Notes under the pieces: model-generated
What the model saw: the letters and a program-made list of their open reading frames with translations, nothing else
Databases searched by the model: none
Told to the model about the DNA's origin: nothing
Shown: positions 1-64,000 of the stretch, piece after piece
Numbering within the stretch: position 1 is the stretch's first letter
Layout of the letters: each line of letters opens with the position of its first letter
Program-made: the position numbers and the translations under genes
Origin: Halorubrum sp. GN11_10-6_MGM
GTDB lineage: Archaea; Halobacteriota; Halobacteria; Halobacteriales; Haloferacaceae
Assembly: GCF_005435165.1 (NCBI RefSeq)
Contig: NZ_SGUC01000012.1
Span: 1 to 64,000 of the forward strand
Direction: 5' to 3'
Length of the DNA: 64,000 nucleotides

Positions 1-80
1 TACCGTGAAGTACTGGAGTGAGCGATCTTCTGGGAACCACGGGTCGCCGCCTGCCCATTCATACGGGAACCATCCCACTC

Positions 81-112
81 AGCCCACGGACAGCGCGTCC
101 GTGGGCTTTCTT
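81..112 (+). terminator. Hairpin terminator upstream of tRNA-Cys
   Basis: A perfect 11-bp inverted repeat (81-91 with 97-107) around a 5-nt loop is followed by a pyrimidine/T-rich tail. It would end a + strand transcript entering from the left. An open frame running in from the window edge stops with TGA at 19-21 and may be the tail of that upstream gene, but too little of it is present to name. Confidence 0.5.
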
Positions 113-159
113 CATATCCCGCGAACTACGCGCACAGCGGTCGTCACGCGCGACCGCTA

Positions 160-169
160 GGCTTAAACG
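160..169 (+). promoter_or_regulatory. Box A (TATA) of tRNA-Cys
   Basis: The sequence GGCTTAAACG lies about 28 nt before the first base of the tRNA. That is the normal distance between an archaeal box A and the transcription start. Confidence 0.5.
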
Positions 170-194
170 CTCAACAGCGGTACGTTCGCTTGGC

Positions 195-270
195 GCCAAG
201 GTGGCAGAGTCTGGTCAGACGCAGCGGCCTGCAGAGCCGCCCAACGCCGGTTCAAATCCGGCCCTTGGCT
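195..270 (+). tRNA. tRNA-Cys (GCA)
   Basis: The 76-nt cloverleaf has a 7-bp acceptor stem (GCCAAGG with CCTTGGC) and discriminator T, as expected for Cys. The anticodon stem GCGGC/GCCGC carries loop CTGCAGA, so the anticodon is GCA. The T loop is TTCAAAT. The last 11 bases (260-270) recur at 12382-12392, which makes this gene the likely attachment site of the accessory island that starts immediately downstream. Confidence 0.93.
260..270 (+). repeat. Putative attL: 3' end of tRNA-Cys
   Basis: GGCCCTTGGCT, the 3' acceptor strand of tRNA-Cys, is repeated in direct orientation at 12382-12392. Confidence 0.55.
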
Positions 271-434
271 CTCACACGTTACCCTAAAGCCCAAGACGAC
301 ATTGTCTGGGGCTTCACACCTTCTCGTGGACCGTATATCACCTTCTAAATACATTTGGCTGGTCAGTGAGATTCTCGTCTTTTACTGATGACGGTGGCAT
401 CAAGGAAAACCGGCTGGGAATATCTCTCTACCAT

Positions 435-656
435 CTATTCGTCGAGGTCGAGTGCAATATCAACCTCTCGCTCGACCTGTTCGTCAGTACGCGGCCCGTA
501 GAGAGATGTGAAACCGGCATCTTCCAGCACTTCTTCGAACTCCCACCGGGACAGTCCGGCCGCTTCGGCGGCACGTCCGAGCGAGAGGTCGCCAAGAGCG
601 TACCGGCCCACCGCTGTCGCCAACTTGTCTGATGGTTCATCACTCGAAGAGGCCAT
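435..656 (-). CDS. UPF0175-like small protein (antitoxin-type)
   Basis: This 73-residue acidic protein contains the signature LGDLSLGRAAEAAGLSRWEFEE followed by an AGF..LYGP segment. These are typical of the UPF0175 family, small helix-turn-helix-like proteins usually paired with PIN-domain toxins. Here no PIN or other toxin frame is seen in the 160 bases towards tRNA-Cys, nor on the other side before the ERCC4 nuclease gene. It therefore looks like an orphan antitoxin or a solitary regulator. The ATG at 656 is the only good start. The family is recognised by motif; the function is inferred. Confidence 0.7.
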   Translation of the reverse strand: MASSSDEPSDKLATAVGRYALGDLSLGRAAEAAGLSRWEFEEVLEDAGFTSLYGPRTDEQVEREVDIALDLDE

Positions 657-736
657 CGTACGTATCTTTGGAATCCATGGACGTAATAATATAGCTTCTC
701 TTTCGATGTCATTTCATCGAAATACGATAGACGCGC

Positions 737-1261
737 CTATATCGAATGGTCTGCCCCGTCAGAGTTGTCAAATCGTCGTAGCAGGCTGTGGCGGACGAGA
801 CAGAGAAACGCACAGCGTTCGGCTTGCTGTCGACAGTTGGCGAAATGAAACGCCACGTTGTAGTGGCGAGTCCACGCCGAGACGGTGCCCGCTATCTGGT
901 TCGGATGGATGTCTCGCCACGTCATGGGGCCACGATTGCAAAGCAGGGCTTCCCAAGACTCCTCTACGACGACCGTAAGGGGCTGTGTCCACTCGGCGGC
1001 CCGCTGCAGTTCGGACGTGAAACGGTCTCGTTCCCAGGTGAGTGCGGTGAGGAAGTCGTGCCCGGACTTTCGCTCAACCGCAAACTGAGGATGGTAGGTG
1101 TCTGCTTCTACATCATGTGCACAGTCGGCGGGGAGGGCGTAGTCGCCAGTCGAGAGTGTCACGTCACGCGTCTCGACTGCATATCCGTCGAACGTCCACG
1201 GCTGCTGTTCACGGTTGTCTCGCAGTACTGTGGTGGGAATCGTGTGTGGTGGTTCGTCCAT
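737..1261 (-). CDS. ERCC4-domain (XPF-type) nuclease
   Basis: This 174-residue protein consists almost only of an ERCC4 nuclease domain. An early LRDNREQ segment (about 13-19) supplies acidic residues, and the catalytic V-E-R-K-x3-D motif is at 62-69 (ERK 63-65, D69). XPF/Mus81/Hef-type enzymes cut 3'-flap or branched DNA with this motif. The helicase and helix-hairpin-helix parts of archaeal Hef/XPF are absent, so it is a stand-alone nuclease. It lies just upstream, towards tRNA-Cys, of a large SWIM protein encoded on the same strand (68-bp gap), and next to XPB-Bax1. This suggests a branched-DNA processing role in the island. The tail after residue 150 looks poorly conserved. Confidence 0.8.
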   Translation of the reverse strand: MDEPPHTIPTTVLRDNREQQPWTFDGYAVETRDVTLSTGDYALPADCAHDVEADTYHPQFAVERKSGHDFLTALTWERDRFTSELQRAAEWTQPLTVVVEESWEALLCNRGPMTWRDIHPNQIAGTVSAWTRHYNVAFHFANCRQQAERCAFLCLVRHSLLRRFDNSDGADHSI

Positions 1262-1329
1262 CTACCGAGCAATGGGGCTGGTATCGGACATGAACCCTCG
1301 TAGGAAGGTGAGCACCCTCACAGACTCGG

Positions 1330-3276
1330 TTAGAACCCTGCCTTTTCGAGTTCGTCGAGAAACGCCGGCCGGTTCGAGTGTTCGTCTTTGAGGAACCCGA
1401 CAAATTCCTCAAATCGCTCTTCGGGGACGAGCTCCTGCATCTCTTCCAAGTGGTCGGCAATCTCCCGATAGTGGCGCCGTCCGGTTTCGCCGGCGGCAAA
1501 CGGGATAAGCAGCTCCCGGTACTGCTCAAAGTACTCTACCGGGGCGACGCTGGCGACTGGCTCTCGGTATCGTTTCAGTAGGGAGAGGTCGTCACTGTCT
1601 TTCAGTTCAGCAAACGCTTTTTCGAGGTCGCCATCGTGGATGTACAGCTTGATGAGCTGCTGTCGGTCGTCCGCAAACTGTTGTTCGAACTCTTGGTGGA
1701 GCGATTGCCACTCCTGGTTATCGCAGATCTCTTTCAGCTCGTCGTAGGCTGCCCACTCCGTGTGGTCGAGGAACAACTGTTTCAGTGTGTCACGATAGCT
1801 GTCCGGGTTCCGCCCCTCGTAGAGGTCAGCGGCGAGCCAGCGAAGATTGCGTGTCGAGCCGAAGGTGTGGATGCCGTCTTCGATGACATCAATCGCCCGC
1901 TCTTCGTCTCCATCGTCTCTCAGTCGCTTGGCGTATTCTTTGCAGAAACGGGTGCTTTCGAGATAGACTTCCTCGTACAGCGCCGAAAGCGCTTCTTCCT
2001 CACCGAGTTCTTCGAGGGGATAAATGTACGTGGAGATAACACGCCGTGTCTGAAGCGAGGACGATATCTCTGTCTCGTCTGCACGTGATCCGGTCAGTTC
2101 GACATCGACGGTGTGTTCCTCGATGGTGGTCGGGTCGTCCACGCGAAGTTCCTCGAACGCGTCACCGACGAAGTACTCCAGTTTCAGTGTCCCGACACCC
2201 AGATGTTCGATATCAAGCGTCCCGCGGGTGAAATCGTCGGTGGTGAGCGGTCCGTCAGTGAAATCGGAGACATAGAGGATATCATCCACTCGGTCACGAT
2301 GGCGCTCCGATGTATCGTCTGTCGCCGACTCGTGCTCCGAAGGAGATTGCTTTCCCGATTTCACTATATCGAGATCGACGCCCGACACATGGGAATCTAG
2401 CGCCTCCAGCCAGTATTCGAGATCGTCAGCCGTCGTGCAGAGTGTCCGCAGCGCGTCGTCGTAGTAGTCACTGGCGAACCCGTGGTCGGCTTCGATGAAC
2501 TCCCGGCAGAGATACTCGATATACGGTTGTTTTTGTTCGTGGTCGAGACCCTGTTCCACGACCGTCTCCGCGTACGACTTGATAGCTCGCTCGATTTCAC
2601 GTCCGTAATGCCCTCCGCTGTCGTCGACCCGGTTAAGGTTCTCGCGGATTGTCTCTGCAATCGCTCGGTAGATATCCGTCGCCGAATCGATGTGGCCTCG
2701 CTCCCGATGTGTCTCCGCGAGGTCGTGGTACTGTGAGAAGTCGATGTACGTGTCGTGTTCGACCATCCCCCGACGACCGGCCGCATCCTCGAACAACTGA
2801 CCGATCTCTTGTTTGTAGTCGTAGACCGTCTTGCCGGTGGCTTCGCCCGTGAACGCAACGAAACGGTCACAGATGTCACGGTCGTCTTCGATGACTTCGA
2901 GCAGAAACGTTCGGAGGTCCGCAACGGCCGTTTGTTCGACCAGAGCCTCGATATCGACAGTTTCCGACACCGTCCTGTCTGAATCATCAGCGTTGCTGCC
3001 CGTCCCGGTATCACGGTCGTCGACGGCCAACAGGACTGCGACGATGTGCTTGCAATCTCCTGCGTAGTCGTACGGACAGCTACAGCGGGTACGGATGGGG
3101 TCGGTCGTTACGTCGATAGCCACGTCGTAATAGTTGGAGCCCCGGACAGTTGCGCTGATTTCGCCGCCGTCGATATGCAGTTCCTGAACACGGTCTTGCT
3201 GGTAGTAGTTGCGTCCCCGTTCGAAAGATTGCTCGGTGCAGAGAGCCCGGATCTCTTCCGGCGTCGGGTAGTCCAT
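1330..3276 (-). CDS. Large SWIM zinc-finger protein
   Basis: The 648-residue protein begins with an N-terminal region shared with the small SWIM protein at 8034-8834 (FERGRNYY, G-S-N-Y-Y-D). It then has a SWIM finger C-x-C-x7-C-x-H at residues 65-77 (C65, C67, C75, H77). SWIM domains bind DNA or proteins and often accompany SNF2/XPB-type helicases. The remaining 550 residues are acidic and helical, with repeat-like helices (about 430-640) that could be TPR/HEAT-like, probably a scaffold. It is divergent from the XPB-Bax1 operon (91-bp shared intergenic space), so the two may be co-regulated. No catalytic motif is visible. The family call is firm; the role is inferred. Confidence 0.8.
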   Translation of the reverse strand: MDYPTPEEIRALCTEQSFERGRNYYQQDRVQELHIDGGEISATVRGSNYYDVAIDVTTDPIRTRCSCPYDYAGDCKHIVAVLLAVDDRDTGTGSNADDSDRTVSETVDIEALVEQTAVADLRTFLLEVIEDDRDICDRFVAFTGEATGKTVYDYKQEIGQLFEDAAGRRGMVEHDTYIDFSQYHDLAETHRERGHIDSATDIYRAIAETIRENLNRVDDSGGHYGREIERAIKSYAETVVEQGLDHEQKQPYIEYLCREFIEADHGFASDYYDDALRTLCTTADDLEYWLEALDSHVSGVDLDIVKSGKQSPSEHESATDDTSERHRDRVDDILYVSDFTDGPLTTDDFTRGTLDIEHLGVGTLKLEYFVGDAFEELRVDDPTTIEEHTVDVELTGSRADETEISSSLQTRRVISTYIYPLEELGEEEALSALYEEVYLESTRFCKEYAKRLRDDGDEERAIDVIEDGIHTFGSTRNLRWLAADLYEGRNPDSYRDTLKQLFLDHTEWAAYDELKEICDNQEWQSLHQEFEQQFADDRQQLIKLYIHDGDLEKAFAELKDSDDLSLLKRYREPVASVAPVEYFEQYRELLIPFAAGETGRRHYREIADHLEEMQELVPEERFEEFVGFLKDEHSNRPAFLDELEKAGF

Positions 3277-3367
3277 CTGTTACGTCCTCCTACCACGTTC
3301 GAGACCGAAAACGTACTGCTGTACCCAACAGATTGAATCGTACTTGGCGCGTGCGTTCACACACTGA

Positions 3368-4780
3368 ATGCGGCTCGAATTCGACGACGGCACGCTGGTG
3401 CTTCACGACGCACCCGAAACAGTCCCGTACGCGGAGTGGGACGACCGCGTCGACGAGTATCGCGCGCAAGCCTATCGATATCGAGCACTGCTAGACTGGG
3501 CTGGGCACTGGACAGATGACGATGAACAAGCCACACTACAAGACGGATTTACGCACGACATCGAAGATACTGCCCGAGCCTATCCTGACTTGGCCCTGAC
3601 GCCAGCGCTCCAAATCGAGCCACGTGACTACCAGCAGGCTGCCCTCGACGCGTGGCGTACACACGACCGGCAAGGCTCCGTTATCTTGCCGACTGGCAGC
3701 GGGAAGACCTTCCTCGGATTGCAGGCGATTGCCGACGCCGGCGTGAGCGCGCTCGTGGTCACACCGACGATTGACCTCATGAACCAGTGGCACGCAACAC
3801 TCACCAACGCGTTCGGTGACCAACTCACAGACGATATCGGCGTCCTCGGTGGTGGGAGTCACGATATCGGAGCAGTAACCGTCACAACTTACGACAGCGC
3901 CTACCGCTATATCGACGAGTACGGCGACCAGTTTGGTCTACTCATCACCGACGAGACGCACCATCTCGCGGCCGAAACATACCTCCAGATTCCCGAAATG
4001 ACGATTGCGCCCTACCGGTTGGGCCTCACAGCGACCTACGAGCGCGCTGACGGCCGCGAAGAACTCCTCGAAGACCGGATGGGACCGGTCGTCTATCGAG
4101 AGGCCGTCGATAATCTTGCGGGCGAATTCCTCAGTGAGTACGAAACCATCCAGATGTCCGTAGAACTTACCAGCGAGGAACGGACCGAATACGACGACGA
4201 GTATCAGATCTACCGGGACTACGTCGACAGTCACGACTTCGATCTCTGGAAAGAGCAAGGCTACGCGGAGTTTCTCAAGCGGACCGCTTACGACCCGCAA
4301 GGGCGACGGGCGCTCGTCGCAAAGCAGCGAGCCGAACGCATCGCTCGCACTGCGACCAAGAAACTCGATACACTCGATAATCTGCTCAAACGTCACCACG
4401 ATGACCGCGTTATCGTCTTCACCGCGAACAACGATTTCGCCTACGACATTTCGCGGGAGTTCATTCTCCCGTGTATCACCCACCAGACCGACACCGACGA
4501 GCGCACCGAGATTCTCGAACGGTTCCGCTCCGGGGAGTACTCCATGCTGGCTACTTCGCAGGTACTCGATGAAGGGATCGATGTCCCCGCAGCCAATGTC
4601 GGTATTATCCTCTCGGGAAGCGCTTCGAAGCGACAGTACGCCCAACGGCTCGGCCGAATCCTCCGCCCTACTGATGACCGCCAGCCAGCACGGCTCTACG
4701 AGATTATTACGACCGACACGATGGAGACGTACGTCTCCCAGCGACGCCGTGATGGGGTGAGTAGCAGTGCTGACAGCTGA
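3368..4780 (+). CDS. xpb: XPB-like superfamily 2 DNA helicase
   Basis: This 470-residue helicase has an N-terminal damage-recognition-like segment (1-85), a Q-type motif (PRDYQQAALDAW), Walker A PTGSGKT at 108-114, motif II DETH at 195-198 and motif III GLTAT. The second RecA domain shows VFTANN, ATSQVLDEGIDVP and QRLGRILRP. This arrangement and size match archaeal XPB. The last 14 bases overlap the next gene, a Bax1-like nuclease known as the partner of archaeal XPB; the pair unwinds and cuts DNA in a bubble/NER-like manner. The start ATG at 3368 gives the full N-domain. It is probably the first gene of a two-gene operon reading away from the large SWIM gene. Confidence 0.9.
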   Translation: MRLEFDDGTLVLHDAPETVPYAEWDDRVDEYRAQAYRYRALLDWAGHWTDDDEQATLQDGFTHDIEDTARAYPDLALTPALQIEPRDYQQAALDAWRTHDRQGSVILPTGSGKTFLGLQAIADAGVSALVVTPTIDLMNQWHATLTNAFGDQLTDDIGVLGGGSHDIGAVTVTTYDSAYRYIDEYGDQFGLLITDETHHLAAETYLQIPEMTIAPYRLGLTATYERADGREELLEDRMGPVVYREAVDNLAGEFLSEYETIQMSVELTSEERTEYDDEYQIYRDYVDSHDFDLWKEQGYAEFLKRTAYDPQGRRALVAKQRAERIARTATKKLDTLDNLLKRHHDDRVIVFTANNDFAYDISREFILPCITHQTDTDERTEILERFRSGEYSMLATSQVLDEGIDVPAANVGIILSGSASKRQYAQRLGRILRPTDDRQPARLYEIITTDTMETYVSQRRRDGVSSSADS

Positions 4781-6116
4781 TCTCGCACGGTCACGAACAC
4801 GTGAGGGGGAGGTTCGGCCGCTTTTTATTGATATGTCCGACGAGCAGTATCGGGAGACGGCAGCCACACTTATCGACCTCTTCGAATCCCATCTCGGTGA
4901 ACCCAAAGGCGACCTTGAAGCTGCCATCGACGAACTGACTGTCGACGACACCGACTACAAGATCGTTCAGGGATTGGCGAAGCTACTGAAAGACGAGTGT
5001 GACTTCAAGCAACAGGCCGCTGTCGAGCCGCGCGAGATTCGCCAGCGACTGTTCGAACGCGCGAACGACAGCTACCCGATCGTTCGCCAGCCGACCCTCG
5101 GCGAAGACACACAGAAACTCGAAGTGTACAGCGCAGTCGCCGACGAACTCGGCATCTCACTCGAAGCGTGCTACCGAGGTATGTACGCGGATCTGGACGA
5201 TAACAAACGACTGGTGCGGTTCGGGGAGCAGACTGTCGACGGGTATGACGAGGAAGAGAGTGACACATCGACGACCAAGCTGACCGGAAACAGCGAGCAG
5301 GAGTACGACCAGACCGAACAGACTGTCGACTGGTTGCTGGCGCGGTACAATCTGGCGTTGGCCCAAGCCGTTCTCTATGACGCTTCGGAAATGCGGATTC
5401 GTGTGTGGGACCACTTCGGCACGGTGTTTAGCTACGTGAAATTGTTCGGGCTAATGCACCGGATCTATCCAATCGATGTCGACGGGACCCGCGTCGACAG
5501 TAAGGACGACGCCGCCGGCTACGAAGCAGAACTCGACGGTCCAGTGTCGCTGTTTCGGAAGTCCCAGAAGTACGGTATACGGATGGCGAACTTCCTGCCG
5601 GCCCTGCCACTGTGTGACCGTTGGGAAATGAACGCCGAAATTCTCGACGACGACGCAACCCGTACCAGCCATCAGTTCACGCTTGACACCACTGATGGGC
5701 TCGTCTCGCACTACAGCACCGGTCAGCAGTTCGATAGCGATATCGAACGAACGCTTGCCCGGAAGTGGGAGCGAGCAAACACCGAATGGGAACTCCAGCG
5801 AGAAGACGACGTGTTCGACCTTGGAGACGAGGTGATGATTCCGGATTTCGCCATCGAACATCCCGACGGCCGACGGGCGATTCTGGAGGTTGTCGGCTTT
5901 TGGACCCCGGAGTACTTGGCGTCGAAGCTGGCGAAGATTCGGCACGTCGACGCCGACAATTTCGTGTTAGCGGTTTCGGAGCGACTCGACTGTGCTGACG
6001 AAGACTTTGGGGACGCCGCGGATCGCGTATTGTGGTTCAAGAGTGGGATTCACGTCTACGACATAGTCGAGTTAGCCGAGGCATACGCGTCGGCCACCGA
6101 GATGGACCGTCGTTGA
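4767..6116 (+). CDS. bax1: Bax1-like nuclease (DUF790), XPB partner
   Basis: The 449-residue protein opens with the DUF790 N-terminus (MLTADLARSR, then REGEVRPLFI). It ends with a PD-(D/E)xK-like nuclease region containing E-D-D-V-F-D-L-G-D-E, PDFAIEHP and LEVVGFW (about 350-385), with the expected D...E-x-V spacing. Bax1 (binds archaeal XPB) is a structure-specific endonuclease that works with XPB helicase. The genes overlap by 14 nt, implying translational coupling and a fixed complex. Length and gene order agree with other archaeal xpb-bax1 pairs. Its presence within a tRNA-linked island suggests that this copy is horizontally acquired. Confidence 0.88.
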   Translation: MLTADLARSRTREGEVRPLFIDMSDEQYRETAATLIDLFESHLGEPKGDLEAAIDELTVDDTDYKIVQGLAKLLKDECDFKQQAAVEPREIRQRLFERANDSYPIVRQPTLGEDTQKLEVYSAVADELGISLEACYRGMYADLDDNKRLVRFGEQTVDGYDEEESDTSTTKLTGNSEQEYDQTEQTVDWLLARYNLALAQAVLYDASEMRIRVWDHFGTVFSYVKLFGLMHRIYPIDVDGTRVDSKDDAAGYEAELDGPVSLFRKSQKYGIRMANFLPALPLCDRWEMNAEILDDDATRTSHQFTLDTTDGLVSHYSTGQQFDSDIERTLARKWERANTEWELQREDDVFDLGDEVMIPDFAIEHPDGRRAILEVVGFWTPEYLASKLAKIRHVDADNFVLAVSERLDCADEDFGDAADRVLWFKSGIHVYDIVELAEAYASATEMDRR

Positions 6117-6180
6117 ACGCGCGGCGACGCACGCTCACTTCGGCGAGGTTTCAAGTCCCAAGAGTACCTATCGATATTCA

Positions 6181-6471
6181 ATGGCGACCCAGCAGTATCG
6201 AATCGTCTCTGCCGAAGACTCGGAGATTCACGGGGAGCCCCATATAGAGGGGAGCCGCGTCACCGTCCAGGATGTGCACGCACGCGTTGAAAAGCGCGGA
6301 CTCGCCCCCGGACGAGTCGCCGAGCGATACAACTTAGACATCGCAGATATCTACGAGGCGCTCGCGTATTATCACAACAATCCCGATGAGATGCGACGGG
6401 TTGAGAAGCGCCACGAGCGAGCGGCCACCGAAGCCAGAAAGCGGTCGTCACTCACGCCACCCGATAACTGA
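6181..6471 (+). CDS. DUF433 antitoxin-like protein
   Basis: This 96-residue protein has the DUF433 pattern: a short strand, HGEPHIEGSRVTVQDV (about 19-34), and a helix-turn-helix-like segment APGRVAERYNLDIADIYEALAYYHNNPDEM. DUF433 proteins are DNA-binding antitoxins usually encoded just before a DUF5615 PIN-like toxin, which is exactly the next gene (3-bp spacing). The C-terminal basic helix probably holds the partner. The start at 6181 fits the family N-terminus. Confidence 0.85.
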   Translation: MATQQYRIVSAEDSEIHGEPHIEGSRVTVQDVHARVEKRGLAPGRVAERYNLDIADIYEALAYYHNNPDEMRRVEKRHERAATEARKRSSLTPPDN

Positions 6472-6474
6472 TCG

Positions 6475-6819
6475 ATGACGTATCGGCTCATCCTCGACGA
6501 GAACGTCGAACACGAGGTACTCCATCGGCTTGAGAACTACGGACATGACGCTGAACACGTCGATTTTGTGCCCGAGTTCGGAAAGGAGACTGCCGACCAT
6601 CCGATCGCACGGTATTCGCTCGACACCGATCGCGTGATTGTGACATACGACGACGACTTCGTACTTGAAGTGGACGAAGGGCTGTATCGAGCGGTATTGT
6701 ATTTCGACGATGCAACGCTTTCTGTCGAGCAGGTCGCAGATATCATCCACACCGTTTCGCAGAACTACCCACAGGCGGAGTTGCAGGGTCTTGAGTACGT
6801 TGGCGAGGAATGGCTCTGA
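6475..6819 (+). CDS. DUF5615 PIN-like toxin
   Basis: The 114-residue protein begins RLILDENVEHEVLHRLENYGHDAEHV, the typical opening of DUF5615 PIN-like nucleases (Mut7-C/PIN fold). Acidic residues at D8, E9 and E12, and the later VIVTYDDDFVLE (about 58-69), give a PIN-type metal site. It follows the DUF433 gene after 3 bp, so the two form a VapBC-like toxin-antitoxin module. It may stabilise the island, since loss of the island would leave free toxin; that last point is inference. Confidence 0.85.
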   Translation: MTYRLILDENVEHEVLHRLENYGHDAEHVDFVPEFGKETADHPIARYSLDTDRVIVTYDDDFVLEVDEGLYRAVLYFDDATLSVEQVADIIHTVSQNYPQAELQGLEYVGEEWL

Positions 6820-6896
6820 GCGACGGCCCGGTCACCTCGAAGCTCAAATGTGGCGAGCTCCCTCATGAGAACCTTTCTGTGAAACCCGCTGTATGT

Positions 6897-7265
6897 TCAG
6901 CCCAATCGCCCGCCGTCGCCGTTCCAGTAGTGCCAGTCGTCGACGGCTTCTCTGGTATCGCTGTCTCCGTCGAGCACTTCGAGTTGTGACAGTGGCACGC
7001 CAAATTCCCGGTCCATCCACTCCACGAGAACGAACATCTCCCTGTTGCTGACGACTTCGTCCGTCATGCCTACGACTGGCACCTCTTCATCCTCTCTCAG
7101 CGGGGAGATCGTTCGCTCCTCGATACATCGTGCCTGGAATGGGAACGTCATCTCGCGTTCGAGGTGATAGCACCAGCTGATAGCCATCTCATCTGCCGTG
7201 TAGGCATCAGTGAGTATCTCCCTCCGAATGCGCTTGTTTCGCTCTTCGTCTGTCTCCTGCGTCAT
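6897..7265 (-). CDS. CcbP-like calcium-binding-type protein
   Basis: The 122-residue acidic protein contains ILTDAY..DE.AISWCYHLEREMTFPFQARC. This resembles the family around cyanobacterial CcbP (I-V-D-x-Y-x(3)E-x(3)-W-x-Y-Y-L-E-x(3)F-P-F). A small beta-barrel with acidic surface residues follows. It is the last gene of a four-gene minus-strand operon; its start overlaps the stop of the pRiA4b ORF-3-like gene by 4 nt (ATGA). The cyanobacterial founder binds Ca2+; whether this one does is unknown. Family assignment rests on the motif only. Confidence 0.6.
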   Translation of the reverse strand: MTQETDEERNKRIRREILTDAYTADEMAISWCYHLEREMTFPFQARCIEERTISPLREDEEVPVVGMTDEVVSNREMFVLVEWMDREFGVPLSQLEVLDGDSDTREAVDDWHYWNGDGGRLG

Positions 7266-8041
7266 GGTCGCTTCTCCCTGACAACCGCAGCCGTGTCGGT
7301 CGACGTAATCACGTCGTTGTCGTCAAGAACCGTCTCAAGTTCATCAGGTTCGTAGACCTCCTTGACGATGCAGTAGTAGTGCGACGGCGTGCCGAAATCG
7401 TAGACCAGACCGAGTCGGTCCCCCTCCCAGAGCCCGGCACGCTCGGCGACCTCTGCAATCGTCATCTCGCTCGCTCTCGTATATGAACGGTCACCCGCTT
7501 CTTCGTACTGGTGGTCTGGAAGCACGTTGAGACTGGAGTCGAGATACTCGTCTTCGAGGCCGTACATCCGGAGATGAAAGTCATCGAGCGTGGTGAACCG
7601 ACAGACGAGCCTGTCCAGTTCTGCCATCGTCGTCTCGGGGCTGACGACGATGTCGTACCACTCGTCTCGCGCACGCCCTTTCTGCTTCCACCGGAGACGA
7701 TACCCGACGGTTCCGATTTTCTCGGCGATGTCGTCGTCGCCTCGTTCTTGTGCTTCCCCTACTGCGCTCTGCGTGTTCGACCAGCAGTACGAACAAATCT
7801 CGTCCGGTGCATCGCCCTCGAATCCGTCTTTGTCGATATCATGGTCAGCTGTGAAGTCAGCGAACGAAACGCGTTGATCGCCGGGACGACGGTAACCCCT
7901 ACTGCACATCTTTTCGCCGGATACACGCGGACCGAGTGAAAATCGAGACTCCGCCTCAGACTGGTCGGCATCCATATCGATAATATGCGCTACTGTGCCG
8001 CTCCCGATTTCGATGACGAATCGGTCTGTTAGCTCACCCAT
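7262..8041 (-). CDS. Plasmid pRiA4b ORF-3-like protein
   Basis: The 259-residue protein has, from about residue 110, the fold pattern of the pRiA4b ORF-3 family: a strand YRLRWKQKG, W-Y-D-I-V-V, T-x-x-E-L-D-R-L-V, H-L-R-M-Y, then Y-D-F-G-x-x-x-x-Y and V-K-E-V. The N-terminal 100 residues contain two CxxC-type or single cysteines (CSRGYRR, CSYCWS) and look zinc-related. The family is common on plasmids and near SWIM proteins and helicases, but its biochemical role is not established. The start overlaps the SWIM gene by 8 nt and the stop overlaps the CcbP-like gene by 4 nt. Confidence 0.65.
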   Translation of the reverse strand: MGELTDRFVIEIGSGTVAHIIDMDADQSEAESRFSLGPRVSGEKMCSRGYRRPGDQRVSFADFTADHDIDKDGFEGDAPDEICSYCWSNTQSAVGEAQERGDDDIAEKIGTVGYRLRWKQKGRARDEWYDIVVSPETTMAELDRLVCRFTTLDDFHLRMYGLEDEYLDSSLNVLPDHQYEEAGDRSYTRASEMTIAEVAERAGLWEGDRLGLVYDFGTPSHYYCIVKEVYEPDELETVLDDNDVITSTDTAAVVREKRP

Positions 8042-8834
8042 CGTATCGCTCCTCGAGGTCGTCGACCGCGCGCCAGAACTGTTCGCTATTGAGTGCTAGA
8101 TCCGTCGTCGTCCGCGCTTCCAAGACACCAGCATAGGTATCGAACTCCTCCGGAGTTGGATCGGTTGCAAGGATGCAGTCGGCGTAGCCGTCAATGGCTC
8201 GCTGGATGGTTTTCGCGTAGTGGTCGTATGCTCCGTCGACCCACTTGTACTTCTCGTCCACTTCTTCGAAAACGGCCCGATAGACCGTCGCCGCGGCCAG
8301 ATACCGATCTCGTTCACGGTACTGCTCGGCAATCTCGAAAAACCGGGAGAAGTCAATTGTATCGTACACCCCTGGGTCGGCGTGCTGTTCGAATAGTTGG
8401 GCGATTTCCTCACGGTACTCCTCGACCGGTTTGTGGTCGTCGCCGAATTGTGCGAGAAACTGCTCGCGTAACTCCGGATGCTCGGCGAGTGCGTCACGGA
8501 CGAACCCACGCAAGTCGTCGGCCGACACATCCTCGAGAATCCCCTCGACACGCTCGCTCTCGTCTTGTGGCGGGCCCTCGACTATCTCCAACAGGACAGC
8601 AGCAACGTGTTTGCAGTCGCCGCCCCCATCATACGGGCAGGTACAGTTGGTGTCGAGACTGCGCCCACCAAACTCGATTGTTATGTCGTACAGCTTCGAC
8701 CCACTAACAGCTGCCGTTACGAGGTCGTCGAACCGGTCAACTTGTTGTATCCGCCCCTCCTTCCGGTACTTTTGTCCACGCTCGAACACGGCATCTGTGG
8801 TCCGATCCCGGATAGTGTCCTCGTCGACGTTCAT
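8034..8834 (-). CDS. Small SWIM zinc-finger protein
   Basis: This 266-residue SWIM protein has the finger C-x-C-x7-C-x-H at residues 64-76 (C64, C66, C74, H76). The stretch before it aligns with the large SWIM protein of the same island (FERGQKY..G-S-K-L-Y-D versus FERGRNYY..GSNYYD), so the two are paralogues. An in-frame ATG exists at 8885, but the ATG at 8834 aligns with the paralogue's N-terminus and is preferred. The rest is helical (LRGFVRDALAEHPELREQFLAQFG). It is the second gene of an operon headed by the DUF1998 helicase (22-nt gap after the helicase stop). A DNA- or helicase-adaptor role is inferred. Confidence 0.8.
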   Translation of the reverse strand: MNVDEDTIRDRTTDAVFERGQKYRKEGRIQQVDRFDDLVTAAVSGSKLYDITIEFGGRSLDTNCTCPYDGGGDCKHVAAVLLEIVEGPPQDESERVEGILEDVSADDLRGFVRDALAEHPELREQFLAQFGDDHKPVEEYREEIAQLFEQHADPGVYDTIDFSRFFEIAEQYRERDRYLAAATVYRAVFEEVDEKYKWVDGAYDHYAKTIQRAIDGYADCILATDPTPEEFDTYAGVLEARTTTDLALNSEQFWRAVDDLEERYDG

Positions 8835-8856
8835 ATCTTGTCGTTCGCAGCCGAGT

Positions 8857-11223
8857 CTAATCTGATTTCGGTTTGACAGTGTCACCCTGCCTGTCCGGGT
8901 CAGCCAGCGCCATCGTGAGTGTCACCGCGAGGCGTTTGTCGAGTGGTTCGTTCGCCCGGCCACAGTGGGGTGACTGGATACAGGCCGGACAGCCGTCCGA
9001 ACAGCCACAGTCAGCGAGCAACCCCCACGTGTGCTGGAGGAGTTCCTCGATGTGGTCGTATCCGTTTCGGGCCAGTCCGACACCACCTTGGTAGCCATCG
9101 TAGATGAACAGCGCACTCGTCTCGGTTTGTGGGTGGTCCGTCGTCGAGACGCTGCCGACATCACGCCGGTCACAGAGGATAACCAGCGGGAACGTCGCAA
9201 CGAGGGCATGCTGGACGGCGTGGAGTCCGCCGTCGAACGACCCGGACATCGTCTGCATGAGACCTTCGAGTCCGGGTGGAAGCGTCAGATACAGCGCCCG
9301 TGTCGAGAGTGTCGTCTCGGGGAGGTCAAGTGATTCCTCATGGAGAACCTCGCCCGTTCGGTGGTCTCGTCGCTGGAAACCGATGACCTGTTTCCGGCGG
9401 GTCACGTCCGCAAAGTGGACAGTCACATCTTCTCGGGTCGCCAGCGGTTTGCTGGTGATGTCTTCCTCGATTGTCATCGACTCCTCGAACTGGACGCGGG
9501 TCTGGTAGTCACTGTCCGTCGGCGACAGCCACGCCACGTCCCGGTCGAGGTCGAGTGACTGGACCTCGTAACTCTGGCCCTGATGATGGTATATCGCACC
9601 CGTATGAACGTCCCGAAGTGCGGCGTCGAGGGGCAGTTCGCCGAGCCGATCTGATTGCCCACCCCGGACTCGGAGGACGACAGTGCGATCGGTGATGGTT
9701 CGGAGCCCACGCTCGTAGGGGTTTACCGTTCGACCACTGGCCGTCCGTCGCCATTCGAGGCCATCGGCTGTCTGTTGCCGTGACAGCGCTCCTTCGTCTG
9801 TAAGCGTGCTGACAATGCCAGGAAATGTCGAACCGAAATACTGCTCGTCAGCCGTTCGAAGCGGGTGTTCGATAGCCGCAGCATGGGTGTGCAGTCGGAG
9901 GAGATGTGGGTTGGATGGATCGGCAACGGCACGTTCCGGGGTTCCCTCGAACAGTTCTTTCGGGTGGTTGATGACGTACTGATCGAGTTGGTCTTCGCTG
10001 GCGACGAGAGCGACGAGACTCGGGTCCGTCCCACGCCCGGCGCGGCCAGCCCGTTGGAACGTCGACATTTGCGTCCCCGGGTAGCCGTCCAGCAGTACGG
10101 CATCGAGACTCCCAATATCGACGCCGAGTTCGAGCGCACTGGTACTCCAGACGCCGGCACATTCGTTTGTGTGCAGAGCTGTCTCGATGGCCGCTCGTCG
10201 ATCATCGCGGAGTCCCGCATGATAGGCAGTGACCCCCTCAGCGATGTCGGGTTTCCCGCGTTCTGTGAGTGTATCGCTACTGATGGTGGCGTAGCGCTCT
10301 GCCGTCTGTCTGGCGCGTGTAAACGCTACTGTCTGGTAGCCGCGTTGAATGAGGTCGACAAACAGTCGCATGGTTTCCCCGTGATGGGAGCGACGTTGGC
10401 CTGCCCCGGCGGGTGCGTCGCCCTCGTCGTATTTCGGTGGCTGCCAGAACAGCCAGTGTGTAGGGCCAGTTTCGCTGGTATCCTCGTCGACGAGGGCAAA
10501 CGACTCTGTGGGCTGGCCGGTAATCGTCGCCGCGTGCTCGCGGGGATTACCGATCGTCGCGGAACAACACACGAACTGGGGGGCCGCACCGAATCGCTCA
10601 CAGAGACGTGTGAGTCGGCGAAGCACGAGTCCGACGTGACTACCAAACACCCCGCGATACTCGTGGACCTCGTCGACGACCACGAGGTCGAGTGATTCGA
10701 AGAACGTGCGCCAGATATCGCTGGCGTGACTGAGCAGGCCACAGTGGAGCATATCGGGCGTCGTCAACACGATTGATGGGTCCTCGTCGCGGGCCGCCTG
10801 GCGCTCTGCTCCGGAGAGTGCGCCCGTATACTGTGTCACCGACACGTCGTCGAACGGTTCAGCAAACGCCGATAGCGTCGCTTCCTGGTCGTTGATCAGG
10901 GCGACTTGCGGGCCAATATACAGCGTGCGTCCGTCGTGGTCACGTGCGCGCTCTATGGCTGGAATCGTGTATGTGAGACTCTTGCCGCTTGCTGTCGGCG
11001 TCGCCAACACGACGTTCTGGCCGCGCCGACTGGCGTCGATCGCCTCGGCTTGGTGTGCGTAGAGTTCGTCGATGCCCCGGTTAGCGAGCCGTTCGCTGAC
11101 CTCACGGTTCATTTCACATGGTCGTGTCTCGGGGCGGCGAGCAGGTATCGACTGCTGGAACTGTATCTGGTTGTGGTAGTAGTCCCGATGCCGAACCCAG
11201 TCGACGAACTCGTCCACTACCAC
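8857..11223 (-). CDS. MrfA/Hrq1-like DEAD/DEAH helicase with DUF1998
   Basis: The 788-residue superfamily 2 helicase has Walker A ATPTASGKS at 74-82, motif II DEVH at 184-187, motif III CSATIGNP, and motif VI near QRAGRAGRG. It ends in a DUF1998 domain with the four-cysteine cluster C-G-C-x3-C-x2-C-x5-C (about 735-755). This layout matches YprA/MrfA and the helicase core of Hrq1, 3'-5' enzymes linked to repair of mitomycin/crosslink damage. DUF1998 also occurs in defence systems such as DISARM, there as a separate protein. It heads a tightly packed operon with SWIM, pRiA4b ORF-3-like and CcbP-like genes, an arrangement I do not recognise from described systems. Confidence 0.88.
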   Translation of the reverse strand: MVVDEFVDWVRHRDYYHNQIQFQQSIPARRPETRPCEMNREVSERLANRGIDELYAHQAEAIDASRRGQNVVLATPTASGKSLTYTIPAIERARDHDGRTLYIGPQVALINDQEATLSAFAEPFDDVSVTQYTGALSGAERQAARDEDPSIVLTTPDMLHCGLLSHASDIWRTFFESLDLVVVDEVHEYRGVFGSHVGLVLRRLTRLCERFGAAPQFVCCSATIGNPREHAATITGQPTESFALVDEDTSETGPTHWLFWQPPKYDEGDAPAGAGQRRSHHGETMRLFVDLIQRGYQTVAFTRARQTAERYATISSDTLTERGKPDIAEGVTAYHAGLRDDRRAAIETALHTNECAGVWSTSALELGVDIGSLDAVLLDGYPGTQMSTFQRAGRAGRGTDPSLVALVASEDQLDQYVINHPKELFEGTPERAVADPSNPHLLRLHTHAAAIEHPLRTADEQYFGSTFPGIVSTLTDEGALSRQQTADGLEWRRTASGRTVNPYERGLRTITDRTVVLRVRGGQSDRLGELPLDAALRDVHTGAIYHHQGQSYEVQSLDLDRDVAWLSPTDSDYQTRVQFEESMTIEEDITSKPLATREDVTVHFADVTRRKQVIGFQRRDHRTGEVLHEESLDLPETTLSTRALYLTLPPGLEGLMQTMSGSFDGGLHAVQHALVATFPLVILCDRRDVGSVSTTDHPQTETSALFIYDGYQGGVGLARNGYDHIEELLQHTWGLLADCGCSDGCPACIQSPHCGRANEPLDKRLAVTLTMALADPDRQGDTVKPKSD

Positions 11224-11301
11224 CTACTACACGCGCAATCGCATATAGGGATATAGACTCGTGTCCTGAACATTTTACCCGAAGCCGTCGTACCAATCGA
11301 C

Positions 11302-12273
11302 ATGCCATTCAGTGTCAGTTGGCACACGCTACTCGACGAACTCGATGACCTCTCCGAGGGGGCTGAGCTCATTACCCCGCTCTCCGAGGACCGATTTCGC
11401 ATTACCGATGTCCAGGAGCATCGTGTCGTCATTACGTTCGACGAGTCCGGTGAGCGCCACCCACTCCAGCGTGAGCAATTCGAAACGCTCTACCGGCGGA
11501 TTCAGGATTCTAATAGCGAATTCGAGCTTGACCGTCTGCCAGCCGACGCCGACCCGTATCCAGCAGTCCTGAGCCTATATCCACGCTTCGAAATCGACAG
11601 CGACCGAGGAGTCATCATCGAAACGGAGGACCCGACAGACACACAACTCGTTGACGGTGATACCGCTCCTGATGCGGATGCTCGTATCGAACCCGACGGA
11701 CTGGATGTCTACTCCGATGCCTTGCTTCTCATTGATGCACTGGAGCGCCACGACGTGACAGACCTCAGTGAACTTGAGACAGACGCCTTGGTGAATATCT
11801 ATACGCTCTGTTCGGATGTGCAACGGAACGCAAACGAGTTCCGGCAGGATGTCGCCGACGTGCTACTCAACCGTCTCCATCACGACCAACCTGTCCACGG
11901 CCAGTACGGTTCGGTCCAGCGAACGTCACGCCGAAATCGCTCACTCAGAGACGAGGCAGACGTGCTGGATACGCTTGAAGACGCTGGGATTGCGCGTGAA
12001 CGCGTCATGAGTGTTGATTCGAGTAAAGTGGCAGAAGCACTGGACGTAACGGAGTTAGCGGAGTCGGATGTCTACGAAGTCTCCGAAAGCGAGTACGTTC
12101 GGAAAGCCGAAGTCGATGACGAGGTCAAAGAGTCGCGTCTACAGGGGCTAAAAGACCGATTGGCAGCTAGCGACGATGCGGAGTCGGACGAACTACGACA
12201 GGAAATCGAAGCCCTCGAAGAGCGTATCGACGACCTCACCAGCTTTAGCACGGGAACAGAGATCCAGGGGTAG
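11302..12273 (+). CDS. Conserved-type acidic protein of unknown function
   Basis: This 323-residue acidic protein is divergent from the DUF1998 helicase operon (78-bp shared promoter space rich in ATATAG). The N-terminal 70 residues have a beta-rich small-domain look (ITPLSEDRFRITDVQEHRVVITFDESGERHPLQREQFETLYRRI). The middle is helical (LSELETDALVNIYTLCSDVQRNANEFRQDVADVLLNRL), and the end is a coiled coil (about 285-315, DELRQEIEALEERIDDL). No catalytic motif is evident. Its position suggests that it belongs to the same island module. I do not recognise a family. Confidence 0.6.
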   Translation: MPFSVSWHTLLDELDDLSEGAELITPLSEDRFRITDVQEHRVVITFDESGERHPLQREQFETLYRRIQDSNSEFELDRLPADADPYPAVLSLYPRFEIDSDRGVIIETEDPTDTQLVDGDTAPDADARIEPDGLDVYSDALLLIDALERHDVTDLSELETDALVNIYTLCSDVQRNANEFRQDVADVLLNRLHHDQPVHGQYGSVQRTSRRNRSLRDEADVLDTLEDAGIARERVMSVDSSKVAEALDVTELAESDVYEVSESEYVRKAEVDDEVKESRLQGLKDRLAASDDAESDELRQEIEALEERIDDLTSFSTGTEIQG

Positions 12274-12483
12274 GTCGAACAATTTAGGAAAGATATGGCG
12301 ATTCAGGGTCTAAGAGCGTATAAATACGCAATATTAACGTTAAGTTACTGTTTCTATTATATAAAAGCCTGCCTGTTAGCTGGCCCTTGGCTTTCTGTTT
12401 CTGTACGAGGTGTGGCCCGCAAGCGGTCCCGCGAACTGCCCCGCTTAGTAACCGTTAAACACCGGGTGACCCATGCGTCAACT
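12274..12483. other. AT-rich island border, no gene
   Basis: This 210-bp stretch contains AT-rich TATA-like sequence around 12316-12330 and 12355-12366, the 11-bp tRNA-Cys repeat at 12382-12392, and then an abrupt return to GC-rich sequence. A long in-frame upstream extension of the next gene runs through it but looks non-coding. Confidence 0.5.
12382..12392 (+). repeat. Putative attR: copy of tRNA-Cys 3' end
   Basis: GGCCCTTGGCT matches 260-270 exactly and in the same orientation. It lies at the point where accessory sequence gives way to GC-rich core sequence. Confidence 0.55.
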
Positions 12484-13323
12484 ATGCAACGACGCGCTGT
12501 GGCCGTGTTCGTCGCGCTGTTCCTCGCCGTCGCGGGCGTGGCGGGCGTCCTGACCGCGACGGCCGAGAGTCCGGAGATAGCGCTCGAAAACCCGGAGATA
12601 GACGCTTCTCAGGGCGAGTCGATCGATGTCGGCGGCGAGTCGTACGTGGTGGCTGACATCTCGGAGAGCGAGACCGACGGTGGGCAGACGGTCATCTCGG
12701 GCACGCTCGAACGTAACTTCACGGCCGAAACGTCAGAGACGTGGGCGAACGGGTCGACGGTCTCGGTCGACGACCGTGAGTGGCGCGTCGAGATCCCCGG
12801 GGAGAACGCCACCGAGTTCACGCTCGTCGAGGTGCTGGATCGCCAGGCGATACTCGGGGCCGACGACGCGGCCGAAAACGAGACCGTCACCCTCGAAGAC
12901 GGCGAGTACGTTGCGGTGACCGACAACTCCGGCGAGCGGACGCTCGTCCCGGTCGACGAGTACTTCCCAGCGCCCGAGGAGCGGACCTACGCGACCGGCG
13001 AGACGATTCAGTACGACGGACAGACGGTTACGGTCGACAACGTGACGGCGGGCGGTGCGGTTCTCGTGTGGGAGACAACCGAGACGGAGACGGTCGAGGT
13101 CGCCCAGCAGTCGACGGTGACGCTCGGCGGTACGGATTACGTCGCGCACTTCCCGGACGCGTCGACGCTGCGGATGTCGACCGATATCGAGGCGTACGAG
13201 GCGCAGGTCTCGGAGATCGAACGGTTCGACCAGTACAACAGCGGGCTCTCGCGAGTGCTCGTCCTCTCGGTCCTGTCGTCGATCATGCTCGCCGGGATGG
13301 CGTTCATCCCGTCGCGGTACTGA
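12484..13323 (+). CDS. Membrane-anchored exported protein, unknown function
   Basis: The 279-residue protein starts at the ATG at 12484 with a basic/hydrophobic signal anchor (MQRRAVAVFVALFLAVAGVAGVL). A long acidic extracellular beta-rich region follows, with repeated Y-x-G-x-x-V-x-V-x-N-V units, and a C-terminal membrane helix (VLVLSVLSSIMLAGMAFI) ends it. Frames upstream of 12484 are open but the translation is not protein-like, so this start is preferred. The topology implies a cell-surface protein tethered at both ends. No known domain is recognised. It is the first core-type, GC-rich gene after the island. Confidence 0.7.
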   Translation: MQRRAVAVFVALFLAVAGVAGVLTATAESPEIALENPEIDASQGESIDVGGESYVVADISESETDGGQTVISGTLERNFTAETSETWANGSTVSVDDREWRVEIPGENATEFTLVEVLDRQAILGADDAAENETVTLEDGEYVAVTDNSGERTLVPVDEYFPAPEERTYATGETIQYDGQTVTVDNVTAGGAVLVWETTETETVEVAQQSTVTLGGTDYVAHFPDASTLRMSTDIEAYEAQVSEIERFDQYNSGLSRVLVLSVLSSIMLAGMAFIPSRY

Positions 13324-13411
13324 CCGTCGATCGGACGGTCGATTTCGTTTTGGACTCTGTTCGTGCGGTTGCTACCGACAGCCACTACCTGCCGGGGCCG
13401 CTACCGGGAAC

Positions 13412-13618
13412 ATGACTTCGGCAACGGAGAAGATTCGACAGCTCGCTCCGCATTGGGTGGTGATGTTCGTCGTCATGTTTGCTGCGCTGGCGGTCGTCGA
13501 GCGTGTCGTCGGTGGGCTCGGCCTCGCGGCGTCGTTGGTGCTCGTCTTGGCTATCGCCTTCGTCTACCCGTTCGTCGTTCGCGCGCTCGGCGTCGCGCCG
13601 CCCGTCTGGCAGCGGTGA
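13412..13618 (+). CDS. Small two-helix membrane protein
   Basis: The 68-residue protein has two predicted membrane helices (about 14-30 and 34-55: VVMFVVMFAALAVVERVV and ASLVLVLAIAFVYPFVV). It lies 13 bp before the HD phosphohydrolase gene on the same strand, so it is probably co-transcribed with it. Function unknown. Confidence 0.6.
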   Translation: MTSATEKIRQLAPHWVVMFVVMFAALAVVERVVGGLGLAASLVLVLAIAFVYPFVVRALGVAPPVWQR

Positions 13619-13631
13619 CTGGAATCCGTAG

Positions 13632-15008
13632 ATGACGACACAGATCAAAGACCCCGTTCACGGCTACATCGAGCTCGCCGACGCGGTCGTCGATCGCGTT
13701 ATCGACACGTCCGAGTTTCAGCGGCTCAGGTACGTCAGGCAGCTCTCGGCGACGCATCTCGTCTATCCCGCGGCCAATCACACGCGGTTCGAACACAGTC
13801 TCGGCGTGTACCACCTCGGTCGGCGCGTCTTCGAGAACCTCCGCGAGGAGCCGTACTTCACCCGTGAGACGTCCTCGGCGACGTTGGACGAGATCCAAGC
13901 GACGCTGGAGTGCGCGTGTCTGCTCCACGACGTCGGTCATCCGCCGTTTTCGCACGTCTGCGAGCGGCATCTCGACGCCGGCGAACTCCGGGACCGACTC
14001 GCCGATCGCGGCTTCGTCGCGTCGCTTCGCGAGGCGGGGCTCGGCGACGCGCCCGTTCGGGAAGCGAGCCCCCACGAACTCCTGAGCTGTTTGCTGATTC
14101 TCGACACCTTCGCGGACGCGCTCCGGTCGCTGTCGGTCGATCCGGAGGAGGTGTGCGCGTACGTCTTGGGGTACAGTCTGGTGTACGAGCGCGGCGGGCC
14201 GTGGCAGCACGGGCTCGGCGCGCAGTTGCTTCACTCCCCGGTTGATGTCGACCGGCTCGATTACATCTCCCGGGACAACTGGATGACGGGCGCGAACGTG
14301 TTGAGCTTCGACACCGACCGCATGGTCGAGGCGTACACCGCCCACCCGGACGAGGGGCTCGCCCTCTCGGAGAAGGCGCTCTCGACGCTGGGCAACTACC
14401 TCGAAGGCCGGATCGCGCTGTACATGTGGGTGACCCAACACCACAAGTCGGTGTTCGCGAACGCGCTGCTCCGCGAGCTCACGGAGCGGGCCGCCGCGCT
14501 CACCGGCGATCCGCCGGTGACGATAGACGGCGTCGTCGACGGGGAGATCGACGACAACACGGTCGCGGAGCGGCTACGTCGGCTCGCGCGGGACCGGCCG
14601 GACACGACGTTTGCGACGCTGTACGACCGGTATCGCGCGCGCCGCTTTCCGACGACCTGCTGGAAACACCGGATCGCTTACGCGGACCGGATCGACGTCG
14701 ACCGCGAGGCGTTCGGCGAGTGGCTCGTCTCCGGCGACGACCGGCTCGAGCGCGAGCTCGCCGCGGAGCTGGGCGTGCCGGCGCACGACGTGTGGATCGA
14801 GCGCTCGTACGTCCCGGAGTACGAGCCCTCCGAGCTGGCCGACATCCCGATCGCGTACGGCGGGACGACCCGGTCGGCGGGCGACTGGGGGCTGTACGGC
14901 GACCGCGCGTTCGACAGCCCGATTCCGTTCGTCTACGTGCCCGACGGCGACCGGAAGCGCGCGACTCGCTGGCTCGTCGACCGCTTCCGCGCGGAGTACG
15001 GCGGTTGA
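13632..15008 (+). CDS. HD-domain phosphohydrolase (dGTPase-like, COG1078 type)
   Basis: The 458-residue protein starts IKDPVHGYIELADAVVDRVIDTSEFQRLRYVRQL, followed by TRFEHSLGVYHLGRR (HD motif histidine about 58) and CLLHDVGHPPFSH (about 97-109). A later HSPVDVDRLDYISRD contains the distal Asp of the metal site. These are hallmarks of the SAMHD1/dGTPase-like HD family that hydrolyses nucleoside triphosphates; the exact substrate cannot be read from sequence. Length is typical. It is probably co-transcribed with the small membrane protein before it. Confidence 0.88.
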   Translation: MTTQIKDPVHGYIELADAVVDRVIDTSEFQRLRYVRQLSATHLVYPAANHTRFEHSLGVYHLGRRVFENLREEPYFTRETSSATLDEIQATLECACLLHDVGHPPFSHVCERHLDAGELRDRLADRGFVASLREAGLGDAPVREASPHELLSCLLILDTFADALRSLSVDPEEVCAYVLGYSLVYERGGPWQHGLGAQLLHSPVDVDRLDYISRDNWMTGANVLSFDTDRMVEAYTAHPDEGLALSEKALSTLGNYLEGRIALYMWVTQHHKSVFANALLRELTERAAALTGDPPVTIDGVVDGEIDDNTVAERLRRLARDRPDTTFATLYDRYRARRFPTTCWKHRIAYADRIDVDREAFGEWLVSGDDRLERELAAELGVPAHDVWIERSYVPEYEPSELADIPIAYGGTTRSAGDWGLYGDRAFDSPIPFVYVPDGDRKRATRWLVDRFRAEYGG

Positions 15009-15070
15009 CTTGGGGACCGAGGACGACCCGATAACACCGGTGTCAGCCGGTCACGGTCCCGTCCCGCTCG

Positions 15071-15080
15071 TTTTTATACG
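15071..15080 (+). promoter_or_regulatory. TATA box of the VOC gene
   Basis: TTTTTATACG lies about 27 nt before the ATG at 15103. This places the transcription start at the start codon (leaderless mRNA) and supports that start over upstream in-frame codons. Confidence 0.6.
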
Positions 15081-15102
15081 GTTCGGTCGCCTGTGGATCG
15101 GT

Positions 15103-15711
15103 ATGAGCGACGAGAACTCGGCTCCGGTCACGTCGGAGCGTCCGGACGCACCGTTCCACACCAGCGGCACCGACCACATCACGGTCTGGGGGAGCAACGA
15201 GGAGGACACGCTCGCGTTCTACCGCGATCTGCTCGGGATGCCGCTCGTGTTGCGGCAGCCGAACCTCGACGACCCCTCGCAGACGCACCTCTTCTTCGAC
15301 ACCGGCGACGACCGGATCCTCACGGTGTTCGTGAGCGACGAGCGCGCGTCCGCGCGCGGCCAGCGCGTCAGCACGGGCGCCGTCCACCACCTGTGTTTCA
15401 GCGTCGAGCCCGACGAGTACGAGGATATCATGGCGGCGCTCGAAGACGCGGGGAAGGGGTACAACGTGTTCGACCGCGGCATCTTCCACTCGATCTACAC
15501 CCAGGACAACAACGGGCTCGTCATCGAGCTGTCGGCCGACAAGTACGAGATCCCCGACGGTCGGAAAGGCGAGGTGCTCGCGACCGCGCAGCGCCTCCGC
15601 GAGGAGGACGGCGCCGACTTCGCTCAGGACCGGCACATGGAGGGCGCCCTCGAAGAGCTCGGCCTCCCGGTGAACAAACACGACCTCCCCGACGCCGGCG
15701 TCGGCGTCTGA
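15103..15711 (+). CDS. VOC-family (glyoxalase/dioxygenase fold) protein
   Basis: The 202-residue protein has a vicinal-oxygen-chelate domain: GTDHITVWGSNEEDTLAFYRDLLGMPLVLRQ with metal ligand H20, a central GAVHHLCFSV with a second metal-ligand histidine, and a final LVIELSADK with the Glu ligand. A 50-residue acidic tail follows. The metal site is intact, so it is probably a lyase, isomerase or dioxygenase of unknown substrate. The stop is 1 base before the start of the esterase gene, indicating an operon. The start is fixed by the TATA spacing. Confidence 0.88.
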   Translation: MSDENSAPVTSERPDAPFHTSGTDHITVWGSNEEDTLAFYRDLLGMPLVLRQPNLDDPSQTHLFFDTGDDRILTVFVSDERASARGQRVSTGAVHHLCFSVEPDEYEDIMAALEDAGKGYNVFDRGIFHSIYTQDNNGLVIELSADKYEIPDGRKGEVLATAQRLREEDGADFAQDRHMEGALEELGLPVNKHDLPDAGVGV

Positions 15712-15712
15712 G

Positions 15713-16423
15713 ATGGCCGGCCGATCCCCGTCGCCGCACGCGGGCGACGACCCCCACGGCGACGAACCGCTGGTCACCGCCGGGACGGACCTCGACGACG
15801 CCGACGCGGCGCTCGTCCTCGTCCACGGTCGCGGCGCGAGCGCCCGCAGCGTGATCGACCTCGGCGAACAGCTGGCCGGCGACCGCGACGTCGCCCTGCT
15901 CGCCCCCGCGGCCGCCGGCAACACGTGGTATCCGAACTCGTTTCTCGCCCCGGTCGCGGAGAACGAGCCGGGACGAAGCTCGGGACTCCGCGCCGTCGGC
16001 GCCGCGGTCGACCGCGCGTTCGACGCCGGAATCGACCGCGACCGCGTCCTCGTCGGCGGCTTCTCGCAGGGCGCCTGCCTCGCGAGCGAGTTCGTCGCCC
16101 GCAACCCCGCCCGCTACGGCGGGCTCGCGGTCTTCAGCGGCGGGCTGATCGGCGAGGCGGTCGACGTCGACGACTATCTCTCGACCGCGACGGGCGACGG
16201 CGAAGCGGGCGACAGTGGAGAGGGTCCCCTCGCCGGCACGCCCGCGTTCGTCGGCTGTAGCGACGTCGACCCGCACATTCCCGAAGAGCGGGTCCACGAG
16301 ACGACCGCGGTGTTGGAGGCGCTCGGCGCCGACGTCGACGAGCGGATCTACGAGGGGATGGGTCACGGGATCAACGACGACGAGGTCGCGGCCGTCTCGG
16401 AGTTGGTAGGCGACCTCGCCTGA
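15713..16423 (+). CDS. Alpha/beta-hydrolase esterase (phospholipase/carboxylesterase type)
   Basis: The 236-residue hydrolase shows an oxyanion-hole HGRGAS after the first strand (LVLVHGRGAS), nucleophile elbow G-F-S-Q-G-A (about 112-117), acidic residue in CSDVDPHIP (about 182-190) and catalytic His in G-M-G-H-G-I near the end. This is the complete Ser-Asp-His triad of the phospholipase/carboxylesterase family. It is coupled to the VOC gene (1-bp gap), so the two may act on the same organic substrate. Confidence 0.88.
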   Translation: MAGRSPSPHAGDDPHGDEPLVTAGTDLDDADAALVLVHGRGASARSVIDLGEQLAGDRDVALLAPAAAGNTWYPNSFLAPVAENEPGRSSGLRAVGAAVDRAFDAGIDRDRVLVGGFSQGACLASEFVARNPARYGGLAVFSGGLIGEAVDVDDYLSTATGDGEAGDSGEGPLAGTPAFVGCSDVDPHIPEERVHETTAVLEALGADVDERIYEGMGHGINDDEVAAVSELVGDLA

Positions 16424-16478
16424 GCCGACCCTCGATGCGGACGGAGCGGTGGAGCGGCGGGGACACCGCCCGGTCGAC

Positions 16479-19400
16479 TCACGCCAGCCAGTCGTCGGGC
16501 TTCGTGTCGTAGTCGACCTCGTCGGCGGCGATCCGCGCTTCGATCGCGTCGTCGAGGTCGTGTTCGGTGACCTCGCCGCCGTCGTACTGTAGCCGAACGC
16601 CGACCTCGGTCCCCTCCGGCTCCTCGCCCCGCCGCTTGGCCCGCCGGACCTCGCCGTCGTCGTACTCGACCCGGATCGTCGCGAGGTTCACCGGGCGACC
16701 CCACAGCTCGAAGACCCGTTTCAGCGTCGCTCGCGCGCGCTCCTCGTCGAGCGCGACGCCGTTGTACCGGTGGCCCAAGAGGAGTTCGCCGCGGTTCCGG
16801 AAGTTCCCGTCCAACACGACGACCGTCGGCTTCCCGAAGTTGGTGAACCGCAGGAGCAGCTTCCTCCGCACGTCGTCGGCGTCGACGCTGGCGACGCGGT
16901 GTTCCTCGGCGGCCCGGCTGTACTCGTAGGTGAAGTAGTTCCCCTCGCGGACGAACTCGTCCGTCAGGAACGCGTCGATGAACGTCACGTCGTTGTGGCT
17001 CTCGCGGACCTCGACCATCCGGTCCCAGCCGGCCGCGCGGTCGACGTCGGCGACCGCCGCCGCCACCGTCTCGTACCGGTCCACGTCGAACAGGTACCGC
17101 GCCTGCTCTTCGAGCGCCGCGCGCGAGACGTTCCGGAGCGCGCCGCGGTGTTCCGGCCGCGAGAGGACGTAGTGCCGCTCGGCCAGCCCCTCACGCGTGA
17201 GCAGCTTCCACGGGTACCGCTCGACGTCGATCCCGTCGTCTGCCTCGCTCTCACCGGCATCGGCGCCGGCCCCGCGCTCGTCCCGCGCGGACAGCGCGCG
17301 GTCGACCGCCTCGGCGTCCACGCGCGGGTCGCCGTCGGCGGCGAGTTCGGCGAGTTCGTCGAGCGTCGCCGGACCGGCGCCGGCGATCGCCGGATGGGGT
17401 TCGAGCAGGTCGGCGACCTCGTCGAGGTCGACCCGCGAGTGGAAGTTCTCCGGGGTCACTCCTTCGACGCGGAGCAGCTTGTCGAGGACCTCCCGGCGGG
17501 CGGCCCGCAGCTCCACGTGAGTCCACAGCTCGAACCCGAGCTTGTAGGGGTTGAGTCCGGGCGAGCCGAGCACCCGGGACATGTGGTCGGCGTACGTGAG
17601 GAACTCGTCGGGACCGGCGAACCCCTCGCCGCCCATCATGGTGGATTCCCAGTACGAGTTGTGGTTGATGAACCCAGCCCCCGCGTATCGGTGAGTTTCC
17701 TCCACGGAGATGTCGTACACGTCTCCGGTTCCCTCTTCGACACTTACGACTTCGTCAGTCCATTCCTCGATTTCGAACCACGCGAGTTCGTCGAGATACT
17801 TCTTGAGCGCTTTGTCCTTGGAGGAGTAACCGAACCCGATCTCCTCATGGAACCGATCGGCAGACTTGCCGGTCAAATGAACGTGGAAACAGCCGTCGGA
17901 CTGTTCTCGACGACGTGAGAGGATATCGAAATTTGCCAACAGTAGCTGTACGACCTTCGAGACCGATTTACTCTTAGTGCTGAGAATCACTCCTTGGTCA
18001 CCGGCGTATCCATCAGCGTCGAACAATCCTCGGAGGAATTCGCTCACAACTGGTTTCGGCGAGCGAAGGACGGGTTTTGGGACGATTTTATCGGCTGCGC
18101 CCGTTCGCAGATCGAACCACTCCGTGAGCAGCCGAACCAGATTCATGGAATAAATGTACGCCCGCCATCGCGATCCGTCTTCGGAGACGGTCGGAGAGAC
18201 CCCGAATAGTTCGTCGGCCAATCCGGCGAACTCCTCGGCTTTGGCCTTTGAACCGGACGTAAATCCTACTTGGCCGGACGCTTTCGAAACGTGTCCGTCT
18301 CCGACCAGTAAACCGAGAAGGCGTCCGAGTTCCTCGGAAACCCGATCGGGAACGGCGATGATCTCGCTCTTCGCGACGATCTGGTTCTCCCCGTCGTACG
18401 ACGTTAGTGCTCTCTCGATGGCCTCAGATCGTTCCGCACGCCCCGTCTTACGATAGCGCATAACGGTCCAGATCGAGACGCCTGCCTCGTCGGCTACGTC
18501 GTCAAGGGTAGTGTGTTCCGGATGCTGCCAATCGATATCGACGTAACTTGTCGACCAAAGGCCGCCTCCACCTGATATCTCGATCTCGTTACCTTTGGAG
18601 ATATCCCGCATTTCAACCCATGAACCGTCCGGTTTCCGGACCCGGTGGCTTTCGGAACCGCGTAGTTCGAAGCCGCGTCGAGTCTCGATCGAAACGGTAT
18701 CGTGATCCGCAATGACGTTGGAGTCGTAGGTGGCTCGTGCCCCGTTACCGTCGGATACGGTGGGGAGATCTTCGACGACTTCGCACATCGGAAGGAGCCC
18801 CTCCTCGGTAAAGACGGGAGTGTCGGGGGCGACACAGGCCCATCCCTCGTTCATGACCTTCGTTTGTTTCTGGCCTGCAAAATAATATGCCTCCTCGCGG
18901 ACCGCGTCGATGACGGTCGTCTCCCACGGCTCGCGGTCGACCGCCTTGCCGCTCTCGGGGTCGTACCGCTTGCCGTGGTCGCGCAGGAACGCGAGCACGT
19001 CCGGCCGCGGCTCCTCGGGCTCGACCCCCTCGCCCCTCGCTTCGAGCCACTCGTCGTCGAACACGTCGCGACGCACCTCCTCGGAGAGGTCGAGGTCGTC
19101 GATCCGGGCTTCGATCGCCGCGAGCGGCTCGTCGTCCCCGTCGCTCACGTCGGCCGCGACGCCGGGCTCCTCGACCGACCGTGCGGCGTCGACCGGGCTG
19201 TGTTGGTCGATCGCGTCTTCGAGCGCGCTCACGGCGTCGATCAGCCGCTCGACCTCGTCGCGGTCGACGTCGGTCCGCGCCGCGATCGCGGCGATCCGGT
19301 CGGCGTTGCGCTCCAGCCGCGCCGCGGCGTTCGGGCCGTCCTCGCCGCGGTCGGCGTACAGGCCGAACCACTCGTTGTTCGCGAAGAAGTCGGCGTGCGC

Positions 19401-19739
19401 CTCCACGTGGGTGATGACGGCCTTCTGGTCGGCCGCCGAGTTCGACTCCTGGAGGAACGCGTGGGCCGGGTCGTCGTTGTTGACGATCTCGAACGCCTTC
19501 CCGAGCCCGTGACGGTCCAACTTCGACTGTCGCTCGTAGTTCATCCCCCACCGCCAGTGCGGGTACCGGCGCTGGAAGCCGCCGTAGGCGATCAGCTCGT
19601 TCATCTGGTCGTGGTCGACGACCCAGTAGCGGACCGGGTACGGCGCCAGTCCGAGCCGCTCCGCCAGCTCGCGGGCCTCACGCGCCGGCTCGTCGAGCGA
19701 GTCGGCCTCGCGTTTCGCCTCTATCCGGTCGTCCCTCAC
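16479..19739 (-). CDS. spoVR: SpoVR family protein interrupted by an intein
   Basis: The precursor is 1086 residues. Removing residues 302-694 (intein) leaves a 693-residue SpoVR protein. The insertion point is the family's most conserved motif: NEGWA, then the intein Cys, resuming after the intein with SYWESTMM, so splicing restores NEGWASYW. SpoVR proteins (YcgB in E. coli) are cytoplasmic, of unclear biochemistry, and accompany PrkA kinase and YeaH in stress/starvation responses. The gene ends the prkA-prkA2-yeaH-spoVR operon, overlapping yeaH by 4 nt. An acidic insertion about residues 165-230 is typical of halophiles. Function of the mature protein is inferred from the family. Confidence 0.93.
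17658..18836 (-). other. Intein with LAGLIDADG homing endonuclease (in SpoVR)
   Basis: This is a 393-residue in-frame intein. It starts with Cys1 ([13 protein letters not shown], block A), has a block B-like G-S-E-S-H, and ends with block F ([17 protein letters not shown]) and block G (FINHN), followed by Ser as the +1 residue. Between these are two DOD endonuclease motifs (LLGLLVGDG and LRGLFDADG). All splice-junction residues are present, so it should splice. A helix-turn-helix-like segment ([19 protein letters not shown]) lies before the first endonuclease motif. The DNA is visibly less GC-rich than the flanking extein, consistent with transfer. Confidence 0.95.
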
Positions 19740-21130
19740 GGCCGCTCACCCCCGTCGGTCCGCCCGGCGGCCGCTCCGCCGCCCGCGCTCCCGGCCCCGT
19801 CGGACTCCCCGCCCGACTCCGTGCTGAGGATCTCGTAGATCGCGTCGGTCACGTCGGCCGGCTCCGAGACGCGCGCGACGGCGACGCCGTCGTCGCCGCG
19901 GAACGCGGCCTCGACCTCGTCGGCGTGGCGCGCGTTGGCCGCGCCGTCGCCGGGCTGCGTCTCCACGTAGGCGTGGAGGTTGGCGTCGATAGACTCCATC
20001 AGCGGGATCACGTTGTCAGTCGTGTCACTGCCGGCGTTCTCGGAGTCGCCGGCGGCGAACACGTACCGGTTCCACTCGCTGTACGGGTACTCCTCGACGA
20101 TATCTTCGACCAGCTCGTACGCGCTTGAGATCCGGGTGCCGCCGCCGGACTGGATCCCGAAGAACTCCTCGCGGTCGACCTCCCACGCCTCGGCGTCGTG
20201 GACGACGTACCGGAACTCGGCGGCGTCGTACTTCCCCGTCAGGTACCAGTCCATCGGGGTGAACACGCGCTCGACGAGCTCGCGTTTCGTCTCCCGCATC
20301 GAGCCGGAGGCGTCGCGGACGTTGACCACGACGACGTTGCGCTCGCGCTTCTCGATCACCTCCGGGTGACGGAACCGCTCGTCCTCCCGGCGGAAGGGGA
20401 CGCTGTCGAGGCCCTCGCGCCGGATACGGTGCGTGACGGGCTCGCGGTCGACCGCCTCGTCGAGCGCGTCGAAGCTCTCCCAGCGGTCGAGCGCCGCGAT
20501 CGGCTCGCCGCGCTCCTCTGCCAGCGTCGCGGCCGCGTCCGTCACCCACGCCTTCGAGACCGGGATTCCCTCGCCGCGCGCCCACGCGAACACGTCGTCG
20601 GCGTCGGCGCCGTCGACGAACAGTCCCTCGCGGACGTACTCGCCGTCGAAGTCCGTCGCGAGGTGTCGCTTCAGCCCCCGCTTGAAGAACTCGTCCACGT
20701 CGAGGGTGCCGCGCGGCCCGGCCCGGGCGGTGTCGGTGAAGTCGCCCTCCACCTCCTCGACGACCCGCTTCCCCTTCGGTTCGAGGTCGAGCCCGAGCGC
20801 CTCGTCGAGCTCGCGGGCGAACTCCTCGGGGTCCATCTCGTAATACTCGTGGTCGCCCCCCTCCTCGCCCGGGTCGCCTTCCTCGTCGCCGTCGCCCGGC
20901 TCGGGGTCGACCGGCTGTCCGGGCTGCGGCTGCCCGTCGCCGCCCTGCCCCACGCCGCCGGCCGAGCGGCGGTCGTACTCGAAGGCGGGGAGGTCGACCA
21001 GCTTGATCGGGATCCGGACCCGGTCGGCCCCGGAGCCGCCGAGGTCGCCGTGGCTGATGAACTCGGCGAGGTCCTCCCGCCGATCCTCGCCCACCTCGCG
21101 GAACCGCTCGCGGTCCTCGGTCAGTCCCAC
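19736..21130 (-). CDS. YeaH/YhbH family (DUF444) protein
   Basis: This 464-residue DUF444 protein has a von Willebrand A-like region with the MIDAS motif DASGSM (about 268-273) and the family signature [15 protein letters not shown]. The N-terminal part has an acidic/Gly-rich linker (residues 70-105). DUF444 proteins act with PrkA-type kinases and SpoVR. Its start overlaps the second PrkA-like gene by 10 nt and its stop overlaps the spoVR start by 4 nt, so it is the third cistron of a coupled operon. Length is slightly over the bacterial norm because of the acidic linker. Confidence 0.9.
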
Positions 21131-23568
21131 GGGCTCTCACCCCCGTTCCGGTCCGGGCCGCCGTTCGCCCCCTCGTCGCCGGCGCGCTCGCCGTCGACGT
21201 CGGGCCACTCCTCGCGCACGTCCTCCATCACCGCGCGGCTCGTCAGCTCCGCGGACGCCGGGGTGTACCCACCCTCGCACAGCCGGTCGACGGTCGCCGA
21301 CTTCACCCGTTCTGTCTCGGTGTCGGCCGGCGGGTCGGCCCACGCCGCCGGGTCGAGGTCCGGGAACCGCCGCTTCACGTCGGCGAGGTCGTTCGCGTCG
21401 ATCACCGCCTTCAGCTCGGGCACCTCGGCGAGGTCGACCTCGTCGACGCTGAACGCGTCCCCGCGGTTGCGCCACGCGTACCGCGTGAGCCCGCGGATCA
21501 CCCGTTCGCGCCGGAACCGCTCGACGTCGCGGCCGGGGTCCGTCCCCCGGTAGTCGCCCTCGTCGAACCGGCCGAGCGTCTCCGTCTCGAACACCTTCAT
21601 CGCGAGCGGGTCCGGCGCCTCGTCCCCGCGCTCGCGCGCCGTCGGCTCTCGCGTCGTCGAGTCGCCGTCGTCCCAGGCGTACACGTGCTCGACGTACTCC
21701 GCGACGGTCTCCGTCGAGACCGTCTCCTCGGCGAGGATCGCGTCGACCACGTCCTCCCGCTGCCGCTCGCGGACCCGCGCGGCGACGGGTCCGCGCCGCC
21801 CCTCGAACTCGGCGACCTCGGCCCGCGAGAAGAGGGGGGCGTCGGCGAGCCCCTCCGCCATCGCGTCGAGCACGTCCGTCGGGGTGACGACGCGCTCGAC
21901 GGGGAGCTCCGGGTGGCTCCGGTCGGACGTCGCCGCGAGCAGGTCGGCGATCGCGTCGCGGACGTAGGTGACCGGGATCCCGTTGCGGCCGTCCCCGTCG
22001 GCGACGGTCACGTCGTCGATCGTGACAGCCTCGTCGCCGCGACGGACCTCGCCGGTCTCGTACAGCTCCGCGGTCTCGATCAGGTCGAGGTCGCCCGGGA
22101 GGTCGTCGGCGTCGAGCCGCGTGACGACCGCGTACAGCGCCGCGGCGCCGATCGCGTGGGGCGCGAGCTCGCGCTCGACGACCGTCCCGTCCGACTCCCG
22201 GACCCCGATCGACAGCGGCGCCGCGCCGGGATCGCTCGCGTCGCCGGCGTCCCACCCGTCGGCGCTCGCGGCGGCGTCGCCGCCCCCGCTGGCCTCCGCG
22301 ACTCCGTCGTCGCGACCCGCCGCCGCGATCGAGGTCGCGCCGGCGATCTCTCGACGCAACAGCCGCGCCTCCAGCCGGCGGTTCGTGAGGTACCGGAACT
22401 CGTGTTTCGAGAGCCGGCGCTTCAGGGCCTTCAGCGGGTCCGCGTCGCCGCGCTCGGCGTGCCGGTCCAGCTCCGCGTCGAGGTCGGGGTTCGAGATGAC
22501 GATCAGCTGGGTGTCCAAGTCCATCCCGATCCCCTTGTCGAGCTTGACGCGGCGCTCGTCGGGGACGTTGAGCAGCCGCCGGAGCAGGTCCGCGTGCTGG
22601 CTCGCGTCCTCGACGACGGTCGCGACGCCGTTCCCCTGCGAGAGCACGCCGTCGTAGCTGAACGCCTGCGGGTTCTTCCGCCCGCGCGAGTCGAGTTCGC
22701 GGAGCATGCCGCCCATCCACGAGCCGACGAGCCGCTCCTTCGGCGTCCCGTCGTCCTCGGCGTGGAGGACGCCGACCCCTCGCCCCACGTCGACGACGTA
22801 GCTGGTCACCCGGAGATGGTCGCGGTCGGCGATCGCGGAGAACAGGTCGCGCCGCCCGCGCTCGCGGTAGACGGACTCCAAGTGGTCGTACGCCTCGCGG
22901 CTGAACGGGTCGAGCTCCGTGTCGGCGGCGATCGGGTACGCGTCGCCGTCGACGGCCGCCGCGATCGACTCCCGGACGGCCTCGGGGAACACCGACAGCG
23001 GGTGCGACTGGACCGGGCTGCGGTACCACTCGCCCGCGTCGCCGCCGTCGCCGTACGAGAGCGACGCTGCGCCCGTCCCGCCGACGCCCGCCCCGGCGCC
23101 GACGACGTTCCACTCGACGGTGTACCGTCGCCCCGCGTCGGTCTTCGAGAACGCGCGGAGCCCGTTGACGAGGCAGCGCTTGAACTCGGATTTCCCCGTC
23201 GCGGTGGGGCCGTCGATCCACACTATCGTCTCGTCGTTACCCCTCCCGGCCGCCGCCGCGCGGAGGTCGTCGACGAACGCGTTGAGCGCGCGGGTGTTGC
23301 CCAACACGGCGTGTTCGCCGTCGTTCGCGGGGTCGTCGAAGAAGCGGTAGCGGTCGAGCGCCTCGCCGCGCTCCCGGACTTCTCGGGTCCCGTACGACTC
23401 GACGGCCGCGAGGACGTACCCCGCGCCGGAGGCGGCCGCGGTCGGGTTCTCCAGCACGCGGTCGACGTAGTCTTCGAGGCTCATCGGCGGGTCGTACGCG
23501 CCCCGAAGCGTCTCGTCCGCCGCGGCGACGAACCCCTCGCCGCCGTCGGGACGAGTGCGGTCGCTCAT
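21121..23568 (-). CDS. Second PrkA-like AAA+/kinase protein
   Basis: The 815-residue protein has Walker [13 protein letters not shown] about residues 99-110 and weaker AAA+ features than its neighbour, then a long acidic C-terminal half ([18 protein letters not shown] and following). It resembles PrkA but is more diverged and longer. Haloarchaeal operons of this type commonly carry two PrkA-related genes. The start at 23568 overlaps the prkA stop (ATGA), and longer upstream frames are shadows of prkA. It may form a hetero-complex with PrkA. Kinase activity cannot be judged from the sequence. Confidence 0.8.
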
Positions 23569-25640
23569 CGCTCCCCGTCCTCGATCTCCGAGCGCGCGAC
23601 GGCCGCGCCCGCGTACTCCAACACCTCGGCGGCGCCGTCCTCGGAGTAGCCGCGGTCGACGAGGGCCGAAACCCACGCGCTCCGGTCCTCGTCGTCGAGG
23701 TCGGTCGCGGACACCAGCGCCGAGAAGTTGATGTTGTGCTTTTTGTCCTCCCACAGCTTGCGTTCGAGGGCGCGGCGGAGCCGGTCGTTCTCCTGCGGGT
23801 CGAAGCCGCGCCCCTCGCGGGCGCGCCGCGAGACCCAGTTCGACACCTCCTGCCGGAAGTCGTCCTTGCGGTCGGAGGGGACGTCGAGCTGCTCTTCGAC
23901 CGCGCGCAGGAACGTCTCGTCCGGCTCGGTCTCGCGGCCGGTGAGCTCGTCGTCGACGGTGTCGTCGTCGATGTACGCCATCACGTGGTCCATGTACTTC
24001 TCGCCCTGCCGGCGGAGCTCGTCCACGTCGTACGCCAACGCGTGGCGCACGTCTTCGATGGCGCGCTCGCGGTACTCCTCGCGGACCCGGTCGAGCAGCC
24101 GCTCGTAGCGGTCGAGGTCGTCGGCCGCGATCGACCCGTGACCGCCGAGATTCGCCTCGAAGTGGTCGAACACCGACAGCGGCGAGAGGTGGCTCCGGTC
24201 GCGGTGGGTGGCGTCCATGATCGCCTCGGCGATCTCGTCGCCGACGAACCGCGCCGAGATCCCGTCCATCCCCTCGCCGACGTCGGCGGACTCGGCGGCG
24301 TCCTCGCGGAGCTTCCGCGCGTCGATCTCCTCGTCTTCGAGCTCGCCGTTGTACACCTTCGCCTTCTCCAACAGGCTCACCGTCCCGTCGGTCGGCTCCT
24401 CCAGCCGGGTGAGCACGCCGAAGAGGCCCGCCATCTCCAGCGCGTGCGGCTCGACGTGGACGTTCGGCACGTCGGCGTTGGCGAGCATCTTCTCGTAGAT
24501 CTTCGCCTCGCTCTCGTACTCCAACACGTACGGGTAGTCGATCCGTTTGGTGCGGTCGTTGAACGCCTCCATCTTCTCGTCGCCGGTCTTCTCGCGGTAC
24601 TCCGGCATGTTCGTCCGGCCGACGATCACCTGGTCGATGTCGATCCGCGGGTTGTTCTTCGGCTTGATCGTCGACTCCTGAGAGGCGTGGAGGAAGTCGT
24701 AGAGGAACTCCCGCTGGAGTTTCAGGAGTTCCTCGCCGGAGAACAGCCCCCGGTTCGCGTTGCAGAACGCGCCGGCGTAGTCGAACGCGCGCGTGTCGGA
24801 CTCGCCGTACACCGCGAGCTTCGCGTAGTTGACGTCGCCGGTGAGCTCCGTCTCGTCCTGGTTCTTCTTGTCCTTCGGCTCGAACGTCTCGATGCACTCT
24901 CGCCGGTTCTCGTCGGCGACCAGCCGCACGACCTCGACGTGTTCGTCGAGGACGCGCTGAAGGTCGTCGTCGTAGTGCGCGAGCAGTTCGTTCAGGTAGA
25001 ACTCCGAGGCGGGGTCGGGGTGCTGTTCGTTCCGCAGCGTGTAGGGCGCGTCGAGCCGCTCGTTGAGGTCGTCGATCACCGCCTGTCGCTGCGGTTTCGG
25101 GAGCAGGACGAGCGGGTCCTGACTCATCGGCGAGCGGACCGTGTCGTCGTCCGGGTCCTGGTCGTCGATCACCGAACAGAGGTCGACCCAGCGGAAGGTG
25201 TACATCCGACCCGCGTCCTCGCGGGTGTACGCCTCGAAGTAGCGGCGGACGAGCCAGTCGAAGTGCGACTTCCCGGAGCCGACCGGTCCCAACAGGAGCT
25301 TGATCCGCTTCTCGGGGCCGAGCCCCCGGGCGCCGGACTTCACCTTGTTGACGAACTCGTGGATCGCCTCGTGAACCTCGCGGCCGTAGAAGACGTTTTC
25401 GCCGTCGTGGAGCGGGTCCTCGGCGGCGAGCGCGTACTCGACGACGCCGTGTTCCTCGTCGTAGTCGGTCCCGTAGTGGTCGAACATGTCCGCGACGCGC
25501 TGGTGGGCGTTCCGCGCGATCGTCGGGTCGTCGTACAGCGCGTCGAGGTACCAGTCGAACGAGCGCGCCGCTCTGAGGTCGTCGGGGACCTCCGTCCGGT
25601 ACTCCTCGCTGAGCCGTTCGAGCGTGTGTCGGTCTGCCAT
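23565..25640 (-). CDS. prkA: PrkA (YeaG) serine protein kinase
   Basis: The 691-residue protein begins MADRHTLERLSEEYR, with Walker A LGPVGSGKSHF about residues 118-128 and Walker B-like FRWVDLCSV. It carries the PrkA-specific blocks HEAIHEFVNKVKSGA, GRTNMPEYREKTGDEKMEAF and RIDYPYVLEYESEAKIYEKM. PrkA is an AAA+ and kinase-type protein active in stress and starvation. The ATG at 25640 was chosen over the longer frame to 25724 because the family N-terminus begins there. It is the first gene of the four-gene operon. No clear TATA lies within 40 bp, but a TATATA sequence at 25800-25806 suggests a leader of about 135 nt. Confidence 0.93.
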   Translation of the reverse strand: MADRHTLERLSEEYRTEVPDDLRAARSFDWYLDALYDDPTIARNAHQRVADMFDHYGTDYDEEHGVVEYALAAEDPLHDGENVFYGREVHEAIHEFVNKVKSGARGLGPEKRIKLLLGPVGSGKSHFDWLVRRYFEAYTREDAGRMYTFRWVDLCSVIDDQDPDDDTVRSPMSQDPLVLLPKPQRQAVIDDLNERLDAPYTLRNEQHPDPASEFYLNELLAHYDDDLQRVLDEHVEVVRLVADENRRECIETFEPKDKKNQDETELTGDVNYAKLAVYGESDTRAFDYAGAFCNANRGLFSGEELLKLQREFLYDFLHASQESTIKPKNNPRIDIDQVIVGRTNMPEYREKTGDEKMEAFNDRTKRIDYPYVLEYESEAKIYEKMLANADVPNVHVEPHALEMAGLFGVLTRLEEPTDGTVSLLEKAKVYNGELEDEEIDARKLREDAAESADVGEGMDGISARFVGDEIAEAIMDATHRDRSHLSPLSVFDHFEANLGGHGSIAADDLDRYERLLDRVREEYRERAIEDVRHALAYDVDELRRQGEKYMDHVMAYIDDDTVDDELTGRETEPDETFLRAVEEQLDVPSDRKDDFRQEVSNWVSRRAREGRGFDPQENDRLRRALERKLWEDKKHNINFSALVSATDLDDEDRSAWVSALVDRGYSEDGAAEVLEYAGAAVARSEIEDGER

Positions 25641-26073
25641 CGTATCATGTTTACCCGGAGGGCGGACGGCGTCGCCGGCGATCGGCGCGACGGTCGGAGC
25701 CGCCGCTCTCCGTGCGCGTGTCAACAGCTCGTCGAACCGCGAGCAGCGTGTCGTCGGGGTGCGCGTCGGTGCCGGTGATCGCCTCGCCCGTATCCGAGGC
25801 TATATATGTGGGAGTGATTGCCACGGATAAGTATGTCGCCAGTTGACACACGACAGTATCGATCCGGAACCGCCGCGGTCGTCGGATCGCCCCCGTTCGG
25901 TGACGGTCCGTCGGTCGCTGTTATGCCCGGCTCGTGAGATCCACGACGGCGGTGACGCCGCGAGCCCCGCGGATCGCTCGCGCGCGCCGACCGAGGGGCG
26001 GTCCGGCGCGCCGAGAACCGGAAATCTCGCCCCCGGAACGCACCCTTTTGCGGGACGCCACCGCAGCACGGGT

Positions 26074-26802
26074 GTGACGTTCAGCATCTGCGTCCGCGAG
26101 CGGTACACCGACGAGGACGGCGGCGACCAGATCCGGTTCGGCGTGGCGGTGACCACTCGCCTGCCGGGCGTGGGCACGCTCTGCCCGTTCGCCTCGTCGG
26201 ACGGCGCGGTGGCGACCCAGTCGCTCGTCAACGTCGAGTTGGGCCGGAAGGGGATCGAGTACCTCGGCGACGGGCTCGCCGTCGACGACGCGTTAGAGGC
26301 CCTCCTGAACGCCGACGAGGGGAGCGCGCAGCGCCAGCTCCACGGCGTCGACGCCGACGGGACGTTCGCGTTCTCCGGCGACGAGTGTAACGACTGGTAC
26401 GGTCACCGCGAGGGGCAAAACTACACCGTCGCGGGCAACCTCCTAACCGGCGAGGACGTGATCGAGGACACTGCGGCCGCCTACGAGTCGGACGCGCACG
26501 GCGGCGCGCCCCTCGCCGAGCGGCTGATCGACGCCCTCGCCGCGGGCCACGCCGCGGGCGGCGACAAGCGCGAGGACCTCGAGGTCCAGTCCGCGGCGCT
26601 GCTCGTCCGGAACACGGAGGACGAGGCGGACGACCCCTACTACAACGACCTCCGAGTCGACGCGAGCGAGACGCCGGTGGCGGACCTCCGCGAGACGTAC
26701 GAGATCGCGAAGCGCGGCTACGAGACGATCCTAGCGAAGTACGCCGAAGAGGAGGAAGAGACGGCCGACGGCGAGGAGGGCGGCGACGTCGACGGGGAGT
26801 AG
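26074..26802 (+). CDS. DUF1028 family protein
   Basis: The 242-residue protein starts at GTG 26074 (TFSICVRE), the usual DUF1028 beginning. It continues with the Ntn-hydrolase-like features G-V-A-V-T-T, A-T-Q-S-L-V-N, D-A-L-x-A-L, R-Q-L-H-G-V-D, C-x-D-W-Y-G-H and Y-T-V-A-G-N-L-L. The acidic C-terminal tail is halophilic. A T-rich element at 26043-26050 is about 27 nt upstream, supporting the GTG start over upstream open frame. DUF1028 proteins are probable amidohydrolases of the Ntn fold; the substrate is unknown. It is convergent with the next gene, 7 bp apart. Confidence 0.88.
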   Translation: MTFSICVRERYTDEDGGDQIRFGVAVTTRLPGVGTLCPFASSDGAVATQSLVNVELGRKGIEYLGDGLAVDDALEALLNADEGSAQRQLHGVDADGTFAFSGDECNDWYGHREGQNYTVAGNLLTGEDVIEDTAAAYESDAHGGAPLAERLIDALAAGHAAGGDKREDLEVQSAALLVRNTEDEADDPYYNDLRVDASETPVADLRETYEIAKRGYETILAKYAEEEEETADGEEGGDVDGE

Positions 26803-26809
26803 CGACCTC

Positions 26810-27664
26810 CTACACCGTTAGCCGCGCGAGGATCGGCAGGTGGTCCGAGGGGTACCGTCCGCGGTCGTCTCGGTCCGCGAGCGTCGCGAACGCCTCGACG
26901 GCGAGCTCGGGCGAGACGAGCGCGTGGTCGATCCGCCGCCCGTCGATGAGGCGGGCGAAGTCGGTGAGGCTCGTCTCCGGTCCGTGCCGGAGGTCGGCGG
27001 CGGCCGCGGCGTCGCGGAGCGCGATCCCGTCGTCGGCCGGCTTCTCGGTGGTTCGCCCGTCGCGCTCCGGGTCGTCGCCGACGAGAATTCGATGAGGGGC
27101 CGACCCCGGCGTACAGTTGAGATCGCCGACGAGGGCGACCGGGAGCGTCTCGGTGCGCCCGTCTCCGTCCCCGTCCGCGCCCGCTATCTCCGGGACCCGT
27201 TCGCGGAGCAGCCGGGCGGCCTCGCGGCGCGCGGTCGCGCTCACGTGGTCGAAGTGCGTGTTGACGACGAGGAGCTCCAGTTCCTTCTCGCGAGCGCGCA
27301 CGCGCGCCCATGTCGCGATTCTGGGGTAGGACGCGTCCCATCCGGTCGACGGCTCGTCCGGGCTCTCGGAGAGCCAGAACGTGTCGCTCGCGGCGACCGT
27401 CCAGCGGTCGCCTCGGACCGCGATCGGACACCCCTCGCCCTCGCCGCCGGCCTCGCGGCCCCGGCCGACGAACTCGTACGCCGGGAGCCGCTCGCGGAGG
27501 TCGTCGCGCTGCTCGGGCAGCGGCTCCTGAAACGCAGCGACGTCCGGCCGGTGAAAGCCGACGAGGCGTCCGACACCGTCTCGGCGGTCGTGCCAGGCGT
27601 CGTGGTGGTCGCCGCGGTTGGCGTAGCGGACGTTGTAGCTCAGCACCCGAATCGCGGTCATCAC
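26810..27664 (-). CDS. Endonuclease/exonuclease/phosphatase family protein
   Basis: The 284-residue protein has the EEP fold motifs LSYNVRYAN (Asn ligand), AAFQEP (Glu), VVNTHFDHVS (His/Asp), ALVGDLNCTP (D-x-N) and IDHALVS...PSDHLPILA (final Asp-His). The metal-dependent hydrolase site is complete. The family cleaves phosphodiesters in nucleic acids, phosphoinositides or small molecules; the substrate here is unknown. A TATA-like element on the minus strand at 27686-27694 is 27 nt upstream of the start, so the message is probably leaderless. Confidence 0.88.
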   Translation of the reverse strand: MMTAIRVLSYNVRYANRGDHHDAWHDRRDGVGRLVGFHRPDVAAFQEPLPEQRDDLRERLPAYEFVGRGREAGGEGEGCPIAVRGDRWTVAASDTFWLSESPDEPSTGWDASYPRIATWARVRAREKELELLVVNTHFDHVSATARREAARLLRERVPEIAGADGDGDGRTETLPVALVGDLNCTPGSAPHRILVGDDPERDGRTTEKPADDGIALRDAAAAADLRHGPETSLTDFARLIDGRRIDHALVSPELAVEAFATLADRDDRGRYPSDHLPILARLTV

Positions 27665-27791
27665 GTCGGCCGTCGCGGCCGAGGTGATTAAAAGGCGCGG
27701 AGCGGGGACGCTGAAGCCGGTGGCGCCCAGACCGCCCGGCTGTAGGACGATCTCGGGTCCAGTTATATATGCGCGAGAGACACGAATACCA

Positions 27792-27807
27792 CCGAAGCCC
27801 CAGTCGC
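27792..27807 (-). repeat. Extra copy of the repeat-element tail
   Basis: The 16 bases CCGAAGCCCCAGTCGC (+ strand reading) occur here and again at 27855-27870 within the element that follows. This is an extra, partial copy of the element's 3' tail. Confidence 0.6.
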
Positions 27808-27833
27808 TCGGCTGTACGTAGCTGCTTATAGAT

Positions 27834-28110
27834 CGTTGATCGACAGGGACACTTCCGAAGCCCCAGTCGCGAGGCGGGCAGACGCTCGCTGTGCTCCTCG
27901 TCGCTCACTGCGTTCGCTCCTGCGGTGCTTACATCGCCTCTGCCCGCCTCGCGACTGCCCCTTCGAGTCCCGCCCCGCACCGCGACCGCACCTCACGCCT
28001 CCCCAGCCTCGCGGTTCGCGCTCTCCGAGCGCTCACCGCGTCCCTCGCGTGTGCTGCTCGGCCGCGGGGCGGCCTCGCAGGCACGCGCCACCGCATCGTA
28101 GTTATAAATA
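27834..28110 (-). ncRNA. Candidate structured RNA element, copy 1
   Basis: This GC-rich intergenic element of about 280 bp is on the minus strand, with a TATA box at 28102-28110. Its signature is a hairpin near the 5' end (28060-28065 with 28069-28074) and a long 18-bp perfect stem (27940-27957 with 27864-27881) enclosing 58 nt that contain GTGCTTACATCGCC on the + strand. The diverged copy at 55864-56160 shares the order of blocks, both hairpins and the TATA box. The long stem differs in sequence between copies while pairing is kept. Small open frames exist but are not conserved as protein. No named RNA family is recognised. Confidence 0.55.
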
Positions 28111-28143
28111 GCGTCGCAGAACGGGGCTCGCCGTCGCTCGGGA

Positions 28144-28626
28144 TCAGACCGAGAACTCGTAGAGGTCGTCGCCGACGTGGTGGATCGACTCGACCACCTT
28201 CCCGCTGTCGCCGACCATATCGTCGCCGTCGACCATCGCGCGGCCCACCGCCAGCACCTTGCCGTGCGTCTCCTCGGCGATCACGACCAGGTCCCCCTCG
28301 CGGATCGACGCGTCCGCCTCGACGATCCCCGGGCGCATCACGTCGGCGCCGTCGGAGACGAAGGAGATGGCGCCCGAATCGACCGTGACGACGCCGGTCT
28401 CCGGCTCGTAGTCGTTCGCGCCGCGGACGGTGAGGAACGGCTCGTCCTCGTCGACGTAGAAGACGGCCGGCTCGCCGTCGACCAAGACGAGCTCGTAGCC
28501 GGCGTCGACGAACTCCACGAACTCGAAGGTGTCCCCGTCGACGTCGACTCCGAGGTGGTCGGCGACCGCCTCGCGGATCGCCGCGATCTCGTCGCTCCGG
28601 AGGTGGTGCCGCGATTTCACTTCCAT
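28144..28626 (-). CDS. PUA-domain RNA-binding protein
   Basis: The 160-residue protein starts MEVKSRHHLRSDE and has an N-terminal pre-PUA domain and a C-terminal PUA domain (VTVDSGAISFVSDGADVMRPGIVEADASIREGDLVVI). This is the archaeal MCT-1/Tma20-like arrangement. Such proteins bind RNA and, in eukaryotes, act in translation reinitiation. A TATA-like TTTATC on the minus strand (about 28650-28657) lies about 27 nt upstream of the ATG at 28626, so this start is preferred to the longer frame. Confidence 0.85.
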   Translation of the reverse strand: MEVKSRHHLRSDEIAAIREAVADHLGVDVDGDTFEFVEFVDAGYELVLVDGEPAVFYVDEDEPFLTVRGANDYEPETGVVTVDSGAISFVSDGADVMRPGIVEADASIREGDLVVIAEETHGKVLAVGRAMVDGDDMVGDSGKVVESIHHVGDDLYEFSV

Positions 28627-28773
28627 GGCCGTCCCGTCGACCGCTCGGCCGATAAATGGACCGCTCCGCGGCGTGGCTCCCGGCAATCGGTTCGGGACGA
28701 CACCCTCCGGTCTCGCTCTCGTCCCGTTGGACCGATCAAAACGGTCTTAATCCACCTCTCCATATCGTCTCGT

Positions 28774-29364
28774 ATGCTCAACCTCGTGAACCCGCCGGCG
28801 ATCGTCCTCGCCGCGGTCGCGACGCTGCTCATCGTCCTCGTCACCTCGGTGCGGGGGACGGGGTGGGAGCCCACGACCGACATCGCCGACGAAGTGCTCG
28901 AACACCGCGCGTCCGCGGTCCCCGAGACGGAGTTCCCGGAGCCGGGCAACCGCGCGGTCGGCGGCGGTGGCGGCGGCGGCGCCATCCCGGCCGGCGGTGC
29001 GGAGGGCGAGGAGGGCGAACTCGAAGAGGGCGGCACCGTCAGCTCCGGCCCCGGAGACATCCCCGAAGACGAGGTGGAGTACTTCGAGGTCGAGTTCGTC
29101 AAGCAGGGCGAGACGATCGAGCTCTCGAACGACGAGCCCATCCTCGAACAGGGCGAAGACGAGGGGTGGGACCTCCCGTACGCATGCCGTCAGGGCCAGT
29201 GCGTCTCCTGTGCCGGCCACATCACCGACGGCCCCTCCGAGGACTTCGTCGAACACGACAACCAGCAGATGCTCGACGAGGCCGAGATCGACGACGGCTA
29301 CACGCTCACCTGCGTCGCCTACCCGCGCGACTCCTTCAGCATCGAGACCGGCGAGGCGCCGTAG
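28774..29364 (+). CDS. Membrane-anchored [2Fe-2S] ferredoxin
   Basis: The 196-residue protein starts with a membrane helix (MLNLVNPPAIVLAAVATLLIVLVTSV in part), continues with an acidic/Gly-rich linker (residues 58-88), and ends in a plant-type ferredoxin domain. The cluster ligands are C-x4-C-x2-C (CRQGQCVSC) and a distal Cys in LTCVAYP. The anchor places the electron carrier at the membrane, though its partner oxidoreductase is not in the window. A TATA-like TCTTAAT at 28743-28749 is 27 nt before the ATG, supporting this start. Confidence 0.88.
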   Translation: MLNLVNPPAIVLAAVATLLIVLVTSVRGTGWEPTTDIADEVLEHRASAVPETEFPEPGNRAVGGGGGGGAIPAGGAEGEEGELEEGGTVSSGPGDIPEDEVEYFEVEFVKQGETIELSNDEPILEQGEDEGWDLPYACRQGQCVSCAGHITDGPSEDFVEHDNQQMLDEAEIDDGYTLTCVAYPRDSFSIETGEAP

Positions 29365-29385
29365 CGTCGCCCGCGTTCGCCCTCT

Positions 29386-29449
29386 CGCCTTCTTCCTTCC
29401 CCGCATTCTTCTCTCCCCGCATTCTTCCTTCCCCGCGTTCTTCCTTCCT
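29386..29449. repeat. 16-bp pyrimidine tandem repeat
   Basis: Four consecutive 16-bp units of the form CGC(A/C/G)TTCTTCCTTCCC run from 29386 to 29449, with a degenerate fifth unit after them. The first begins about 20 bp after the ferredoxin stop. The strand is almost purely pyrimidine, so it may act as a transcription terminator or form unusual structure. Confidence 0.7.
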
Positions 29450-29511
29450 CGCCTTCTCCCGCTCGCGTCCGCTCGCGACATCCTTTTTCCCGCGTCGCTC
29501 CAACCGCTCGT

Positions 29512-29850
29512 ATGTCCGTTACCACGGCGCTCGTCGCCGGCGGCGGCGGCGTCGCCGTCGCGCTGATCGCCGCGCTCGTCTACCGCGACGCGACCCGCGT
29601 CGGCGTCGACCTCGGCACGCCGGCGACGTGGGGCGCCCTCGTCGTCCTCACCGGCGGCGCCAGCGTCGTCACCCTGATCCTCGTCCCCGACGCCCCCCTC
29701 CCCGGCGTCCTCGTGTTGACCGCGCTCGGCCCGCTCCTATACCTCCTCGAACGCGACGACTCGATGAACGGCGACGACGCGGCCGATCCCACGCGGCTCC
29801 CCAGCCAGTCCGGTGAGTCGGCGGACAGGAGCGACGAGGGGGATCGATAG
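29512..29850 (+). CDS. Small membrane protein, three helices
   Basis: The 112-residue protein has three predicted membrane helices (about 5-23, 40-58, 64-80) and an acidic soluble tail. No domain is recognised. A T-rich element at 29483-29490 lies about 26 nt before the ATG. Confidence 0.6.
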   Translation: MSVTTALVAGGGGVAVALIAALVYRDATRVGVDLGTPATWGALVVLTGGASVVTLILVPDAPLPGVLVLTALGPLLYLLERDDSMNGDDAADPTRLPSQSGESADRSDEGDR

Positions 29851-29961
29851 CGGTTTCATCTGCTTTCATCCCGTCTCATCGACGATGACACAGTTCCTTT
29901 CCGCTCGCGAGTCGGCTCCTAAACCGCAACTTTCCATACGGTCGGGAGCGAACGGGAGGTA

Positions 29962-30297
29962 ATGAGCGACGAGAGCGACGAGAGCCTCGCGGACCGGGTC
30001 GAGCGGTGGATGGTCGGACAGATGCCGATCATCCAGATGCACGGCGGCACGAGCGTCGTGCGCGAGGCGGACCCCGAGAGCGGCGAGGTCGTCGTCGAGC
30101 TCGGCGGCACCTGCTCGGGCTGCGGCATCTCGAACATCACCGCCGACAACATCCGCCGCGACCTCATCATGGACTTCGAGGAGGTCGACGACGTCACCGT
30201 CCGGACCGCCTCCTCCGGTGACAACGGGGCGTCCACCGTCGAGGGCGGCCGCGGCGGCGAGCTCCGCCACGAGACCGAGTCCGCGAACCACTTCTGA
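29962..30297 (+). CDS. NifU C-terminal domain protein (Fe-S scaffold)
   Basis: The 111-residue protein contains the NifU-C/Nfu core: a helix [11 protein letters not shown], then [15 protein letters not shown] with the C-x-x-C cluster site (about 51-54), and [11 protein letters not shown]. Nfu proteins carry or assemble [4Fe-4S] clusters for delivery to apoproteins. The acidic C-terminal tail is extra. It stands alone between a small membrane gene and the convergent GH97 gene. Confidence 0.85.
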
Positions 30298-30342
30298 ACG
30301 AGACGGGCCGACCCCGCCCCGCCCTCCGCTCCTCTTTCTAGT

Positions 30343-33300
30343 CTACAGTGACGTGAACGGCAGCGACGCGAGCGAGTCCGCGCTGTAGTCGAGCGCGTCG
30401 GCCTGCGAGACGCCCTCCGGCGTGATCAGGTCGATCACCCGCGGCGCGTTGCCGGCCGCGCCCTCCCGTGCGCCGCCGAAGACGTACCCCCCGGCGTCGA
30501 TCCGGACGTCGCGGAAGGCCCCGAAGTTCGCCGATCCGACGACCGGAAGGACCTCCCAGTCACCAACGTCACTCCCTCCGAGCGCCGTCTTCGGGACCGA
30601 GACGACGGCGACGTTCGATTCGAGGTCTGCGAATCGCTCCACCGAACCGACCTCGCTCCCCGCGCCGTCGACCACGGCGCCGGCGCCGAACCCGTCCGAG
30701 CTGACCCGATATCGCCACGTGTCAGCGAATTCGGCGGTGACGTTCAGGTCACCGACTTCGCCCCTCGGGCCGCCGTCATCCGACGGATCGCGCAGATAGG
30801 CGACGAAGTACTGCGGCGAGAACGTCCCGCCAAACCCGGCGGTGAGGTTCTCGACCTCGAACGCGAACCGGTACTCGTCGTCGGTCTCGAACACGCGGAA
30901 CGCGCGCAGGTCGAACGCGCCGTCCTCGAACGCGTCGGCGGTCGGGTACACGTACTCGCCCGGCCCGTCGTCGTCGCCGGCGGGGTCGGTCAGTTCGGCG
31001 ACCTCGTCGCCGGGAACGACGGTGACGGTGTCGGCGGCGAGTTCGGTCCCGCTCTCGGCCTCGCGCACGACGACGTCGAAGGTGCCGAATCCGGGGTTCC
31101 GGAACCCGAGTTCGACGGTTTCGTTCGTCGCGTTCGGCGGGAGTCGGACGATGTCGCGCGAGGCGACCTCCCCGTCGATCGACACCTCCACGACCGTGCC
31201 GCCGACGAACGGGGCGTCGTTCGAGCCCGTCGCGGTGAAGAGGGGCTCTCCGAGGACCACCTCGTCGGCGATCTCCACATCCAGCTCCTGCTCCGGCCGC
31301 TCGTACTCGGGGAGCCGGTTGATCTCGCGGCCGCGCGCCGGGCGCAGCCTGACGGCCGTCCCGCCGCTCGGGGCGAGCGACCCCAGCAGGGTCGAACTCG
31401 GCGTGACGACCGCCTCGTCGATGCGGACCCCGGTCGGATCGGCGTCGACCCCGGCGCCGACCGCGTCCGAGTAGATCTCCGCGACGTACTTCGGGCCGTT
31501 CCGACCGCGGCCGGTGCCGCGACCGTTTCCGTTCCCCCGGCCGTTACCGTTGCCGCGACCGTTCCCCTTGCCGTTCCCGCGTCCCGGCGCGTCGCCGGAG
31601 TTCCCGGGAGCGTCGCCCGAACCGCCGGGCGCGAGGAAGTCGAGCGGCACGTCGACCGCTCGGCCGTCGCCGTCGGTCATGGCGCCGACGTACCACTCGT
31701 CCCCGCTGCGGCGCGCGATCGCGAGGTAGTCGCCGATCGCGGACCCGACGACGCGGGTCTCGTCCCACCCGGCCGCCGGGACCGACTCGATGAACTCGAA
31801 CTCGGGCTTCGCGTCGAAGTTCTCGTTCTCGGGCGTGTACCCCTCGTAGGCGGCCGGGACCGGCGACGGCTCGCCGGACTCGGTGACCGCGACCGCGTTG
31901 ACGTTGAACCCGCCGACGTCGCCGCTGAAGCCGCCGTCGCCGCTCTCGTAGTCGGGCTCGATCGTCTCTCGCGCGTCGTTGACGCGCAGCGTCGCCCGCG
32001 GCGTGCCGGCGTCGATCACCCGGCCCGCGTTCTCCTCGGCGTCGCTCGCGTAGCGCAGGTGGAGATCGTAGGTGCCGGCGCTCGGCACGTCCTCGACCGC
32101 GAACGACACCGACGAGCCGCTCGGCGCGCGGTTGGGGTCGACGGCGACGAAGTTGGTGCCGAACGCGTCCCGCCACGAGTCGTCGGTGACGAGGCCGTCG
32201 CGGTCGCCGGCGGCGGCCTGAAGCCCCTCCCCCACCGCGAACGTCTCGTCGACGTACCCCTCGATCCGGTCGGCGGCCATCTGGAGGCCGCTGAGGTAGG
32301 TCGGGTACATCGCGAGCTGCTTGGCGCGGGTCGTCTGGATCTGGTCGCCGCGGTCGTCGCCGAACGTGATGTCGAAGATGCCCGGCTGGAAGCTCACCGG
32401 CCCGGCGAGGTTCCGCGTGAACGGGAGGGTGACGTGGTGGTCGCGGCCGACGTTCGAGCCGAGCTGGCCGAACCCGTCGTACTCCTGGGCCTTCACGACC
32501 TCGCGGTTCGCCACGTTCGGGTAGGTGCGGATCTCGCCGGTCGGCTTGATCCCCTCGTGGATCTCCAGCAGCTGGCGGTTCGTGGCCGCCTCCCGGATCA
32601 CGAGCCGGTGGTGGTTCACCGCGAGCTGGTTGTGCTGGTTGTGGGTCGGCTCCGCGCCGTCGCCGTCGATGCCGAGCCCGGGGTCCGAGACGTACCCGTT
32701 CTTGATCGAGTTGATCCCCTCGGCCTCGTACCCCGCGAACACGTCCTCGTCGAGGACCGCGGCCTCGTACTGCGGAACGTTGCCCGCCGTCTCGTTGTGG
32801 ATCGTCATCTCGACCGGATCGGGGAGGTCGGCGCCGTAGCCGGTCACCTCCGGCACGTCGAAGTCCGGGTATGAGTCGTCGACGCCGAAACCGAACCCGG
32901 TGCCGTCGCCGGGGTAGGTGCTCCACCCCTCGTTCCACCCCTCGACGAGCACGCTGTCGATGCCGTTCTCGCTCGCGAAGCGCATGTACCGCTTCATCCG
33001 CTCGGTCCGCGCCCCGTGGACGTACGCGGCGGGGTTCCCGCCGCCGCCCGCGACCTCGTCGTCGGTCCTGTACTCCCAGTTCGCCTGCCCCGCGATCATC
33101 GTCCACCAGATGCCGACGTACTTGCGGGGCTCGATCCAGTCGGTGTCCGGTCCCCCGTTCCCGGTCGGCAGCGCCGACTCGTCGAGCGAGTCCGCGAGCA
33201 GCGGCACCAGCTGCGACTCGATCAGCTCGCCCGGCCGGTCGACGACCTGTATCGTCCGCCACGGCGTCGCGGCCGGGAGTTCGAGCGACGCCTTCGTGCC

Positions 33301-34224
33301 GTCGGGTAGCGGCGTGAGCTCGGTCGCGAACGCCGTCCCGCCGTCGTCGCTCCGGGGCGCGAGCGTCGCGGCCGCGTAGTCGTCGAGGTTCGCCTCGTGG
33401 ACGCTGAGGTACGCGTCGCCCGCGTCGACCGTGAGCGGGGTGTGGGCGCCGACCCGCATCGGGGTGTTCGTCGGCCGCCGGTCCGTCGTGCCGCCGGGGA
33501 TCTCCGACAGCGGCGTCTCCGCGTACTCCTGTTCGAACCGCGGGTTCGTCACCGCGTTCTCGATCCACCAGGAGGTGTAGTCGTCCGCGAAGTCGACGCC
33601 GGTGTTCTCGGAGCTGACCACCGCCAGGTCAGAGTTCTCCGCGAACCCCTCGCCGAGGACGACCCGGAATCCGAGCCCGTCGTCGAAGACGCGTATCTGG
33701 AGCGTCGCGCTCCGGGACTCGTCCTCCCCGTCCGCCCCGGAACTGTCGTCCGTCGCCGAATCGTCGGTCTCGTCTCCCGCCGCGTCCGCGAGGCCGACGC
33801 TGAGGGCGTTGTACTCGGCGGACACCCCGTCGTACGCCCCCCACATCGGCTCCCACTCCTCGGTCGCCGACGCGCGCTCGGTCCCCGTCACCGTCACCGG
33901 CCCGCCCTCTCCCTCGGCGCTCGCGCCGAAGGCCGACTGGTTCCGGAAGTCGAAGCCGAGCGCAGACGGCCCGACGTAGGCGGTCCCGTTCCGGGAGACC
34001 TCGTAGGTCGGGATCCCGTCCGACACGTCGACCGTCACCGCGATCGAGCCGTCCGGCGACTCCACCGTCTGAATCAGGTCGTCCGCGTCGTTGGCCACCC
34101 GCGCGGCGTCGTCGGCCGACACCTCCCGCGAGTAGGCGGCCGCGGCGACCAGCGCCCCCACGCTCCCGAGGAACCCCCGGCGCGTCGTCCCGTCAAACGT
34201 TTGCTGTGATCGTTTCTCACGCAT
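30343..34224 (-). CDS. Tat-exported glycoside hydrolase family 97 enzyme
   Basis: The 1293-residue precursor has a twin-arginine signal (TTRRGFLGSVGALVAAAAYS, residues 13-32). A GH97 N-terminal beta-sandwich and TIM barrel follow (KYVGIWWTMIAGQANWEYR; VLVEGWNEGWS; E-residue-rich PTGEIRTYPN). A Gly/Asn/Arg linker at about 880-915 (GNGRGNGNGRGNGN) leads to a C-terminal region whose last 230 residues (DPAGDDDGPGEYVYPT...FDLRAFRVF) resemble the glucodextranase C-terminal domain. GH97 enzymes are alpha-glucosidases or galactosidases; specificity is uncertain. Export in folded form is usual for haloarchaea. It is about twice the length of bacterial SusB. A TATA-like element is present near 34250. 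Confidence 0.85.
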   Translation of the reverse strand: MREKRSQQTFDGTTRRGFLGSVGALVAAAAYSREVSADDAARVANDADDLIQTVESPDGSIAVTVDVSDGIPTYEVSRNGTAYVGPSALGFDFRNQSAFGASAEGEGGPVTVTGTERASATEEWEPMWGAYDGVSAEYNALSVGLADAAGDETDDSATDDSSGADGEDESRSATLQIRVFDDGLGFRVVLGEGFAENSDLAVVSSENTGVDFADDYTSWWIENAVTNPRFEQEYAETPLSEIPGGTTDRRPTNTPMRVGAHTPLTVDAGDAYLSVHEANLDDYAAATLAPRSDDGGTAFATELTPLPDGTKASLELPAATPWRTIQVVDRPGELIESQLVPLLADSLDESALPTGNGGPDTDWIEPRKYVGIWWTMIAGQANWEYRTDDEVAGGGGNPAAYVHGARTERMKRYMRFASENGIDSVLVEGWNEGWSTYPGDGTGFGFGVDDSYPDFDVPEVTGYGADLPDPVEMTIHNETAGNVPQYEAAVLDEDVFAGYEAEGINSIKNGYVSDPGLGIDGDGAEPTHNQHNQLAVNHHRLVIREAATNRQLLEIHEGIKPTGEIRTYPNVANREVVKAQEYDGFGQLGSNVGRDHHVTLPFTRNLAGPVSFQPGIFDITFGDDRGDQIQTTRAKQLAMYPTYLSGLQMAADRIEGYVDETFAVGEGLQAAAGDRDGLVTDDSWRDAFGTNFVAVDPNRAPSGSSVSFAVEDVPSAGTYDLHLRYASDAEENAGRVIDAGTPRATLRVNDARETIEPDYESGDGGFSGDVGGFNVNAVAVTESGEPSPVPAAYEGYTPENENFDAKPEFEFIESVPAAGWDETRVVGSAIGDYLAIARRSGDEWYVGAMTDGDGRAVDVPLDFLAPGGSGDAPGNSGDAPGRGNGKGNGRGNGNGRGNGNGRGTGRGRNGPKYVAEIYSDAVGAGVDADPTGVRIDEAVVTPSSTLLGSLAPSGGTAVRLRPARGREINRLPEYERPEQELDVEIADEVVLGEPLFTATGSNDAPFVGGTVVEVSIDGEVASRDIVRLPPNATNETVELGFRNPGFGTFDVVVREAESGTELAADTVTVVPGDEVAELTDPAGDDDGPGEYVYPTADAFEDGAFDLRAFRVFETDDEYRFAFEVENLTAGFGGTFSPQYFVAYLRDPSDDGGPRGEVGDLNVTAEFADTWRYRVSSDGFGAGAVVDGAGSEVGSVERFADLESNVAVVSVPKTALGGSDVGDWEVLPVVGSANFGAFRDVRIDAGGYVFGGAREGAAGNAPRVIDLITPEGVSQADALDYSADSLASLPFTSL

Positions 34225-34356
34225 TCCGTTAGGTGCCTGTATACGATGAATAATAATGCTATTGTAACGGATCGAAGTGATTGGATTTCGAAACGACCGA
34301 GTCGACGAGGCGGTTCGCGCGCGCTCTCCTTCGAAGAACTCACCGAGAGCACCGCC

Positions 34357-35814
34357 TTACAGCGCGTTCTCCAGCGCGGACGCGACGCTCCGGGCCTTCT
34401 CGGCGAGCGGTTCGGGGGTGTGGCCCGCCGCGACCGACGCGTCGAGCTCGTCGTCGTCGACGCGCTCGACCGTTCCGTCGGGACGTTTCACCACGTCCAC
34501 GTGGAGGTCCACGTATCGCGCCGCGTCCGGGAACACCTCCACGGGCGTACAGACGTTGACGTAGGTCCCGCGGACCGCCCCGTCCGTCCCCCGGTACGTC
34601 GTCGGGTACCACCAGCGGCCCTCCTTCAGACTCGTCTCGGCGACGTCCCCGGCCTCGCGGTCGACGCCGAGCCCGTCGTACGTCCCGCCGCCGGTCATCT
34701 CGCGCTCGACGGTGACGGTCCCGTCGGGGTCGACCCCCGTGACCGTCGCTTCCCCGAGGGTGATCAGCCGCCCGTCGGGCTTCCCGTGGTCGATCTGGAG
34801 GGAGTCGCCCTCGCGCGGGCCGAAGGCGTCGGTCACCACCGAGAACGGGAACTCGGCGTCCGGGGCGGGCTCACAGAGCGCCTCCGCGAGGTCGACGCCC
34901 GCCGAGGCGTCGGCCGACCCCGCCTTCACCCGGTGGTGGCCCGGCATCGTCGCGGTCGCGGTCCGGCGCGCGTCGTCGAGCCCGAACCGGCTCTCGCGGC
35001 CGAACCAGACCCAGACGCCGGCGTTCGGCGCCGCGAGCGGCGCGTCGCGGAGGCGGCTTCGGTCGTCGAGGAGACCGAGTCCGGGCCCCGTCTCGTCCCC
35101 CGGACCGACCGCCGCGCGAACTCCCTCTGCGGCCGCGACCGCGTCGTCGAGCCCGGCGGCCAGCGCTTCGGTGTCGGCGTCGACGGCGGGGGGTCGCCAC
35201 ACCGCCCGCCACCCGTCCGGCGGGTCGAGGTCGAGCAGGTCGAGCATCCCCGACAGCTCCCGGGCGGCCTCGTCGTCCCGAACGTCGACCCGCGTCCCGG
35301 AGCCGGGTTCGAGCGCGACGAGGTCGCCCCCGACCCGCAGCTCTCCGGCGAGTTCCGGGCGCCGGTCGGTCCACAGCGCCGCGGACTCGCGCACTTGGAC
35401 CCGGACCGCGTCCCCCGTCTCCACCCGGGCGTCGACGTCGCCGTACGGGAGGTACCCCTCGGCGCTCTCGCCGTCGCCCGCCCGGAGTCGAACCACCGCG
35501 CCGCCCCCGAGCGTCTCCGTCACCTCGCCGTCGAGGACGGAGCCGGGCGGGGCCGGGTCAGGCCACGGGAGCGCGTCGCGGCCGAGACCGACGAGGACCC
35601 CGCGGATCTCGTCGAGCGCGTCGGGGTCGCCGCTCGCGCCCACTCCCTGTCGGTCTCGGCTCGTCCCGATCTGGACGTCGGGCGGCTCGTTCGGGAACCC
35701 GGCGTCGAAGCGCCGGCGGATCGGCGGCGAGGCGTCGACGACCTCGTGGCCGGCGTCGAGCAGGCGCGCGGTGAGCGCCGTCGCGTAGATGCCGCGAACG
35801 CGGACCCGCGGCAT
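34357..35814 (-). CDS. fau1: Probable ribonuclease FAU-1 (RNase AU-1)
   Basis: The 485-residue protein begins MPRVRVRGIYATALT, has an S1-like RNA-binding region (about 95-150, VLDGEVTETLGGGAVVRLRAGDG...GYLPY) and a C-terminal DUF402 domain (about 380-450, REGRWWYPTTYRGTDGAVRGTYVNVCTPVEVF...YVDLHVDVVKRPDG). This is the layout of archaeal FAU-1/RNase AU-1, an RNase E/G-related enzyme that cleaves AU-rich RNA and processes 5S rRNA. The ATG at 35814 follows the previous stop by 2 bp; longer frames run into the upstream gene and are rejected. Confidence 0.88.
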   Translation of the reverse strand: MPRVRVRGIYATALTARLLDAGHEVVDASPPIRRRFDAGFPNEPPDVQIGTSRDRQGVGASGDPDALDEIRGVLVGLGRDALPWPDPAPPGSVLDGEVTETLGGGAVVRLRAGDGESAEGYLPYGDVDARVETGDAVRVQVRESAALWTDRRPELAGELRVGGDLVALEPGSGTRVDVRDDEAARELSGMLDLLDLDPPDGWRAVWRPPAVDADTEALAAGLDDAVAAAEGVRAAVGPGDETGPGLGLLDDRSRLRDAPLAAPNAGVWVWFGRESRFGLDDARRTATATMPGHHRVKAGSADASAGVDLAEALCEPAPDAEFPFSVVTDAFGPREGDSLQIDHGKPDGRLITLGEATVTGVDPDGTVTVEREMTGGGTYDGLGVDREAGDVAETSLKEGRWWYPTTYRGTDGAVRGTYVNVCTPVEVFPDAARYVDLHVDVVKRPDGTVERVDDDELDASVAAGHTPEPLAEKARSVASALENAL

Positions 35815-35816
35815 CG

Positions 35817-36209
35817 TCACAGCTCCTCGCGGTCGCGCGCGAACCGCACGCGGTCGTTCACCGTGTCGCCGAGGGTGAGTTCGACGACGGTCGGGTCGCC
35901 GTCGTCGCCCTCCCGGAGGATCCGCCCCCCCTCGACCGGGACGCCCCACCCGTCGAGCGAGAGGTAGCCCCGGAGGTCGCTCCCGTGCGTGAACAGGTCG
36001 ACGTCGGCGGTCGGGTGTTCCTGTATCGCGTCCGCGCTGTGCGCCATCTTCATGTCCGAGTAGACGGGGCCGTCCGCGCCGAAGAACGCCCGGAGGCGGT
36101 CGGCGTCCCGCGCGACGAGTTCGGCGACGCGGTCCGAGGCGTCGGCGACGGCGTCCGCGTCCAGCCCGGCCTCCCGGAGGGCGCGCTGGACCCGTGGATC
36201 GAAGTGCAT
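35817..36209 (-). CDS. Haloarchaeal conserved small protein
   Basis: The 130-residue acidic protein has helical N-terminal sequence (VQRALREAGLDADAVADASDRVAELV) followed by a mixed region containing YSDMKMAHSADAIQEH. It lies 2 bp upstream of fau1, so the genes are co-transcribed and probably functionally linked to RNA metabolism. I believe it to be a haloarchaeal DUF protein (DUF7532-like), from memory only. No catalytic motif is visible. Confidence 0.65.
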   Translation of the reverse strand: MHFDPRVQRALREAGLDADAVADASDRVAELVARDADRLRAFFGADGPVYSDMKMAHSADAIQEHPTADVDLFTHGSDLRGYLSLDGWGVPVEGGRILREGDDGDPTVVELTLGDTVNDRVRFARDREEL

Positions 36210-36363
36210 ACCCGTCTTTCGGGCGCCGCCGTTTCAACCCTGTCGACCGCGCCGGCCGGCGTCCGCCGTGCCGGTCGATCGCCACTCGGTTCCCCGATCC
36301 GTCCGCGTCGCGAATCTTCCGTCGACACCGACGATTAAGTCACCGTGGTGGTAATCGGGTTCC

Positions 36364-37374
36364 ATGCCATCCGACGAGGACCCGATCGCGTCTCGGGCAG
36401 ACGACGACCGCGACCTCTACGACGTCGCGACGTGGGAGGAGCGCACTTCCCTCGACGGACTCTCGGTCGCGCTGTACTGGCTGCTCACGCGCTCGGCGAA
36501 GGCGGGCGTCGTCTTCGTCGCGTTCGTCGGGCTCTTGGCGATCGTCGGCTCGTTCGGACTGGGCCTCGTCTTCGATCCGGCCATCGCGATCCTCCTCGGC
36601 CTCTCCGCCGTCCCCGCCCTCGGACTGGCCGCGTACGTGTACGTCTCGGACGTGACGACCGCAGAGCCGCTGTCGCTTCTGGTGGCGACGTTCCTGCTTT
36701 CCATCCTCACGGCGACGTTCGCGGCGATACTGAACAGCGTGCTCCAGCCGTACTTCCGGCCGTTCGGCTTCCTCGGACTCGTCGTCTTCTTCTTCGTCGT
36801 CGTCGGCCCGATCGAGGAGTCGGTGAAGCTGCTCGCGGTGCGGCTGTACGCCTACACCGACGACCGCTTCGACGCCGTCATCGACGGCGCGGTCTACGGC
36901 GCCATCGCCGGGCTCGGCTTCGTCGTCATCGAGAACTTCGTGTACATCGCTCAGAACGTTGAGATGGCGGAGCTGACGGTCGGCATCGCGGCGCTCGGTG
37001 CCGGCGACGGAATCGCGGCCCTCCGGGCGCTCGCGGGACCGGGACACGTGGTCTACTCGGCGTTCGCGGGCTACTACCTCGGGCTCGCGAAGTTCAACCC
37101 CGAGAACCGCGGGCCGATCATCGTCAAGGGGCTCGTCCTCGCGGCGGCTATCCACGCGCTGTACAACACGCTCGTCGGTCCGGTGACCGGCGTCGCCTCG
37201 GGGCTGTTCGGTATCCCGCAGATCCTCGCGCTGTTCGGCTTCGTCGTCGTCTTCCAAGGCACGTTCGGGTACGTCTTCCTCCGGAAGATCTGGCGGTACC
37301 GCGACGCGTACCTCGACACGCGCGACGCGGTGGGCGAGGACGTCGCCCCGGAGTTAGACGAGTTCGAGCAGTAG
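36364..37374 (+). CDS. PrsW-type intramembrane protease
   Basis: The 336-residue protein has about eight membrane helices and the PrsW signatures: P-I-E-E-S-V-K-L-L (EExxK, about 155-163), FVVIENFVYI (ExxxN-like), GHVVYSAFAGYYLG (His) and IHALYNT (second His). PrsW enzymes cleave membrane anchors of regulators such as anti-sigma factors in bacteria; archaeal substrates are unknown. A TATA-like GATTAAG at 36333-36339 is about 27 nt before the ATG. Confidence 0.88.
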   Translation: MPSDEDPIASRADDDRDLYDVATWEERTSLDGLSVALYWLLTRSAKAGVVFVAFVGLLAIVGSFGLGLVFDPAIAILLGLSAVPALGLAAYVYVSDVTTAEPLSLLVATFLLSILTATFAAILNSVLQPYFRPFGFLGLVVFFFVVVGPIEESVKLLAVRLYAYTDDRFDAVIDGAVYGAIAGLGFVVIENFVYIAQNVEMAELTVGIAALGAGDGIAALRALAGPGHVVYSAFAGYYLGLAKFNPENRGPIIVKGLVLAAAIHALYNTLVGPVTGVASGLFGIPQILALFGFVVVFQGTFGYVFLRKIWRYRDAYLDTRDAVGEDVAPELDEFEQ

Positions 37375-37406
37375 GCCGCGACCCGGTTTCGGCTCGGTCC
37401 CCGCCG

Positions 37407-38384
37407 TCAGGGCGCGTTCTCGACGCGCGAACGGTCGCCGGTGCCGCCCGTCAGCGCGCTCGCGAGGGCGCCTCTCACCACGACATCGTCGCCGAGGTCG
37501 GTGAGACGCACCTCCGGGACGTTGATGAACACCATCTCCGGGAGCTTCTCGCGGATCGGGTCGAGGACGCGGTCGGGGTTGTTGAGCGCGACCGCGCCCC
37601 CGACGCTCACGACGAGCGGGGCGTACGCGTGGATGACGTTGGCGATCCCCATGGCGTTCCAGTGGGCGAGCTGATCGATCACGTGGTCGGCGAAGGTGTC
37701 CTCGCCCGCCGCCTCGAACACGTCGACCGCGGAGAAGTCGGGGTCTTCGATCGGGAGCGCCGTGTCGACCGGGTCCTCCGCGTGGAGCTCGCGGGCGTAC
37801 TTCGGGATGTTGTTGCCGGAGCAGTACCCCTCCCAGTGGCCGTCGAGCCCGCAGCCGCAGGTCATGAACCCGTGCGGATCGACGGTCATGTGGCCGACCT
37901 CGCCGGCGTTGCCGTCCCACCCCGAGAGCACGTTGCCGTCGACGGCCACGCCCGCGCCGATCCCCGAGGAGATGGTGAGATACACCATGTCGTCGGGGTT
38001 GCGCTCGGAGTGGAACCGCTCGCCGATGACGCCCGCGATGGTGTCGTTGTGGAGGTACACCTCCTCGGTGTCGAGCAGGCGACCGACCGGGCCGACGAGC
38101 GGGATGCGCTCGACCGTGTCCGGGAGATTCGCGGGACCCTGAACGATCCCCTCCGCCAGGTCGAGCGGGCCGATCGAGCCGATCCCGGCCGCGACCGCCT
38201 CGCTCGGCGCGATCCCCGCGTCCGCACAGGCCCCGCGGACCACCTCCAGAACGGCCTCTGTGACGGCGATACCGTTCGGTCCCCGCGGGGTGCCTCGCGA
38301 CGCGGCGCCGAGGACCGCCGCGGTCTCGTCGCCGACGACCGCTCGGACGTTCGTCGCCCCGAGATCGACGCCCACGTAGTACAT
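37407..38384 (-). CDS. ROK family sugar kinase (glucokinase-like)
   Basis: The 325-residue protein begins YYVGVDLGATNVRAVV (phosphate-1 motif). It has the catalytic Asp region VYLHNDTIAGVIGE and the ROK zinc motif G-H-M-T-V-D...C-G-C-x-L-D-G-H-W-E-x-Y-C (zinc His and three Cys present). Later comes VVSVGGAVALNN. These identify a ROK-family hexokinase, probably ATP-dependent glucokinase or a related hexose kinase. A TATA-like CTTAAG at 38408-38414 lies 27 nt upstream, supporting the ATG at 38384. Confidence 0.88.
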   Translation of the reverse strand: MYYVGVDLGATNVRAVVGDETAAVLGAASRGTPRGPNGIAVTEAVLEVVRGACADAGIAPSEAVAAGIGSIGPLDLAEGIVQGPANLPDTVERIPLVGPVGRLLDTEEVYLHNDTIAGVIGERFHSERNPDDMVYLTISSGIGAGVAVDGNVLSGWDGNAGEVGHMTVDPHGFMTCGCGLDGHWEGYCSGNNIPKYARELHAEDPVDTALPIEDPDFSAVDVFEAAGEDTFADHVIDQLAHWNAMGIANVIHAYAPLVVSVGGAVALNNPDRVLDPIREKLPEMVFINVPEVRLTDLGDDVVVRGALASALTGGTGDRSRVENAP

Positions 38385-38474
38385 CGGGTGTAAGCGCGGC
38401 CCCGTCTCACTTAAGCGGGACGCTTCGCGCGGTCGAGCGGGGGTAAAGAACTGGGGCGCTTCCGCGAAACCGCG

Positions 38475-38933
38475 TTACGACGCCGACTCGCGGACGAACG
38501 TCACCGGGCACGGCGCCGAGAGCATGACCTCTTGGGCCGCGCTACCGAAGACGGCCTTCCCGGTCGGCGAACGCCGCCGGCCGCCGACGACGACGCGGTC
38601 GGCCCCGACCCCCTCGGCGGTCTGAACGACCTCGTCGGCGAGATTGCCCACCGCGCCGCGGACCGAGTGTCGCACGCCGGCCGCGGACAGCGCCTTCGAC
38701 AGCTCCCGAGTGGTCCTGTGGCGCTCCGCGACCGCATCGGGCGTCGAGTTCTCGCCGTCCGGGTCGAAGCCCAGTTTCGCTCGGGTCTCGTCGAACTCCT
38801 CCTCGCCGAACACGTGGGTCAACACGACCTCGGCGTCCGCCGGCCCCGCGAGGGCGATGATCTCGTTCGCGAGCCGCTCGGTGCGCTTCTCGTCTTCGGT
38901 GCCGACCGCCAGGACGACCGTTTCGATGCTCAT
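38475..38933 (-). CDS. UspA universal stress protein
   Basis: The 152-residue protein has the Usp fold: VLAVGTEDEKRTERLANEI, A-D-R-V-V-V-G-G-R-R-R-S-P-T-G-K-A-V-F-G-S-A (ATP-binding G-x2-G-x9-G-S type) and C-P-V-T-F-V-R at the end. The nucleotide motif is present, so ATP binding is likely. A minus-strand TATA (TTTTTAATAC, about 38957-38966) lies 27 nt upstream, so the message is leaderless. Confidence 0.88.
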   Translation of the reverse strand: MSIETVVLAVGTEDEKRTERLANEIIALAGPADAEVVLTHVFGEEEFDETRAKLGFDPDGENSTPDAVAERHRTTRELSKALSAAGVRHSVRGAVGNLADEVVQTAEGVGADRVVVGGRRRSPTGKAVFGSAAQEVMLSAPCPVTFVRESAS

Positions 38934-39036
38934 ACACGCTGTTGATCCCCGGACGTATTAAAAACGGCGGAGTTTTAACTCAAATCTGAATAAATATTTA
39001 ATCGATCGATCCTGATACTCTCGCCGATTGCGCCCG

Positions 39037-39128
39037 GACGGCTCCCGGTGGAGCGATCGGACGGCTCTCGGTGGAATGATCGGACGACTTCCGGAGATTC
39101 GGTCGGTCACCTCTCGGTCGAACGAGCG
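39037..39128. repeat. 23-bp tandem repeat, four units
   Basis: Units at 39037-39059, 39060-39082, 39083-39105 and 39106-39128 share the pattern GACGGCTC-CGGTGGA--GATCG. Units 1 and 2 are nearly identical and units 3 and 4 are decayed. The array fills much of the 258-bp gap between uspA and the DUF5611 gene. No gene is seen there. Confidence 0.65.
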
Positions 39129-39191
39129 AGACGCTAGCGGCGTCACGAGCGTCTCTCGGCGGAAAAATCGCTCCGGCAGCGCAGAACTCGA

Positions 39192-39575
39192 TCAGTAGTC
39201 GGGCGCGTCGTCCTCGACTTCGCGCTTCAGCGAGTCGCGGCGCGACTTCGCGTCGCGACCGGTCGCCTCCAGCAGGAACTCGTTTTTCGCGTCGACGGCG
39301 TCCGCGGCGGCGTCGGCGTTCCCCTCGGCGATGACGTCCTCGGCGGGTCGCTCCTCGAAGTGGACCGCCAGCTTGTCCTTCTTGCTGCCGTACTCGGCGG
39401 CGCCCACGACGATCCGGTCGAACACCGGGTTGTCGGGGTCGCCGACGACGTACAGCTCGTGGCCCTCCCACTCCTCGGTGCCCGTGACCTCGCCGAAGTA
39501 CTCCTCCACGGATCCCTTCAGGTCCGGCATGCGGTCGTCCAGATGCTCGCCGCGTCGCATCTTGTACTCCTTCAT
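39192..39575 (-). CDS. DUF5611-like conserved protein
   Basis: The 127-residue protein starts MKEYKMRRGEHLDDRMPDL. It has a small mixed alpha/beta core (EEWEGHELYVVGDPDNPVFDRIVVGA and DKLAVHFEERPAEDV) that fits the archaeal DUF5611 family, of unknown function. The minus-strand GGTTTACGCC at 39597-39606 is 27 nt before this ATG, so I chose it over the longer frame that starts at 39617. Confidence 0.75.
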   Translation of the reverse strand: MKEYKMRRGEHLDDRMPDLKGSVEEYFGEVTGTEEWEGHELYVVGDPDNPVFDRIVVGAAEYGSKKDKLAVHFEERPAEDVIAEGNADAAADAVDAKNEFLLEATGRDAKSRRDSLKREVEDDAPDY

Positions 39576-39659
39576 GCCGCGACCGTTCGACAGGCCGGCG
39601 TAAACCAGTTTCGTCACGGTCGCTCGGCGGGTTCGCCGCTGCGAACCGTCTCGGCCCGC

Positions 39660-40763
39660 CTACCGGGGTCGTTCGTCGACGTAGCCGCGCTTGCACTCCG
39701 GGCAGATGTCGCCGGCGCGCATCGAACTCCCGTCCGCGGCCCGGACCATCCCGCACTCGGGACAGTAGTACTCGGTCGGTTCGTCGTCTCCGATGGTCTC
39801 CAGTTCGGGGCTCTCACCGCGGGTGATCCCCGTTCCGTCCTCGCCGCCGCTCTCGAAGGCGACGCTCTCGGCGTCGTCCGGCGCCTCGACGTACTCCGTC
39901 TCGTCTTCCTCCGCTTCCCGGTCCGCGGCCTCCGGGGTGAGTCCCCCGCCGAACTCGACGCCGGCGTCGCCGCCCTCGCCGACGGCCGCGCTGAACCCCT
40001 CGTCTTCCCCGCCGTGGTCGGGCCACGCGGTCGCGCCGTCGGCGTCCGTGTCCGCCTCGTCGACCGACGGCCACGCGCCCCGCTCCCGGTCTTCGGTCGA
40101 TCTCTCCTCGTCGTCGAGGATCACGCCGTCGTCGCTCTCCGCGTCCGTCTCGTCGGCCGACGCGGACTCCGGCGCGTCGTCCGCCGCGGGCGACGACGCG
40201 GACCCGGACTCGCCGCCCGCGTCCAGCAGCTCCGCGTCCTCGTCCGTCGGATCCGGCCCGTCGGTCGCGTCCGCAGCGCTCGCGGTGTCCGGCCGCTCCC
40301 CGACGTCCGCCGCCGCGTCGCCCCCTTCGGGGGACGCTCCGGCACCGACCGTGTCGGCCTCCTCGTCGCTCGCGGACCCGTCGTCGATGATCACCGCGTC
40401 GTCGCTCCCGGCGCCGGGGTCCTCGTCGAGCGTCAGTCCCTCGCCGGCGGCGGTGGCGTCGTCCGCCCCGACACCTCCCGGCGCCGTGCCGGAGTCGGCG
40501 GTCTCCTCGGCGGCGCCCGGAGCGTCGCCCGTTCCCGACGCCGTGCCCGCGTCGTTGCCGCCGCCCGCCTTCGCGGCGGCCTCGTCGGCGAGCTGTTCCA
40601 TCGTCGTCACCTCGGTGTTTTCGCTGACGACCTGCGTCTCGCCGCAGCGAGCGCAGGTCTTCACCTCCTTGACGGTCGTGACGACCTCGTCGCCCTCCTC
40701 CTCGCGCTCGCGCTGGAGTTCGGGCTCGCCGAAGTCGTGTCCGAGCAGACACCTGAGTCCCAT
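39660..40763 (-). CDS. Acidic protein with zinc ribbons at both ends
   Basis: The 367-residue protein starts MGLRCLLGHDFGE, with a C-x2-C knuckle (TCARCGET, about 37-44). A very acidic low-complexity middle of about 270 residues follows. It ends with a complete zinc ribbon (YCPECGM...ICPECKRGYV). It seems to be a haloarchaeal family (DUF7093-like, from memory). The paired ribbons with a disordered acidic linker suggest a nucleic-acid or transcription-related adaptor. A T-rich TATA (GTTTTTTACC) at 40785-40795 is 27 nt upstream of the ATG. Confidence 0.7.
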   Translation of the reverse strand: MGLRCLLGHDFGEPELQREREEEGDEVVTTVKEVKTCARCGETQVVSENTEVTTMEQLADEAAAKAGGGNDAGTASGTGDAPGAAEETADSGTAPGGVGADDATAAGEGLTLDEDPGAGSDDAVIIDDGSASDEEADTVGAGASPEGGDAAADVGERPDTASAADATDGPDPTDEDAELLDAGGESGSASSPAADDAPESASADETDAESDDGVILDDEERSTEDRERGAWPSVDEADTDADGATAWPDHGGEDEGFSAAVGEGGDAGVEFGGGLTPEAADREAEEDETEYVEAPDDAESVAFESGGEDGTGITRGESPELETIGDDEPTEYYCPECGMVRAADGSSMRAGDICPECKRGYVDERPR

Positions 40764-40992
40764 TGTACTCCCCTGCGGTGCCGAGGGTAAAAAACGCCCC
40801 GTCGGCGTCCGACGCTCGGCACACGACCGGATCGCGGGGCGACCCCCTCGACGCTCCCGGTCCCGCCGTCTTCCCCCCACCCGACCTCGCTGTTCGAGTC
40901 ATTGTTTCCCCGTCCGGTCTCGCCCCGCGACCCCGCCGTCGCGATCCGCGGACCCAGACTCTTTGTGGATCGCTCGCGTACCGTTCACCGAC

Positions 40993-41307
40993 ATGCCTAT
41001 CGTATCCTATCAGGGCGAGGAAATCGAGTGCGAGAAGGGCGCCGTCTTGCGCGACGTGCTCAAAGAGGCCGGTCTCTCAGTCTACAACGGAAAGATGGAG
41101 CAGCTCAACTGTCGCGGCGCCGGGTCGTGCGGCTCCTGTGCGGTCCAAGTCGAGGGCGAGGTCAGCGAGCCGGGCAAAAAAGAGCGCGCTCGCCTCTGGC
41201 TCCCGCCGCACCACCCGAGCCACGACGTCCGCCTCGCCTGTCAGACGAAAGTCGAGGGCGACGTCGAGGTGACGAAGGGCCGCGGGCTCTTCGGGCAACA
41301 CATCTGA
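40993..41307 (+). CDS. Soluble [2Fe-2S] ferredoxin
   Basis: The 104-residue ferredoxin has ligands C-x5-C-x2-C (NCRGAGSCGSC, about 37-47) and a distal C in RLACQTKVEGD. It resembles short plant-type ferredoxins; the first spacing has five residues instead of four. It transfers single electrons in the cytoplasm. It stands alone in its transcription unit, which converges on cspA. Confidence 0.88.
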   Translation: MPIVSYQGEEIECEKGAVLRDVLKEAGLSVYNGKMEQLNCRGAGSCGSCAVQVEGEVSEPGKKERARLWLPPHHPSHDVRLACQTKVEGDVEVTKGRGLFGQHI

Positions 41308-41496
41308 GCGCGGACGCGCCGCTCCCGTCTGTTTTTCGTACACCGCCGACCGACGCCCGCTCGACGAGCGGCGCGCTGGTCGGGGATAAAATACGGCCGC
41401 GGCGAGCGTGAGCCCGCGACGCGGACGAAAACGTTTGGTACCGTGTGTCAGAGTCGCGTTCGGCGTCAGCCGGACCGACCCACCTTTCGGATCGGC

Positions 41497-41691
41497 TTAC
41501 TGCCGAACGACGTTGGTCGCGCGGGGACCCTTCTCGGAGGACTCGATGTCGAACTCGAGCTCCTGGCCCTCTTCGAGGTCCGGGCCGCCGACGTCTTCCA
41601 TGTGGAAGAACACGTCGTCGTCCGCGTCGTCAGTCTCAATAAATCCGTAGCCGCCAGTGTCGTTGAAGAAATCAACCTTTCCGGTCGCCAT
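41497..41691 (-). CDS. cspA: Cold-shock domain protein CspA
   Basis: The 64-residue OB-fold protein has RNP1 G-Y-G-F-I (about 14-18) and RNP2 DVFFHM (about 26-31) in the usual order. It binds single-stranded RNA/DNA and acts as an RNA chaperone. A TATA-like TTCTTATTCC on the minus strand (41718-41727) lies 27 nt upstream, supporting the ATG at 41691 rather than the upstream in-frame Met. Confidence 0.92.
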   Translation of the reverse strand: MATGKVDFFNDTGGYGFIETDDADDDVFFHMEDVGGPDLEEGQELEFDIESSEKGPRATNVVRQ

Positions 41692-41870
41692 TGCGAATGA
41701 GAAGAGAGCCCGCCCGGGAATAAGAATTGCGAGTGTACAGTTACCACGTCTCTCTGCGGACGTTTGTTTCTGAAAACACAAACCCATGGGGTAAACAGTG
41801 GCCGAACGACGACTTCACTGCGACCGACTCGACCGATCCGTCGGTTCCGCGTCGAGTTTTCCCAACGCCG

Positions 41871-41880
41871 GTTTTTATAT
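41871..41880 (+). promoter_or_regulatory. TATA box before the membrane gene at 41903
   Basis: GTTTTTATAT lies about 27 nt before the GTG at 41903. This supports a leaderless start there instead of the longer open frame. Confidence 0.55.
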
Positions 41881-41902
41881 TATCGCCCCGAAACCAGTGT
41901 GC

Positions 41903-42466
41903 GTGGTTCACACATCCCGAGCGAACGGCCCCGCGCTGACGCTCCGCGAGAACGGGCCCGCCCTGCTGGTCCCGGCGGCGTGGGGCGTCGCCGCGGGGGC
42001 GGTCCTCGGTCTCGTCTCCGCGCACGCGCTGTTCGTGGCGCACGTCGTCATGAGCGTCCTGCTCGTCGCCTTCGTCGTCGCCTCGTGGCGCGACATGGCG
42101 ACGGGCGTCCTCCGCGCGTGGAAACTGGTGATCCTCGCCGGCACGCCGGTCACACTCGCGGGCGTCGCCGGATTCCTCGCGCGCGACGGGACCGTCGCCG
42201 GGCTCGCAGCCGCGCTCCCGGCGGACGCGCTCCTCGCGGTCGCCTTCTACGGGTGGACCCTGCTGCCCGCGCCCGCGTTCGTCTACACCGCCCTGCGCGA
42301 CCCCGCGGTCCCGCGCTCGACGGTCCACGGCGTCGCCGCCGCGTGTTCCGTCGCGGGCGCCGTCGTCGCCGCGCTCGCGGGCTCCGCGACCGGCACCGTC
42401 GCGGGCATCGCGCTCGTCGGGCTCGGGCAGACCGCGGGCATCCTCGCCGCGACCGCGCTGTACTGA
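41903..42466 (+). CDS. Multi-pass membrane protein, unknown function
   Basis: The 187-residue protein has about five membrane helices (PALLVPAAWGVAAGAVLG; ALFVAHVVMSVLLVAFVV; LVILAGTPVTLAGVAGF; ALLAVAFYGWTLLPAPAF; GIALVGLGQTAGILAATAL). The GTG at 41903 is chosen from the TATA spacing; a GTG at 41897 is also possible. Function unknown. Confidence 0.65.
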   Translation: MVHTSRANGPALTLRENGPALLVPAAWGVAAGAVLGLVSAHALFVAHVVMSVLLVAFVVASWRDMATGVLRAWKLVILAGTPVTLAGVAGFLARDGTVAGLAAALPADALLAVAFYGWTLLPAPAFVYTALRDPAVPRSTVHGVAAACSVAGAVVAALAGSATGTVAGIALVGLGQTAGILAATALY

Positions 42467-42494
42467 ACGGCGCCGCGCTCCGGTCGCTCCCGGC

Positions 42495-43574
42495 TCACTC
42501 CCGCTCGACCGCCCCGTCGACCGCCCGCTCCAGCGCTTTCCGGTGGAACGCGACCGCCGCGTCGCGGCCGACCGGTGGAAACCGCGGGTTCGTCACGACC
42601 CCCTCCCCGTCCACGACCGCGCTCGCGACCGCCGCCGCGCGGTGCGCGCGCCCGACCGGGGGAAGCGGGACGACCGACTCGTACCCCGCGCGGAACGCCT
42701 CCCGGAGCGGTTCGGCCTCGGCCGCCGACACGTACCAGTCGGCGACCAGGTGTTCCGCCTTGGCGACCGAGACGCCTCGTGGCGCCGAAAGCGGCGCCTC
42801 CCAGTCGAGGACGGCCGTCACCGACCCCCCCGCGACGAGGGCGTTCCCCGGCCGGAAGTCCCACGGAAACAGCCGCGGCTCGGCGTCGCCCTCGACCGGA
42901 TTGCGAAGCGCCTCCCGGAGCGGCTCGCGGAGGTCGTCGAAATCGGCCGGGAGCCGCGAGACGTGTCGCTCGCCGAACCGGCGAAGCCAGCGTTCGGCGT
43001 CGAGCGAGTCGCGGACCGTCAGCGACGCGGCGCGTCCGAGAATCGAGGCAGGGTTCGCTTCCTCCTCGCTCGTCGCTCCGCTGACTCCCGCCCCGTCGGC
43101 TTCCGCCTCGTCGACTCTCGCCCCGTCGGCTTCCCCTCCGTCGCCGGGAGCCGCTCGGTCGACCGCGACCCGCCCGCACCCGGCGAACCGGAACGCCTCG
43201 TGAACCTCCCCGAGGTACCGCCCGAACGCTCGCGCGACGCCGCGCCGGTCCGTCGGATCGAGACCGACGAACGCCTCGTGGAGGTCGCGCCCCTCGACCA
43301 GCGGCGTGACGAGCCAGCCCGTCCCGTCGACGACGCCCGCGCCCAGCGGAGCGGGCACCGGCACGTCGGTCCGCGCGCCGATCGCCGCCAGCAGCGCCGC
43401 CTCGGTCCGCGTCGCGGCCGGCGTCTCCGAGCGCTGGACGACGACCGGCGCGGCGGTCTCGAACCGGACCGCCTCCGTCTCCTTCCGGTTTCCCCGCCCC
43501 AGCGGCTCGACGCTCACCGGCGTCGCTCCCGGCCGCGTCTCGGCGAGGGCTCGGTCGCGGACCCCGTCGCTCAC
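42495..43574 (-). CDS. Aminoglycoside phosphotransferase-family kinase
   Basis: The 359-residue protein has an APH/choline kinase-type layout: a Gly-rich N-lobe (SVEPLGRGNRKETEAVRF), WLVTPLVEG at the hinge, and a catalytic loop FPWDFRPGNALV, where the usual H-x-D becomes F-P-W-D-F-R-P-G-N with the catalytic Asp and Asn retained. The metal motif is AVLDWE. The loop histidine is replaced. The substrate is unknown. Its GTG start overlaps the HAD gene stop (GTGA), so the two are translationally coupled. An acidic low-complexity insert (about 148-180) is halophilic. Confidence 0.78.
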   Translation of the reverse strand: MSDGVRDRALAETRPGATPVSVEPLGRGNRKETEAVRFETAAPVVVQRSETPAATRTEAALLAAIGARTDVPVPAPLGAGVVDGTGWLVTPLVEGRDLHEAFVGLDPTDRRGVARAFGRYLGEVHEAFRFAGCGRVAVDRAAPGDGGEADGARVDEAEADGAGVSGATSEEEANPASILGRAASLTVRDSLDAERWLRRFGERHVSRLPADFDDLREPLREALRNPVEGDAEPRLFPWDFRPGNALVAGGSVTAVLDWEAPLSAPRGVSVAKAEHLVADWYVSAAEAEPLREAFRAGYESVVPLPPVGRAHRAAAVASAVVDGEGVVTNPRFPPVGRDAAVAFHRKALERAVDGAVERE

Positions 43575-44308
43575 CGGTCCGCCTCCGTCTCGGGTCCGAA
43601 CGCCTCGGAGGCGCCCGCCTCGGACGCACCTGTCTCGCCCTCGGCCAGCAGCGCTCCGATCTCGTCCAGCGAATCGAGGACGTGGTCCGGCCGGTAGGGG
43701 GCCGCCGACTCGTCGGGGTCCGCCCGGAGCCACGCGGACCGGAGCCCCGCGTTGTGCGCGCCGGCGACGTCGTACGCCAGCGAGTTCCCGACGTACAACG
43801 TCTCCTGCGCGTCCACCGACAGGGCGGCCGTCAGTCGCTCGAACGGCGCCGCGTGCGGCTTCCGGCGCGGCAGGTCGCCGGCGTACACGATCGCGTCGAC
43901 CCGGTCGCCGAGACCGAGCGCCTCGACCTTCGCGCGCTGCCGCTCCTCGGGGCCGTTCGTGAGGAGCCCCACCGGTCCCGACGCGGCCGCCGCCGCCAGC
44001 GCGTCGGTCGCGCCCGGCAGGTACGCCACCCGCGACTCGTCCGCGACCGCCTCGAACGCCTCGGCGAGCGCGACGGGGTCGACGTCGCGGCCGTGCCGGG
44101 CCGCCAATCTCGCGAACCCCGCGCCGAGGTACCCGACGCGGTCGTCCGGGTCGGGCGGGCCGTCGAGGAGCGGCCACAGCGCGTCCGGCTCGCCGAACGG
44201 CTCGACGCCCGCCCGCTCGAACGCCTCCCGGTAGAGGGCGTCGACGTCGTGGTCGTGGCGGCACAGCGTGTCGTCGAGGTCGAACGCGACCGCCGCGAAC
44301 CGGCTCAT
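43571..44308 (-). CDS. HAD-family hydrolase
   Basis: The 245-residue protein shows FDLDDTL (about 9-15, motif I), GLLTNGPEE (motif II), a conserved Lys in RRKPHAAPF (motif III) and YVGNSLAYDVAGAHNAGL (motif IV). The cap region lies between motifs I and II. It is a subclass-I HAD phosphatase of unknown substrate, coupled to the downstream phosphotransferase. The pair could phosphorylate and dephosphorylate related small molecules, which is inference. Confidence 0.88.
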   Translation of the reverse strand: MSRFAAVAFDLDDTLCRHDHDVDALYREAFERAGVEPFGEPDALWPLLDGPPDPDDRVGYLGAGFARLAARHGRDVDPVALAEAFEAVADESRVAYLPGATDALAAAAASGPVGLLTNGPEERQRAKVEALGLGDRVDAIVYAGDLPRRKPHAAPFERLTAALSVDAQETLYVGNSLAYDVAGAHNAGLRSAWLRADPDESAAPYRPDHVLDSLDEIGALLAEGETGASEAGASEAFGPETEADR

Positions 44309-44368
44309 GACGGATCGGAGGCGCCGCGCGGCGAAGTCGGTTTCGCCGACGCGCCCGTAGCTCCGCCC

Positions 44369-44539
44369 ATGCCAGACTCCGAGGACGCCTACGACTGCGA
44401 GACGTGCGGCGCGAGCGTCGCCCCCGCGGACGCCACCCGATCGGAACCGTTCGGCGACCTCGACCCCGCGACGTGGCAGACGCTGAACTGCCCCGACTGC
44501 GGCGACCGGCTCGCGACCGTCCTCGTCGGCGACGAGTGA
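44369..44539 (+). CDS. Small zinc-ribbon protein
   Basis: The 56-residue protein has two C-x2-C knuckles (CETCGA, about 10-15, and CPDCGD, about 43-48) separated by 29 residues, a complete zinc ribbon. It is divergent from the HAD gene. It is too short for functional assignment; similar small ribbons are very common in haloarchaea. The IS630 element downstream now separates it from the next + strand gene. Confidence 0.7.
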   Translation: MPDSEDAYDCETCGASVAPADATRSEPFGDLDPATWQTLNCPDCGDRLATVLVGDE

Positions 44540-44684
44540 GCCGCCCCGACGCCGACCGTGTCACGGGTCGGCGCGGTCGGCGCCGAACGAGCCGCCGGTC
44601 GCCACGTTCACCGAGTGCCGTATTGACACCCGACAGTATTAATGAGTACGAAATCTTTTGTGATCTAAGAGACACAGTTAGGCA

Positions 44685-45779
44685 ATGGAACGCTCACGTC
44701 GGAAAGAGATCAAACATCATCTCTCCGAAGACGAGATCGATGAGTTGCTTCGTGAGGCCGAGGACAAGCACCGGCGTCGGCGTCTCGGCTTCCTGAAGAA
44801 CCTTTACCGAGGTGATTCGATTCCAGAAGCTGCTGACCGTGAAGGTGTATCCGCAACAACCGGCGGTCGCTGGGTCGAAGCCTGGAACGACGGCGGTCTC
44901 GAAGGACTTATGCCGAGTTTCGGGGGCGGTCGGCCCCCGAAACTCGACGAAGACGAACAAGACGAGCTGGTTGAGATGCTTCGAGAGGATCAACCGTGGA
45001 AATCACAGGAGATTCAGCATCTTCTCCAGGAAGAATTCGATGTTTCTTACAGTCCAAATTATCTCGGTACCTTCCTTCGAGAGCTTGGTCTTTCATACGC
45101 GAAACCACGGCCAAAGCGTCCGAACCGGCCAGAAAATCCTGATGAAATTCTTGAAGAGCGCGTCGATGACGCGCTCGACGAGGACGATCAGCCACACAAC
45201 AAACGTGAGGGTGAAGACGAAGAAGGGTGGATTGTTGACGACGAGATCTGTACTGATGGCGGTACCGTCCTCGGATTTTTTGATGCGTCGAAGCCACAGC
45301 CGTACGATAATTCACGGCGGGTTTGGTACGTCGACGATCCACACATTGAACGTGAGTTAGTCAAGACACACGATTCTGCGGTTGGATTCTACGCACTCAA
45401 CGGTGAGAGTCTGGTGAGATTCACCGAAGATGAGAAGAAAGAGCGGATCTGTGGCGTGTTAGAGCAGGTCCGCGAGCAGAATCCGGGCAAGCGGATTCTG
45501 CTCGTCTTGGACAAGCATGGAGCACATATCTGTAGATACACGCGCAAACGCGCGCACCAACTTGGGATCGACCTGATTTTCATTCCCTCAGGCTCCCCGC
45601 ACCTGAATCCAATCGAGAAGGTCTGGGATCATCTCAAATGGACGATGGCACCGATCGTCGTTGAAGACGAAAACGAGTTCAAAGAACTCGTTCAGGAAAC
45701 CTTCGAGAAAATAACAGAGCGTATCAGCTTCGCAAAGAAGTGGTGTGAGAAGTTTCTCGACTTTCAAAAGTTATCTTAA
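44685..45779 (+). CDS. IS630-family transposase
   Basis: The 364-residue protein has an N-terminal helix-turn-helix (GDSIPEAADREGVSATTGGRWVEAW, about 39-64), a second winged-helix part (about 95-130), and a DDE catalytic domain. The first Asp is in GFFDAS, the second in LLVLDKHGAH, and the Glu in PHLNPIEKVWDHLKW. The reading frame is intact, so the element may still be active. Start ATG 44685 is 62 bp inside the left end. Confidence 0.9.
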   Translation: MERSRRKEIKHHLSEDEIDELLREAEDKHRRRRLGFLKNLYRGDSIPEAADREGVSATTGGRWVEAWNDGGLEGLMPSFGGGRPPKLDEDEQDELVEMLREDQPWKSQEIQHLLQEEFDVSYSPNYLGTFLRELGLSYAKPRPKRPNRPENPDEILEERVDDALDEDDQPHNKREGEDEEGWIVDDEICTDGGTVLGFFDASKPQPYDNSRRVWYVDDPHIERELVKTHDSAVGFYALNGESLVRFTEDEKKERICGVLEQVREQNPGKRILLVLDKHGAHICRYTRKRAHQLGIDLIFIPSGSPHLNPIEKVWDHLKWTMAPIVVEDENEFKELVQETFEKITERISFAKKWCEKFLDFQKLS

Positions 45780-45782
45780 TCA

Positions 45783-45788
45783 TTATAC
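45783..45788 (+). promoter_or_regulatory. TATA-like element in the IS right end
   Basis: TTATAC lies within the right terminal repeat, about 27 nt before the ATG at 45812. The insertion could therefore supply an outward, leaderless promoter for the downstream gene. Confidence 0.4.
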
Positions 45789-45811
45789 CTGTCGGGTCCG
45801 TACTCGCCCCC

Positions 45812-46105
45812 ATGGTCGACGCCGGCACGGTCTACCTCGTCGCGACCGGCGCGCTGCTGCTCGTCGCGCTCGGCGTCGGGCTCCGGGCGCTCGTCGACAT
45901 CTTCCGCGAGGCCCGTGAGCGCAGCCGGAAGCGACGCGACGGCGACCTCGACCGGTACGCCCCGGACCCCCTCTACGACCGCGACCCGCCGGCCCCGAAC
46001 GCCGACGGGGAGGCCCCTTCCACCTGTCCGCAGTGCGGCGCGGAAAACGCGAGCGAATTCACCTACTGCCGGGAGTGCGCGGCGCCGCTCGGCCCGGGGC
46101 GGTGA
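45812..46105 (+). CDS. Membrane-anchored zinc-ribbon protein
   Basis: The 97-residue protein has one N-terminal membrane helix (YLVATGALLLVALGVGLRALV), a basic/acidic linker, and a C-terminal zinc ribbon with C-x2-C pairs (CPQCGAEN and CRECAAPL). Such small proteins are frequent in haloarchaea and unstudied. The IS630 element ends 11 bp upstream of its start codon and has replaced its original upstream region. Confidence 0.7.
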   Translation: MVDAGTVYLVATGALLLVALGVGLRALVDIFREARERSRKRRDGDLDRYAPDPLYDRDPPAPNADGEAPSTCPQCGAENASEFTYCRECAAPLGPGR

Positions 46106-46151
46106 CGGGGGCCGTGCCGGCCGCCTGCGCTGTCGCTCGCGGATTCAGGAT

Positions 46152-46257
46152 ATGCCGCCTCCCCGATTTGAAACGCGTGAGACTCCCTTCGGTCGTCTCA
46201 CTGTTCCCCGCTCGCTGTCGCTCGTGAGGACGGGGGACAGCTCGATCTTCAGTCGAG
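46152..46257 (-). pseudogene. Partial tRNA-Phe copy with insertion in the T arm
   Basis: The + strand sequence 46152-46172 matches the acceptor/T-arm end of tRNA-Phe (53630-53650). The stretch 46231-46257 matches its anticodon arm and variable region (53651-53677) exactly over 27 nt. The two parts are separated by 58 bp containing a hairpin (GTGAGAC with GTCTCAC). The D arm and 5' acceptor strand are missing, so it is not a functional gene. It is the first of three tRNA-Phe 3'-end copies before the integrase gene. Confidence 0.75.
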
Positions 46258-46287
46258 GTTAATGAACGCGGATCGCGCAAAAAAGCC

Positions 46288-46309
46288 ATGCCGCCTCCCC
46301 GATTTGAAC
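46288..46309 (-). repeat. tRNA-Phe 3'-end copy (old att site)
   Basis: These 22 bases are identical to 53630-53651, the 3' end of tRNA-Phe and one flanking base. They are followed by GC-rich sequence without a gene. This copy lies outside the present element and marks an older duplication. Confidence 0.8.
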
Positions 46310-46406
46310 TCGCCGAGACGCTCGCCCCCGCTCCGCTCGGCCGCTGCGACTCGTCTGCTCAAATCGGCTCGGGAGCATTTTCACTGCTCCCGTTGGTCGC
46401 AGGAAA

Positions 46407-46428
46407 ATGCCGCCTCCCCGATTTGAAC
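46407..46428 (-). repeat. attR of the tRNA-Phe element
   Basis: These 22 bases are identical to the tRNA-Phe 3' end at 53630-53651. It is the copy nearest the integrase gene, so it is the probable end of the integrated element. A hairpin (GGAAGA with TCTTCC) and GACAGCTCG, also a tRNA-Phe segment, follow. Confidence 0.8.
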
Positions 46429-46561
46429 CACCGGAAGACTTCGCTGCGCTCATCTTCCGAGCCCCCGCTCGCTGCGCTCGCGGGGAGGGAGACAGCTCGC
46501 AGAGTACCACGTGTCCACTCGCTTTCCTCTCGACAAAATTCGGCGCTTCGGACCACGAGAT

Positions 46562-47590
46562 ATGACGAAGACAGAACTCGAACCCATTTCGCCGGGTGCG
46601 GCGAAAGAGATGTATCTGGAAGCAAGAAAGAACGAGGTATCACAGAGTACGCTTGACGGCTACCACTACCGTCTCAAGCACTTCATCCGCTGGTGTGAGA
46701 ACGTCGCGGGGATCGACAACATGAACGATCTCTCCGGAAGAGATCTCCAGCGGTTCAAGACGTGGCGGAGAGACGACGGCGATCTGAAGCCGATCACGCT
46801 TCAGGGACAACTCGACGCCCTTCGTATCTTCATTCGCTGGTGTGGATCTATCGACGCCGTAGAGCAAGATCTTCACGAGAAATTCGAGGCGTTGATGCCT
46901 CAACTCAACAAGGCCGACGAACAGAGCGAGAGTATATTGGATACCGAGCAGGCAGAGGCGCTCCTTGAGTATCAGCGGAAGTTCGAACACGCCTCTCGCG
47001 CCCATGTGATTGTGGAGATTCTGTGGCACACGGGAATCCGACTCGGATCTCTTCGCGCGCTCGATCTTGACGATTACGACGGAGATGCCGAACGACTCGC
47101 TGTCCGTCATCGACCAGAAACAGATACTCCCCTCAAGAACGGAACAGAGGGCGAGCGTATCGTCGCTCTGAACGCCGAAGTTTGCCGCTCAATTGAGGAC
47201 TGGAGGGAATATAACCGACATGATGTGGAAGACGAACATGGGCGTGAGCCCCTTCTTACCAGTCGGAATGGCCGTATGAACCCGACAAGCGTCCGCGATG
47301 CGATCTATCGCGTTACTCGTCCCTGCTACTACGGTGCTGATTGTCCGAAGGGCCGTGATCCTGATGACTGTGAGGCGGCTGACTATGGCGGCTATAGTAA
47401 GTGCCCGGTCAATGTTTCTCCTCACGATATTCGACGGGGCTCAATCACTCACTTCTTGACTGAAGATGTGCCTGAGAAGGTTGTCTCTGATAGAATGAAC
47501 GTCGGACAGGACGTTCTGGACAAGCACTACGATAAGCGAGATGAGGAGGTGAAGGTCGAGCAGCGACGTGGATATCTGGACAATATCTAA
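46562..47590 (+). CDS. Tyrosine-type site-specific integrase
   Basis: The 342-residue recombinase has an N-terminal SAM-like core-binding domain (YLEARKNEVSQSTLDGYHYRLKHF...) and a catalytic domain with Arg in HTGIRLGSLRAL. The H-x-x-R box is SPHDIRRGSITH and the nucleophile Tyr is in DKHYDKR. The zinc-like CYYGADCP...CPVN insertion is common in haloarchaeal integrases. The ATG at 46562 gives the usual family N-terminus; an in-frame GTG at 46511 is less likely. Its position beside the att copy at 46407 fits integration into tRNA-Phe. Confidence 0.92.
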   Translation: MTKTELEPISPGAAKEMYLEARKNEVSQSTLDGYHYRLKHFIRWCENVAGIDNMNDLSGRDLQRFKTWRRDDGDLKPITLQGQLDALRIFIRWCGSIDAVEQDLHEKFEALMPQLNKADEQSESILDTEQAEALLEYQRKFEHASRAHVIVEILWHTGIRLGSLRALDLDDYDGDAERLAVRHRPETDTPLKNGTEGERIVALNAEVCRSIEDWREYNRHDVEDEHGREPLLTSRNGRMNPTSVRDAIYRVTRPCYYGADCPKGRDPDDCEAADYGGYSKCPVNVSPHDIRRGSITHFLTEDVPEKVVSDRMNVGQDVLDKHYDKRDEEVKVEQRRGYLDNI

Positions 47591-47592
47591 AT

Positions 47593-48258
47593 CTATTCAC
47601 TTTTATCGTCTTGTGTAAATCTTTTCAGAAGCTTTCTTGCTTGGCGCTTACCAGGAGGGGTTAGACTAACTGTTGCTGAAGGACCTCTCCCCCGTCGGTC
47701 AAAATATCGATCACCTTCTCCTTGATACATATTCCCCATCCCTGATGAAGATACGTCGGAGAGTTCGAGGGCGTCTTTCAGAGATGAGGATTTGATTCTC
47801 TCTACGTCATAACACTCATGCCAAACGTACAATAAGATGAGTGAGGATATTCGTTGTCTATCCGTTTTCCGATTACCGATGTCACCCATCTCGTCAATAT
47901 ATAAGACCGGGAAATCCTCTTCCTGAGGGTCTACATATACGAAATTATCTAATTTGTGTTCGGATATTCTCAATTCGGAAGCGATGTCTGCTAAGGGTCC
48001 AGATTCTTCTTCCTGATCAATGGTCTCGATCTCTGTCTCTGTCTGGTTGCTTTCACCGAACTCTTCCAGAGACTTCACTTCAGATTTGGATTGGTTTATC
48101 TCCGCAGTATCAGACACACCACTAAGTTCATCTAACGAATCTTGGTTATCCTCAATAAACTGAATAAGGTCAAGGACCTCTTTCTGGTAGTCTTCCTCGT
48201 CAAACGCGTGTATTTCTACCTCTAGTACACCATACTCTAATTTTGCTGTAGTTTCCAT
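47593..48258 (-). CDS. Unknown acidic protein of the tRNA-Phe element
   Basis: The 221-residue protein is convergent with the integrase (2-bp gap). The N-terminal half is acidic and probably disordered (SKSEVKSLEEFGESNQTETE). The C-terminal half has a helical, possibly winged-helix region (RQRISSLILLYVWHECYDVERIKSSSLKDALELSDVSSSGMGNMYQ) and a basic end (PPGKRQARKLLKRF). A DNA-binding accessory role is possible. No family recognised. Confidence 0.6.
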   Translation of the reverse strand: METTAKLEYGVLEVEIHAFDEEDYQKEVLDLIQFIEDNQDSLDELSGVSDTAEINQSKSEVKSLEEFGESNQTETEIETIDQEEESGPLADIASELRISEHKLDNFVYVDPQEEDFPVLYIDEMGDIGNRKTDRQRISSLILLYVWHECYDVERIKSSSLKDALELSDVSSSGMGNMYQGEGDRYFDRRGRGPSATVSLTPPGKRQARKLLKRFTQDDKSE

Positions 48259-48558
48259 AGCTCGACCACAAAGTCAAACTATACAAGTATAAGTTCTTCG
48301 CAGGAGTGTGGATGTATCCTCGAATCAGACGAGATAGTGTTCCAGGGCTGTATCTCAAAGAGTATTTTGTATTGTATATGGAGTAAGAAATACTTGTAGA
48401 ACTCTCCTAATAGGTTATAATCCGTGTAGAGAAGCTTTAGACATTTAGAATGTATGATTCATATCTCCCCGAGAATACGAGAATAGTTCTGGAATCCATA
48501 TCTCAATTCAATACCCGGATATCCATTGGGAGTAACACTTAAGTTCTAACCCGACATT
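48259..48558. other. AT-rich non-coding stretch in the element
   Basis: No convincing gene is seen. The sequence is strongly AT-rich with short related pieces (TTCATATCTCC, TCCATATCTCA). It adjoins a GC-rich structured block, so it is a candidate region for the element's replication origin or promoters. This is based on composition only. Confidence 0.3.
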
Positions 48559-48780
48559 GTGTACGGCAAACGCTGGCAATCCCAGTCTACGATTCAGAAA
48601 ACGGTTGAACGTGACTCGGCCCGCGTGGTTCCCTGGCAGGTTCCGCGGGCCGATGGCACAGCCCATGGACACCCTCATCCAGCCGCAGGGACTCGGGGTC
48701 CTTGCGACAAGAGAGGCTGTATAGGGCCTATGCCACAATTACGTGGCTTGGGTCTAATAGTTTTCTCTTGTCTCAGACGG
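48559..48780 (+). other. GC-rich structured block, candidate RNA or origin
   Basis: Within AT-rich surroundings, this block contains a 10-bp perfect stem (48616-48625 with 48644-48653), a smaller GGAC/GTCC hairpin about 48689-48702, and a 9-bp perfect inverted repeat GACAAGAGA/TCTCTTGTC (48706-48714 with 48764-48772). Open frames across it do not look like proteins. It may be a structured RNA or the replication origin used by the PrimPol. Confidence 0.4.
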
Positions 48781-48794
48781 CCGGATACCGACAT

Positions 48795-49358
48795 ATGAGC
48801 TCCAAATCGGACTCAACACCAGCTGACAATCACACGCAGTGGGATGAATTAACCCCAGCACGTCGACGAGTAGCAAAGACTATCGCCCATGTCCACGGGC
48901 CCCAAACGTTCAATCGCCCTGATCTCCGTGAAGACACGGAGGAGGTGGATGATCTTGAGGACACTATCGACGACAAGGAGCGAGTGCTCACATCGCTCAA
49001 ATACACTCGTCTCCTGAACGATCTCGTCGATGATGGATATCTCACGCTCGAACACCAAGGCGGGACTAACCCGATCATCTTGGATCTCGAGTACGACTCG
49101 GACCGGGATACCCGGAACGCAGCCCCATACGGGGATACCAGCGCTCTCCACACCTTGGTGGCGCAGGTATGCGATCGTGAGGGTATCACGCGGGACCTTC
49201 TCGACGAGGTCGATAATCCGTTCGACTTCAACGAGGTCAAGGACAAGGTGAATCGGGCACTTGGCCGAACGGTCCTACAGCCTTACTCCGATCCCAGCAA
49301 GTACCGATTCACATCAGAGACCTACTCTCTCGTCCGGAGCAAGGTCGACGGGAGTTAG
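48795..49358 (+). CDS. Unknown protein, possible winged helix
   Basis: The 187-residue protein starts MSSKSDSTPADN. It has a helical segment WDELTPARRRVAKTIAHVHGPQTFNRPDL that resembles the first helices of a winged-helix domain, followed by LLNDLVDDGYLTLEHQGG, which looks like the recognition helix and wing. The second half is unknown. It may be a transcriptional regulator of the element. The ATG at 48795 is preferred because the upstream in-frame part lies in the structured GC-rich block. Confidence 0.6.
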   Translation: MSSKSDSTPADNHTQWDELTPARRRVAKTIAHVHGPQTFNRPDLREDTEEVDDLEDTIDDKERVLTSLKYTRLLNDLVDDGYLTLEHQGGTNPIILDLEYDSDRDTRNAAPYGDTSALHTLVAQVCDREGITRDLLDEVDNPFDFNEVKDKVNRALGRTVLQPYSDPSKYRFTSETYSLVRSKVDGS

Positions 49359-49423
49359 ACAGGCCGCTAGTTCTACTCCCCCTGTAATCCCATTATTGTG
49401 CTGAAATAGACAATTCGATCCAC

Positions 49424-49522
49424 CTACTCGTCGTCTAGATCTTCAGCGCTGAGATTGTCGGTAAGGTAGATCTCTCCATTTAGTGTGATCCGACCGAATC
49501 CAGAACCAGTATAGTCGGTCAT
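49424..49522 (-). CDS. Small acidic peptide gene (32 residues)
   Basis: An ATG at 49522 opens a 32-codon frame (beginning MTDYTGSGFGRITLNG, ending DLDDE). A GTG at 49540 would add six residues, and the reading frame stays open for another ten codons upstream. The composition is protein-like and halophilic. It lies downstream of the PrimPol on the same strand. Too short for assignment. Confidence 0.35.
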   Translation of the reverse strand: MTDYTGSGFGRITLNGEIYLTDNLSAEDLDDE

Positions 49523-49629
49523 GAGACTAATCCCGGTCACGTCCCATTGACGTGAGTATGATTGGAAAAATCAAATTCAGATCTGGTTCACTCTCCTTCA
49601 CTCCTGGTGAGCTGCTGTAATTACTAAGA

Positions 49630-49977
49630 TTATTCCGGGACCATCTGGTTGCCATCGGCGCTTATATCCAGCGTCGGCTCAGGGTCCGGCTTTCGCTTCT
49701 CACCCTCAACTTTCACGTAACAGGCCTCAGCAGGGTCGGGGTAACTGGCCGGGTAATACACGTAGGTCGTCGAATCTAACCGTGCCATCTTCACGACGCC
49801 ATCACGCCGGAACCGACGGAGAATTTCTCGATACGAATCCTCGGTCAATTTGTACTTTTCCTGCGCTCGCTCGCTGATTTCTGCCATCGTCGGGTGGGAG
49901 CGGGAATTGCGCGAAGACCCACAGTCCTCTGGGGTATTATTAGTAGACAGGTGGGGGGGGGTTCGAAAAGGTCGCAT
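49630..49977 (-). CDS. Displaced C-terminal part of the PrimPol (possible winged helix)
   Basis: This frame overlaps the end of the PrimPol frame and contains a helix-turn-helix-like stretch (MAEISERAQEKYKLTEDSYREILRR in part, then RDGVVKMARLDSTTYVYY). It joins the PrimPol frame at a run of nine C (minus strand; 49953-49961) if the ribosome slips back one base or one C is added. If it is a separate gene, the best start is the ATG at 49887 (85 residues). The tail of the PrimPol's own frame past the C run looks non-native, favouring the fusion reading. Confidence 0.5.
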   Translation of the reverse strand: MRPFRTPPHLSTNNTPEDCGSSRNSRSHPTMAEISERAQEKYKLTEDSYREILRRFRRDGVVKMARLDSTTYVYYPASYPDPAEACYVKVEGEKRKPDPEPTLDISADGNQMVPE

Positions 49978-51071
49978 TCCATGGTGAGACTGTAGAGGGA
50001 ATCGAGTGTAACCTCATAGGCGTGTTCGCAGTAGTCATTCGTACTTTCGTCCTTACCACTCCGCCGCCAGTAGTTCCAGATCTCCGAGTCGAAATTCTGT
50101 AGCGCGTAATTGAGGGTGTTCTGGCGATAGTTCCGTTGTTGATTTGGCGTTCCCTCAATCCACTTGCGGAGATCTCTCCTCTTCTCGGTTCGAGGGTTCT
50201 CAGCAATCGCATTATTCACGTAGTGGTAAGTCAAGTTTCGCGCATTTGCTGGGTTGGCATCTCTGTCGAGGAGAATGCCGTATGTGAGAGAGCAAAGAGT
50301 TGTCTCTGCGCCACTTCTGTCGTCTTTGAATCCTCGTTTGGCGTATCGACCTTTGAGCAGATCTGTGTAGTATTCTCGTGCCCGTGGTCCTGTCTTCTGA
50401 TCGTGTATGAATTCTCGAATGTAGTCTTGGGCCTGTGTGATGGCATCCTCGTCAGGGTCATCATCGGGAAGTTCTCCGATGGCGTCATCTCTGTCAGTCC
50501 TTGTCGTTATGAGATGTTCCCTACAGACCTCCTGAAGTTCTTCGTTCCGCTCCTCGATGGTCTCCGGGGTTGAGCCGAGATGGTCCCCTGTGAAGGTAAA
50601 GTATTGTTCTGAATCGTAGACTTCGATACCGTCGCCGCTCCGGCTCCCAGTATTTTCGGGTTTCTCTCCGATGACTACCGTATGTAGGCCAGTACCAGAT
50701 GGAGATACCTCGGTGTAGGAGTCGATACTCTCGATGATGTGACGGATTTCAGACTCTATATCTCCCGTCTTTGGGTCTCGGCAGTAGTCGAAGTCAATAC
50801 CTACAATTGGGTCATCCTCCGTCAAAACGATCCCAACGCCATCGTAGTCGCCTGCTTGGTAGGTCTTGATGGCCGTCTCGAAGTCACTCCATGTCTCCGG
50901 CTCCTTGGTCGATGCTTTCTCGCCTGCCTCTGGATCGTATGGGGGCTTCTTGTCTCCTCCCTGCTCGTATCGCCAGCAGATCCACTGATCCCGATATACG
51001 ACCGTCTCAGGAACGCTTTCAGCACTTTCAGGGGCAGTACCGTTATCAGGAGTGACTGCTAAATCGGACAT
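49845..51071 (-). CDS. PrimPol-type DNA primase/polymerase
   Basis: The 408-residue frame has an archaeo-eukaryotic primase-like core. It begins with WICWRYEQGGDKKPPYDPEAG, then has the metal-binding Asp pair in GIDFDYC (about 91-97), SPSGTGLHTVV (about 123-133, catalytic His region) and GIEVYDSEQYFTFTGDHLG. A helical C-terminal region follows (about 200-350). Such proteins initiate replication of haloarchaeal plasmids and proviruses. The last 35 residues of this frame after the nine-C run are unlike the rest, and the true C-terminus is probably encoded in the adjoining -1 frame. Confidence 0.8.
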   Translation of the reverse strand: MSDLAVTPDNGTAPESAESVPETVVYRDQWICWRYEQGGDKKPPYDPEAGEKASTKEPETWSDFETAIKTYQAGDYDGVGIVLTEDDPIVGIDFDYCRDPKTGDIESEIRHIIESIDSYTEVSPSGTGLHTVVIGEKPENTGSRSGDGIEVYDSEQYFTFTGDHLGSTPETIEERNEELQEVCREHLITTRTDRDDAIGELPDDDPDEDAITQAQDYIREFIHDQKTGPRAREYYTDLLKGRYAKRGFKDDRSGAETTLCSLTYGILLDRDANPANARNLTYHYVNNAIAENPRTEKRRDLRKWIEGTPNQQRNYRQNTLNYALQNFDSEIWNYWRRSGKDESTNDYCEHAYEVTLDSLYSLTMECDLFEPPPTCLLIIPQRTVGLRAIPAPTRRWQKSASERRKSTN

Positions 51072-51154
51072 GGGTTCGAGGAGTCACCTCGTTCGAATGC
51101 TCGGGGGTTCTGGTTGGGACCCTTGCCCCCGATACTCGCTCCTTTCATTGTGAG

Positions 51155-51298
51155 CTATTCGTTGTTAGCGGCAAGTTCCGTCGCTCCTCGTTCAAGGAAG
51201 TCGGACCACGTGAGTTCGAGTTGTTCCTTGACCATCCTTGCTTTCTGAATCGAGTCTTCATGCGCTGCGATGTCTTTGTAATTCTTCGGATAGGGCAT
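51155..51298 (-). CDS. Small CopG/VapB-like protein (47 residues)
   Basis: An ATG at 51298 opens a 47-codon frame beginning MPYPKNYKDIAAHEDSIQK, with the segment KARMVKEQLELTWSDFLERG. This resembles the helical half of ribbon-helix-helix regulators. A TATA-like CTTATC on the minus strand about 51318-51324 lies about 25 nt upstream. It precedes the PrimPol gene on the same strand and may regulate copy number or promote replication. Confidence 0.5.
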   Translation of the reverse strand: MPYPKNYKDIAAHEDSIQKARMVKEQLELTWSDFLERGATELAANNE

Positions 51299-51444
51299 TA
51301 CCTGTTAAGATATTGGGGATAAGGCGCTATCAAGGAACGGTTTCGCTTAACCCGCTCTAGACGAAAGTTAGTTTCTTGTCACTATCGAAGTGAGCTTTCT
51401 ACTGACAAGTTTCTTTGAGATCCACTTCAAACTCAAACACAATA

Positions 51445-51882
51445 ATGTCAGCAGATGAGTATATCTCTTCAAGCGTCGGTGCTCCACTCGGGAATAATAA
51501 CGCGATCGGGAATCCTGGAGGTGGGGCTCCAGCCAATAATTCGAACGCCATAGGAAACTCCGGCGGTGGTGCGCCCGAGGATAATACCAATAGGAAGAGT
51601 CATGGTGTCTATTGCGACTTGGAGAAGATTGACGATCGAGCAGAGGGAGAAGTCGCTGAATTCATTAATCAAATGGAAACTGTGATTCGGGAACGGGCAG
51701 ATGAGAATTCGAAGGAGGTAGCGCGAGAAATTCCTCTTCGTCTGATCCGATATAACCGAGCAGCTCAGCACATTCAGCAGGAGGGTATGCGATTAGATAA
51801 GGGAGCTAATTCGATGCTTGATACCTCCCGGCGTATCTTGGCTCAAATCTTCCAAGATCTCCAAGAGATTGGAGCAATATAG
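51445..51882 (+). CDS. Protein with GAP-N-N-AIGN repeats, unknown
   Basis: The 145-residue protein has an N-terminal Gly/Asn-rich region with two and a half units of about 17 residues (GAPLGNNNAIGNPGGG, GAPANNSNAIGNSGGG, GAPEDN). Its C-terminal half is helical. The GAP-x-G-N-x-N-A pattern is common at the N-termini of phage small terminase subunits and other phage DNA-binding proteins, which hints at a viral packaging or DNA-binding origin. This is only a motif resemblance. The ATG at 51445 is preferred over TTG at 51415. Confidence 0.6.
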   Translation: MSADEYISSSVGAPLGNNNAIGNPGGGAPANNSNAIGNSGGGAPEDNTNRKSHGVYCDLEKIDDRAEGEVAEFINQMETVIRERADENSKEVAREIPLRLIRYNRAAQHIQQEGMRLDKGANSMLDTSRRILAQIFQDLQEIGAI

Positions 51883-51995
51883 ATCCTGAGCCTCTGGACC
51901 GCAGTGAATGCCAGTAGAAGAAATCCCTCCAGCAAAGATGAGGCTTTCTTCTGCCATCCACCCTCTAATTGCTTAGAGCCGATGTCAGCCCGCTC

Positions 51996-52007
51996 AGAAT
52001 TAATTCT
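51996..52007. promoter_or_regulatory. Palindrome AGAAT-TA-ATTCT
   Basis: This 12-bp perfect palindrome is followed by GACC. The same arrangement occurs at 53385-53396 (AGAAT-CG-ATTCT followed by GACC). Both are in non-coding parts of the element, so they may be binding sites of one regulator. Confidence 0.4.
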
Positions 52008-52140
52008 GACCGAATCAATAGGTCGGTATTCAGAAATAGAGAGACAACCGGGCGTCTCTCGTGCCTGAGCGGGGCCGATTCAGATACCAGATACCGTCTT
52101 ACTTGTCGGACTAGATCTCGCCAATACAGCCCGATTAGTG

Positions 52141-52872
52141 CTAAATGTCATCGAGCAATTCTGCTTTTTTGTCCTCAAACTCTTCGTCTGTAAGGACGCC
52201 ATCATTGTGTAGTGATTTGAGTTTCTCAAGACGATCCAGAGGATCGTCTGAGTCTACACCTGGTTTGTCCTCTTCGCGGCGTCTCTCACGGAGGTATTCA
52301 ACTGCTTGTTCCACCTCGTCATCATCGGAAGTGGTTACCGACAGATGGTACGTGGCACCGCGAGTCTGAAGCGTAAGTCGTGTACTCACTAGGCCAGTAT
52401 TCAAATTAATACTAGTAATCGATCCGTATGGGATAGTGTGCTGGTCATAGCCTCGAAAATGATCGGCAATAACCAGTACACGTTGTTCCGTAAGAACGGT
52501 AAAAGCACTACCAATTCGACGATCGCGATCCCAGCCCGTGATGCTTTCTCCTCCGGCTCCGTCACCCTCCACGTCGATGGAACTCCCCCTCAGGAAATAG
52601 TGTGGTTGCTCGTTCTCATCGAGAAGGTCATAAGGGACTGTTTCATCGTTATTTAGCATCCTGAATAGGTTGTTCGGCCGGATCGATTCACCCTGAGCTT
52701 GCTCGATGATTGACTCCACTTGGGAGATATCCCTGTCTACTGCGGCTTTTTCCTCAAGTCGTTCCTTCCAACGATCACCTGTTTCCTCAACCTTGTTCTG
52801 CCAACGCTCGCGCCTCTTCTCATCCCATTCGTCAAGTCGCTTCTTCGCGTCGGCAAGCTTGTCCCTGATCAT
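52141..52872 (-). CDS. PH-like and SHOCT domain protein
   Basis: The 243-residue protein has a charged N-terminal coiled coil (about 1-60, DKLADAKKRLDEWDEKRRERW). A central bacterial-type PH domain (about 115-205, RIGSAFTVLTEQRVLVIADH...YGSITSINLNTGL...LTLQTRGATYHLSV) follows. A C-terminal SHOCT motif (about 213-242, PLDRLEKLKSLHNDGVLTDE) ends it. SHOCT and PH combinations are frequent on mobile elements and are thought to be oligomerisation or membrane-associated modules. It is divergent from the phiH1-type repressor. Function unknown. Confidence 0.78.
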   Translation of the reverse strand: MIRDKLADAKKRLDEWDEKRRERWQNKVEETGDRWKERLEEKAAVDRDISQVESIIEQAQGESIRPNNLFRMLNNDETVPYDLLDENEQPHYFLRGSSIDVEGDGAGGESITGWDRDRRIGSAFTVLTEQRVLVIADHFRGYDQHTIPYGSITSINLNTGLVSTRLTLQTRGATYHLSVTTSDDDEVEQAVEYLRERRREEDKPGVDSDDPLDRLEKLKSLHNDGVLTDEEFEDKKAELLDDI

Positions 52873-52937
52873 TGTTCTCGATAGGTTACTTACTGGCTAT
52901 TCTGTCGAATAGAGGATATAACTTTCTGACGCGTTCA

Positions 52938-52956
52938 TAGACTCTATAGTAGTCTA
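52938..52956. promoter_or_regulatory. Operator-like inverted repeat before the repressor gene
   Basis: TAGACT-N7-AGTCTA, a perfect 6-bp inverted repeat, lies in the 134-bp space between the divergent PH-SHOCT and phiH1-repressor-like genes. That is where a repressor controlling both promoters would bind. Confidence 0.45.
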
Positions 52957-53006
52957 TTCCATTTTTCCGAAGTCGGCTTTCTATGGCGTGGACCAGTATG
53001 GAGTAG

Positions 53007-53273
53007 ATGCGGTATTCCGCTGACTGGATGACTATCGCCGATGAGCGGATTCTTGAATATCTATCAACGACCGAAACCAGTACGCCCAAGAAGATGGCCG
53101 ATAGTGGTGACGTTCGGTTCTCTCGCCAGTATATCGGAGAACGATGTCGGAAGTTAGCCGATTATAGAATGGTCCAGCACCTCGGGAATGGTGTCTATCG
53201 TATTACCGAAACCGGTGGGCAGTATCTCGATGGAGATCTAGACGCGGCGGATTTAGAATCAAATTCCCAATAG
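53007..53273 (+). CDS. PhiH1 repressor-like winged-helix protein
   Basis: The 88-residue protein has the haloarchaeal phiH1-repressor pattern: SADWMTIADERILEYL, a helix-turn-helix VRFSRQYIGERCRKLADYRMV, and a wing GNGVYRITETGGQYLDGDLDA. It is probably the element's repressor or immunity regulator. It lies near the tRNA-Phe end and is divergent from the PH-SHOCT gene. An in-frame Met at residue 8 is an alternative start. Confidence 0.88.
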   Translation: MRYSADWMTIADERILEYLSTTETSTPKKMADSGDVRFSRQYIGERCRKLADYRMVQHLGNGVYRITETGGQYLDGDLDAADLESNSQ

Positions 53274-53629
53274 AGCCGATTTCTCAAGATGAGGAGACTG
53301 CGATATGAGCGGAGATAATTCTAAATCAGATCCTTTCCTCTGCCGGTGGACCTGAAACCTCTCTCTGTTCTTGTCACGCGGCTTAGAATCGATTCTGACC
53401 TATAGAGGAAGCACAATCCGGGTGAATTCCGAATTCCTCCGTTTCAGACCTTGCGTGTCGAGGATACAGAGACACGAGTAATTCTAAGGGCCTCCCCGGT
53501 CAAATGAGGACGAAGCGCCGGAAGGCGTCGTGGCGCGAGTAGAATCATGGTCAAATCTAATCGGGAGATCGACGGAAAAATCGCCGTAAGGCGTTGCCTG
53601 CGTGCGAATGAGAATCGAGTAGAATCGGG
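53274..53629. other. Non-coding end of the tRNA-Phe element
   Basis: No gene is convincing in these 356 bp. The stretch contains the palindrome at 53385-53396 and several AGAATC/ATTCT half-sites (around 53315, 53480, 53545, 53610 and 53620). These suggest a cluster of binding sites, possibly integrase arms or regulator sites next to the att core. Confidence 0.4.
53385..53396. promoter_or_regulatory. Palindrome AGAAT-CG-ATTCT
   Basis: This is a perfect 12-bp palindrome followed by GACC, matching the form of the site at 51996-52007. Confidence 0.4.
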
Positions 53630-53630
53630 A

Positions 53631-53704
53631 TGCCGCCTCCCCGATTTGAACGGGGGACAGCTCGATCTTCAGTCGAGTGCTCTCCCAGTCTGAGCTAAGG
53701 CGGC
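53631..53704 (-). tRNA. tRNA-Phe (GAA)
   Basis: The 74-nt cloverleaf has acceptor stem GCCGCCT/AGGCGGC and discriminator A. The anticodon stem CTCGA/TCGAG has loop CTGAAGA (anticodon GAA), and the T arm CCCCG/CGGGG has loop TTCAAAT. A TATA-like element on the minus strand (53731-53738) is 28 nt upstream. Its 3' end is the attachment site of the integrative element and is present in three more copies at 46152-46428. Confidence 0.95.
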
Positions 53705-53911
53705 TCGCACTCGCATCAACGCCGATTCGAGACAAAAGGATTTCGAAAGGCGGCGCGCCGATCGGCCGCCGCTCGCTCGCCTCCTTCGGTCGCACTCGCT
53801 CCGTTCGACGTCCGACTCGCGTCCCAGACGGCGGACGATATCTCCGCCGATCCGGGCCGACGGCGCGGATCGTGGTTTCCGCAACGACCCCGTCTCTCCC
53901 GCCCGTTCGAT

Positions 53912-54535
53912 ATGCCGATGGCATCCCACGATCACAACGACCACGCCGACCACGACACCCATCACGAGAAGCTGGAAGACTCCGTCGACGACCGAGACGA
54001 CTGGGCGCGCCGCCGCCGCAAGGGGATCCCCACGGACGAGAACCTCCTCGTCGTCGCCTGTATGGACGAGCGCATCCCCGTCGAGGAGGCGCTCGGCATC
54101 GATCTGGGCGACGCGCAGGTGTTCCGCAACGCCGGCGGCAAGGTGACCGACGACGTGATCCGCTCGGCCGCGCTCACGACGAACTTCTTCGACACCGACG
54201 AGATCGTCGTGATAAACCACACCGACTGCGGGATGATGAGCGCCCCCGACGAGGCGATCCGCGACGGTCTCGAAGCACAGGCCGGCGACCTCGACGCCGC
54301 CGACCTCGACCCCTCCCTCCCGGAACTCACGATCGGCGACGCCGACCTGCTCGACTGGGTGAAGATGACCGACGACATCGACGCGGCCTGCGCCGCGCAG
54401 GTCGAGTACCTCCGCGAGTCGGCGTTCATCCCCGAAGACACGACCGTCTCCGGCTACGTCTACGAGGTCGAGTCCGGCGAGCTCCGCCGCCCCGACGAGC
54501 GGATCGCCGAGGAGATCAGCGAGCGCCGGACCTGA
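53912..54535 (+). CDS. Beta-class carbonic anhydrase
   Basis: The 207-residue protein has the beta-carbonic anhydrase zinc site: CMDERIP (C-x-D-x-R, about 50-56), RNAGG, and VVINHTDCGM (H-x2-C, about 106-115). It interconverts CO2 and bicarbonate. The N-terminus has a His/Asp-rich stretch (SHDHNDHADHDTHHEK) that may bind metal. The ATG at 53918 is an alternative start. It stands alone between the tRNA-Phe and the methyltransferase. Confidence 0.88.
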   Translation: MPMASHDHNDHADHDTHHEKLEDSVDDRDDWARRRRKGIPTDENLLVVACMDERIPVEEALGIDLGDAQVFRNAGGKVTDDVIRSAALTTNFFDTDEIVVINHTDCGMMSAPDEAIRDGLEAQAGDLDAADLDPSLPELTIGDADLLDWVKMTDDIDAACAAQVEYLRESAFIPEDTTVSGYVYEVESGELRRPDERIAEEISERRT

Positions 54536-54615
54536 CGCCGGCCTCCGACGGCGCGAGAGCGGGACGACGCCCGAGGTGTGATGTTTTTATGCGCCCGCGG
54601 CGAATCCAGTCACGA

Positions 54616-54669
54616 ATGGACCGAGTACGCGTGCCCGCGGTCGGGCGGGGTGGTGTCGGTGAGCGCTGA
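54616..54669 (+). CDS. Possible 17-codon leader peptide of the methyltransferase gene
   Basis: A TATA-like TTTTTATGC at 54585-54593 would start transcription near 54613-54616. The first ATG (54616) opens a 17-codon frame ending at TGA 54667-54669, which overlaps the likely methyltransferase start (GTG 54659). This arrangement could couple or attenuate translation of the enzyme. No experimental support can be read from sequence. Confidence 0.35.
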   Translation: MDRVRVPAVGRGGVGER

Positions 54670-55849
54670 CGGCGACGCCGGCTCCGATTCGGACGCCGCG
54701 AGCGACGCGGCCCCGTCCGGCGGCGACGACTCGCCGGTCGTCGCCGGCTTCTTCTCCGGCTGTGGCGGTCTCGATCTCGGCTTCGAGCGCGCCGGCTTCG
54801 ACGTCGCCCTCGGCAGCGACCAGTGGGAGCCCGCCGCGGAGACGTACCGCCGCAACTTCTCGGACACCGAGTTCCTCGACGGCGACGTCCGCGAGCTCGA
54901 CGCCCCGGCGATCCGCGAGGCCGTTGCGGGCGCCGGCTACGACCCCGACGGCGTCGACGTGGTGATCGGCGGCCCCCCGTGTCAGGGATTCAGCCGGCTC
55001 AACAACGAGCAGATCGAGCTCGACGAGATGGAGAAGGACCGCCGGAACACGCTGTTCGAGGAGTTCCTCCGGGTCGTCTCCGTCCTCGAACCGCAGTTGG
55101 TGTTGATGGAGAACGTCCGCGACCTGATCAACCGCCAGACCAGCGACGACCGGTACGTGAAAGACCTCATCGTCGACGAGTTCGCCGCCCACGGCTACAA
55201 GTGCGAGTACCGGGTGCTGGAGGCCGAACAGTACGGCGTCCCCCAGAAGCGCCGCCGGATCTTCTTCATCGGGACCGACCGCGACGTCCCGATCCGCTTC
55301 CCGGAGCCGACGACGCCCGAGGGGCAGTGGCGCACCGCCGGCGAGGCGCTCGCGGACGCGACCGACGACCTCCCGAACATGACGTACGCGGACACCGGCG
55401 AGAAGACGCTCGAACGCATCCGCCACGTCCCCCCGGGCGGCTACTACCGCGACCTCCCCGACCGACTCAAGACGAAGAAGTACCGCTGCGACTGCGAGGA
55501 CACCGACACGTGTCCCCACGAGCCGGAGATCGTCAAGCGGTACGGGACGTATCTCCGCCGGCTCGATCCCGAGGAGCCGTCGCTGACGGTGAGCACGAAC
55601 GTCTTCATCCACCCGACCGAGGACCGCTACCTCACGCCCCGCGAGATGGCCCGGCTCCAGACGTTCCCCGACGAGTTCGCCTTCGAGGGGACGAAGACCG
55701 ACGTGTTGAAACAGATCGGCAACGCGGTCCCGGTCCGACTCGGCGAGGAACTGGCGTGCGGGCTCCGGGAGTATTTCCCCGAGATCCGCGACGCGCCCCC
55801 CGCCGACCCAGACGTGTACGAACAGCAGTCGCTGACGGACTTGGCCTGA
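54659..55849 (+). CDS. DNA (cytosine-5) methyltransferase
   Basis: The protein of about 396 residues has motif I VAGFFSGCGGLDLGF, motif IV GGPPCQGFS with the catalytic Cys, motif VI ENVRDL, motif VIII QKRRRIFFIG and motif X IGNAVPV. An unusual Cys-rich insert (YRCDCEDTDTCPHEPE, about residues 282-297) lies in the target-recognition region and could bind zinc. No restriction endonuclease gene is adjacent, so it is a solitary methyltransferase or part of a distant system. Start choice is uncertain; GTG 54659 fits the promoter position. A T run after the stop (55856-55860) may end transcription. Confidence 0.88.
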   Translation: MSADGDAGSDSDAASDAAPSGGDDSPVVAGFFSGCGGLDLGFERAGFDVALGSDQWEPAAETYRRNFSDTEFLDGDVRELDAPAIREAVAGAGYDPDGVDVVIGGPPCQGFSRLNNEQIELDEMEKDRRNTLFEEFLRVVSVLEPQLVLMENVRDLINRQTSDDRYVKDLIVDEFAAHGYKCEYRVLEAEQYGVPQKRRRIFFIGTDRDVPIRFPEPTTPEGQWRTAGEALADATDDLPNMTYADTGEKTLERIRHVPPGGYYRDLPDRLKTKKYRCDCEDTDTCPHEPEIVKRYGTYLRRLDPEEPSLTVSTNVFIHPTEDRYLTPREMARLQTFPDEFAFEGTKTDVLKQIGNAVPVRLGEELACGLREYFPEIRDAPPADPDVYEQQSLTDLA

Positions 55850-55863
55850 GAAGGCTTTTTAGA

Positions 55864-56160
55864 AGTGATCGACGGTGTACTGACGGACTCCAAAGCCCCA
55901 GCCACGGGGACTCGCGCGGTTCGTTTCGCGCTTCAGTCGCTCGCGGCGCTCGCTCCTTCCAGTGCTTACGTCGCCGTGCTTCGTCCTCGTGGCTGCCTCT
56001 TTGAGTCTCACCCCGCAAAGCACCGCTGCCTCAGACCTCCCCAGCCTCATCGGCGTCCCTCCGCTTCGCTCCGGCCGACCGACTCCCTCGCCCGTGCTGC
56101 TTCGCGGCCGCCGGGAGCGGCCGCTCACAGGCATGCGCCGTCGCTCGTCGTTTATAAATA
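55864..56160 (-). ncRNA. Candidate structured RNA element, copy 2
   Basis: This element of about 300 bp is on the minus strand between tRNA-Pro and the methyltransferase gene. A TATA box (TTTATAAA) lies at 56151-56158. A 5' hairpin of 8 perfect pairs is at 56104-56111 with 56117-56124. The long stem 55984-55996 with 55899-55911 is paired at 12 of 13 positions in DNA terms and encloses 72 nt with the block GTGCTTACGTCGCC (+ strand). Blocks CTGGGGAGG, the GCGGGGTGAGACTC type and CTGGGGCTTTGG match copy 1 in the same order. Stem sequences differ from copy 1 but pairing is kept, which argues for RNA structure. Confidence 0.55.
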
Positions 56161-56201
56161 GCCGTTGCCGTGGCTCGCGGTGTTGCCCACGGCAGCGAAA
56201 G

Positions 56202-56223
56202 TGGGACCGCCCGGATTCGAACC
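56202..56223 (-). repeat. Copy of the tRNA-Pro 3' end
   Basis: These 22 bases are identical to 56313-56334, the last part of tRNA-Pro. The two copies are 111 bp apart, and the spacer holds a 10-bp hairpin (CTGCTGCTGC with GCAGCAGCAG). No element lies between them. It mirrors the array beside tRNA-Phe. Confidence 0.8.
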
Positions 56224-56312
56224 TCAGTCGCTTCGCTCGCGCTACTCGCATCACTCTCCGCTTCGAATCCGCTCCACTGCTGCTGCTCGCGCTGTCGCTC
56301 GCAGCAGCAGAA

Positions 56313-56383
56313 TGGGACCGCCCGGATTCGAACCGGGGTCACGGGCACCCAAGGCCCGGAGTATACCACTAACCCACGGTCCC
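56313..56383 (-). tRNA. tRNA-Pro (TGG)
   Basis: The 71-nt cloverleaf has acceptor stem GGGACCG/CGGTCCC and discriminator A. The anticodon stem CGGGC/GCCCG carries loop CTTGGGT (anticodon TGG), and the T arm CCGGG/CCGGG encloses TTCGAAT (short variable region). A TATA-like CTTTACC on the minus strand about 56409-56417 is 28 nt upstream. Confidence 0.93.
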
Positions 56384-56433
56384 GCGCCTATACGTACCCG
56401 CATCGGCCGGTAAAGGGTTTCGTTGCGCCGCGC

Positions 56434-58488
56434 TCACTCCTCGTCGTCGCGCAGTTCGAGATCGGCAACGATGTCGTAGGGGTCGGTCCCCTTCCGCACC
56501 GAGTCGAGGATGAAGAACGCCTCGTCGGGCGCGAGGAAGTGTCTGGTGACGCCGCGGCCGAGCGGCGTCGGCTCGAAGCCGTCGATGAAGTTCCACTCCA
56601 ACAGCTTCCCGAGCGCGTGTTTTGTGGGGACCTCGCCGATCATCCGGTCGTTGAGCCGCTTCGCCTTCTTGCCGGCGACGACGACGTTCGCGAGCGTCTC
56701 CTCGGCGGCCGCCGTCTCGTCGTAGTGGGTCGCCACGTCCTCCATCTCGCCTTTCAGGAGGGTGAAGGCCACCTCGTCTTCGGTGCGGTCCATCGAGCCG
56801 TGGTAGACGCCGTCGGGCTCGACGAGGAGGTAGACGCGGCCGCGGTCGTGGTAGTCCGGGCGCCCGGCGCGCCCGAGCATCTGCGAGAACTCCTGGACGG
56901 AGAGCCACTCGATCCCCATCGCCAGCGAGTCGAAGATCACCTGCGAGGCGGGGAAGTCGACCCCGGCCGCCAGCGCCGCGGTGGTGACGACCGCCGAGAG
57001 GTCCTGGTTCCCGAACATGCGCTCGACCTTCTTCCGGCGCCCGTAGTCGAGCCCGGCGTGGTACGGCGCGGAGTCGTAGCGCAGTTTGCGGCTGATCTCG
57101 TGACAGCGACGCCGCGAGTTCGTGAAGATGATCGTCTGCCCGCGGTACCCCTTCGACGACTTCGTGTCGAACTCGCGTTTGACGAGCTTGTCGGCGATCT
57201 GCGCCTTCTCGCGGCCGTCGGCGAACGTGACGTGGCGCTCGATCGGGACGGGGCGCTCCTCGTACTCGATGAGCGTCGCCCGGAGCTTCTCCGCGAGCCA
57301 CTCGGGGTTGCCGACCGTCGCCGACAGGTAGACGAACTGGGTGCCGTCGTAGCCCGCGTGCGTCTCCATCCGCTCTTCGCTGTAGTACTTCAGCCGCGAG
57401 ATGAGCCCGTCGAGCCGGTGGCCGCGCTCGCCCTCCTTCAGCGTGTGGACCTCGTCGATGACGACCGTCCCCACGTCGCCCAGATCCTTCCCGGTCCGGA
57501 GCGCGTGGTCGATCCCCTCGTAGGTGCCGACGATCACGTCGGCGTTCGGGTCGAACCGGTTGCCGTCGTCGTTCACCCGCGAGGAGCCGACGCGGATCGA
57601 CACGTCGAGGAGGTCGCCGTAGCGCTCCTCGAAGTCCTCGTGTTTCTGGTTCGCGAGCGCGACGAGCGGGACCAGGAAGAGCAGCTTCCCGTCGCCCTTC
57701 AGCGCGCGGTCGATCCCGGTCAGCTCGCCGACGAGCGTCTTCCCCGTCGCGGTCGCGCTCACGACCAGCTGGTCGTCGCCGTCGAGCAGGCCGTTCCGCA
57801 CGGAGAGACTCTGGACCGGCAGCAGCTCCTCGAACCGGCTCTGTAGATGCGCGGACAGATCCGGGTGGAGGTCGAGGTCCTCGGTCCGGACCGGCGAGAC
57901 GTCGTCGACGTTCGCCGACACCTCGTCGTACTTCGTGAGGTCGGGGTCGAGCCCGCCCTGAAGGAGGTTGACGATGCGGTCCAGATCGCCCGACTCGTAC
58001 AGCAGCTCCTCCAGCCGTTCCTCGGCGGCGCCCGTGAACTCGCCTTTGTACGACAGCTCGCGCTCCAGCTCCCGGCGGGCGCAGTCGCGGCAGATCTGCT
58101 CGCCGTTGTGTTCGATCGCGTCCTCGGAGGTGATCGGCCCGTACCGCCCGTCGCCCGCGCAGCGCCGGCAGGTCCGCACGGTGAGCGACTCCAGCTGGTA
58201 GCCGTCGAGCATCGCCTCCAGTCGCTTTCGGCTCTCCGGTGGTGTCTGTTCGGAGATCCGAATTCGGCCGGCCGCCCGCGCGAGGTCGACGAACTCGTCC
58301 GGCTGCCGGGGGTGGTCCTCGCCGTCGCGGATCACCCGGAACTTCCCCGGGCGCGGGCCGGCGGAGGTCTCCTTGAGTTCGAGTCGCCCGCGGAGCACGC
58401 GCTTCCCGTCGCGGTTCGCGACGACGGTGTAGTCGCTCCGCGCCTCGTGGAGGAACAGCGTCTCGACCTCGGCCAACTGCTGTGACAC
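56434..58488 (-). CDS. Ski2-like helicase with zinc-binding N-terminal domain (DUF5814 type)
   Basis: The 684-residue protein has an N-terminal domain with a four-Cys zinc site (CRRCAGDGRYG... and ICRDCARRE, about 109-145). The helicase core shows Walker A SATATGKT (about 248-255), motif II DEVH, motif III LSATVGNP, and GRAGRPDYHDRG. A short C-terminal domain ends it. The layout is that of archaeal Ski2-like helicases with a DUF5814 N-terminus. It may act on DNA or structured RNA; the substrate is unsettled. Its gene reads towards tRNA-Pro. Confidence 0.88.
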   Translation of the reverse strand: MSQQLAEVETLFLHEARSDYTVVANRDGKRVLRGRLELKETSAGPRPGKFRVIRDGEDHPRQPDEFVDLARAAGRIRISEQTPPESRKRLEAMLDGYQLESLTVRTCRRCAGDGRYGPITSEDAIEHNGEQICRDCARRELERELSYKGEFTGAAEERLEELLYESGDLDRIVNLLQGGLDPDLTKYDEVSANVDDVSPVRTEDLDLHPDLSAHLQSRFEELLPVQSLSVRNGLLDGDDQLVVSATATGKTLVGELTGIDRALKGDGKLLFLVPLVALANQKHEDFEERYGDLLDVSIRVGSSRVNDDGNRFDPNADVIVGTYEGIDHALRTGKDLGDVGTVVIDEVHTLKEGERGHRLDGLISRLKYYSEERMETHAGYDGTQFVYLSATVGNPEWLAEKLRATLIEYEERPVPIERHVTFADGREKAQIADKLVKREFDTKSSKGYRGQTIIFTNSRRRCHEISRKLRYDSAPYHAGLDYGRRKKVERMFGNQDLSAVVTTAALAAGVDFPASQVIFDSLAMGIEWLSVQEFSQMLGRAGRPDYHDRGRVYLLVEPDGVYHGSMDRTEDEVAFTLLKGEMEDVATHYDETAAAEETLANVVVAGKKAKRLNDRMIGEVPTKHALGKLLEWNFIDGFEPTPLGRGVTRHFLAPDEAFFILDSVRKGTDPYDIVADLELRDDEE

Positions 58489-58624
58489 TGGGCTGCGGTA
58501 CGCGAGCGAGGTATTTCAGGAGTTCGGCTCGCCGTCTGGCGTCTGACACGACGAACGGCGCCGCCGCTGGGTCACGCGGACGCGCGGAGAAGAACCCGCC
58601 TCACGGACGGGGAGCGAGCGGTCG

Positions 58625-59155
58625 TTACGAGACGAGCAGCTTCTCGCCGCGGTCGACCGTGATCCGACACGGCGGGGAGAGCTTGTTGTACGCGCGGCGG
58701 AACGCCTCCTTCACGACGGGCGCCTGATCGACGTCGCAGTACGCCGTGAAGACGACGTCGTCCTTGTTGAGCCGTGCGGCGGTCCCGACCGGCTTGCCGA
58801 ACGCCTGCCGCATCCCGTCGGAGACGCGGTCCGCGCCGGCGCCGGTCGCCTGCTTGTTCTCCCGGATGACCTGGTGGGGGAACTTCCGGAGGGTCATCTT
58901 GTAGTTGCCCTCGCCGAGCTCCTTGATGAGGTGGCGGTTCGCCGAGAGGCGCGCGCTCTCCAGCGAGCCGTGTCGAACCTGAAGCTCCTCCTCGACGCGG
59001 AGGCTGATCTGGACGGGGTAGTCGTCCGGCTCCGCGGAGAGGTCGCCCATGTTGTGCTGGGCGATCTTCGAGCCGGGGATGCCCGTGATGTACTCGCGGC
59101 GGGTGTACGACGGCTTGTCGATCGTCCGATACATAGAGGCGGGTTTGTCAGACAT
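58625..59155 (-). CDS. rpl10e: 50S ribosomal protein uL16 (L10e)
   Basis: This 176-residue ribosomal protein has the uL16/L10e features [75 protein letters not shown] and a conserved basic C-terminus. It sits near the peptidyl-transferase centre. A TATA-like GTTTATC on the minus strand about 59190 lies 37 nt upstream, giving a short leader. Full length, start conserved. Confidence 0.96.
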
Positions 59156-59284
59156 GGCTACTTGTCCGATGTAGCCCCCGCTGCGGCGATAAACCCTTCG
59201 ATAGCGCGACGCTCCGCGCCGACTCCTCGGGCGGTAGCGTCGGCGTGTCGCCCGATCGCGGTCCGCGTTGGCACGCCGCGCGGC

Positions 59285-60049
59285 TCACTCCTCCGGGGTC
59301 GGTTCGAGCGCGACGTGGTCGAACCCGCGGTCCGCGAGCCGCTCTGTAGCCCGGTCGGTGACCGACGGCGCGACGAGAATTCCGCGGACGGCGGGAGCGT
59401 CGTCGCGGTCGCTCTCGCGGTCTTCGGCGGGCTCTTCGATCCCCATCTCCTCCCGGAGCGCCCGCACGTACCGGGCGAGCTGCCCCACGGCGTCGGGGCC
59501 GACCCGGCGACGCTTCAGCTCGACGACCACGGGCACTCCGTCCTCGTCGACGCCGAAGACGTCCATTGGGCCCGCGCTGGAGGGACGCTCAGTCTCCCGC
59601 GGCTCGAACCCCGGCTCGATCAGCTCGGGACGCTCCAACACCCGAGTGCGGAGGTCCTCCTCGCTGCCGTGGAGGGTGAGGTCGCGCCCGCCGGTCACCG
59701 CCATCGCGGAGAGCTGGTGGATGTCCGAAAACCGGACCGTCAGTATCTCGTCGGGATTGCTTCTGGTCGAGCGCACGCGGAGCCGCCCCTCGCGCACCGC
59801 GGCGCGGTGTTTCGATCCCGGTGGCTGCCAGTTGACCGGCTGATGCCCCTCGTCGGTGTGGACGAGGGCGGCGCCGTCGGGCTTCAACACGACCAGCCGG
59901 TCGCCGGCGCCGAGGTCCGAGGCGGCGCGGCCCTCGTACGAGACCGTACAGCGACCGAACAGGCTGACGAGGTCGCCGCGCTCGAAGGCGTCCTCCAGCT
60001 CCCAGAGGGCCTCGCGGTGGCTCGGATCGTGGACGCTCGTGACCGTCAC
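59285..60049 (-). CDS. nucS: Endonuclease NucS (EndoMS)
   Basis: The 254-residue protein has the NucS two-domain layout: an N-terminal DNA-binding beta-domain (LVSLFGRCTVSYEGRAASDLGAGDRLVVLKPDGAALVH) and a C-terminal RecB-like nuclease domain with G-P-M-D-V-F-G-V-D...VVVELKRRR (D-x(n)-E-x-K). NucS/EndoMS cuts both strands at mismatches and flaps with PCNA and serves mismatch repair in archaea that lack MutS/MutL. A TATA-like CTTTTATTTTC on the minus strand (60070-60080) is 27 nt upstream, so the message is leaderless. Confidence 0.94.
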   Translation of the reverse strand: MTVTSVHDPSHREALWELEDAFERGDLVSLFGRCTVSYEGRAASDLGAGDRLVVLKPDGAALVHTDEGHQPVNWQPPGSKHRAAVREGRLRVRSTRSNPDEILTVRFSDIHQLSAMAVTGGRDLTLHGSEEDLRTRVLERPELIEPGFEPRETERPSSAGPMDVFGVDEDGVPVVVELKRRRVGPDAVGQLARYVRALREEMGIEEPAEDRESDRDDAPAVRGILVAPSVTDRATERLADRGFDHVALEPTPEE

Positions 60050-60170
60050 TACTCCTCGTAGGCGGTGAGAAAATAAAAGGAGTGGGAGCAGACACGGTCG
60101 CGACCGCGTCGGCGCTCTCTCGCCGCTGCGTCGCTTCTCCTCTCTCCCCTCCGCGGTTCCCGACCGTCTG

Positions 60171-60485
60171 TCACGCTCGCACGCGGGCGCCGCAGTTGGG
60201 ACGCTCGGTCGTCTCGGTGTCCCGACCGATCGCGGACACGTGAGCGCCGCAGTTCGGACAGCCGGTCCGGGCGCGAGCGTACTCGCTGTACGAACGCACG
60301 CGGAAACGATCTCTTTCGTCTCCTACGTCCTGATCTGTGTTTGTATATCGTCCTTTCTGGTTGAACGCACTCTGATATGCCTTAATTTTCAGCCGAATTC
60401 GGGTGTCTTCGCGAGCGCCGATCGGTGCGATACCATTCGTCCTGCGATCAAGTGTATAAGGAAACACCCGTGTGTTTATACCCAA
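60171..60485 (-). CDS. Doubtful small zinc-ribbon-like frame
   Basis: The frame encodes up to 104 residues with a single good C-x2-C knuckle (CPNCGAH) near its end. The expected partner knuckle reads R-P-N-C-G, so one Cys is missing. The first 45 residues come from AT-rich sequence and look non-coding. It may be a decayed small zinc-ribbon gene or chance. Confidence 0.25.
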   Translation of the reverse strand: MGINTRVFPYTLDRRTNGIAPIGAREDTRIRLKIKAYQSAFNQKGRYTNTDQDVGDERDRFRVRSYSEYARARTGCPNCGAHVSAIGRDTETTERPNCGARVRA

Positions 60486-60565
60486 AATAATTAAGCGATA
60501 TTCGCCGTTTCATTGGTGGATGTGAACAATACTCATACTGCGCCCGCCGGCCGGGGGAGTTCCCC

Positions 60566-61672
60566 ATGACCGGTGGCGAGCCGGTCCGGCGGAGCGTCGA
60601 GATCGAGTACTGGGTGGTCGACGAGAACGGTCACCTGACGGATCCCGGATCCCTCGTCGAGGTGGGTCCGGGGGTGGAACGGGAGTTCACCCGGTCGCTG
60701 CTGGAGGTCAAGACGTCGCCGTGCGAGACCACCGACGAACTCCGTGGCGAACTGTTCGAGCGGCTGGACGCCGTGCTCCGCGCTGCGAACGCCGCCGACA
60801 AGCGGCTCGTTCCGCTCGCGACGCCGCTCGGGCGCGGGCCGGAGGAAGACCTGCCGAGCGAGCGGACCCGTATCCAGAGCCGTGTCGTCGGCGACCGGTT
60901 CTCGTACGTCCGACACTGCGCCGGCACCCATATTCACGTTGAACAGATCCCCGGTCGGGAGATCGACCAGCTGAACGCGCTGATCGCGTGCGATCCCGCC
61001 TTGGCGCTCGTCAACTCCTCCCCGTACTTCGAGGGGAACCGACTCGCCGCCGGTGCCCGCTCGGAGCTGTACCGCTGGATGGCGTACGCCCTGCTCTCGC
61101 GTCAGGGGACGCTGTGGCCGTACGTCGATAGCCGGATCGAGTGGGGCAGACGACTCCAGCGGCGGTACGAGGAGTTCGTCACCGAGGCGGTCATCGTCGG
61201 CTTCGACCGGGAGTACGTCGAGGACTGCTTCGACCCCGAGAACGCGGTCTGGACTCCGGTTCAGCTCCGGGAGGAGTTCTCGACGGTCGAGTGGCGGTCG
61301 CCCGACGCCGCGCTCCCGAGCCAAGTGGTCCGACTCGCGGACGACGTGGCCTCGCTCGTCGAACGACTCCGCGATGCCCCGGTCCGGATCGGCGGCGACG
61401 CGGGTCGCGTGAGCGACGAGGAGATCGTGCTCCCCGAGTTCGAGACGGTTCGGGAGCTCGCGCATTCGGCCGTCCGAAAGGGGCTCTCGTCGGCGGCAGT
61501 GCGGTCGTACCTCGACCGTATGGGATTCGACGCCGAGTCGTACGATCCGCTCACTGCGGAGTTCGACGGTCCCGAAGAGCTCTCACCGGCCGCGGTCCGA
61601 CGGCGTCGACTGGCGTACGCCGACCGGCTCGAACGCGATCTCCGGCGGACCCGACCGGTCGCGGACGACTGA
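60566..61672 (+). CDS. Glutamate-cysteine ligase family (GCS2) enzyme
   Basis: The 368-residue protein opens SVEIEYWVVDENGHL (E-x-E metal site). It has VGPGVEREFTRSLLEVKTSPC, CAGTHIHVEQIPGR and NSSPYFEGNRLAAGARSELYRWM, the GCS2/YbdK signatures. The family makes gamma-glutamylcysteine or related amides. Haloarchaea use gamma-glutamylcysteine as their main thiol, so this may be a GshA paralogue; the exact product is not certain. Start ATG 60566; an AT-rich region precedes it. Confidence 0.82.
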   Translation: MTGGEPVRRSVEIEYWVVDENGHLTDPGSLVEVGPGVEREFTRSLLEVKTSPCETTDELRGELFERLDAVLRAANAADKRLVPLATPLGRGPEEDLPSERTRIQSRVVGDRFSYVRHCAGTHIHVEQIPGREIDQLNALIACDPALALVNSSPYFEGNRLAAGARSELYRWMAYALLSRQGTLWPYVDSRIEWGRRLQRRYEEFVTEAVIVGFDREYVEDCFDPENAVWTPVQLREEFSTVEWRSPDAALPSQVVRLADDVASLVERLRDAPVRIGGDAGRVSDEEIVLPEFETVRELAHSAVRKGLSSAAVRSYLDRMGFDAESYDPLTAEFDGPEELSPAAVRRRRLAYADRLERDLRRTRPVADD

Positions 61673-61701
61673 CGGACCCGTTCCTGCCTTCCACCTCGCC
61701 T

Positions 61702-62991
61702 TCAGGTCCCGTGTTCCCAGCTCCCCATGTACTCGCGCTGCTCGTCGGTGAGGGCGTCGTACTCGACGCCCTCGGCGGCGAGCTTGATGTCGGCCACCTC
61801 GCGGTCGAGCTCGTCGGGCACGTCGTGGACGCCGGCGCCGTACTCGCCGCCGTTCGCGGCCAGCTCGCGCACGACGACCGCCTGAACGCCGAAGCTCTGG
61901 TCCATCACCTCGACAGGGTGACCGAGGGCGATGGGCGCGGCGAGGTTGACGAGCCGCCCCTCCGCGATGACGTTCAGCACGCGACCGTCTTCCATCTCGA
62001 ACCCCTCGACGCCGTCGCGGACCTCGTAGCGGTCGACGGCGAGGTCGTCTAACTCCTCCAGATTGACCTCCACGTCGAAGTGGCCGGCGTTCGCGAGCAG
62101 GACGCCGTCGTCCATCTCCTCGAAGTGCTCGCGGGTGATCACGTCGCGGTTGCCCGTCGTCGTGATGAACACATCGCCCTTCTTCGCGGCCTCCTTCATG
62201 GGGAGCACCTCGTACCCCTCCATGTGGGCTTCGAGCGCCTTGCGCGGGTCGACCTCGCAGACGATGACGTTCGCGTTCTGCCCCGACGCCTTCTTGGCGA
62301 CGCCCTTCCCGCACTGGCCGTAGCCGCCGACGACGACGTTCTTGCCGGCCCACGAGAGGTTCGTCGTCATCGCGATGGTCGCGAGCGACGACTCGCCCGT
62401 GCCGTGGACGTTGTCGAACAGCTGCTTCATCGGCGTGTCGTTCACGGCGAAGACGGGGTAGTGGAGCTCGCCGTCGGCGTCCATCGCGCGCAGGCGGTCG
62501 ACGCCGGTCGTCGTCTCCTCGGCGCCGCCGACGATGGAGTCGATCAGGTCGGGGTACTCCTCGTGGACGAGCTTCACCATGTCCATCCCGTCGTCGACCG
62601 TGATGGTCGGTTCGTGGGCGATACACGCGTGCATCGCGTCGTAGTACTCCTCGTCGTCGACGCCGCGGACCGCGTAGGAGGTGATCGACTCGTGGGCGTC
62701 GAGCGCCGCCGACACGTCGTCGTGCGTCGAGAGGGGGTTACAGCCGGTGATCGCGACCTCGGCGCCGCCCTCGGCGAGCAGCTCGACGAGGTTCGCGGTC
62801 TTCGCCTCGACGTGCATCGCCATCGCGATCGTCTCGCCCGCGAGCGGCTGCTCGTCGACGAACTCCTCGCGGAGCGCGTTCAAGATCGGCATGTGCTGAA
62901 GCGCCCAGTCCATCTTCCGGCGCCCCTCCTCCCGGGCCGCCTCGACGTCCGAGAGGTGCTGTGACACCGGCGGATACGCGGTCTCGCTCAT
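61702..62991 (-). CDS. ahcY: Adenosylhomocysteinase
   Basis: The 429-residue protein has the SAHase signatures MPILNALREEFVDEQPLAGETIAMAMHVEAKTANL, ITGCNPLSTHDDVSAAL, VNDTPMKQLFDNVHGTGES and the NAD-binding VVVGGYGQCGKGVAKKASGQNANV. It hydrolyses S-adenosylhomocysteine to adenosine and homocysteine in the methyl cycle. The Met at 62991 matches the family N-terminus; an in-frame ATG 18 bp upstream (63009) is less likely. A TATA-like TTTAGTG about 63014-63020 fits the shorter start. Confidence 0.95.
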   Translation of the reverse strand: MSETAYPPVSQHLSDVEAAREEGRRKMDWALQHMPILNALREEFVDEQPLAGETIAMAMHVEAKTANLVELLAEGGAEVAITGCNPLSTHDDVSAALDAHESITSYAVRGVDDEEYYDAMHACIAHEPTITVDDGMDMVKLVHEEYPDLIDSIVGGAEETTTGVDRLRAMDADGELHYPVFAVNDTPMKQLFDNVHGTGESSLATIAMTTNLSWAGKNVVVGGYGQCGKGVAKKASGQNANVIVCEVDPRKALEAHMEGYEVLPMKEAAKKGDVFITTTGNRDVITREHFEEMDDGVLLANAGHFDVEVNLEELDDLAVDRYEVRDGVEGFEMEDGRVLNVIAEGRLVNLAAPIALGHPVEVMDQSFGVQAVVVRELAANGGEYGAGVHDVPDELDREVADIKLAAEGVEYDALTDEQREYMGSWEHGT

Positions 62992-63112
62992 GCCTCTCGG
63001 TTCGCTCACGGCGCACTAAACCCTGCCGACACCGGACCGAGACCGCGAAAAGAGACCCGCGTCGTTCGGAAGTCGAACGATCCGACCGTCAGCTCAGCGA
63101 CGACTCGGTCCG

Positions 63113-64000
63113 TCAGTTACCGCCGGGACCGCCCGCGTGGTCCGGCGGGCCGCTCTCGCCGTCCTCTTCGGCGTCGTCGCCATCTTCCGTCTCCGCTTCG
63201 TCATCGTCTTCGTCGTCGTCATCCGCCTCGGCTTCGTCTTCCTCGGCCTCGTCCTCTTCCGCATCGTCTTCTTCCGCGTCGTCTTCCTCAGCCTCGTCTT
63301 CCTCAGCCTCGTCTTCCTCGTCGTCCGCGTCCGCGTCGTCGCCGCCCGGGCCGGCGTGGGCCGGCGGGCCGCGCTCGCCGCTCTCGTTCTCGCCGTCGGG
63401 GCCGCCCGCGTGGTCCGGCGCGTTACCGGGGTTGTTCTCCGTCACGAAGTCGGAGACCGCGGCGCCGATGCCGCCGTCACGGTTTTCGAGGCCGTCCATG
63501 AACTCTTGGAGGAGCTGGCCGAACGCCCCCTCGTCGGCGGCGTCGTCCCCGCCCTCGGCGGTCAGCTCGACCGTCGTCGAGACACTCTCGTTCTCGTACT
63601 CGGCGGTCACGTCGACCGTGACGTTCTCCTCGGCGCCGGGCAGTTCGACGGTGCCGTTCGCGTCGGTCTCGTAGTCGCCCGTCCCCGCGTACGACGCGTT
63701 CTCGCCCGCGTCGTCGGCGAGCGCGACGCTCACCGAGGCGTTCGCGGCGGGCTCGTCGTCGTTCGTCACGGTGACGACGGGCTCCCCGTCGGTGCCCTCG
63801 ACCTCTATTTCGAGCCCGTCGGGCGCTTCGAGCTCGGCGGTCGTCGAGACGCTCTCGTTTTCGTACTCGGCGGTCACGTCGACCGTCACGTCCTCCTCGG
63901 CGGCCGGCAGCGTGACCGTGCCGTTCGCGTCGGTCTCGTAGTCGCCGGCGCCGGCGTAGGTCGCGTTCTCCTCGTCGGCCACCGTGACGTTCACCGAGGC
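63113..64000 (-). CDS. Surface-type acidic protein with repeat domains (5' end outside window)
   Basis: The gene is cut by the window edge, so only the C-terminal part of at least 293 residues is seen. It has two repeats of about 85 residues with matching blocks (GDYETDANGTV-LP-AEE-VTVDVTAEYENESVSTT), resembling Ig-like/transthyretin-like surface domains. A region with PDHAGGP/PAHAGPG motifs follows (three copies), and a long Asp/Glu tail (about 225-275). No membrane anchor is seen at the C-terminus. Probably secreted, by a signal that would lie outside the window. Confidence 0.7.
   Translation of the reverse strand, partial: ASVNVTVADEENATYAGAGDYETDANGTVTLPAAEEDVTVDVTAEYENESVSTTAELEAPDGLEIEVEGTDGEPVVTVTNDDEPAANASVSVALADDAGENASYAGTGDYETDANGTVELPGAEENVTVDVTAEYENESVSTTVELTAEGGDDAADEGAFGQLLQEFMDGLENRDGGIGAAVSDFVTENNPGNAPDHAGGPDGENESGERGPPAHAGPGGDDADADDEEDEAEEDEAEEDDAEEDDAEEDEAEEDEAEADDDDEDDDEAETEDGDDAEEDGESGPPDHAGGPGGN

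Follow-up and report, generated by a model that had tools for sequence, protein, structure and literature searches.

Introduction

In archaea, XPB and Bax1 are encoded by overlapping genes and form a complex (PMC7293015, PMC7672443) that has been modelled as performing the 3′ incision, with XPF performing the 5′ incision (PMC7293015). In Halobacterium NRC-1, dark repair is accounted for by UvrABC, so that no repair role is shown for the homologues of eukaryotic type (PMC1590041). Plasmid-borne haloarchaeal XPB/Bax1 genes, including those of pNRC100, are unexplained by repair genetics. Helicases of the YprA family form another group of related systems: in Bacillus, MrfA/YprA belongs to MrfAB together with the DEDDh exonuclease MrfB, while a DUF1998-type SF2 helicase is also part of the mobile, multi-gene defence loci DISARM, Dpd, Druantia, ARMADA, BRIGADE and TALON (PMC12458937). 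Mycobacterial homologues reportedly substitute for DruE of Druantia III (PMC13316683), and “YprA only” helicases have been described as being without conserved genomic context (PMC12458937). The window analysed here (the whole 64,000-nucleotide stretch of Halorubrum DNA) carries both types of enzyme in a recurrent mobile module, of which no published description was found in the open-access literature searched.

Comparison with described systems

As in the archaeal complex, the genes of the XPB helicase (3368..4780, plus strand; PF18458, PF16203) and of the Bax1 nuclease (DUF790; 4767..6116, plus strand; PF05626, 439 bits) overlap, XPB includes a damage-recognition domain, and the Bax1 residues equivalent to E275/D305/E318 of AfBax1 are conserved (6p66 alignment; residues from PMC7293015). 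Unlike that complex, the window version is mobile and is linked to genes for CcbP-like, pRiA4-like, SWIM and o11302 proteins. On the minus strand upstream of XPB lie a UPF0175-type antitoxin-like ORF (435..611; 58 aa as called, with a homologue at L006:2137-2358 assigned to PF03683), an ERCC4 (XPF-type) stand-alone nuclease (737..1261; 174 aa, Pfam) and a SWIM protein with TPR-like repeats (1330..3276; 648 aa, Pfam), which is kept in loci L050, L051, L053, L055, L001 and L003. The nuclease consists of the ERCC4 domain only, with no fused helix-hairpin-helix or helicase domain detected by Pfam in its 174 aa; its GDXnERKX3D motif is present as GDY..ERKSGHD, and ERKX3D recurs in 10/10 homologues. 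It also resembles nucleases of tailed haloviruses. Bax1 is followed on the plus strand by two genes identified through Pfam, a DUF433 protein (6181..6471; likely antitoxin) and a DUF5615 PIN-like protein (6475..6819; likely toxin). The far end of the element is occupied by o11302 (11302..12273, plus strand; phrog_35116), a partner in both cassette types described below. The catalytic motifs, which are of repair type, are intact, and dN/dS values of 0.06-0.19 across nine of its genes point to purifying selection.

The remaining arm is the minus-strand operon of four genes highlighted by the first-pass annotation, whose spacing was confirmed: a 22-nt gap (8835-8856) is followed by overlaps of 8 nt (8034-8041) and 4 nt (7262-7265). 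Its leading gene encodes an MrfA/YprA-type helicase (8857..11217, minus strand; 786 aa from the GTG at 11217, where its homologues also start, in an ORF that opens at 11223) with DEAD, Helicase_C, MZB (the MrfA Zn-binding domain, DUF1998) and WHD_HRQ1 domains in Pfam. Like MrfA, it has the four-cysteine DUF1998/MZB domain, and it is co-linear with Bacillus YprA over residues 25-751 without a large insertion (6znp, E 2.6e-122). Unlike Bacillus MrfAB, the cluster is devoid of the MrfB DEDDh exonuclease and holds SWIM, pRiA4-like and CcbP-like partners instead.

The SWIM zinc-finger protein (8034..8834, minus strand; 266 aa, ATG start) scores 28.5 bits against a Pfam cut-off of 19.6 and retains its CxCx(n)CxH motif, CTCPYDGGGDCKH. 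Its assignment to PDC-S62 was dropped as the match is partial, and assignment to Dpd was likewise dropped, the DpdE match covering the SWIM region alone. The next gene (7262..8041, minus strand) encodes a two-part protein with an N-terminal region containing a CxxC (an invariant CSYC in the alignment) and a pRiA4b ORF-3-like C-terminal domain. The name given to it earlier holds as a resemblance in the C-terminal half, supported by alignment, and is weak as a family name, since the PRiA4_ORF3 match of 19.3 bits lies under the Pfam gathering score of 26.6. The last gene (6897..7265, minus strand) encodes a CcbP-like protein (PF11535; 114 bits against a cut-off of 21.5) that also matches Alr1010/CcbP (2k2v, 62.9 bits), calcium binding being putative from the family name. 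Structure predictions for o11302 and the pRiA4-like protein had pLDDT values of 39 and 37, respectively, too low for fold search.

With the YprA-family defence systems the locus shares a DUF1998-type SF2 helicase within a mobile, multi-gene setting; it differs from them in having a helicase that can be absent and neither methyltransferase, PLD nuclease, deazaguanine genes nor BrxA-like insertion. Pfam revealed no methyltransferase domain in the element (the operons of DISARM and ARMADA pair a PglX-type enzyme with a second helicase) and no Dpd deazaguanine modification genes among its matches, while the BrxA-like and zinc insertions of Druantia, ARMADA and BRIGADE are absent from the helicase (788-aa ORF, 6znp alignment; features from PMC12458937). 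The element falls outside MrfAB, DISARM, Dpd, Druantia and ARMADA, and the contention that its composition is unlike that of MrfAB and DISARM was borne out. Closer in kind is the Bax1-XPB (rad25-type) locus on pNRC100 of Halobacterium NRC-1, a minimal form in which o11302 and a pRiA4-like gene adjoin Bax1-XPB, but no CcbP-like, SWIM, MrfA-type helicase or ERCC4 gene is annotated beside it.

Integration at tRNA-Cys

The integration target is a tRNA-Cys(GCA) gene (195..271, plus strand; ARAGORN), whose 3′ end supplies the attL core GGCCCTTGGCT (260..270, plus strand), the 11 bases preceding the last base of the tRNA. This direct repeat of 11 bp recurs as attR (12382..12392, plus strand), where the chromosome resumes, and has these two copies in 64 kb, against 0 expected. 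Comparison of the junctions with empty sites showed that, in at least nine Halorubrum genomes (loci L159-L165, L170 and L171), tRNA-Cys is directly followed by the sequence found after 12392 in the window. Similarly, the same repeats flank the cassette in Haloarcula vallismortis (L050, 409/14689), Halapricum hydrolyticum (L053, 7181/21046) and genome G093 (L110, 3870/17708), and bound it on two contigs in Halorubrum alkaliphilum (L003, L056); in Natronorubrum (L115) the tRNA end is present and the other end lies beyond the contig. The tRNA is located at the ERCC4 end of the cassette, as it is in L003, L050, L053, L110 and L115, and the GC content is 57.8% within the element versus 66.6% outside. 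Positions 271-12392 are therefore a complete, site-specific integrative element of 12.1 kb at the 3′ end of tRNA-Cys, and the att repeats, empty sites and identical ends in other genera mark it as mobile, in keeping with the tRNA-linked island proposed earlier.

The Pfam scan of the element genes detected no integrase domain (the 58-aa UPF0175-like ORF being judged via its homologue), and no Rep or relaxase domain either. The same tRNA-Cys site accommodates other cargo, namely SWIM with toxin-antitoxin-like genes in inserts of 1.9-2.2 kb (L006, L127), 11-kb inserts that carry a sensor kinase (L166, L167) and, in G233, an insert of ~84 kb that has a tyrosine integrase close to its end (L168/L169).

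The conserved cluster reaches from tRNA-Cys to 12392, and the four-gene operon is one arm of it. Accordingly, the earlier view of a four-gene system organised around the helicase had to give way: the unit is the 12.1-kb element with XPB-Bax1, the ERCC4 nuclease, SWIM-TPR and o11302, and the helicase-centred reading was dropped as several cassettes of otherwise similar make-up have a truncated helicase or none.

Distribution and architectures

The cassette helicase clade (82% or more) occurs in 7/292 haloarchaeal genomes, all 292 of which hold some related helicase; the window’s own genome has a separate, second (housekeeping) copy at 53%. In the tree the clade is monophyletic (100/100) with genera intermixed, and the cassette helicase is 92.5% identical to that of Haloarcula vallismortis, whereas identity between the two genomes’ housekeeping copies is 61%. 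None of 30 related chromosomal helicase loci had any of the queried cassette partners within the flanks covered, so that the helicase is not always the lone housekeeping gene considered earlier as an alternative. The cassette clade appears to be an exception to the “YprA only” helicases without conserved context, its place in the tree of PMC12458937 being taken from its architecture.

The four genes stand in identical order in Haloarcula vallismortis, Halapricum and Salinibaculum, and, up to where the contig stops, in H. alkaliphilum and in a MAG; the overlaps are kept in Halapricum. This shared order, together with dN/dS values of 0.06-0.13, argues that the set is not a chance assembly, and the concern that the four might rarely be adjacent elsewhere did not materialise.

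Beyond the operon, two architectures can be distinguished: A, the window type, and B, which comprises the long SWIM protein c17, pRiA4-like, C2H2-TPR, CcbP, XPB and Bax1. The core common to both consists of o11302, a SWIM protein, pRiA4-like, CcbP, XPB and Bax1. Counting by eye, 28/41 near-full-length CcbP matches have a Bax1 from this clade less than or equal to 5 kb away, and 20 of the 25 near-full-length pRiA4-like matches have a CcbP match within 6 kb (one of these CcbP matches being a fragment). Related cassettes also occur on plasmids, and o11302 is present on 69 plasmid records, near ParA in the case of pNRC100. The member most often truncated or lost is the MrfA-type helicase, a mere remnant in G084, G093 and plasmid pHsi204. 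Bacterial CcbP contexts on three plasmids were without XPB-Bax1, neither the pRiA4-like protein nor o11302 had a relative on viral contigs, and phage records contained no o11302 and one distant match for SWIM. The element genes are a conserved module, centred on XPB-Bax1, that has spread horizontally. A distant Bax1 homologue is encoded elsewhere in the window’s genome.

Proposed function and alternative explanations

We consider the module to be a horizontally spread, XPB-Bax1-centred DNA-incision system that serves against invaders rather than in housekeeping repair, with a probability of roughly 0.48. The element products would act together as a single DNA-processing machine, in which the SWIM, pRiA4-like and CcbP-like proteins might recognise or license abnormal DNA or its bound state, XPB (plus the MrfA-type helicase where retained) would open the duplex, Bax1 would cut the 3′ side of the bubble and the ERCC4 protein its 5′ side. 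That mobile elements carry these genes as cargo, in cells with separate copies for housekeeping, suggests interference with invading viruses or plasmids, and not general repair, as the main use. Against this explanation, all catalytic parts are of repair type, the frequent truncation of the helicase means that the full gene set is not needed, and the helicase has, to judge from its sequence, the undecorated architecture (“YprA-only”) placed in the repair branch by PMC12458937. A fuller proposal, offered tentatively, is that XPB-Bax1 and an XPF-type nuclease make up an NER-type machine that was recruited to immunity and represents a new anti-invader class in haloarchaea. The CcbP-like, pRiA4-like and SWIM proteins would guide this machine, and its carriers would be small tRNA-Cys elements that depend for mobilisation on an integrase provided in trans.

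The same parts could make up a mobile DNA-repair cassette, with NER-like dual incision and an MrfA-type helicase acting on mitomycin-type adducts or crosslinks and spreading through its benefit under UV, desiccation or crosslinkers. Consistent with this are the match of the window helicase to MrfA, a mitomycin repair helicase (PMC11194089), its freedom from defence-type insertions, the damage-recognition domain retained by XPB and the intact Bax1 and ERCC4 motifs; yet most genomes lack the clade, a cell that carries it has a separate housekeeping helicase as well, UvrABC explain dark repair in NRC-1, and XPB/XPD mutants of other archaea are only slightly sensitive (PMC7776575), and we regard repair as unlikely. 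An account in which the proteins work for the mobile element (in its excision, transfer, replication or maintenance) and not for the host is improbable, although the genes fill nearly the whole element, o11302 sits at attR and frequents plasmids, SWIM recurs in the mini-elements at the same att site and the ERCC4 protein has its likeness among tailed haloviruses: the scanned genes include no integrase, Rep or relaxase domain, and other elements at this tRNA carry unrelated cargo without these genes. Variable composition and the loss of pieces would also suit passenger genes hitch-hiking together without joint function, a reading made very doubtful by the recurrence of one core in two architectures and many genera, the low dN/dS and the overlaps kept in Halapricum.

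Plasmid-borne XPB/Bax1 genes are now placed in a recurrent mobile module, and with its partners and ends defined, their role can be tested directly in Halobacterium NRC-1 and Haloarcula. Should the defence reading hold, the module is a fresh example of repair enzymes recruited to immunity; should repair hold, it is a transferable repair kit. In a PADLOC and Pfam comparison, defence-type genes were present both among 120 cassette neighbours and among 120 control proteins taken from elsewhere on many of the same replicons. Anecdotally, a plasmid copy in N. gomsonensis has CcbP-XPB-Bax1 flanked by a TIR protein and PglX-type genes.

Integration sites and other inserts

The tRNA-Cys att site used by the element is also occupied by inserts of other sizes, namely SWIM-bearing mini-elements of 1.9-2.2 kb (L006:627-2556 and L127:9604-11793) and an insert of ~84 kb with a tyrosine integrase close to one end (L168/L169; G233:C63). 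The mini-element at L006:627-2556 additionally carries UPF0175 and a PIN-like ORF. In SHR40, a reduced cassette comprising o11302 (the conserved partner gene near attR), the helicase, SWIM and SWIM-TPR (L055:7574-20119) is flanked by repeated copies of tRNA-Gly(GCC), which suggests a further integration site. In Halorubrum alkaliphilum, 35 nt of the tRNA-Cys end and downstream sequence are present as a second copy (L003:6042-6076), a pattern as from tandem integration. Adjoining attL in the window is the palindromic AAGCCCAAGACGACATTGTCTGGGGCTT (272-310), partially conserved across elements.

Cassette genes in other settings

The XPF-type ERCC4 nuclease of the window (737-1261) is ~50% identical to nucleases of the tailed haloviruses HRTV-7, HSTV-2 and HCTV-6. 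On pNRC100 of the model organism Halobacterium NRC-1 (L174), Bax1-XPB is adjoined by o11302 and pRiA4-like genes. At several loci of the second cassette architecture, type B (for example, L108:2648-3316), o11302 is adjoined by an HTH gene and a DUF7509 gene; the latter is present in nine loci in total, and its product, judged by eye only, looks like a nucleoside-deoxyribosyltransferase fold. The CcbP gene on Leptolyngbya plasmid pLBX (L135) adjoins PDDEXK nuclease and DUF499 genes, and its setting is bacterial and defence-like. Beyond the element, a SpoVR-family gene split by a LAGLIDADG intein (window 16479-19739) adjoins a DUF444 gene.

Follow-up and report, generated by a model that had tools for sequence, protein, structure and literature searches.

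Hairpin-bearing cassettes behind the tRNA genes of haloarchaea look like tiny, widespread and fast-changing integrative elements

Why should the 3' end of a tRNA gene be repeated behind the gene, with a hairpin standing between the two copies? The question is posed by a tRNA-Pro(TGG) gene on the minus strand at 56313-56383 of the window, by which we mean the whole stretch of 64,000 nucleotides of Halorubrum sp. DNA that was analysed. This gene, the host of the cassette described below, was detected with ARAGORN and matches Rfam RF00005 with 61 bits. The initial annotation had described a repeat of its last 22 bases, a 10-bp hairpin in the spacer and the lack of mobile genes there, and the observation was confirmed. 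Core copy 1 (56313-56334, minus strand) corresponds to tRNA nt 52-73, i.e. the T-loop, the 3' strands of the T-stem and acceptor stem and the discriminator base; core copy 2 (56202-56223, minus strand) is its exact duplicate 111 bp downstream, measured from start to start. The 22-mer has only these two matches in the window when up to three mismatches are allowed, with 0.02 expected by chance.

The 89-nt non-coding spacer between the cores (56224-56312, minus strand) can be explained without any protein gene. Read in the direction of the tRNA, it first presents hairpin 1 (56277-56310, minus strand), whose 10-bp stem CTGCTGCTGC/GCAGCAGCAG is followed by two GA steps that face each other and by an inner stem, GCG/CGC. 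Two parts that the initial annotation did not contain follow on the same strand. One repeats the T-arm of tRNA-Pro in inverted orientation (56262-56271) and pairs with 56212-56221 in core copy 2; the other is a second hairpin (56222-56261), which lies between these two and is closed by the inverted T-arm together with core copy 2. The 111-nt unit of spacer plus copy 2 has a predicted single-stranded DNA fold of -29.6 kcal/mol (z -3.19), which was equalled by none of 200 shuffled sequences; the fold predicted for RNA has a z of -2.53, and 3 of 200 shuffles were as good. A search of the spacer against Rfam gave no family, since the tRNA itself was all that reached the cut-off.

The tRNA-Pro 22-mer was found in 37 of 52 genomes (≤2 mismatches), 13 of which have two or three copies. 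Hairpin 1 at this tRNA is 91% paired as compared to 56% when the arms are dealt among the loci, where the hairpin scored is the best in each sequence; only 6 of 30 scores exceed the 99th percentile of shuffles. Beyond core copy 2 the DNA has a T-rich start and the hairpin-1-like sequence GCCGTGG/CCACGGC (56160-56201, minus strand). Judged from its sequence, this segment may be a further unit of which only a truncated start is left, or the old trailer. A non-coding, dispersed repeat some 250 bp long occupies 55888-56140 beside a cytosine methyltransferase gene; it has 40 scored matches in its own genome (207 candidates on a first look), and some relatives have similar sequence at this position.

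The same design had also been noted at tRNA-Phe(GAA) (53631-53704, minus strand). Two cassettes are indeed present there, with distances of 119 and 136 bp between the copies (starting at 46408, 46289 and 46153), but the nearest extra copy is 7.2 kb away from the gene, on the far side of an integrase element. This element of about 7.2 kb (46430-53630, minus strand) contains a primase-like gene, a gene for a PH-domain protein and a tyrosine integrase (46511-47590, plus strand; Pfam PF00589), which shares 45.8% identity with the HHPV4 integrase and 43.3% with the SNJ2 integrase. Its distal att site is core copy 2 (46408-46427). Behind it follow a cassette of class B with a 99-nt spacer (46309-46407), core copy 3 (46289-46308), a cassette of class C with a 116-nt spacer (46173-46288) and core copy 4 (46153-46172), all on the minus strand. 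Elsewhere in the genus, the copies lie directly behind the tRNA in most genomes. With one locus per genome and a limit of 4 mismatches over 20 nt, the 51 loci of the genus had one copy in 9 cases, two in 19, three in 17, four in 5 and five in 1. The tRNA-Phe end is present in all 292 genomes scanned in the class, and the matches listed include 25 genomes from outside the genus, belonging to six families, with tRNA-Phe copies 109-164 bp apart.

The initial annotation had suggested that the process recurs and that a small element may be involved. We searched for a copy of the last 20 nt of each tRNA (≤3 mismatches) within 350 nt downstream of the same tRNA. Such copies occur at many tRNAs in four haloarchaeal genomes: 11 of 54 in the genome of the window, 18 of 45 in a relative (G022), 13 of 30 in G173 and 12 of 30 in G068. 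In the first of these all 54 tRNA matches were examined and two of the 11 positives are due to an adjoining full tRNA gene; for G173 and G068 the values refer to the best-scoring 30 of 73 and the best-scoring 30 of 43 matches, respectively. The same search upstream gave 2/54, 1/45, 0/30 and 0/30, and a search for each 3' end in the DNA downstream of another tRNA gave 28/2856, 18/1972, 9/858 and 11/868. The suggestion is well supported, in that the design is found at about 10 tRNAs in this genome and in other haloarchaeal families. In a small sample of seven genomes from the phylum but outside the class, none of 24 tRNAs had a copy of its own 3' end. The scan also brought up dense clusters of tRNA genes with a virus- or plasmid-like look (G000:C49:34154-36532; G173:C1:6995-11080 and C2:586079-588480).

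Fifty-four copy-bearing tRNAs from the four genomes, minus six, provided 48 units for an analysis of the anatomy. Three of the six were left aside because their first copy is more than 200 nt away; the others are two full tRNA-Asp genes in tandem (G000, G022) and a single tRNA from the C49 cluster. The duplicated block in these units extends from tRNA nt 52/53 to 73 and has sharp edges. Identity is 0.38 at position -23, rises to 0.83 at -22 and 0.92 at -21 and amounts to 0.96-1.00 from -20 to -1; past the 3' edge of the core it drops to about the level of base composition. The second copy is exact over 20 nt in 35 of the 48 units. The first base after both core copies is T or C in all 48. Inserts are mostly 75-135 nt long, and the spacers range from 74 to 199 nt. 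They encode no integrase of their own, being too short for one.

The spacers are not remnants of unrelated integrated elements. One architecture is common to them, in which two cores enclose hairpin 1, the inverted T-arm and hairpin 2 in this order. The 13-nt inverted T-arm matches the cognate tRNA with no more than 2 mismatches in 30 of 48 units and with no more than 3 in 41 of 48. At the lower threshold the non-cognate tRNAs gave 14% and shuffled spacers 0 of 960. The inverted T-arm follows its tRNA even at single positions, where A/G, A/T and C/G/T differences are mirrored. The mismatches in its pairing with the core showed no strand bias (42 G.T, 38 A.C). The hairpins are oriented: hairpin cores of the form GA-NC(GNA)GN-GA occur 36 times on the tRNA-sense strand and twice on the antisense strand in 5.1 kb of spacer. 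The corresponding counts are 7 and 9 in 11.6 kb near tRNAs without a copy and 6 and 0 in 47.1 kb of background. When folds were predicted for 115 units, loops of the form C(GNA)G were the most frequent, and each of the four bases occurred at N (36, 31, 25 and 17). Loops of this type are unusually stable in single-stranded DNA, and the tolerance of any N is a preference of DNA rather than of RNA.

We also searched 52 genomes with a pattern that describes a single type of hairpin 2 and nothing else. This pattern occurs 85 times in 41 genomes, and the reversed pattern does not occur at all. We examined 31 of the 85 hits, which lie in 30 loci, and found a tRNA-like core behind the hairpin in each of the 31. 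This module is present at eight tRNA species (three Gly, two Ala, Lys, Asp and Arg), and in each case it has the core of that tRNA. Twenty-six of the 31 hits are within 600 nt downstream of a tRNA on the same strand; the 3' end of that very tRNA follows 5-9 nt past hairpin 2 with at most 2 mismatches in 24 of them and with 5 mismatches in the other two. The core behind the remaining five hits was judged by eye, and one of these is at a contig edge. In two of the five (L281 and L288, around position 1433) the 3' half of a tRNA-Gly is fused to other DNA in front of an array of cassettes, as would be expected where an element that has inserted at the anticodon ends on its far side.

The arrays change rapidly. 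At tRNA-Phe they differ between genomes with flanks that are 91-95% identical: B-C-B in G022 corresponds to B in G048, C-C in G015 to A-C in G046, and an element followed by C in G001 to no unit in G013 and to B-C-A in G007. Duplication also happens, because identical units are found within one array, three neighbouring ones in G038 and two in G022. The decay of the cores with distance from the tRNA is not significant (p 0.15), and growth of the array at its tRNA end is therefore not supported.

Elements of 2-11 kb between copies of the tRNA-Phe end are present in several genera, and the start of the integrase adjoins the distal copy wherever the genes were listed (the window, G001 and G278). 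Cassettes of class C are related to them: those in G007 and G035 begin like the left end of the element in the window, and class-C 3' parts and hairpins match the integrase-proximal right ends of the elements in G000, G012, G293 and G208. No full-length parent was found for the cassettes of classes A and B, and an inverted T-arm was above chance in the left ends of only 2 of 9 full elements. The distal att copy of some elements carries a hairpin segment of about 60 bp between the 5' strand of the T-stem and the T-loop (46430-46510 in the window; also G012, G293, G208 and G202), which is absent from the elements in G001 and G278. Phage and plasmid records searched with the tRNA-Pro region gave a dispersed repeat and short tRNA-like matches in Sulfolobus viruses and no cassette-like sequence; the same records gave nothing relevant with a tRNA-Phe cassette. 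A scan of IMG/VR with the cores resulted in no match for tRNA-Phe and one for tRNA-Pro, an ordinary tRNA. In the stretches fetched of the attP regions of SNJ2, HHPV4, HRPV9, Halfgib1 and pHK2 no T-arm core was found.

Our preferred explanation, which we hold tentatively and rate at slightly less than an even chance, is a minimal integrative element that is not autonomous: a tyrosine recombinase acting in trans would move the cassette, and the folded sense strand would provide the site for recombination. In the predicted fold, pairing of the inverted T-arm with the core at the base of hairpin 2 would make this site double-stranded. The recombinase, supplied for instance by SNJ2-like elements with their att site at tRNA-Phe, would connect the folded site with the T-loop of a tRNA gene; a cassette circle and a single-stranded substrate would be involved. 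With each insertion the tRNA would stay intact and one core would be added, so that an array is built; recombination between cores would shorten it again. The frequency of the design, the sharp boundaries, the match of the inverted T-arm to its own tRNA, the strand bias of the hairpin cores, the hairpin-2 module at several tRNA species, the turnover of arrays and the resemblance to ends of integrase elements speak for this explanation. Against it speak the negative results with phage, plasmid and IMG/VR records, the shortness of the attP sites of SNJ2-type pleolipoviruses, the rarity of the inverted T-arm in left ends of full elements, the lack of strand bias in its mismatches, the non-significant decay of cores and the identical units of some arrays. 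A bolder form of this explanation is a class-wide archaeal system that inserts gene-free, single-stranded cassettes into tRNA T-loops through the folded inverted T-arm and core. Such a system would be integron-like, with tRNA genes as platforms and with the inverted T-arm choosing the tRNA; we consider it doubtful.

The main competing explanation sees the units as remnants. Elements integrated at tRNAs would have lost their bodies by deletion, leaving two fused ends between att copies as inert scars that descend vertically. Class-C units at tRNA-Phe fit this scenario, as they resemble both ends of an integrase element minus its body, and so do the repeat-mediated deletions and partial tRNA duplications in connection with prophages that are described for Haloquadratum in the available text of PMC3119063. 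However, the units of classes A and B, most of those at tRNAs other than Phe and the unit at tRNA-Pro show the complete architecture and vary little in length, at many tRNAs and across several families, whereas random deletion would give many sizes. Furthermore, continuing constraint is suggested by the strand bias of the hairpins and by the way in which the inverted T-arm follows its cognate tRNA. We judge remnants to be rather unlikely. Next comes an element acting as RNA, i.e. a structured 3' trailer of the pre-tRNA for termination, 3' processing or regulation, with the second core as part of the fold. The position of the hairpin cores on the tRNA-sense strand (36:2), the RNA fold predicted for the tRNA-Pro unit and the T or C after both cores in 48 of 48 units are all consistent with it. 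It is nevertheless unlikely: near relatives differ in the presence of the cassette, most tRNAs do not have one, a trailer needs neither an exact second 3' end of the tRNA nor arrays of up to five, and the favoured loop with any N reflects a preference of DNA.

Simple tandem duplication of the tRNA 3' end and a trailer hairpin, by slippage or unequal crossover, would explain the identical units in G038 and G022. It probably contributes to changes in copy number, but as an origin it is quite improbable, given that the units of one array usually belong to different classes, that the duplicated block ends exactly at the discriminator base and that one hairpin-2 module is found at eight tRNA species. 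We rate equally low an insertion by a transposase or Cas1-like integrase whose cuts would be staggered between tRNA nt 52/53 and 73, so that the core is a 21-22-bp target duplication. The repeat edges, sharp on both sides and always fitting the host tRNA, and the CRISPR-like layout of repeats and spacers are in favour of such an insertion, yet an inverted target T-arm within the insert is not explained by target duplication alone. A Cas1-type integration is unlikely because Cas1 was found in only one of seven genomes searched, with none in G000 or G022. Least probable is the idea of the initial annotation that the extra cores are host decoy att sites, which divert integration from the tRNA and protect it. 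Extra cores do lie beside tRNAs that are targets of integration; in all four loci in which an element and extra copies are seen in full (G000, G001, G278 and G112), however, the element occupies the tRNA-proximal copy in spite of them. G012 and G026, unlike these four, have a long insert behind the second copy. Since integration into a tRNA 3' end restores the tRNA, a decoy would have little to protect.

If the tRNA-end cassette is indeed an integrative element, a large share of the tRNA genes across an archaeal class carries a mobile element that is hidden from gene annotation, and this element has a strand-specific folded site together with an address that matches its tRNA. The choice and change of integration sites at tRNAs would become directly testable, and tools for insertion into haloarchaeal genomes might be derived from the cassettes. 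A caution would follow too, in that a repeated tRNA 3' end alone is no proof of a provirus.

Several known systems share features with the cassettes. Like elements at the att sites of tyrosine integrases in tRNA genes (SNJ2-type, SSV, pT26-2), they have the 3' part of the tRNA as a direct repeat at both ends and leave the tRNA whole. The T-stem-loop is one of three known tRNA target regions of tyrosine integrases according to the available text of PMC8371274. The cassettes differ from such elements in that they have no body or integrase, measure about 100 nt, form arrays of up to five and contain conserved hairpins and an inverted T-arm. For SNJ2-type pleolipoviruses the available parts of PMC7911831 and PMC8371274 give an attP core of 13-14 bp and mention no stem-loop; the cassette core, at 20-22 bp and including the T-loop, is set apart from an att site of this type. 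The 22- and 43-nt tRNA 3' repeats associated with prophages or deletions in Haloquadratum, as presented in the available text of PMC3119063, are partial tRNA duplications as well, whereas arrays, hairpins and an inverted T-arm do not appear in that text. In the open-access literature, excluding subscription papers and preprints, we found no description of arrays of tRNA-end cassettes.

CRISPR arrays and casposons, the latter known from archaeal tRNA ends, resemble the cassettes in their repeat-spacer layout; in contrast to these systems, Cas1 is absent from six of the seven genomes and the spacers are structured and related to each other. REP/BIME sequences and other hairpin repeats are likewise short, non-coding and present in many copies, while the cassettes are bound to tRNA 3' ends and flanked by copies of the tRNA. 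An integron is an array of units, each of which ends in an attC site that can be folded from one strand. The tRNA-end cassettes may have a similar layout, since inverted T-arm, hairpin 2 and core fold together in prediction and the hairpin cores show the strand bias reported above. They contain no cassette gene, however, and their site is the 3' end of the host tRNA.
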